Below, in pieces: positions 1 through 21,028 of a stretch of DNA of 21,028 nucleotides. Every line of letters starts with the position of its first letter. The first letter of the stretch is position 1. The stretch covers positions 1 to 21,028 of IMG/VR virus record IMGVR_UViG_3300008050_000404. One strand, written 5' to 3'. The stretch is from a virus. Below the pieces are notes generated by a model. It was not told the DNA's origin, made no database searches, and was given only the letters and a program-made list of their open reading frames with translations. The translations under genes and the position numbers were made by a program.

Positions 1-882
1 ATCATTTGAAAACACTGGGGGAATATAAGTTAATTCCTTGAGTTTTTTCGCCTCAATTAGAGTATTAACACTACCAACAAAGTCACATTCAAATTCTGTT
101 CGGAATTGTGTTTCAGAAGTGTTTGCAATTGTTTCTTCTTTCCATTTTTCGTCGCGACCTGGCACTTGGCTCCAGTGAACTTCGATAGGAACATATGAAC
201 TTCTGCCATTTTCTGCATCGGTCCAGAACTTATAGAATAGATTCATTCCGTGAGGAGTTGAAACCATCAAAACTTTAGTCGTCTTACCTGAAGTGATTGT
301 TGGATACACTGAACTAAAGAATTCATCAGCCACTTCGTGGGGAACGAATGCAAATTCGTCGAGGAAAATTAGGTTAAAGGAACTACCACGAATGGCACTT
401 GAGGAAGTAGCAGATGCTAAAATTCTCGAACCGTTTTCGAGTTCAATAGAACCTTTATTCCACTGTTCAACACCTTGTTGCAGCCATTTTGGAAGATGTT
501 CATATGCTAACTGAAGTCTATGAAGAAGTTCCCTTGCAGTTGCTTGCTTATTTGCAAGAATGGCAACACTTACTTCGGGATTGAATAGTACATAATGAAG
601 AAGATATGCAATAGTTGTAGTTGATTTGCCAGACTGACGAGGCAGTTTACAAATCACAAATCGGTTATCGTGAATCTTAGTTACGATGTCTTCTTGAAAA
701 TCATACAATTCAAAATTAATTAATCCTCTATCAAGATGAATGATTTTTACATACTTTTTAATGAAGTAAATTGGGTCTTGTTGACATTTTAGATATTCAC
801 CAACTTCTTCAGTTGTAAAATCTAAATTAACACCTTTACCTTTTAGATTTGGATTACCGAGGTAATGTTCATTCTGACTCAT
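1..882 (-). CDS. gp17: Terminase large subunit, T4 gp17-like (3' end cut by window edge)
   Basis: This is the ATP-driven DNA packaging motor and headful nuclease; it docks on the portal and pumps concatemeric DNA into the prohead. The ATG at 882 opens 294 codons that run without a stop to base 1. Visible ATPase motifs are LYDFQ (59-63, adenine-binding region), Walker A PRQSGKST (81-88), Walker B LIFLDE (171-176) with its catalytic glutamate, and the coupling motif STP (208-210). T4 gp17 is 610 residues, so the RuvC-like nuclease half lies outside the window. The start overlaps the upstream 77-residue gene by 14 bases, with only a weak GGAT ribosome site, which suggests coupling to upstream translation. 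The ATG is followed by a plausible hydrophilic N-terminus, so the start is likely right. The motifs and the gene order behind gp13-gp16 make the assignment firm. Confidence 0.96.
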   Translation of the reverse strand, partial: MSQNEHYLGNPNLKGKGVNLDFTTEEVGEYLKCQQDPIYFIKKYVKIIHLDRGLINFELYDFQEDIVTKIHDNRFVICKLPRQSGKSTTTIAYLLHYVLFNPEVSVAILANKQATARELLHRLQLAYEHLPKWLQQGVEQWNKGSIELENGSRILASATSSSAIRGSSFNLIFLDEFAFVPHEVADEFFSSVYPTITSGKTTKVLMVSTPHGMNLFYKFWTDAENGRSSYVPIEVHWSQVPGRDEKWKEETIANTSETQFRTEFECDFVGSVNTLIEAKKLKELTYIPPVFSND

Positions 883-1102
883 TGTTTTCAATCCATATTT
901 CTTTACCAACGACTGGGGAACTCAAACCACCTTTGGGTTTTCCAATCATTGCGGGACACCAATCACCACCGAAATGTCCCTTTGATTTCATATCTTTCAA
1001 CCACTCTTTGCCAAAGTTTTCAATCAAGAACTCGTCTCTTGCTTCGCTATGGCTATTGTGGTATTTTGTGCTTTGATAACAGATTGGTTCAAAGTCACTC
1101 AT
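869..1102 (-). CDS. Unknown 77-residue protein between the terminase genes
   Basis: I do not recognise this family. The ATG at 1102 gives a 77-residue soluble protein beginning MSDFEPICYQS and ending IWIENNESE. It has no membrane segment or signal peptide. Cysteines sit at 8 and about 49, and a Gly/Lys-rich stretch runs through the middle (KSKGHFGGDW). The ATG overlaps the end of gp16 by 8 bases, and the gene's TGA lies 14 bases inside gp17, so it is embedded in the terminase operon and probably translationally coupled. A longer version starting at 1168 would lie mostly inside gp16 and has a lysine/arginine-rich, shadow-like N-terminus, so I prefer 1102. In T4, genes 16 and 17 are adjacent with nothing between them. 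A packaging accessory role is only a guess from position. Confidence 0.7.
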   Translation of the reverse strand: MSDFEPICYQSTKYHNSHSEARDEFLIENFGKEWLKDMKSKGHFGGDWCPAMIGKPKGGLSSPVVGKEIWIENNESE

Positions 1103-1613
1103 CTTTTGCTTCGAATTCCACATCAATAATGTCTTCTTGTTTTTCCTGCTCTTCAATCTCACCTTCAATTAATTGTTCTCTTTGTTGCTTAAGAAGTTTC
1201 TGAAGTTCTTGTGTAGAACCAACAAACAAAGAATTATTTGTAATATTTTGTGCTTTTTGTCCGCCATCTTCTTTACGAATCTGTTTCATTTTGTTGTGCA
1301 TTTCAAGAAGGTCTTTATTCACATCAGCAACATTCTTAATCATCTGAGCGGCAACTTCATATGCTCTTGGCGATTCTGTTTCAGAGGCAACAGTAAGAAT
1401 ACCGTCAATTGCGGTATTACCAGTGTCTATGATTTCCTTGAGGTTCTTTCTTACGAGATTATAATCACGCTTCAGTTTATCTTCTTCTGTAGTGTGAATG
1501 ATAATCGGACTTCCGCCGGCAGACATTCCATCGTGTACTATTTCATTATCTTCTGTTATTTCTAAATCTAATGCATCTTCTATTTGTTCATCAACTTTTT
1601 TCTTTTTATTCAC
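1095..1613 (-). CDS. gp16: Terminase small subunit, T4 gp16-like
   Basis: This is the DNA-recognition and ATPase-regulating partner of gp17 and acts as a ring oligomer. The product is about 172 residues, against 164 in T4 gp16. An acidic N-terminus leads into a helical core (roughly residues 44-115, including DYNLVRKNLKEII), followed by the conserved NNSLFVGSTQELQKLLK near 127-143 and a very acidic coiled-coil tail. The start is not ATG: the frame opens with TTG (1616) directly followed by GTG (1613). A GGGGAG ribosome site at 1628-1623 lies 9 bases before the GTG and 6 before the TTG. I chose the GTG; the TTG would add one residue. The start overlaps the end of gp15, and the stop overlaps the 77-residue gene. 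The sequence pattern plus its place between gp15 and gp17 make the call strong. Confidence 0.93.
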   Translation of the reverse strand: MNKKKKVDEQIEDALDLEITEDNEIVHDGMSAGGSPIIIHTTEEDKLKRDYNLVRKNLKEIIDTGNTAIDGILTVASETESPRAYEVAAQMIKNVADVNKDLLEMHNKMKQIRKEDGGQKAQNITNNSLFVGSTQELQKLLKQQREQLIEGEIEEQEKQEDIIDVEFEAKDE

Positions 1614-2439
1614 CAATTATATCTCCCCATATATCAACATCACCTGTGTTACTACCAAAGGTATGAAAAGTAATTCCTGCTGTATAATCAGAACTGTCTG
1701 AAGAAGCACCACTCGGACCAGTAACACCAATCTCTATTAGAGAGGTTGCACCGCTAGTCAATCCTGCATCATAAGAAGTTTTGTTAAACATCGTAGCAAA
1801 GATATTTTTAATAACACCACTGGAAATTGTTCTTCCGTAAATATAACTTTTTGCAGTGAATCCTAAAGTCCAAGTTAAACTTCTTCTTTCTTCAAAATCA
1901 CCTTCCCATTCTTCTTCGTTTGTTACAGAATTCAAAATTAATGGAATGTCAACTTTCCTAACTAAACTAGTTGGATTTATGCTTACAGTAAATTCAGGAG
2001 TAAAGTAAGGTAAAATTTGTTCTACAATTTGTAAACCATCATCCATAAATTTTGTCATAATATATAAATTAAAATTAACATTATATGGAACTTCAGAATA
2101 AGAGTAAGTCATTTTATTGTCAGAATCTGATGATGCTTTCTTCTGAAACTTTTCCATAGTATTTCTTTTTCGAGGACTATCATAGTCAATAGATTCTATT
2201 TCGAAACTAATGCGAGGAAGAGTCATTGCAACTTCTCTTCCTTGGTCATCTCTGATAGAACCACCTTCTTCAATTCTTCGAAGATACTTTTCAGAGTTTC
2301 CATATGATAAAGGAACACGAATAGTATCTTTTACTGTAGTTCCATCTGACTGATATCTTTTAATGTGAATATTATTAAAAAGAGAACCGAAGGCTACTAC
2401 TAGATTTCTTAAAGAATCGTTTTTAAAATAAGTAAACAT
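1606..2439 (-). CDS. gp15: Tail terminator / sheath stabiliser, T4 gp15-like
   Basis: gp15 forms the hexameric ring that caps the tail tube and sheath and joins them to the neck. The 277-residue product matches the T4 protein (272). Family-typical segments visible are the N-terminal YFKNDSLRNLVVAFGSLFNN, a central basic stretch around 88-101, a strand/helix block with YIMTKFMDDGLQIVEQI (126-142), and the signature WEGDFEERRSLTWTLGFTAK (178-197) followed by GVIKNI. The C-terminal 50 residues are Gly/Ser/Thr-rich. The ATG overlaps the gp14 stop as TAATG. A perfect GGAGG (2450-2446) sits 6 bases upstream, so this is a strongly initiated gene. gp16 follows with an overlap. The assignment is firm from sequence and order. 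Confidence 0.94.
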   Translation of the reverse strand: MFTYFKNDSLRNLVVAFGSLFNNIHIKRYQSDGTTVKDTIRVPLSYGNSEKYLRRIEEGGSIRDDQGREVAMTLPRISFEIESIDYDSPRKRNTMEKFQKKASSDSDNKMTYSYSEVPYNVNFNLYIMTKFMDDGLQIVEQILPYFTPEFTVSINPTSLVRKVDIPLILNSVTNEEEWEGDFEERRSLTWTLGFTAKSYIYGRTISSGVIKNIFATMFNKTSYDAGLTSGATSLIEIGVTGPSGASSDSSDYTAGITFHTFGSNTGDVDIWGDIIGE

Positions 2440-3281
2440 TAGTAACCTCCATCACTAAACGGGTCAATATCAGTAAAGTCGAATATATCATCTGCATCTC
2501 TTTGTATATCATCAGAATCATCATATGGGTCAGTTGGAATAATAACCGCATCGGATATTGCCGAGTAGCCAACAAATACAGCAGTTGCACCAGAATCTGT
2601 TCCTGTTATTGTAACACCACCAGATAAAGAACCGACAACATTATGAATATCAATAACTCTTGTAGATGGTTTCCAAGTAACTACATTGGCAGACCAACCT
2701 GTTGCTGTAACTGGTTCGCCTGGAACAAATGTTCCGCTAGGGGTAGACACTGATAGACTAACAACAGTCTCTTGTTGTACATCTTCAAACTTATCAATTT
2801 CATCCCAACCAGTTTCGATATCTTCTTGACTGTACTGGAAGAGTTCACAGGAAAGTTCGTATGTGTAAAGTTTACCTACTTGATAAAATGGATTTTCGTG
2901 TTCGACAAATTTAATTTCAAACAAACCATTGGTGAGAGGAAAGTAAATCAAATCTCCTTCTAATGGTCTTGTCATTGCCAATTCTTGTTCAAATCTTTTC
3001 TTAGCAACGACTAACTTCATACTATCTTTTATTTCTAAACCAAACTTAGAGATAAAATCACCATCTCCCTCAAACCCATCTACATTTGAAATATACATTT
3101 CAAGTTCAGTACCACCTGTAAATCCTGAAATGGTATCTTCGCCAAATAATTCGTCTTTATTAACAATATTTCTAGGAAGATATACCATATCCTGACCATG
3201 TATCTGGATAGCCTCTATGGTCAGGTCTTCAACGATTTTTTGTTCGTTGTTGGTGTGTTTGAAGAATGGATTTTTTGCCAT
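2439..3281 (-). CDS. gp14: Neck protein, T4 gp14-like, with a C-terminal beta-rich extension
   Basis: gp14 completes the neck (connector) of the filled head so that the tail can attach. It is 280 residues, against 256 in T4. Residues 1-155 carry the family pattern: MAKNPFF start, DMVYLPRNIVNKDELFGED (31-49), FGLEIKDSMKLVVAKKRF (80-97), GDLIYFPLTNGLFEIKFVE (109-127), and NPFYQVGKLYTYELSCELF (130-148). From about 170 to 245 there is a compact beta-strand module (VTWKPSTRVIDIHNV, GVTITGTDSGATAVFVGY), then an Asp-rich tail ending in DPFSDGGY. Similar Trp-Pro/Gly-rich modules appear in gp8 of this window. An AGGA ribosome site lies inside the end of gp13, 3 bases upstream, implying coupling. gp13 and gp14 act together in the known T4 neck. 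Confidence 0.93.
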   Translation of the reverse strand: MAKNPFFKHTNNEQKIVEDLTIEAIQIHGQDMVYLPRNIVNKDELFGEDTISGFTGGTELEMYISNVDGFEGDGDFISKFGLEIKDSMKLVVAKKRFEQELAMTRPLEGDLIYFPLTNGLFEIKFVEHENPFYQVGKLYTYELSCELFQYSQEDIETGWDEIDKFEDVQQETVVSLSVSTPSGTFVPGEPVTATGWSANVVTWKPSTRVIDIHNVVGSLSGGVTITGTDSGATAVFVGYSAISDAVIIPTDPYDDSDDIQRDADDIFDFTDIDPFSDGGY

Positions 3282-3284
3282 TTT

Positions 3285-4034
3285 TTATCCTACTATAAAA
3301 CCAGGCGGTTCTTCAAATTTCACTTGCATTTCTTCTTCAAGCCTTTGAACTTCTTCGTTTGCTTGGTCAAAAATTTGTTGTCCGTTAAAAGATACTCCGC
3401 CTGGTAATTGAATATTTTCAAACTTAGATAAATTTGAACCCCATTGTCTTTTAAATACAGCAGTCACATATTGTTTTAATAACCTATCATCGTAAACTTT
3501 TGTAAATTCTTGAGGGTCAATTACTACCCACGCTTCAAGTGCAATAAATTCGCCTTCGTTGATTTTCTTCGACCAGTCCATATCAATATACAATCTTTGT
3601 GTAGTTCTAGTGAATCTAAAAGATTTTGCAGGGTCTATCATTTGTTGAACCATTGACATATTTTGACGAATCAACATATAGTTTGTCATTGTGCCACCAC
3701 TATGCCAACCATACCAATCGTTTAATGCAATCTGATATTGCAAATCAAACATATTGCTTGACATAGTACTGAATTGAAATACATCAGAAATACTTAAGAC
3801 AGAATCATCAAGTGCAGAAATATCAATATATCCGTTAGTTATATCATCAGCCGTGACAGCATGTGATAAGTATAGTTTTTCCGCACCATCATAATGGTAA
3901 TCCGCAAAGAATTGTAATGCATCGTCTATTCGGTCCTCTAATTGAGAATCGTCTACATTAATATCTATTACAGGATATCCAAGTCTGCGGAGAGCGTAGT
4001 CTTTTAACGCCTGTCTGGTTGTTGGTTTAGCCAT
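3285..4034 (-). CDS. gp13: Neck protein, T4 gp13-like
   Basis: gp13 forms the neck ring below the portal vertex that seals the packaged head and receives gp14 and the tail. At 249 residues it is shorter than T4 gp13 (309). Family-like segments are LKDYALRRLGYPVIDINVD near the N-terminus, RIDDALQFFADYHYDGAEK (32-50), the Trp/Tyr-rich centre, the tract FRFTRTTQRLYIDMDW, and the C-terminal KQYVTAVFKRQWGSNLSKF leading to a glutamate-rich helix (NEEVQRLEEE). The ATG at 4034 has a strong AAGGAG ribosome site 10 bases upstream. The 52-base gap before it is the longest in the window. It contains a candidate late promoter and a hairpin that would cover this ribosome site on longer transcripts. gp14 follows after 3 bases. 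Confidence 0.94.
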   Translation of the reverse strand: MAKPTTRQALKDYALRRLGYPVIDINVDDSQLEDRIDDALQFFADYHYDGAEKLYLSHAVTADDITNGYIDISALDDSVLSISDVFQFSTMSSNMFDLQYQIALNDWYGWHSGGTMTNYMLIRQNMSMVQQMIDPAKSFRFTRTTQRLYIDMDWSKKINEGEFIALEAWVVIDPQEFTKVYDDRLLKQYVTAVFKRQWGSNLSKFENIQLPGGVSFNGQQIFDQANEEVQRLEEEMQVKFEEPPGFIVG

Positions 4035-4041
4035 ATAGCAG

Positions 4042-4077
4042 TCTCTCCTTTTCTATAGTATATATAAGACGGAGAGA
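4042..4077 (-). promoter_or_regulatory. Hairpin covering the gp13 ribosome binding site
   Basis: On the minus-strand transcript UCUCUCC (4077-4071) pairs perfectly with GGAGAGA (4048-4042). This gives a 7-bp stem (4 G-C, 3 A-U) with a 22-base loop. The 3' arm contains most of the AAGGAG ribosome site of gp13. The candidate late promoter TATATATA (4066-4059) lies in the loop, so a transcript starting just after it would lack the 5' arm and leave the ribosome site free. T4 genes e, soc and 49 are known to use this design to block translation from early read-through transcripts. Applying it here is inference. Confidence 0.55.
4059..4066 (-). promoter_or_regulatory. Candidate late promoter before gp13 (TATATATA)
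   Basis: TATATATA differs from the T4 late-promoter element TATAAATA at one position and is preceded by TT on the minus strand. It sits 24 bases before the gp13 ATG, inside the largest gap of the window. The transcription start would be expected about 5 to 8 bases downstream, just before the ribosome site. T4-type late promoters need only this element, recognised by gp55, with no -35 box. Confidence 0.5.
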
Positions 4078-4086
4078 TATATTGGA

Positions 4087-4470
4087 TTATTGATATGTAA
4101 GTACTTCTGTATAATCATCCAAAAGATATGAAATTTCGTCTAAATCTTTAGCGGAAATAGAGCAATGCTCTCCCAACGCACTTATTTTTAATTTTTCGAA
4201 AGTTACAGTAATTTCGGGGGAGAGAGCAGTTTGTAGCATTTCAACGAACTGCTTTTTTTGCTCATTATCCATTTCAAATACCCCATCTTCTGTCTTACTG
4301 CTATAATTTTCTAATAATTCATTCTGAATATTTTCAATTTGTAGAAGGTGCGGGTTTACTTGGTCTATAAATTTTTTAATTTCTATAGTAGTTTTGATTG
4401 GTAATGCTTGGTCTAACAGATTTTTAAATACAGGATAAGAGCGATATAATTTTTCATATGTTATTTTCAT
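4087..4470 (-). CDS. Unknown 127-residue protein, possible -1 frameshift partner of the preceding gene
   Basis: The product is 127 residues, helical, acidic and without membrane segments. Its layout is helix-rich 1-45, then an EDGVFEMDNEQKKQFVEML segment, then a strand/helix C-terminus (ISAKDLDEISYLLDDY). This layout reminds me of small uncharacterised phage proteins of the DUF1617 type, but I cannot confirm that. The ATG at 4470 overlaps the upstream stop as ATGA, with GGAG 9 bases ahead. A longer frame opening at TTG 4485 is disfavoured because the GGAG would lie inside it. The in-frame codons just before the ATG (AAA AAA CAA) would be read if ribosomes slipped back one base at the A AAA AAC heptamer at 4479-4473, joining this protein to the upstream one. 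It ends directly before the gp13 promoter gap. Confidence 0.72.
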   Translation of the reverse strand: MKITYEKLYRSYPVFKNLLDQALPIKTTIEIKKFIDQVNPHLLQIENIQNELLENYSSKTEDGVFEMDNEQKKQFVEMLQTALSPEITVTFEKLKISALGEHCSISAKDLDEISYLLDDYTEVLTYQ

Positions 4471-4964
4471 TTGTTTTTTCTCCAATTACCACGAAATTTC
4501 TCTCTTTTTTTTATTAGTTTTTTCATTTCGATTACTTCTTTTTTATTATCAATATCTTCAAAAAGATGTTCCCACATTAGATGTATCATACTTGATATTC
4601 TATAAAAATTATCATCTTCTTCATTATAGTCTAAGTCGTTTTTATTTTCCATTAACGATGCGACTTCATCTACATATTTTTCATCTTCTTCTTCTGTTTT
4701 TTCCAATAACCTCATATCATTGCCTCTCTTAACATACCGTTCACCTTCCTTCCAAGGAAATTCCCCTTCTATTTGAGATGAGCCAGTATATAAAATATGT
4801 TTTTCAGAAGAAACATATTCTTGCCCAATACAACCTTTGGGTAACTTGTACTCTGGTTCGACTTTTTGAAATATTTCTAAATCAAAAATACTTTCATTAC
4901 CACGGTTATCAGTGATAATGATATCATTAGAGGGAGTATGTAAAAATTTTCTTCGATGATTCAT
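4467..4964 (-). CDS. Unknown 165-residue protein downstream of the fibre genes
   Basis: I do not recognise a characterised family. The N-terminal half has a compact pattern: PSNDIIITDNRGN (11-23), LPKGCIGQEYVSSEKHILYT (41-60), and GEFPWKEGERYVKRGND (67-83). Short conserved-looking blocks of this kind (LPxGxxxxxYxxxxxH, EFPWxxGxxY) remind me of unannotated proteins near fibre genes of marine phages. The second half is charged and helical, with a Lys/Arg-rich end (RKNK). It has its own late promoter (4997-4990) and an AGGAA ribosome site before the ATG at 4964. Its position right after three fibre or spike genes would suit a fibre or tail assembly helper, but that is a guess. The last codons AGA AAA AAC AAA TGA contain a phased slippery heptamer. 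Confidence 0.75.
   Translation of the reverse strand: MNHRRKFLHTPSNDIIITDNRGNESIFDLEIFQKVEPEYKLPKGCIGQEYVSSEKHILYTGSSQIEGEFPWKEGERYVKRGNDMRLLEKTEEEDEKYVDEVASLMENKNDLDYNEEDDNFYRISSMIHLMWEHLFEDIDNKKEVIEMKKLIKKREKFRGNWRKNK
4473..4479 (-). other. Candidate -1 ribosomal frameshift site A AAA AAC
   Basis: Read in the frame of the 165-residue gene the codons are AGA AAA AAC AAA TGA, so the heptamer is phased as X XXY YYZ. A one-base slip back leads into CAA ATG AAA, the frame of the next gene, with no stop between. The stop of the 0 frame is one codon further on. GGAG (4483-4480) touches the heptamer; it also serves as ribosome site for the ATG at 4470, so simple re-initiation is the competing explanation. 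I see no clear downstream stem-loop. Confidence 0.35.
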
Positions 4965-4989
4965 AATTTAAATTCCTATACAATTACAT

Positions 4990-4997
4990 TATTTATA
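4990..4997 (-). promoter_or_regulatory. T4-type late promoter TATAAATA before the 165-residue gene
   Basis: This is an exact TATAAATA on the minus strand. It starts the base after the TGA of the beta-helix gene and lies 25 bases before the ATG at 4964. AGGAA, the likely ribosome site, follows it. It is one of only two exact minus-strand copies I found, and both are in gaps between genes. Confidence 0.7.
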
Positions 4998-7271
4998 TCA
5001 ATAAATGTCAGTGGTAGTATCAAGTCGAACAGCACCACTTATTCCTGCGAATGTAACTCCTGCCGCCTGAGCCACAGTACTATTAGCATCAACCCAAATT
5101 TTAGCATCTACATCTGCCCAAAAGGAAGCCACCGCCGTTGGTGCTGCCATACCCGACCCTGTAGCAGAGTGAGCATTTATACCAGAGGATTTCCAAGCGT
5201 GATATGCTGTAGCACCGTCTGTTGCACTTGCGGAATAGTCTGCTTCAACATATGAATTCTTAGCAGAAAGATATCCTTCACCAGTATTCATAACAGCACG
5301 ACTATAATCTACCCAAGCACTACCCATTGGTCCAACTTGATATCCGTTTCCTGAGGCAGCCGTTGCACCAACACCATTTCTATATGCACCAGAATATTTA
5401 CCCTTCATACCAGATTGATGGTTGATGTGATATCCGTACATTCCATTATACGATGACCTGCACTCGTCTACATTTGCAAACGAGTTATTTTCAATAGACC
5501 ATCCAGAACCACTATTTCTAAATGCGAACGAACCAGTTCTTGTTGACCAACCGTGTCGAGTATCTTGTTGCTCGGTGACACCCTCCGCCGCATTTCCTCT
5601 AACATCCAGAAAATCTGCATAGTCATTAATATTTGGATTGTGGAAGTTTCCTGATGAACTGTCCTTTACAGCGAATCCGTGTCCACCATTAAATGTAGAT
5701 AAAGAGCGATGGAAGTTTCCATAAGAGTTCTTTTCAATAATAACACCATTGTTCTTATTAGCAGTTGCAATAGATGATGATGCATCAATATTACTGGATT
5801 CTCTAATTAGGAATCCATTGCTACAACCACTAACAATAGAAGATTCTGCCATAGCACCACTACTGTCTTCGACTAAAATTCCATTTAGACAACTGCTAAC
5901 TACAACTTCTGATATATTTGCACCTGATTCTTTTCGAACAGCAATGCCATTTTCAAATCCTGCTACGCATACATTTTGAGTGGTATTAATTCCACCACCA
6001 TCAATTACATTAATACCTGTTGAAGAATCTATTGGTAAATAATGTCCTGATATTCCTGTACTAAATCCAGGTCCACATAAAATAAGATTTTTAATACTTC
6101 CAATTGTGCAGTTTGCAATATTAATTCCACTAGTATTGTGGTAATTAATTCTACAAGGCAAATGCTTCAGTTCAATAGTACTTGACAGAGAGGCATTATA
6201 ATCCCAAGTTATTCCATCAGCACCGTGTTCTAGAGAGGAATCGCCTTCGCCATCAGTTGAACCCCAAGTAATACCTAAGTTTCCAGTTGCTCCGCCCCTC
6301 TGACCTGTGCCACCATCTGAATAATATGGGAAAATTTTACCAAGTCTACTTATGGTTACGCCGGTAGACCATTCGCTTCCATTCACTTGTGTTCTTCGGT
6401 CCGGGTCAATGACAAGTGAGTCGCTTGCATTTAATCTAATACCTTGTGGTGTCATATAAGCAGTACCACCTGCACCACTTGTAAGGTGAGTTCCTGCACT
6501 GTTGCCTGGTCCTCCTACTCCACCAATGAAATTTTCTTGGTCTGCTCCACCATAACTAGTTGGGTTGTGGTGTCGAACATGAACAAGAATACTATTAGCC
6601 CTGCCCCCAGTATCAGAATCTAATGCGAGTACTTCATGTACACCAAACATTAAAGTTTTTCGAAGAGACATTGGTCCATATTCTTGGGTTGAACCGCTTA
6701 CACCATCGACACTAATATATTCATAATTAATATCTGATTCTTTTTCTGTTGCACCAGTTGTGCCAGTTGCACCAGTTCCTGTATAACTCAAATCACGAAT
6801 AGAAACAAAATCACCAACCTCTACTGGACCGGCATCTCCAACCAAAAGTTCCATTACATACCCACCAGTGTTTCCTATTACCACGCCTGGTAAAGTCGTG
6901 AGTGCGGTATCATAATAATTAACACCCCATAAATTTAATGTATTGGTTGAATGCCCTGCAATGTGAATTCTTTCTGATTGTGCGTGATGTAGTGTTGATT
7001 CCGAACCAAGAATACCGCCCGTCCAGCCAGCAAGTGCGGGACTTCTTTCTGAAGGTAACACATAGATAGTAGCAGAACCATTTGATGTAATTCTATAATT
7101 TTCAAGATAATTAAATGCTTTTTGTAATGATGCCCAAGGCGCGGCGTAAGTGCCAGCATTCGAGTCATCCCCATCTGGACCAATATAATATGCAGTATGA
7201 GTATTAATAACCTGCTGTTGTGTCGAAGCATCGCTTGGAACATTTATTGAACTACTATTGTTACATGCCAT
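4998..7271 (-). CDS. Right-handed beta-helix tail fibre/spike protein
   Basis: The 757-residue product has the look of a phage beta-helix spike or fibre. After a short Ser/Asn-rich head comes a pectate-lyase-like opening (AYYIGPDGDDSNAGTYAAPW, 27-46, then ASLQKAFNYL). The body is rich in Gly, Asn, Ser and Thr. Regular coils of about 23 residues are visible: ENGIAV (440-445), LNGILV (462-467), SNGFLI (484-489), NNGVII (507-512) and GHGFAV (530-535). Further irregular coils such as GYHI, GYQV and GYLS run to about 700. Such proteins bind or cut surface polysaccharide as trimers. I see no defined catalytic triad, so enzyme activity is open. It has its own exact late promoter and an AAAGGT ribosome site before the ATG at 7271, and it follows two fibre genes. 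Confidence 0.82.
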   Translation of the reverse strand: MACNNSSSINVPSDASTQQQVINTHTAYYIGPDGDDSNAGTYAAPWASLQKAFNYLENYRITSNGSATIYVLPSERSPALAGWTGGILGSESTLHHAQSERIHIAGHSTNTLNLWGVNYYDTALTTLPGVVIGNTGGYVMELLVGDAGPVEVGDFVSIRDLSYTGTGATGTTGATEKESDINYEYISVDGVSGSTQEYGPMSLRKTLMFGVHEVLALDSDTGGRANSILVHVRHHNPTSYGGADQENFIGGVGGPGNSAGTHLTSGAGGTAYMTPQGIRLNASDSLVIDPDRRTQVNGSEWSTGVTISRLGKIFPYYSDGGTGQRGGATGNLGITWGSTDGEGDSSLEHGADGITWDYNASLSSTIELKHLPCRINYHNTSGINIANCTIGSIKNLILCGPGFSTGISGHYLPIDSSTGINVIDGGGINTTQNVCVAGFENGIAVRKESGANISEVVVSSCLNGILVEDSSGAMAESSIVSGCSNGFLIRESSNIDASSSIATANKNNGVIIEKNSYGNFHRSLSTFNGGHGFAVKDSSSGNFHNPNINDYADFLDVRGNAAEGVTEQQDTRHGWSTRTGSFAFRNSGSGWSIENNSFANVDECRSSYNGMYGYHINHQSGMKGKYSGAYRNGVGATAASGNGYQVGPMGSAWVDYSRAVMNTGEGYLSAKNSYVEADYSASATDGATAYHAWKSSGINAHSATGSGMAAPTAVASFWADVDAKIWVDANSTVAQAAGVTFAGISGAVRLDTTTDIY

Positions 7272-7290
7272 TTATAAGTTACCTTTATAA

Positions 7291-7298
7291 TATTTATA
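7291..7298 (-). promoter_or_regulatory. T4-type late promoter TATAAATA before the beta-helix gene
   Basis: This is an exact TATAAATA on the minus strand, 19 bases before the ATG at 7271 and 4 bases after the TAA of the collar-fibre gene. AAAGGT follows as the ribosome site. Its position in one of the few true gaps supports a real promoter rather than chance in AT-rich DNA. Confidence 0.7.
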
Positions 7299-7302
7299 TC
7301 GT

Positions 7303-9693
7303 TTATGCACCAGAGCCATCTGCGCCGCCCAATTCTGCACTTGCCGCATAATGAAAAGTGAGTTTATTCTTGTGGGATGTAATGAGGGTCGTTTCATCAC
7401 GGAAACGAGTTATTGATTGTATGTTCTTTGCGTTGTAGTGGACTGATTTCACATGGTGATTTGCATCACTCCCTGCTTGGTAATGAATCATATTATACCA
7501 ATTTTGTTGTCCAGTCGTTGGGTTAAAAATAGCAAGTTCTGGTTTTCTAGATTTGTTGACAGCAAACTGATAATGGAAGTGAGCAGTTGGTACAATAACC
7601 CAGTCATCTTGGGTTACTCTTCCCAAGTGGGTCACTGTGCCTGGTGTTACATCTATATCGTATGATTTTTCGAAGTATCTTTGACATCTTTGCAATTCTA
7701 CATCGTATGGTAAACAACTAAAGGGAGTATCGACTGTTCCTTCTTCTAATTTCATCTGAGCAATTTTGAATACATTATTCAGGGTTTGTGCATTGTTTGC
7801 CTGTCCAGCCACACCAATAACATTCCCACTTACCCAAGTATTTACTTGTGACCTTGGCACTTGTATATCAGAACTACAATGATTACCAAACCAGACTTTT
7901 AATCCTTCGCCGGGAGTGCCGCCCGCGTATTGAGACCTTGCTTGGAAATTGAATTTGTCAGCATCCCATAATGGTGTCGGAAGACTTATTCTTATTTTTT
8001 GCCAAGTATTGGGAGAAGTAATAATATATGGCGCAACATATGACCTATCCCATAATTCATTTCTAAACGAAACACAATATTCTCCTGATGTACTTGATTT
8101 AACCCAAAAAGTTAATGTCATTGCCCCACACATAAAGAGAGGTCTAAAATCTGGACCTTCCATATAATATTGAAATCCAGAATAACCGTGAGAACTACCA
8201 TTATCAACCGTCGTGGTTTGTATTTGTAGTGAATATTTACATCCTGCTCCTAATGCTTGTGTTGCAATATTGCTTGAAGCCGGAACATCGCTTGACCGTT
8301 GCATTGAATATCTACCAACACCTGTTCGGTAAAAACCCCATCTATCTGCACAGAAATTGCTACTTCCGAAAGAACTTGCACTGAACGCCCCCGCATTGTC
8401 GCGTGACACTCCTCTTTGCCAAAAGTCAAGATTACCATTTATAAAATAATTATCATTTGTTCGGAAAGTTGATTTCCACTTATTAATATTACTGTCATAT
8501 ACTAAAGTATCACCGTGATGGGGAGTATTACAAGTAAGTTTTACACAACTATTATTCCCATCTGCACCATTATATGTGTCTTGTGTAATATCAACATCTG
8601 CTAGATTTGATAAGTTAACATCAATAAAGGATGCGTTTGCTGTTGCTTTGGCTCGAATTATATAATTCAAAGCAATATATGGGCCCATAACATTGTGTGC
8701 TTGTCCACCACCTTCGGGGTCTACAACACTCGCAACATATGCTCTACCCAAGTCGTTGTCATCGCCATTACCATCATTACAATAGTGTGCCCAGTCATTG
8801 GTAATCATAGGTCCGTGGCCGGTCATTTGGTGACATCTTTCAATTGAACAATGTGGGCTATAACACAATTGGTCGGCGATAGGACCGTATGCTTTGCCGT
8901 CGATTGTTTGTGAAATGGAACTGTCGTTTGCGTATTCGTCCCGATATGCTTCATATCTGGCCGCGTGATTATGAGAAGGCATTTCACCAACAGTTAAGAA
9001 GTGTTTTTCTTCACCACCAACATCACCAACATTTCTTGTACTGTATAAAGAAGAATCTGTATTCACACCAAGTGGAGATTTTCCTCTAAGGTCGGGAAGT
9101 CTGTGCAGTACACCGTCGATAGCACCAAAATTTTCTCCCAACAAAGTCGCTAATTTAGGATAATCTAATTGTGAAAATTGTTGTCCCTGACAAAGCAACC
9201 ATCCTTGTGGTACACTCACTGCATCTTCACCACCAAAAGGAACTACCATTCCTACAGGTGATATTTCACTAAGTTCTACCATATTCCCTAAATCAATACC
9301 ATTTACTGCACCAAGATAATTTACTACAATACCTTCATATTCAGTTGTAGTTACGACCATACATTTTTTGATTGTACCTGTATCAAGTGGTGCATCTTCG
9401 GTTAATTGGCCTGGTACGGTAGTTGAAAGAAAATATGTTTTTCCTTGTGACAGATGTGTTGCACATGCAGTATTAATTAAACCACTAAAAACAATAGTAA
9501 ATGCATTAGTAGTCCATGATTCAATAACACCCAATGCTTCTGCATTACATCCACTATCTGCCTGGGCCCGTGTCCACTCCTGACCATCGTGACGAAGTAC
9601 TTCACCACAAACAAATCCATGACCTTCCTTCTGGACAGTCATTTTCATACTAGAGCCGGCGCCGCTTAATTGTTCATATGCACTACTTCCCAC
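7303..9693 (-). CDS. Tail fibre with phage tail-collar domain (gp12-like position)
   Basis: This 796-residue fibre is a likely receptor-binding component of the baseplate rim. Domains in order: a head segment (1-60); a small module with GKTYFLSTTVPGQL (84-97) and IVVNYLGAV (122-130); and a Phage_Collar domain with PVGMVVPFGG (146-155), GWLLCQGQ (164-171), LPDLRGKSPLGV (199-210), GEMPSHNH (236-243) and GPYIALNYIIRA (337-348). A lectin-like beta-sandwich follows, beginning INGNLDFWQRG (418-428), with CADRW (448-452) and closing KIAQMKLEEG (643-652), then QRCQRYFEKS and a C-terminal tip. The start is GTG at 9693, chosen because AGGAG (9705-9701), which overlaps the previous stop TAG, lies 7 bases ahead. 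Collar domains are found in T4 gp12, but overall similarity to gp12 is not claimed. Confidence 0.87.
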   Translation of the reverse strand: MGSSAYEQLSGAGSSMKMTVQKEGHGFVCGEVLRHDGQEWTRAQADSGCNAEALGVIESWTTNAFTIVFSGLINTACATHLSQGKTYFLSTTVPGQLTEDAPLDTGTIKKCMVVTTTEYEGIVVNYLGAVNGIDLGNMVELSEISPVGMVVPFGGEDAVSVPQGWLLCQGQQFSQLDYPKLATLLGENFGAIDGVLHRLPDLRGKSPLGVNTDSSLYSTRNVGDVGGEEKHFLTVGEMPSHNHAARYEAYRDEYANDSSISQTIDGKAYGPIADQLCYSPHCSIERCHQMTGHGPMITNDWAHYCNDGNGDDNDLGRAYVASVVDPEGGGQAHNVMGPYIALNYIIRAKATANASFIDVNLSNLADVDITQDTYNGADGNNSCVKLTCNTPHHGDTLVYDSNINKWKSTFRTNDNYFINGNLDFWQRGVSRDNAGAFSASSFGSSNFCADRWGFYRTGVGRYSMQRSSDVPASSNIATQALGAGCKYSLQIQTTTVDNGSSHGYSGFQYYMEGPDFRPLFMCGAMTLTFWVKSSTSGEYCVSFRNELWDRSYVAPYIITSPNTWQKIRISLPTPLWDADKFNFQARSQYAGGTPGEGLKVWFGNHCSSDIQVPRSQVNTWVSGNVIGVAGQANNAQTLNNVFKIAQMKLEEGTVDTPFSCLPYDVELQRCQRYFEKSYDIDVTPGTVTHLGRVTQDDWVIVPTAHFHYQFAVNKSRKPELAIFNPTTGQQNWYNMIHYQAGSDANHHVKSVHYNAKNIQSITRFRDETTLITSHKNKLTFHYAASAELGGADGSGA

Positions 9694-9700
9694 TGTTTAT

Positions 9701-9705
9701 CTCCT
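9701..9705 (-). promoter_or_regulatory. Ribosome binding site deciding the GTG start of the collar fibre
   Basis: AGGAG on the minus strand shares bases with the TAG stop of the upstream fibre gene. It sits 7 bases before GTG 9693. No in-frame ATG near here has such a site, so the GTG is the natural start and the two fibre genes are probably coupled. Confidence 0.7.
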
Positions 9706-12517
9706 AGCGTATACTTGTATCTATGTGATACAATGTTGCCCATTTATATTGTCCAACACTGCTTAATCTTCTATCTATTCTCATTCCTATTGGCAGTAAC
9801 CAAGCATCATTAGTCTGGCAGTCATCACACAAAATAGGTAAATCAGAACCACCCCAATCATTTGTTGTTGTATCTTTGCAGTATACACAACTTCCAAGAG
9901 TAGAACTCAGGTATTGATTTATTGGCACATATCCATTGAATGGATATGGTACTGATTTGTGTTGATGATGACTACTACCTGTCGCACCTACGGCGTGAGA
10001 ATATCCAACCCCATTAGAATATACTCTCTGATAATATCTATTCACCAATAAATCTTCTATCGCAGGCGGTCTTACCTCCCAATCCGTAGCGGTTGCCCCT
10101 GCTTCGAGTTGAACTCTAGCAATATCAATTCCTGCGGTATCTCCATCCGATGCAACTGACCAACTGCCAGGCAAGGCAATTCGTATTTCATACCAGTGTC
10201 GTTTGCTTGTGGTTGCAGGAGTATTACCCTCTGCAAGTGTTTCGGCCCACGCCGTGGTTTGTTCATCATTCCCTGCTATTTGCCAAGTGTGTGTATATTG
10301 TTGCCAAGATGATGTTGGAGTACTACTACCACCAGTACCCAATGTGTGACCCTGTTCAAGTGTGCTTCCTGCTCTCCAAGCCACACATTGTGTTGCTCCA
10401 CCATTATATGTTGTTCCTTCTACTGAACCATCAACAACTTGCCATAACGAAACATTAATATTGTCTACTCCTGCTGCCGCTGAAGAACCCTTCAAGTAAT
10501 AAGACATCGTTGCATATCCTTTACCTGTTGAATGTGAAAAGGTTTTCGCATCTTCTATTCGATGAATCAACCAAGCAGTTCCGCCATCTGTGTTTTGTTT
10601 TTCAAATCTCAGACTGTGATTTGGTGAGGGTGCATATGAAAAGTCTATGTCGCCAGCAGTGAAGCCCATTTTGTATGTTTGACATACCGAAGCATTACCT
10701 CCGAAACTTGCAATTCCTGCGTTTACCGCCCACATATCTGCACAATAACCACTTGCTCCACTAAATTGGAACACAGTACCAGCCGCTCCAGTCCAATTGG
10801 CCGCACCATAAAACCCCCCAAGGATTCGTCCATCTTCTGCTCTTTGCCAATAGTCAAAATCACCATTGATTATTTTGTTACGATAATCCATGCCGGGAAT
10901 CATTGATGGGTTTGTCATATAACCAGTACTTGTGTCATATTCCATATCTGCAACACCGGCGCTTGCTACACCACCAGTAACAGGAACAACTGTTCCAAGA
11001 TAATTAACAAAAAGTGCTTCGGTAGTATTAATTGCTATTAATACTGCTTTTCTAATTTTCTCAGCAGTGGTAGGTTCAGCACTAGTAAATCCACCGTGTG
11101 TTAGTCCACCAGTAATATCGTCTAAAAAGTAAACTTCACCAGAAGTAAATCCTGTTCCGTTAAGAGGTCCCATTCCAAAATCACCAGTCATTCCTGAAAG
11201 GTCAACTATACCATCATAAACAGCAACAAATTGGTCTGCACTTGATGTAACTCCACCATCATTAAAGGTAAGACTCGGCGTACTTTCTACAATTGCTATA
11301 ACTTCCGCATGTACTTTATCACTACAATTTGCTTTAGTATAAGTAGTTCCTTGTGGGAAAAATCTAAGCAAATCTCCTGCACTAAATCCGTGTTCTGCTT
11401 GATGTACTAATTTTCTGTTTGTCCATTTATAGTGTAAGGAAGTATCCCCAGTAGTACCTGTGGTTGGAATAGCATATTGAGTTGGTGTATAGTGGAACGA
11501 AGATTCGTGTGTTGTTCCACTACTTAAAACATGACCATCAAGATTTCCAATTTTTACTGTTCCCCTTTTAGAAAGGGTTAGTGCATCCGTAGAAATTCCC
11601 GAAATGGTATTTTCGTGGAAGAATACAAGTCTTCCTTGTGGGTCACTACTTTCAGTATTTTTTCTGATTTTCCAGTATTTGTTTTCGTTGTTTATTTGAC
11701 GAATAGTTAAATCTACATCTTCATCAACGAGTGCAAAAATATCAAATTTATTATTTGCAGTTAAGAATTTTGTATTGGCAGACAATTGCAAATCAATATT
11801 TGATTTCCAAGAATTATAATTCAAATCTCCAGAAACTTGATAATAATCATGTTTCCATTCTTTATCACCAGAGGAGCCCTTAATAATAATACCAGCACCT
11901 TCTAGGTTTTGGTCATTCAAATATCCTCCACTACCATCTCCTGTATTTGAAGTTGCAAGATATAGATTTACATCATCGACATACAATTCGGTGGAATTAA
12001 TATAAGTTGTATCACCATCGAAGTATATGTTTCCATCAAATCTATGGTCGCCGCTGATTCCGTATGGCAACATATGTGATGCGGATACACCCCTAATCAT
12101 ACCAGTCGCACTAGATGCATCTGCAAATGAGAATCTGTCCGATTCTTTTATATATTCACCACTTGCCCCAACAGTTGCATCTGGAAGATGTACATAATCA
12201 AGTGCTAACATTCTTCTGGTTGTGCTTACATCTGGATTGTCTGCATTTGTAATACCATCATCGTCAATAAACCTAAGACCGCGAATATATTCGGTGGCAG
12301 CAACTGCTGAGTTTTCATTATTAAATTCATTTACACCAAGATTTATTCTTAATGTGGTTGTACCATCAACAGCCCGATATCTTGATAATCCCCAACCATT
12401 TTCTATATTATATACATTGATATTATTAACAACATCAATTAACGAATTACAACGCAAGAACCATTCATTGAATGTGTCCGATAGTACAAGTGGTGTTATG
12501 TAATGTAGACTGCTCAT
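9704..12517 (-). CDS. Large tail fibre protein with lectin-like module
   Basis: This 937-residue protein has fibre architecture. The N-terminus (LSDTFNEWFLRCNSLIDVVN, 12-31) resembles the virion-attachment end of many marine T4-like fibres. A repetitive fibre section includes DGNIYFDGDTTYINSTELYV (161-180), DDVNLYLATS and GAGIIIKG (207-214). A module with GEVYFLDD (460-467) and FVNYLGTVVPV (503-513) matches one in the next gene. A lectin-like beta-sandwich opens with KIINGDFDYWQRA (548-560) and YCADMW, and closes with IARVQLEAGATATDWE (799-814). The tip (830-937) has a His-rich patch SHHQHK and two CxxC pairs (CVYC 877-880, CDDC 897-900). The ATG at 12517 overlaps the upstream stop as ATGA. 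The function is probably receptor binding or a fibre shaft; the T4 counterpart is not identifiable. Confidence 0.83.
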   Translation of the reverse strand: MSSLHYITPLVLSDTFNEWFLRCNSLIDVVNNINVYNIENGWGLSRYRAVDGTTTLRINLGVNEFNNENSAVAATEYIRGLRFIDDDGITNADNPDVSTTRRMLALDYVHLPDATVGASGEYIKESDRFSFADASSATGMIRGVSASHMLPYGISGDHRFDGNIYFDGDTTYINSTELYVDDVNLYLATSNTGDGSGGYLNDQNLEGAGIIIKGSSGDKEWKHDYYQVSGDLNYNSWKSNIDLQLSANTKFLTANNKFDIFALVDEDVDLTIRQINNENKYWKIRKNTESSDPQGRLVFFHENTISGISTDALTLSKRGTVKIGNLDGHVLSSGTTHESSFHYTPTQYAIPTTGTTGDTSLHYKWTNRKLVHQAEHGFSAGDLLRFFPQGTTYTKANCSDKVHAEVIAIVESTPSLTFNDGGVTSSADQFVAVYDGIVDLSGMTGDFGMGPLNGTGFTSGEVYFLDDITGGLTHGGFTSAEPTTAEKIRKAVLIAINTTEALFVNYLGTVVPVTGGVASAGVADMEYDTSTGYMTNPSMIPGMDYRNKIINGDFDYWQRAEDGRILGGFYGAANWTGAAGTVFQFSGASGYCADMWAVNAGIASFGGNASVCQTYKMGFTAGDIDFSYAPSPNHSLRFEKQNTDGGTAWLIHRIEDAKTFSHSTGKGYATMSYYLKGSSAAAGVDNINVSLWQVVDGSVEGTTYNGGATQCVAWRAGSTLEQGHTLGTGGSSTPTSSWQQYTHTWQIAGNDEQTTAWAETLAEGNTPATTSKRHWYEIRIALPGSWSVASDGDTAGIDIARVQLEAGATATDWEVRPPAIEDLLVNRYYQRVYSNGVGYSHAVGATGSSHHQHKSVPYPFNGYVPINQYLSSTLGSCVYCKDTTTNDWGGSDLPILCDDCQTNDAWLLPIGMRIDRRLSSVGQYKWATLYHIDTSIR

Positions 12518-12717
12518 TTATTGGTCCTTGGTAATACTTCTTTTAGTAATGACTTAATTTCGTCAAGTTCTTTTTCAAGTCGTTCTATTTTTCTTTCTTC
12601 GAGTGCCCGTTTATTAATCTCATCATATTCATTTTTGTTATTATTTAGTATAGCATTAGAGCGTATATCTCTAAATAAATGTTTTTCACCTTCTACTCTT
12701 ATTTTATTATTTATCAT
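12514..12717 (-). CDS. Small coiled-coil structural protein, 67 residues
   Basis: The product is a charged 67-residue protein. An N-terminal segment HLFRDIRSNAILNNNKNEYD (13-32) is followed by a continuous heptad-like helix rich in Glu, Lys and Leu (ERLEKELDEIKSLLKEVL). Small proteins with a similar FRDxxSxAIxN lead and coiled coil recur in T4-like marine phage structural clusters as far as I remember; none has a role I can name. It overlaps both neighbours by ATGA (start 12717 with the end of the DUF4815 gene; stop at 12514 with the fibre ATG). It is therefore translated in step with them and may help join the fibre to the baseplate. No good ribosome site of its own was needed or seen. Confidence 0.8.
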   Translation of the reverse strand: MINNKIRVEGEKHLFRDIRSNAILNNNKNEYDEINKRALEERKIERLEKELDEIKSLLKEVLPRTNK

Positions 12718-15700
12718 CCTTCTGGTTGTCCGTCATCAGTTTCTTCGCCTGTTACAGATAAGTTTGCTAATAAAACCGCCGGCGCTAAGTTCGTGTCCCA
12801 AAGAGAATATGTTTTCATTTTTCTTACTTGTGGAATATCACTTTTTGTTTCGTCGCCTGTTAATACTATTTTGGTAATGAAAGATATGAATCCGTGGTCA
12901 ATGGTTAAGTCATCGTCTTGATATGACCATCTATATTCATAAAAACTCTTTTCTCCAACAGAAGCAGGGTTTGTGTGTTCTTCTGGTGTTAGTTCAATCC
13001 ATTCTTTGTTGTTGATTATTCTTTCATTTTCTCTTAGTAATTTAGCATAAACTTTTACATTAGTACCATAAGGTTTAGAGGCTTCTAACTTAACTTTTAA
13101 TCTATTACCTCTGGTATCCATCCTTACTTGTTTACCAACATATCTTGCCATTCCTTTAGTATTATCTGTAGGGGCGGCAGACTTTTCTTCGTCCGTTGTG
13201 TTTATTGACATTTCATATTTGCCGGCAACAACACTCAATCTATCCATATCTACTACTGGTGTAATATTTTCATCATCTGTAGATAATGATGCTGTTACCA
13301 GTGGATTATTATAATCACCTATATCATAAGTATTTCTTTTTGATAATCTCAAAGAAGTGTTTGGCATCATTTCAACCATATTATTAGAATCTTGGATTTG
13401 ATATTTTACTTTTGAAGCAGGGTCTTTAATATATTCTGCCATTAATGAAACTTCATGTGCATCGGGAGTTGATATAACAGCACCATCAGCATTAGTAGTA
13501 TCAGCAGTATTTCCAACAAGATACAAAACACCGGCGTTGGAGTCTCCTATTGGATATTTTGCTCGGTTCACACGGAACATAAGATTTTTCATTTTATTTT
13601 CTGTTCTTGCACCGTTGTTTTGCGGTTCAAACATATTTCCAACATAAGGTTGTTTAGCAACATCGTTCAGTGTTGCTGTTCCATCAGCACTAAGACCTTT
13701 ACTACCAAATACTGATGACCATAGTTTATATTTTTTACTGTTTGTTTTACAAACAATTGCATATTCTCCAGGCTCTACAAATACTGGACTGGAGAAATTA
13801 AATTTACTAGCAGCCCCAGTAATTCCTGAAGGTCCATTTGCACGAACAGTAATATCACTTGGTTTTACTGAAACTTCAGATAATGGAATTGAAGTTGTTG
13901 GATGAGGAACATTATTTTGAATTGGACGAAGATGAAGTTGGAATGGTACATCTTTATCATCTTTTGCTTGGAAAAATAATTCTACATTTGTAAGGAATAC
14001 CCCTCTTGGGAATTTCTCAGAATCAATAGTGAATTTTTGAGCCATTGGGTCAAAATAATCTGCAACATTACTAAGAACTTGTTTCTTGCTTGTAGTTTGA
14101 GCATCTTGTGTAATTCTTTCTTTCTTCGCACTATCTCTTTTTGCAAGAATTTCTCTTGTTGATGTGATTTTTTCATCAACGCTCTTGACATTTCCGTTAA
14201 CAATATAAAATGCTTCTGCAACTGTAGTTGTTTTAGATGGAGAATTTATTTTTGAATCACAAACTCTGATTAAAATTTTCCCTGCACGATATTTGCTGTT
14301 TTTTGGAATTTGTAGAACTACTGTTGCATTACCGTTTTCGTCTGTTCTTCCGTGGTTAGTTTTTGATTTTACATAAGCAACACCAATACTACTTGAAATA
14401 GTACTGTTTGTGTTTACCTTTGTTCCGTCAACAAAAACATAATATTTACTTTTTGGTCGCATTCCTGTAATGGTAGCAGTAATTTCTCTTTCTCTAACAA
14501 AAGGAACAACACCTTTATCAACTATTCTACCTTTTAATTGTTCTTTTCTGGAATTTTGATTAATGTTATTATGAGATAGTTCAGATAATCGTTCTTCACC
14601 ACTGCGATATTTCCACCATCGTTTATCTACCGGTCTTTCTCTTACCACACCCAATTGATTAGTGGGAACTTTAAATCTATTTCCCATAAATTGCCTAGTT
14701 ATTTTTCTTGGAACATTGTGTCTGGTATTTCCAATCCAATTTCTAAACCACCAGTTGTGTATACCGCCCCAACCATTTCTAATTCCTTTATTTTTCTTTT
14801 TTTGTCGAATTAAGAACGGGTCTTTAGAACCATCGACATTACTTAAAACTGTTGGGTTTCTTGTTGTGTCAATCCAATCGTCTGATGATGGGCTTAATGT
14901 CATAGTACCTACCCAGTTTGATTTTTCAAACGGATTTGCACTAACAGCAACATTAGCATCTAAATTGTTTACTGTTGATATATCTCTTGATATAGGTTCT
15001 AGTGTGAAAATATTATTGGTTGAACCTGTAACACCACTGGATACTGCTAATGGAGATTTTACCAAATTAACATTAGTAACAGATTGTGAAGGTTTTAATA
15101 TTGAATTGTCTGGGTCTATTGCTATATTATGGTCTGGATTGTCTATGTCTGCTGATTCTGTATTTTGAAAAGAATCTACTACCATAGCATTCAAGAATAC
15201 TTTATTACCATATGCTTCAGATTGAATTTTTGCATCAATCTCACCAATACTCAATTGTGTAACTTCTTCTAATTTAGTTACTCTTTCGTTTATTTCTCCA
15301 ATTTGTTCCATAGTAAATCTTTGATTATCAATATATTCTGCTGATACATCATCTGGAGTTGTAGTATAGGCATTCCAATACAAAACATATAAAACCATTG
15401 CTTCTTCTGGATTATGTTCTGGAGGAAGTGGTGTTCTGCCTGGAATTCCTTCTAATATTTTAAACTCTCTGTCTTTTGTGAGTACAAGTTTATCAATTCT
15501 TGGCAGATAATGGCTATAGTCTGCAAAGAATAATTTTCCATCTTGCGGTGTATAGACACCACGAAGTTGTCCTGCATCTGAATTTGCAACATCCCAACCA
15601 CCAACTTTCATTGGTCTAAAGTCAATAACATCACTAAGTTTTATAGTTTCCCCAGTATCGGGATTAGTATAAGATGGAATATAATTATATGTTGTTAATT

Positions 15701-18311
15701 CTGTTGGTTCTGCCCACCAATCAGTAGATTCCTGAACGAAGGTTGCTGTCTTTCCACCATTGTCAAAACTTTTAACTTCGTGGTCGCTGTGCGTATATGA
15801 ACTTACAATCGATGGGAAAATTACTGTACTATGGTCTGATGTATCAAAACCAGTTTGCATTCTTTGATGGTCGAAATACAAGAAAGTAACTTTAAACCCT
15901 GCGCCTGATTCTGCCCAGGCACCATTAGGACCTCCTGTACCGCCTGGCTGACCTGGGTCTAGTGCAACACTACCAAAGTCATACATTGATGGTCTTTGTC
16001 CATTATCTAAGGTAAACATACCAGTAAAATCAGTATTTGTTCCTAATTCTGTTACTGATTCAATCATAAATATATCAGAATACCCTAGATTAATTCCCCT
16101 ACCATCATAAAGATATTTATTCCACATAGTAGTAGAATTATCTGCGTTAATATTATTTGTGATGGTTGCAGTATGTCTCTTTAATACTTTCTTTCTGTAG
16201 TATTTGTTACTTTTAACTTCATCGTCGTGATTGTTTCTTAAATTTGCAACCAACAACCCTGTCTTTGTACCAGTCCAAGAATCCGAAGCACCCGAACCAA
16301 TTTCTACTTTTATGGTTCTGTTGCCATCTTGTGTTGTTAGGGTATTCCCCCCATAATCACCTACAGAGTTTGTACTCATATCAAACAGATATCCATCTAC
16401 TGAAACCAAATACTCGTCTAGATTTGTAACATCATTAATAACACTATCTAAATTTCCTTGGAAGAGAGAACCTTCGGAACTAGGAATTGTTGCGGTTGCA
16501 GTCCACGCATCACCAATTTTGGTAAGTTCAAGTTCATAATCATCTTGGATATAATAGTCCAATCCTGTAATTTCTTTTACTTGTTCGCCTTCTGGAACTT
16601 TAAAGAGGAGTTCTGTTTCTCCCTTCTCATAAAAATCTAGTCCTTCGCCATCAATTCCTTTATATATTTTGGCAACTTGTTTACTGGTTGCAGGGTCTGT
16701 TAAATATTCAATATCTTTTATCGTTTTCAAATCGTATTCAGAAGAAAATCCTGCCCGAGTACCAAAACGAATATCATTTAAATAAAATCTATAAAGAACA
16801 CCTACTCCACCATCACCCTGTCCAATAGAATCTCTTGCAATCTGAGAAATTCTAGCACAACCGACAGGTTCAAGAAAACCAGAGCCTGGGTCAAAACTTA
16901 AATATACTTTTTTGTATGTTTTGCCAACTATTTGTTTGGAGGTATTCTCATTGAACATAAATCCAGCCTCTCCTCTAAAGAGAGGGCTTACTCCATCCAT
17001 ATTGTGTTCAACCAAAATATAATTACCAAGGTTTACATCAACTAGTCGGTCATTCCACGATTGAGTGGTCCTTGCTTTTTTACCAAGAACATGTTCTGTA
17101 TTTTGTAATTCAAATTCAAACCCACGAACATATGCTTTTCCTTGTTCCATACCAATTGCAAGATAGTCGTATGGGTCCATTCTTCCTGTATCTTTAGGAT
17201 TCCATACCTCAGTATAATCTTGCGAATTGATTCCGAATGGCACCACTGTATAGTGACCAGATTCGTCATATGTTCTTCTTGCAAGGGTTTCTTCTAGTTT
17301 GGCGTATTCTGGATATTTTAATTTCTTAAAGGTTTGTCCTTTAATGATTCTTGCAAATTCAAAATAATTTTCTGTACTAAAATCTGTTCTATATCCCTGC
17401 TCATCAAAAATATATACAATCTGACTAATCTTGAGGTCTACAATATATCTGTCTGCGCCAGGCGCATTATAATTATAATTTCCCTGCGAAGGGTCTTTGA
17501 GAGTCGGGTCAGATTCTGCTGTTGCAATTTCCCTATTGATACTAAATCCGACAGAACATGTTCGTAGTTCTGGATAGAATATTCTTATTCCTTCTATTTC
17601 TTCAAATATAGCGAGAGATTGTGCATCATTTAAAACAAAGTTTCCGTTTATATAAAATATTCCTTGGTCGATAGAGATAAGGATACATTCAGTGTTACCT
17701 ACGGTGGATTCTTCTGTGGAATTATTATTATTAACAATTTGAGCGTGAGATGAACCATCGTAATGTGCAACAGTTAAACTTACATTAAGCAGAGGATTTG
17801 TTGAAACTATACTACCTGTACCATCAGGAAATGATATTGAGTCGTCTTGCGTTCCCTTTATAATTTCAACGAATAAAACAGGATATGGGTCGGTCGATGT
17901 TGGTTTTATTGCGTGAACAACTCTTGCACTAACAGTGGTTTTTAGTCCTGATAGTGGGTCTGTAGTTCCTTCTGAGTCATCTTCATCTATTGTTTCTTCT
18001 ATGGTGTGTGTATATTCAATTTCATAATTTATCAGTTGAGTATAATCAAATGAAGTACTTAGATATGGATTTAATCGTAAAGCAGTAAGTCTTCTTTCTG
18101 TTATACCACCACCTTGTACTACATCTCCGTCTTCGAAAATATGGTCGCCAAACCTTCCTATTTGATTATTAAGAATACTTTGAAGTTGTGTTAATTCTCT
18201 TGCTTGTAATGCTTGACCTGGTTTAAAAAGTACCTGTAGGAATTTCTTCTCTTCGTCAAAGTCATCGTAGTAAGGTGGTATATTAAATCTAGATTTTTTG
18301 TTTACTGACAT
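12714..18311 (-). CDS. Giant DUF4815-type virion structural protein, probable baseplate wedge component
   Basis: At 1865 residues this is the largest gene here. The N-terminus carries the DUF4815 pattern: NIPPYYDDFDEEKKFLQVLF (10-29), GQALQARELTQLQSILNNQI (32-51), GRFGDHIFEDG, APGADRYIVDLKIS (283-296) and EETLARRTYDESGHYTV (339-355). After about 1100 residues there is a Trp-rich basic stretch (WGGIHNWWFRNW, about 1181-1192). An Ig-like beta domain starts near 1265 (REREITATITGMRPKSKYYV). A conserved-type C-terminal block begins DPMAQKFTID (about 1421), with GVFLTNVELFF and EPGEYAIV. The protein follows gp8 by 4 bases. In T4 this place holds genes 9, 10 and 11, and gene 7 (1032 residues) lies before 8. 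A wedge or rim role fits size and place but is inference. The next gene overlaps by ATGA. Confidence 0.85.
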   Translation of the reverse strand: MSVNKKSRFNIPPYYDDFDEEKKFLQVLFKPGQALQARELTQLQSILNNQIGRFGDHIFEDGDVVQGGGITERRLTALRLNPYLSTSFDYTQLINYEIEYTHTIEETIDEDDSEGTTDPLSGLKTTVSARVVHAIKPTSTDPYPVLFVEIIKGTQDDSISFPDGTGSIVSTNPLLNVSLTVAHYDGSSHAQIVNNNNSTEESTVGNTECILISIDQGIFYINGNFVLNDAQSLAIFEEIEGIRIFYPELRTCSVGFSINREIATAESDPTLKDPSQGNYNYNAPGADRYIVDLKISQIVYIFDEQGYRTDFSTENYFEFARIIKGQTFKKLKYPEYAKLEETLARRTYDESGHYTVVPFGINSQDYTEVWNPKDTGRMDPYDYLAIGMEQGKAYVRGFEFELQNTEHVLGKKARTTQSWNDRLVDVNLGNYILVEHNMDGVSPLFRGEAGFMFNENTSKQIVGKTYKKVYLSFDPGSGFLEPVGCARISQIARDSIGQGDGGVGVLYRFYLNDIRFGTRAGFSSEYDLKTIKDIEYLTDPATSKQVAKIYKGIDGEGLDFYEKGETELLFKVPEGEQVKEITGLDYYIQDDYELELTKIGDAWTATATIPSSEGSLFQGNLDSVINDVTNLDEYLVSVDGYLFDMSTNSVGDYGGNTLTTQDGNRTIKVEIGSGASDSWTGTKTGLLVANLRNNHDDEVKSNKYYRKKVLKRHTATITNNINADNSTTMWNKYLYDGRGINLGYSDIFMIESVTELGTNTDFTGMFTLDNGQRPSMYDFGSVALDPGQPGGTGGPNGAWAESGAGFKVTFLYFDHQRMQTGFDTSDHSTVIFPSIVSSYTHSDHEVKSFDNGGKTATFVQESTDWWAEPTELTTYNYIPSYTNPDTGETIKLSDVIDFRPMKVGGWDVANSDAGQLRGVYTPQDGKLFFADYSHYLPRIDKLVLTKDREFKILEGIPGRTPLPPEHNPEEAMVLYVLYWNAYTTTPDDVSAEYIDNQRFTMEQIGEINERVTKLEEVTQLSIGEIDAKIQSEAYGNKVFLNAMVVDSFQNTESADIDNPDHNIAIDPDNSILKPSQSVTNVNLVKSPLAVSSGVTGSTNNIFTLEPISRDISTVNNLDANVAVSANPFEKSNWVGTMTLSPSSDDWIDTTRNPTVLSNVDGSKDPFLIRQKKKNKGIRNGWGGIHNWWFRNWIGNTRHNVPRKITRQFMGNRFKVPTNQLGVVRERPVDKRWWKYRSGEERLSELSHNNINQNSRKEQLKGRIVDKGVVPFVREREITATITGMRPKSKYYVFVDGTKVNTNSTISSSIGVAYVKSKTNHGRTDENGNATVVLQIPKNSKYRAGKILIRVCDSKINSPSKTTTVAEAFYIVNGNVKSVDEKITSTREILAKRDSAKKERITQDAQTTSKKQVLSNVADYFDPMAQKFTIDSEKFPRGVFLTNVELFFQAKDDKDVPFQLHLRPIQNNVPHPTTSIPLSEVSVKPSDITVRANGPSGITGAASKFNFSSPVFVEPGEYAIVCKTNSKKYKLWSSVFGSKGLSADGTATLNDVAKQPYVGNMFEPQNNGARTENKMKNLMFRVNRAKYPIGDSNAGVLYLVGNTADTTNADGAVISTPDAHEVSLMAEYIKDPASKVKYQIQDSNNMVEMMPNTSLRLSKRNTYDIGDYNNPLVTASLSTDDENITPVVDMDRLSVVAGKYEMSINTTDEEKSAAPTDNTKGMARYVGKQVRMDTRGNRLKVKLEASKPYGTNVKVYAKLLRENERIINNKEWIELTPEEHTNPASVGEKSFYEYRWSYQDDDLTIDHGFISFITKIVLTGDETKSDIPQVRKMKTYSLWDTNLAPAVLLANLSVTGEETDDGQPEG

Positions 18312-18315
18312 ATTT

Positions 18316-20346
18316 TTAGAATCCGAATAAGAGTTGGTATTGTTCTCTTTGTTCTGGTCCCCTCTCGATAGGTCTCATATTTTGTAGGTAAATTATTTCA
18401 CCAGAGTTTGGTAACAATTCTGGTCCCGTTAAACTATGTATAACCGATGTTGTGTTGGTTTGAAAAGCACTTCCAATATAATCATTAACATCAAAAGTTC
18501 CTTTTACACCAGTGATGACTAATTCTCCTGATTTGCCACTTGAATTTGGTGACCAACTCACTACTGTTCCTGTTGGACATCCTGTTGCGCCTGTCGAAAC
18601 CAACCCACCAGTCACGCCTCCATCTACAATAAAAGATGTACTATCCAAACCGCCAGCATCGTTGCTTACCCCCACGATTGTTGTACATCTAAATGTAGGC
18701 GAAGTTGATTGAATAATCTCATCAAACCCTGCAACTTTTGCATAGCCACTATGTGTAATCGACCAATTATCTTCATCTTGGATAAATTCGGCTAATCCTT
18801 CTCCATATGAAGCGGCATCAGCAGGCTCTCTGAAAAATCCTTGTACATCGTCAACTTTTAATAATCCGTGTCTTGTAGAAAGACCTGGACCCCAGTCAAC
18901 AATTCTTGCAGTTGCTTTTGTATGTTTTCCTATTACATATCTGCCAGGAACGAATAAATTCTCAGAAAGGAAAGAATCTTCTGTGGCACTCACAACATCC
19001 AAATATCTTGCAATACTTGTGGTTTGTCCTGCAATTCTATATGGTTTTCCGTCTGTTTTTAGATATTTAGAATCAGTATCATTTAAAATTGGATTTTTCA
19101 AAATACCGTATTGTCTAACATCATTCGTTGCATCGAATCCTGATGCCGTGTTCCCTCCAGACGACCCTTCATTTGCATCTGTATTGAGAACAATTAACAT
19201 TTGTCTAGAATCTAATTCACTAATGGCATTTTTGCCGTGACCACCCCTTGGTGAATGAATACCTCTAAACGACCACATCGTGTCATTACTAAAATTAACC
19301 CCTGCCGGCTTTAATTCAAAAGAGGATGTTGTATAATCTTTCCCCACATTAGAGATAGAAACAGAATTAATTTTCTTAGTAGCAGTACTTCCACCATCAT
19401 ATGTTTGTAAATTAATAAACCCTTCAGCAGAAGAACCATCTCCATAAACTACTAATTGTGGTGCTATTTCATATTGAGAACCTTTATTTATGGTTTTTTC
19501 CCAAGCAGTATCCACCGTAATAAGATTCAAAGTTCCGTCATAGTTAGTAATTTTTCTTCTTTGTCCTCCGCCTGGTCCTGACAGTATTGTAATAGTATAA
19601 TCATTATATGCATTATCAGATAATGAATGTTGTTCATTTAGATAAAGTGTACTATTGTCTTTTTTAGCAACGGTTGCGGTAGTCGCATATGGGTTGCCTC
19701 TAGGAATTACTTGGTCGTTACTAAAGTTTGTGTCGGTTTCCGAAAGAATAACTTCTATTCCACCATCTTTTGCATTTTCTTGTACAAGCCACTGATTTTT
19801 ACTTTCTGTAAATATTCCAGTTGCTTTTTGAACTCGTACAGGAATGTAATTATTGGTTATAAATGTTCGGTGGGATGCAGGAACAGTAAACATATATTTC
19901 CATACAAATCCATCTGATGTTTTGATATTTCCTTCGATTTTTGTTCCTACGGGTTTGTTTACAGAAGCCTTCCCATCATTATTATTTAAACATTTGTATA
20001 CATCATATGTGTCGTTCATTACAAAATATTTTTTGTCTACCAAATTAATAGTATCATCGTACATATCATAAGTAATACCACTAGTCCAATTGTATTTTGG
20101 AATCATAAAGAATGATTGACCAATATCAATACTTTTTACTGCAATTATATTTGACCAAGTATTGATTTCTTCTGCTCTAGAATCTATAACATCGAGTGGT
20201 GCTTGACCAGCCGTAGGACCACTCACCCCTGCTACGAATAAGAAATATTGATTTTTTGAACCAACATCAAATTCGTCCATTAAGGTTTTAGTAATATGTC
20301 TTCTGAAATTACTTCTATGTGCTGAGTTGTCGCCTGTTATTGCCAT
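18316..20346 (-). CDS. gp8: Baseplate wedge protein, T4 gp8-like, enlarged
   Basis: gp8 is a dimeric wedge subunit linking gp6/gp7 to the baseplate rim. The first 170 residues match the family well: FRRHITKTLMDEFDV (14-28), YFLFVAGVSGP (34-44), RAEEINTWSNIIAVKSID (57-74), YFVMNDTYDVYKCLNNNDGK (107-126), GTKIEG and TSDGFVWKYMFTVP (143-156). The C-terminus has GEIIYLQNMRPIERGPEQRE, as in wedge proteins of this group. The product is 676 residues against 334 in T4. The extra length lies in the middle and C-terminal half and contains repeated small beta modules (for example VDWGPGLSTRHGLLKVDDV and VVSWSPNSSGKSGELVITGV). The ATG at 20346 follows a 30-base gap with a weak late-promoter-like element and only a poor GGAA ribosome site. 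Confidence 0.9.
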   Translation of the reverse strand: MAITGDNSAHRSNFRRHITKTLMDEFDVGSKNQYFLFVAGVSGPTAGQAPLDVIDSRAEEINTWSNIIAVKSIDIGQSFFMIPKYNWTSGITYDMYDDTINLVDKKYFVMNDTYDVYKCLNNNDGKASVNKPVGTKIEGNIKTSDGFVWKYMFTVPASHRTFITNNYIPVRVQKATGIFTESKNQWLVQENAKDGGIEVILSETDTNFSNDQVIPRGNPYATTATVAKKDNSTLYLNEQHSLSDNAYNDYTITILSGPGGGQRRKITNYDGTLNLITVDTAWEKTINKGSQYEIAPQLVVYGDGSSAEGFINLQTYDGGSTATKKINSVSISNVGKDYTTSSFELKPAGVNFSNDTMWSFRGIHSPRGGHGKNAISELDSRQMLIVLNTDANEGSSGGNTASGFDATNDVRQYGILKNPILNDTDSKYLKTDGKPYRIAGQTTSIARYLDVVSATEDSFLSENLFVPGRYVIGKHTKATARIVDWGPGLSTRHGLLKVDDVQGFFREPADAASYGEGLAEFIQDEDNWSITHSGYAKVAGFDEIIQSTSPTFRCTTIVGVSNDAGGLDSTSFIVDGGVTGGLVSTGATGCPTGTVVSWSPNSSGKSGELVITGVKGTFDVNDYIGSAFQTNTTSVIHSLTGPELLPNSGEIIYLQNMRPIERGPEQREQYQLLFGF

Positions 20347-20368
20347 TTTTGTTTATTCCGTGTCATAT

Positions 20369-20376
20369 TGCTTATA
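20369..20376 (-). promoter_or_regulatory. Weak candidate late promoter before gp8 (TATAAGCA)
   Basis: TATAAGCA matches TATAAATA at 6 of 8 positions. It begins directly after the TAA of the upstream gene and lies 22 bases before the gp8 ATG, the same geometry as the better promoters in this window. On sequence alone it would not be called. Confidence 0.25.
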
Positions 20377-21028
20377 TTATCGCAAAACTATTCCTTCTAC
20401 TGTTTCTGAACTCGTCATTATGCCACCAGTACCATTGGTAAAACCGTCAGGATATGTTATATGGAAAAAGGGTTCAAGTTTCACATTTGCAAATGTAGTT
20501 CCTGATGGTATAGTATTTAGACCTCTAGAATTTGGATGTTGATAAATTACCCAATAAGAACCTTGATTTGTGAAATCGCCGGCTTCTGCTGTTGCTAATA
20601 TTTCATATGCCGCCGATGCACCTGAAAGACCATAATTCAGTACAACTCCCTGACTCAAATGATAAAGTGGTCCAGTTGTGCCTGGGTCCCAAGTAGTACC
20701 AGAAGAACCATATGCATTAAATGCATATGTATTTCCCGAAGTATAACCATCGCTCTGTGCTGTTCTGCCTGGTTCGTCATTGAACACTAAACCCCAATAT
20801 ACTCTACTTCTTGCCACTCCGGCTTGGTGTGGAGTACTCGAATCATCATCAGCAGTTGCTACTGAGGGATTATATCCAAATGGGTATAAATCCGTACCTG
20901 TAGTATTGTGCCTAAGATTTTCAACCGTATTAAATGTGTATGGTAAATAATGACCACATGTTGATATATCGTAAGGAGTAGCAGAAGTTTCTCTTACTGT
21001 ATTTGTTGGGTGGTGTTTTCTAATATAA
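20377..21028 (-). CDS. Probable virion structural protein, 5' part outside the window
   Basis: The frame ending at TAA 20377 stays open to the right edge, giving at least 216 residues. A GTG at 20817 could be read as a start, but the sequence before it (for example TFNTVENLRHNTTGTDLYPF) continues the same protein-like composition, and no ribosome site precedes the GTG, so the gene is taken as cut by the window. The visible part is rich in Gly, Ser, Thr, Tyr and Asn, with RSRVYWGLVFNDEPGR, GSYWVIYQHPNSRGL and FFHITYPDGFTNGTGG. It has no membrane segment and looks like a beta-rich structural protein. I cannot name its family. Its place just upstream of gp8, where T4 has genes 6 and 7, suggests a baseplate component. 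Confidence 0.7.
   Translation of the reverse strand, partial: YIRKHHPTNTVRETSATPYDISTCGHYLPYTFNTVENLRHNTTGTDLYPFGYNPSVATADDDSSTPHQAGVARSRVYWGLVFNDEPGRTAQSDGYTSGNTYAFNAYGSSGTTWDPGTTGPLYHLSQGVVLNYGLSGASAAYEILATAEAGDFTNQGSYWVIYQHPNSRGLNTIPSGTTFANVKLEPFFHITYPDGFTNGTGGIMTSSETVEGIVLR

Follow-up and report, generated by a model that had tools for sequence, protein, structure and literature searches.

The gene for the neck protein gp13 in an uncultured T4-like phage is preceded by a hairpin of the T4 type, which covers the Shine-Dalgarno sequence in the predicted fold and would be bypassed by transcripts that start at a late promoter within its own loop. We interpret this element as a cis-acting RNA switch set by the site of transcription initiation, through which gp13 would rely on its own late promoter and be insulated from the module upstream, and assign this reading a probability of about 0.64.

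The hairpin and late promoter upstream of gp13

The window, i.e. the whole stretch of DNA analysed, is a virus record of 21,028 bases whose T4-type late genes lie on the minus strand, in the order tail-fibre/collar and structural ORFs, gp13, gp14, gp15 and a small-terminase-like ORF. The gp13 gene (3285-4034; head-tail adaptor Ad2 or neck protein, phrog_211, 249 aa) is followed after 3 nt by a gene for a gp14-like head closure protein Hc2 (2439-3281) and then by one for a gp15-like tail sheath stabilizer (1606-2439). It is preceded by an ORF of unknown function (4087-4485, minus strand; phrog_1401), the source of potential read-through transcripts. Elsewhere in the window, a structural ORF of 1865 aa (12714-18311, minus strand), which contains a DUF4815 domain, occupies a position comparable to that at which giant VrlC-like genes have been annotated in phiM12 and HTVC008M.

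Between the upstream ORF and gp13, the minus strand carries a pyrimidine-rich 5' arm, TCTCTCC (4071-4077), which starts about 10 nt past the upstream stop codon and is complementary to a 3' arm, GGAGAGA (4042-4048), that overlaps the Shine-Dalgarno sequence AAGGAG (4045-4050), located 10 nt from the gp13 ATG at 4034. The perfect 7-bp inverted repeat claimed in an earlier, sequence-only reading (4077-4071 with 4048-4042) is thereby located correctly to the base; its arms enclose a loop of 22 nt. When the segment from 4086 to 4034 of the minus strand was folded with RNAfold, the minimum free energy structure was exactly this stem, at -11.3 kcal/mol (z = -2.16; 4 of 200 shuffles equally stable), and RNAs begun at 4052 or 4050 retained no stable structure (-1.8). 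The cost of opening the Shine-Dalgarno sequence amounted to 10.0 kcal/mol on the read-through RNA versus 0.1 kcal/mol on the late RNA (2.3 kcal/mol with a longer downstream context), corresponding to a difference (ddG) of 9.9 kcal/mol. Both the predicted pairing and the opening cost support the proposal that the gp13 Shine-Dalgarno sequence is hidden on RNA arriving from upstream.

The loop indeed contains the T4-type late element that had been noticed from the sequence: the motif TATATATA (4059-4066, minus strand) deviates by one letter from the T4 consensus and is a variant of the local late promoter, whose consensus is TATA[AC]ATA. In T4, the late motif spans positions -13 to -6 (PMC1524935), so that transcription is predicted to start near 4053 on the minus strand, beyond the entire 5' arm and five bases ahead of the 3' arm. 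In related contigs, TATA[AC]ATA (TATAMATA) lies overwhelmingly on the late strand, that of gp13, and the late sigma factor gp55 is encoded by four relatives from the window lineage (G004, G006, G007 and G010), the window itself being a 21-kb fragment. Two further late promoters of the window, with the exact sequence TATAAATA, precede an upstream 165-aa ORF (4990-4997) and a 757-aa ORF (7291-7298) at distances of 25 and 20 nt, respectively, on the minus strand, and neither is associated with a hairpin that hides the Shine-Dalgarno sequence (ddG -1.0 and 0.9 kcal/mol). Within the start of the 165-aa ORF, there is a hairpin of 10 bp that resembles a terminator and has a T-rich tail (4894-4921, minus strand). 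In three other loci of the window lineage (L086 ~4403, L088 ~4891 and L091 ~4668), a strong terminator-like hairpin is immediately followed by a late promoter, TATACATA, ahead of a late gene of 192-210 aa.

A pyrimidine tract could, in principle, happen to sit near a purine-rich Shine-Dalgarno sequence by chance. Only 0.6% of shuffled 28-nt 5' segments matched the difference in opening cost seen in the window, but under laxer nulls, applied to the window alone, equally good pairing with the Shine-Dalgarno side was seen for 4.4% of 28-mers taken at random from genomic sequence and for 8% of dinucleotide-shuffled arms, dinucleotide shuffling being a weak null where the arm is rich in C and U. 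A CU-rich arm opposite a purine-rich Shine-Dalgarno sequence is not rare in itself. The single locus in the window is thus only moderately unlikely to have arisen by chance, so that the weight of the case rests on conservation. A search of IMG/VR for the exact 38-nt pattern returned no match.

Recurrence and specificity for gp13

The arrangement is found before gp13 in nine phages of the window lineage, down to a protein identity of 56%, with altered arms and spacing. IMG/VR contigs related to the window encode gp13 proteins with identities of 97, 89, 83, 80, 80, 77 and 77%, plus two at 56-58%, as compared to ~40-45% for the closest isolates. In the window and in L002, L003, L005, L006, L008, L010 and L022, a pyrimidine arm upstream of the promoter pairs over the Shine-Dalgarno sequence, whereas its letters, bulges and distances differ: the arms are CTCCtCTTTT and AAAAGGGAG in L005, CCTCTTGTC and GACaAAGAGG in L008, ACTCCTTA and TAAGGAGT in L010, and CTTCTC and GAGGAG in L022. 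Further loci in this branch of the gp13 tree carry ATGCTCC and GGAGCAT (L013 and L019), CCGTTCGCT and AGCGAACGG (L020), or TCTCCT and AGGAGA (L041). Homologues that lose the pairing while keeping the ribosome-binding site had been named in advance as evidence against the hairpin. The outcome was mixed: most homologues keep the pairing, but L007 retains promoter and Shine-Dalgarno sequence and pairs weakly, no better than chance. The pairing in L005 and L006 is no better than that of composition-matched shuffles.

The second branch comprises ten loci with a hairpin, whose gp13 is ~45% identical to that of the window. Their stems, of the AAACTCCAGTCAT / ATGACTGGAGTTT type, measure 9-13 bp, reach -26 kcal/mol and contain TATAAATA in the loop. 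In L118, the arm has moved ~14 nt farther from the promoter with the pairing retained, and a comparison of L029 with L061 reveals a double change from U-A to C-G, with L050 representing a U-G intermediate. In a gp13 tree of the loci with a late motif (gp13 genes lacking one nearby were left out), those with the hairpin are grouped in two clades, a result that is descriptive because the hairpin labels, including weak cases, were assigned by eye from the folds.

This turnover of letters also bears on the idea that a protein binds the inverted repeat on either side of the promoter as a DNA operator. Such a role would suit the symmetry of the repeat around the promoter and has a precedent in I-TevI, whose own late promoter is overlapped by an operator to which the protein binds (PMC2988022). 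However, the RNA-type pairing in L005, L008, L029, L050 and L118, with its bulges, G-U pairs and different letters, would not be explained by a protein site, and we rejected an operator for the window as scarcely credible. Intrinsic termination, in which the hairpin would end upstream transcription ahead of gp13, finds some encouragement in the TTTTT that follows second-branch stems (L061, L056 and L072) and in the terminators located immediately before gp13 in RB49 and S-BM3. In the window, however, the loop is long for a terminator, the 3' arm is not followed by a T-run, and no terminator-like site was found between 4087 and 4034. A terminator was thus also rejected for the window, which shows no combination of a GC-rich stem and a T-run at this site, and we regard it as highly improbable.

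The hairpin is absent from six relatives that also lack the late promoter (L009, L011, L012, L014, L015 and L017) and from L102, which has a non-standard motif. No such hairpin was detected at the gp13 genes of phiM12, Cr30, DLP_6, Syn19, P-HM1, P-TIM40, S-CAM1 and HTVC008M, and that of Mosig is preceded by an AU-rich hairpin that is weak at best. It is likewise missing from four gp13 loci whose upstream gene is oppositely oriented, which, together with HTVC008M, are too few cases for proof. In L136 and L140, a hairpin with the arms AAGCCAT and ATGGCTT, located ~25-50 nt before gp13, overlaps the late motif CATAAATA and stops short of the Shine-Dalgarno sequence.

To compare genes, the opening cost was calculated for each late promoter with the 28 nt upstream of the motif included, and the cost for an RNA beginning at the predicted start was subtracted (ddG). 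In the T4 control, this measure ranked I-TevII, e, 51, 26 and segB as the top five of 20 late promoters. Within the window lineage, nine gp13 genes, which are not phylogenetically independent, showed values of 2.0-9.9 kcal/mol, whereas 24 late genes other than gp13 from these contigs ranged from -2.3 to 3.4 kcal/mol (Mann-Whitney P = 1.4e-5). Across the whole set, values of at least 4 kcal/mol, a threshold picked after the T4 values were known, were reached by 24 of 64 gp13 genes and, among the remaining late genes of phages other than T4, by 2 of 50 (Fisher P = 9.6e-6). After dereplication at 65%, the count was 7 of 16 gp13 genes (median P = 6e-4). A rank test of all gp13 genes against all non-T4 late genes gave a weaker result (P = 0.019), because the device is missing from most gp13 genes that belong to neither branch. 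Both of the non-T4 late genes besides gp13 that exceed 4 kcal/mol belong to Methylophilales phage Melnitz-3 (L169), in which the portal gene (~32008; 6.1 kcal/mol) and a gene for a 189-aa protein (~37552; 8.1 kcal/mol) show a pairing that hides the Shine-Dalgarno sequence, with the late motif in the loop. In L089 (~18616; ~38616 in G006), CTCC pairs with GGAG around the late promoter of a 217-aa gene, which is not the case for the apparent counterpart of this gene in G007 (38728).

Among dereplicated gp13 genes, 5' arms paired better in their own context than when swapped (median P = 0.0035-0.007), an effect not seen for other late genes (P = 0.16 with and 0.47 without T4). Inside either branch alone, the same comparison gave P = 0.06-0.08, and a column-shuffle covariation test of the second branch was not significant, with a single double change (L029 versus L061) in an alignment that was biased towards structure by hand-placed arms and the replacement of the loop by the shared motif. 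These weak within-branch signals arise because the Shine-Dalgarno side can hardly vary. In a MAFFT alignment of the window-lineage leaders, the arms misalign because the spacing changes. Together, the repetition of the pairing with changed letters, its absence from the 24 late genes compared with gp13 within the window lineage and the own-versus-swapped comparison argue against a fortuitous pyrimidine tract, which we now consider very unlikely.

Insulation, timing or coupling as possible purposes

In the mechanism that we propose, RNA entering gp13 from upstream would fold such that 4077-4071 pairs with 4048-4042, and the hidden Shine-Dalgarno sequence would be poorly bound by 30S subunits. 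RNA initiated within the loop, at the gp55-type late promoter, would by contrast lack the 5' arm, leaving the Shine-Dalgarno sequence open for translation. Synthesis of gp13, and probably also of gp14 and gp15 encoded downstream, would then require the late promoter of gp13 itself and not hinge on tail-fibre transcripts from upstream, and a conserved neck block would thereby be insulated, at the level of translation, from the variable module that precedes it. The computations show the pairing, its gp13 specificity, its persistence among related phages and the presence of a late sigma factor in close relatives, whereas the transcription start, repression itself and the purpose are inferred.

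The purpose may instead be one of timing, as for gene e of T4, with early or middle transcripts that reach gp13 remaining silent until late transcription sets in. This possibility has exact parallels in e, soc, 49, I-TevI, segB and mobE (PMC3014915, PMC2988022), and the sequence-only reading had indeed suggested that neck synthesis is held back in this way. The gene map lends this suggestion no support: the T4 cases lie on early or middle polycistronic RNAs, whereas the genes upstream of gp13 in the window encode tail-fibre and structural proteins, two of them behind exact late promoters. In addition, sigma-70-like sites occurred at chance level in our scan, and no early or middle promoter was demonstrable. 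Since the upstream genes are structural and have late promoters, read-through is probably late itself, and the device would therefore free gp13, gp14 and gp15 from tail-fibre transcripts. Insulation of these three genes from upstream late transcripts fits the data at least as well as timing, which we judge to be unlikely. Insulation also accords with the structures set immediately before gp13 in RB49, S-BM3 and T4 and with the lack of the hairpin in HTVC008M and in the four gp13 loci with an oppositely oriented upstream gene, although these are hints only.

Alternatively, translation of gp13 may be coupled to that of the upstream ORF. Because a ribosome that stops at the end of this ORF would reach up to the 5' arm or close to it, coupled translation could open the hairpin, making the yield of gp13 from read-through RNA proportional to that of the upstream protein. 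In all nine window-lineage loci, upstream stop codons lie 13-23 nt ahead of the motif, and in L007, L008, L010 and L022, the 5' arm would fall within the footprint of a terminating ribosome. In the window, however, the arm starts ~10 nt past the stop codon, roughly where the ribosome would end, and L013, L019 and several second-branch loci have the hairpin without a close upstream stop codon. We thus regard coupling as rather improbable; in order of decreasing likelihood, the rivals to insulation are timing, coupling, chance, termination and a DNA operator.

A broader form of the insulation reading, which we put forward tentatively and at somewhat less than even odds, is that two T4-like lineages have kept a hairpin with a promoter in its loop at gp13, the first gene of the conserved neck-terminase block, while its letters turned over. 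It would act as an insulator against the variable tail-fibre region rather than as an early/late timer, and form an RNA-level counterpart of the terminators in RB49 and S-BM3.

Comparison with known systems

The mechanism as such is already known, whereas its proposed use on gene 13 is new; we found no report of this device for gene 13 in open-licence full texts. The likeness to T4 e and I-TevI recognized in the sequence-only reading is borne out by the literature (PMC3014915, section 29; PMC2988022, section 12). In T4 gene e, which encodes lysozyme, the ribosome-binding site is hidden on long transcripts and exposed on late ones (PMC3014915), and its ddG of 11.9 kcal/mol is comparable to the 9.9 kcal/mol of the window gp13. 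However, silencing of e on early RNAs averts early lysis, whereas gp13 lies behind structural genes of the late type. T4 I-TevI, I-TevII and segB as well as mobE of Aeh1 share with the window gp13 a late promoter placed such that the late RNA lacks the 5' arm (PMC2988022), but these genes encode homing endonucleases in early or middle units, whereas gp13 is an essential virion gene.

Genes 26 and 51 of T4 also resemble the window gp13: their Shine-Dalgarno sequences are hidden on read-through RNA, the loop contains a late promoter, and ddG amounts to 8.3 and 9.1 kcal/mol, respectively; gene 26 is listed as structure-repressed (PMC2988022). Unlike gp13, they encode baseplate hub proteins and diverge from a single near-palindromic promoter region, located at ~1453-1457 of L184 (~116453-116457 of T4, NC_000866). 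For gene 13 itself, separation from the upstream gene by structure recurs in other phages, through a GC hairpin in T4 and terminators in RB49 and S-BM3, but none of these three has a loop that encloses a late promoter within a hairpin hiding the Shine-Dalgarno sequence.

The cost of opening the Shine-Dalgarno sequence with and without the arm upstream of the promoter provides a simple computable signature, applicable to thousands of phage genomes, which recovers known T4 cases, since e, I-TevII, segB and 26 have all been reported as structure-regulated (PMC3014915, PMC2988022). Our analysis extends a regulatory device of a few T4 genes, encoding lysozyme, Soc and homing endonucleases, to a core virion-assembly gene of uncultured T4-like phages, and it suggests that the job of such a device can be to insulate one late operon from another.
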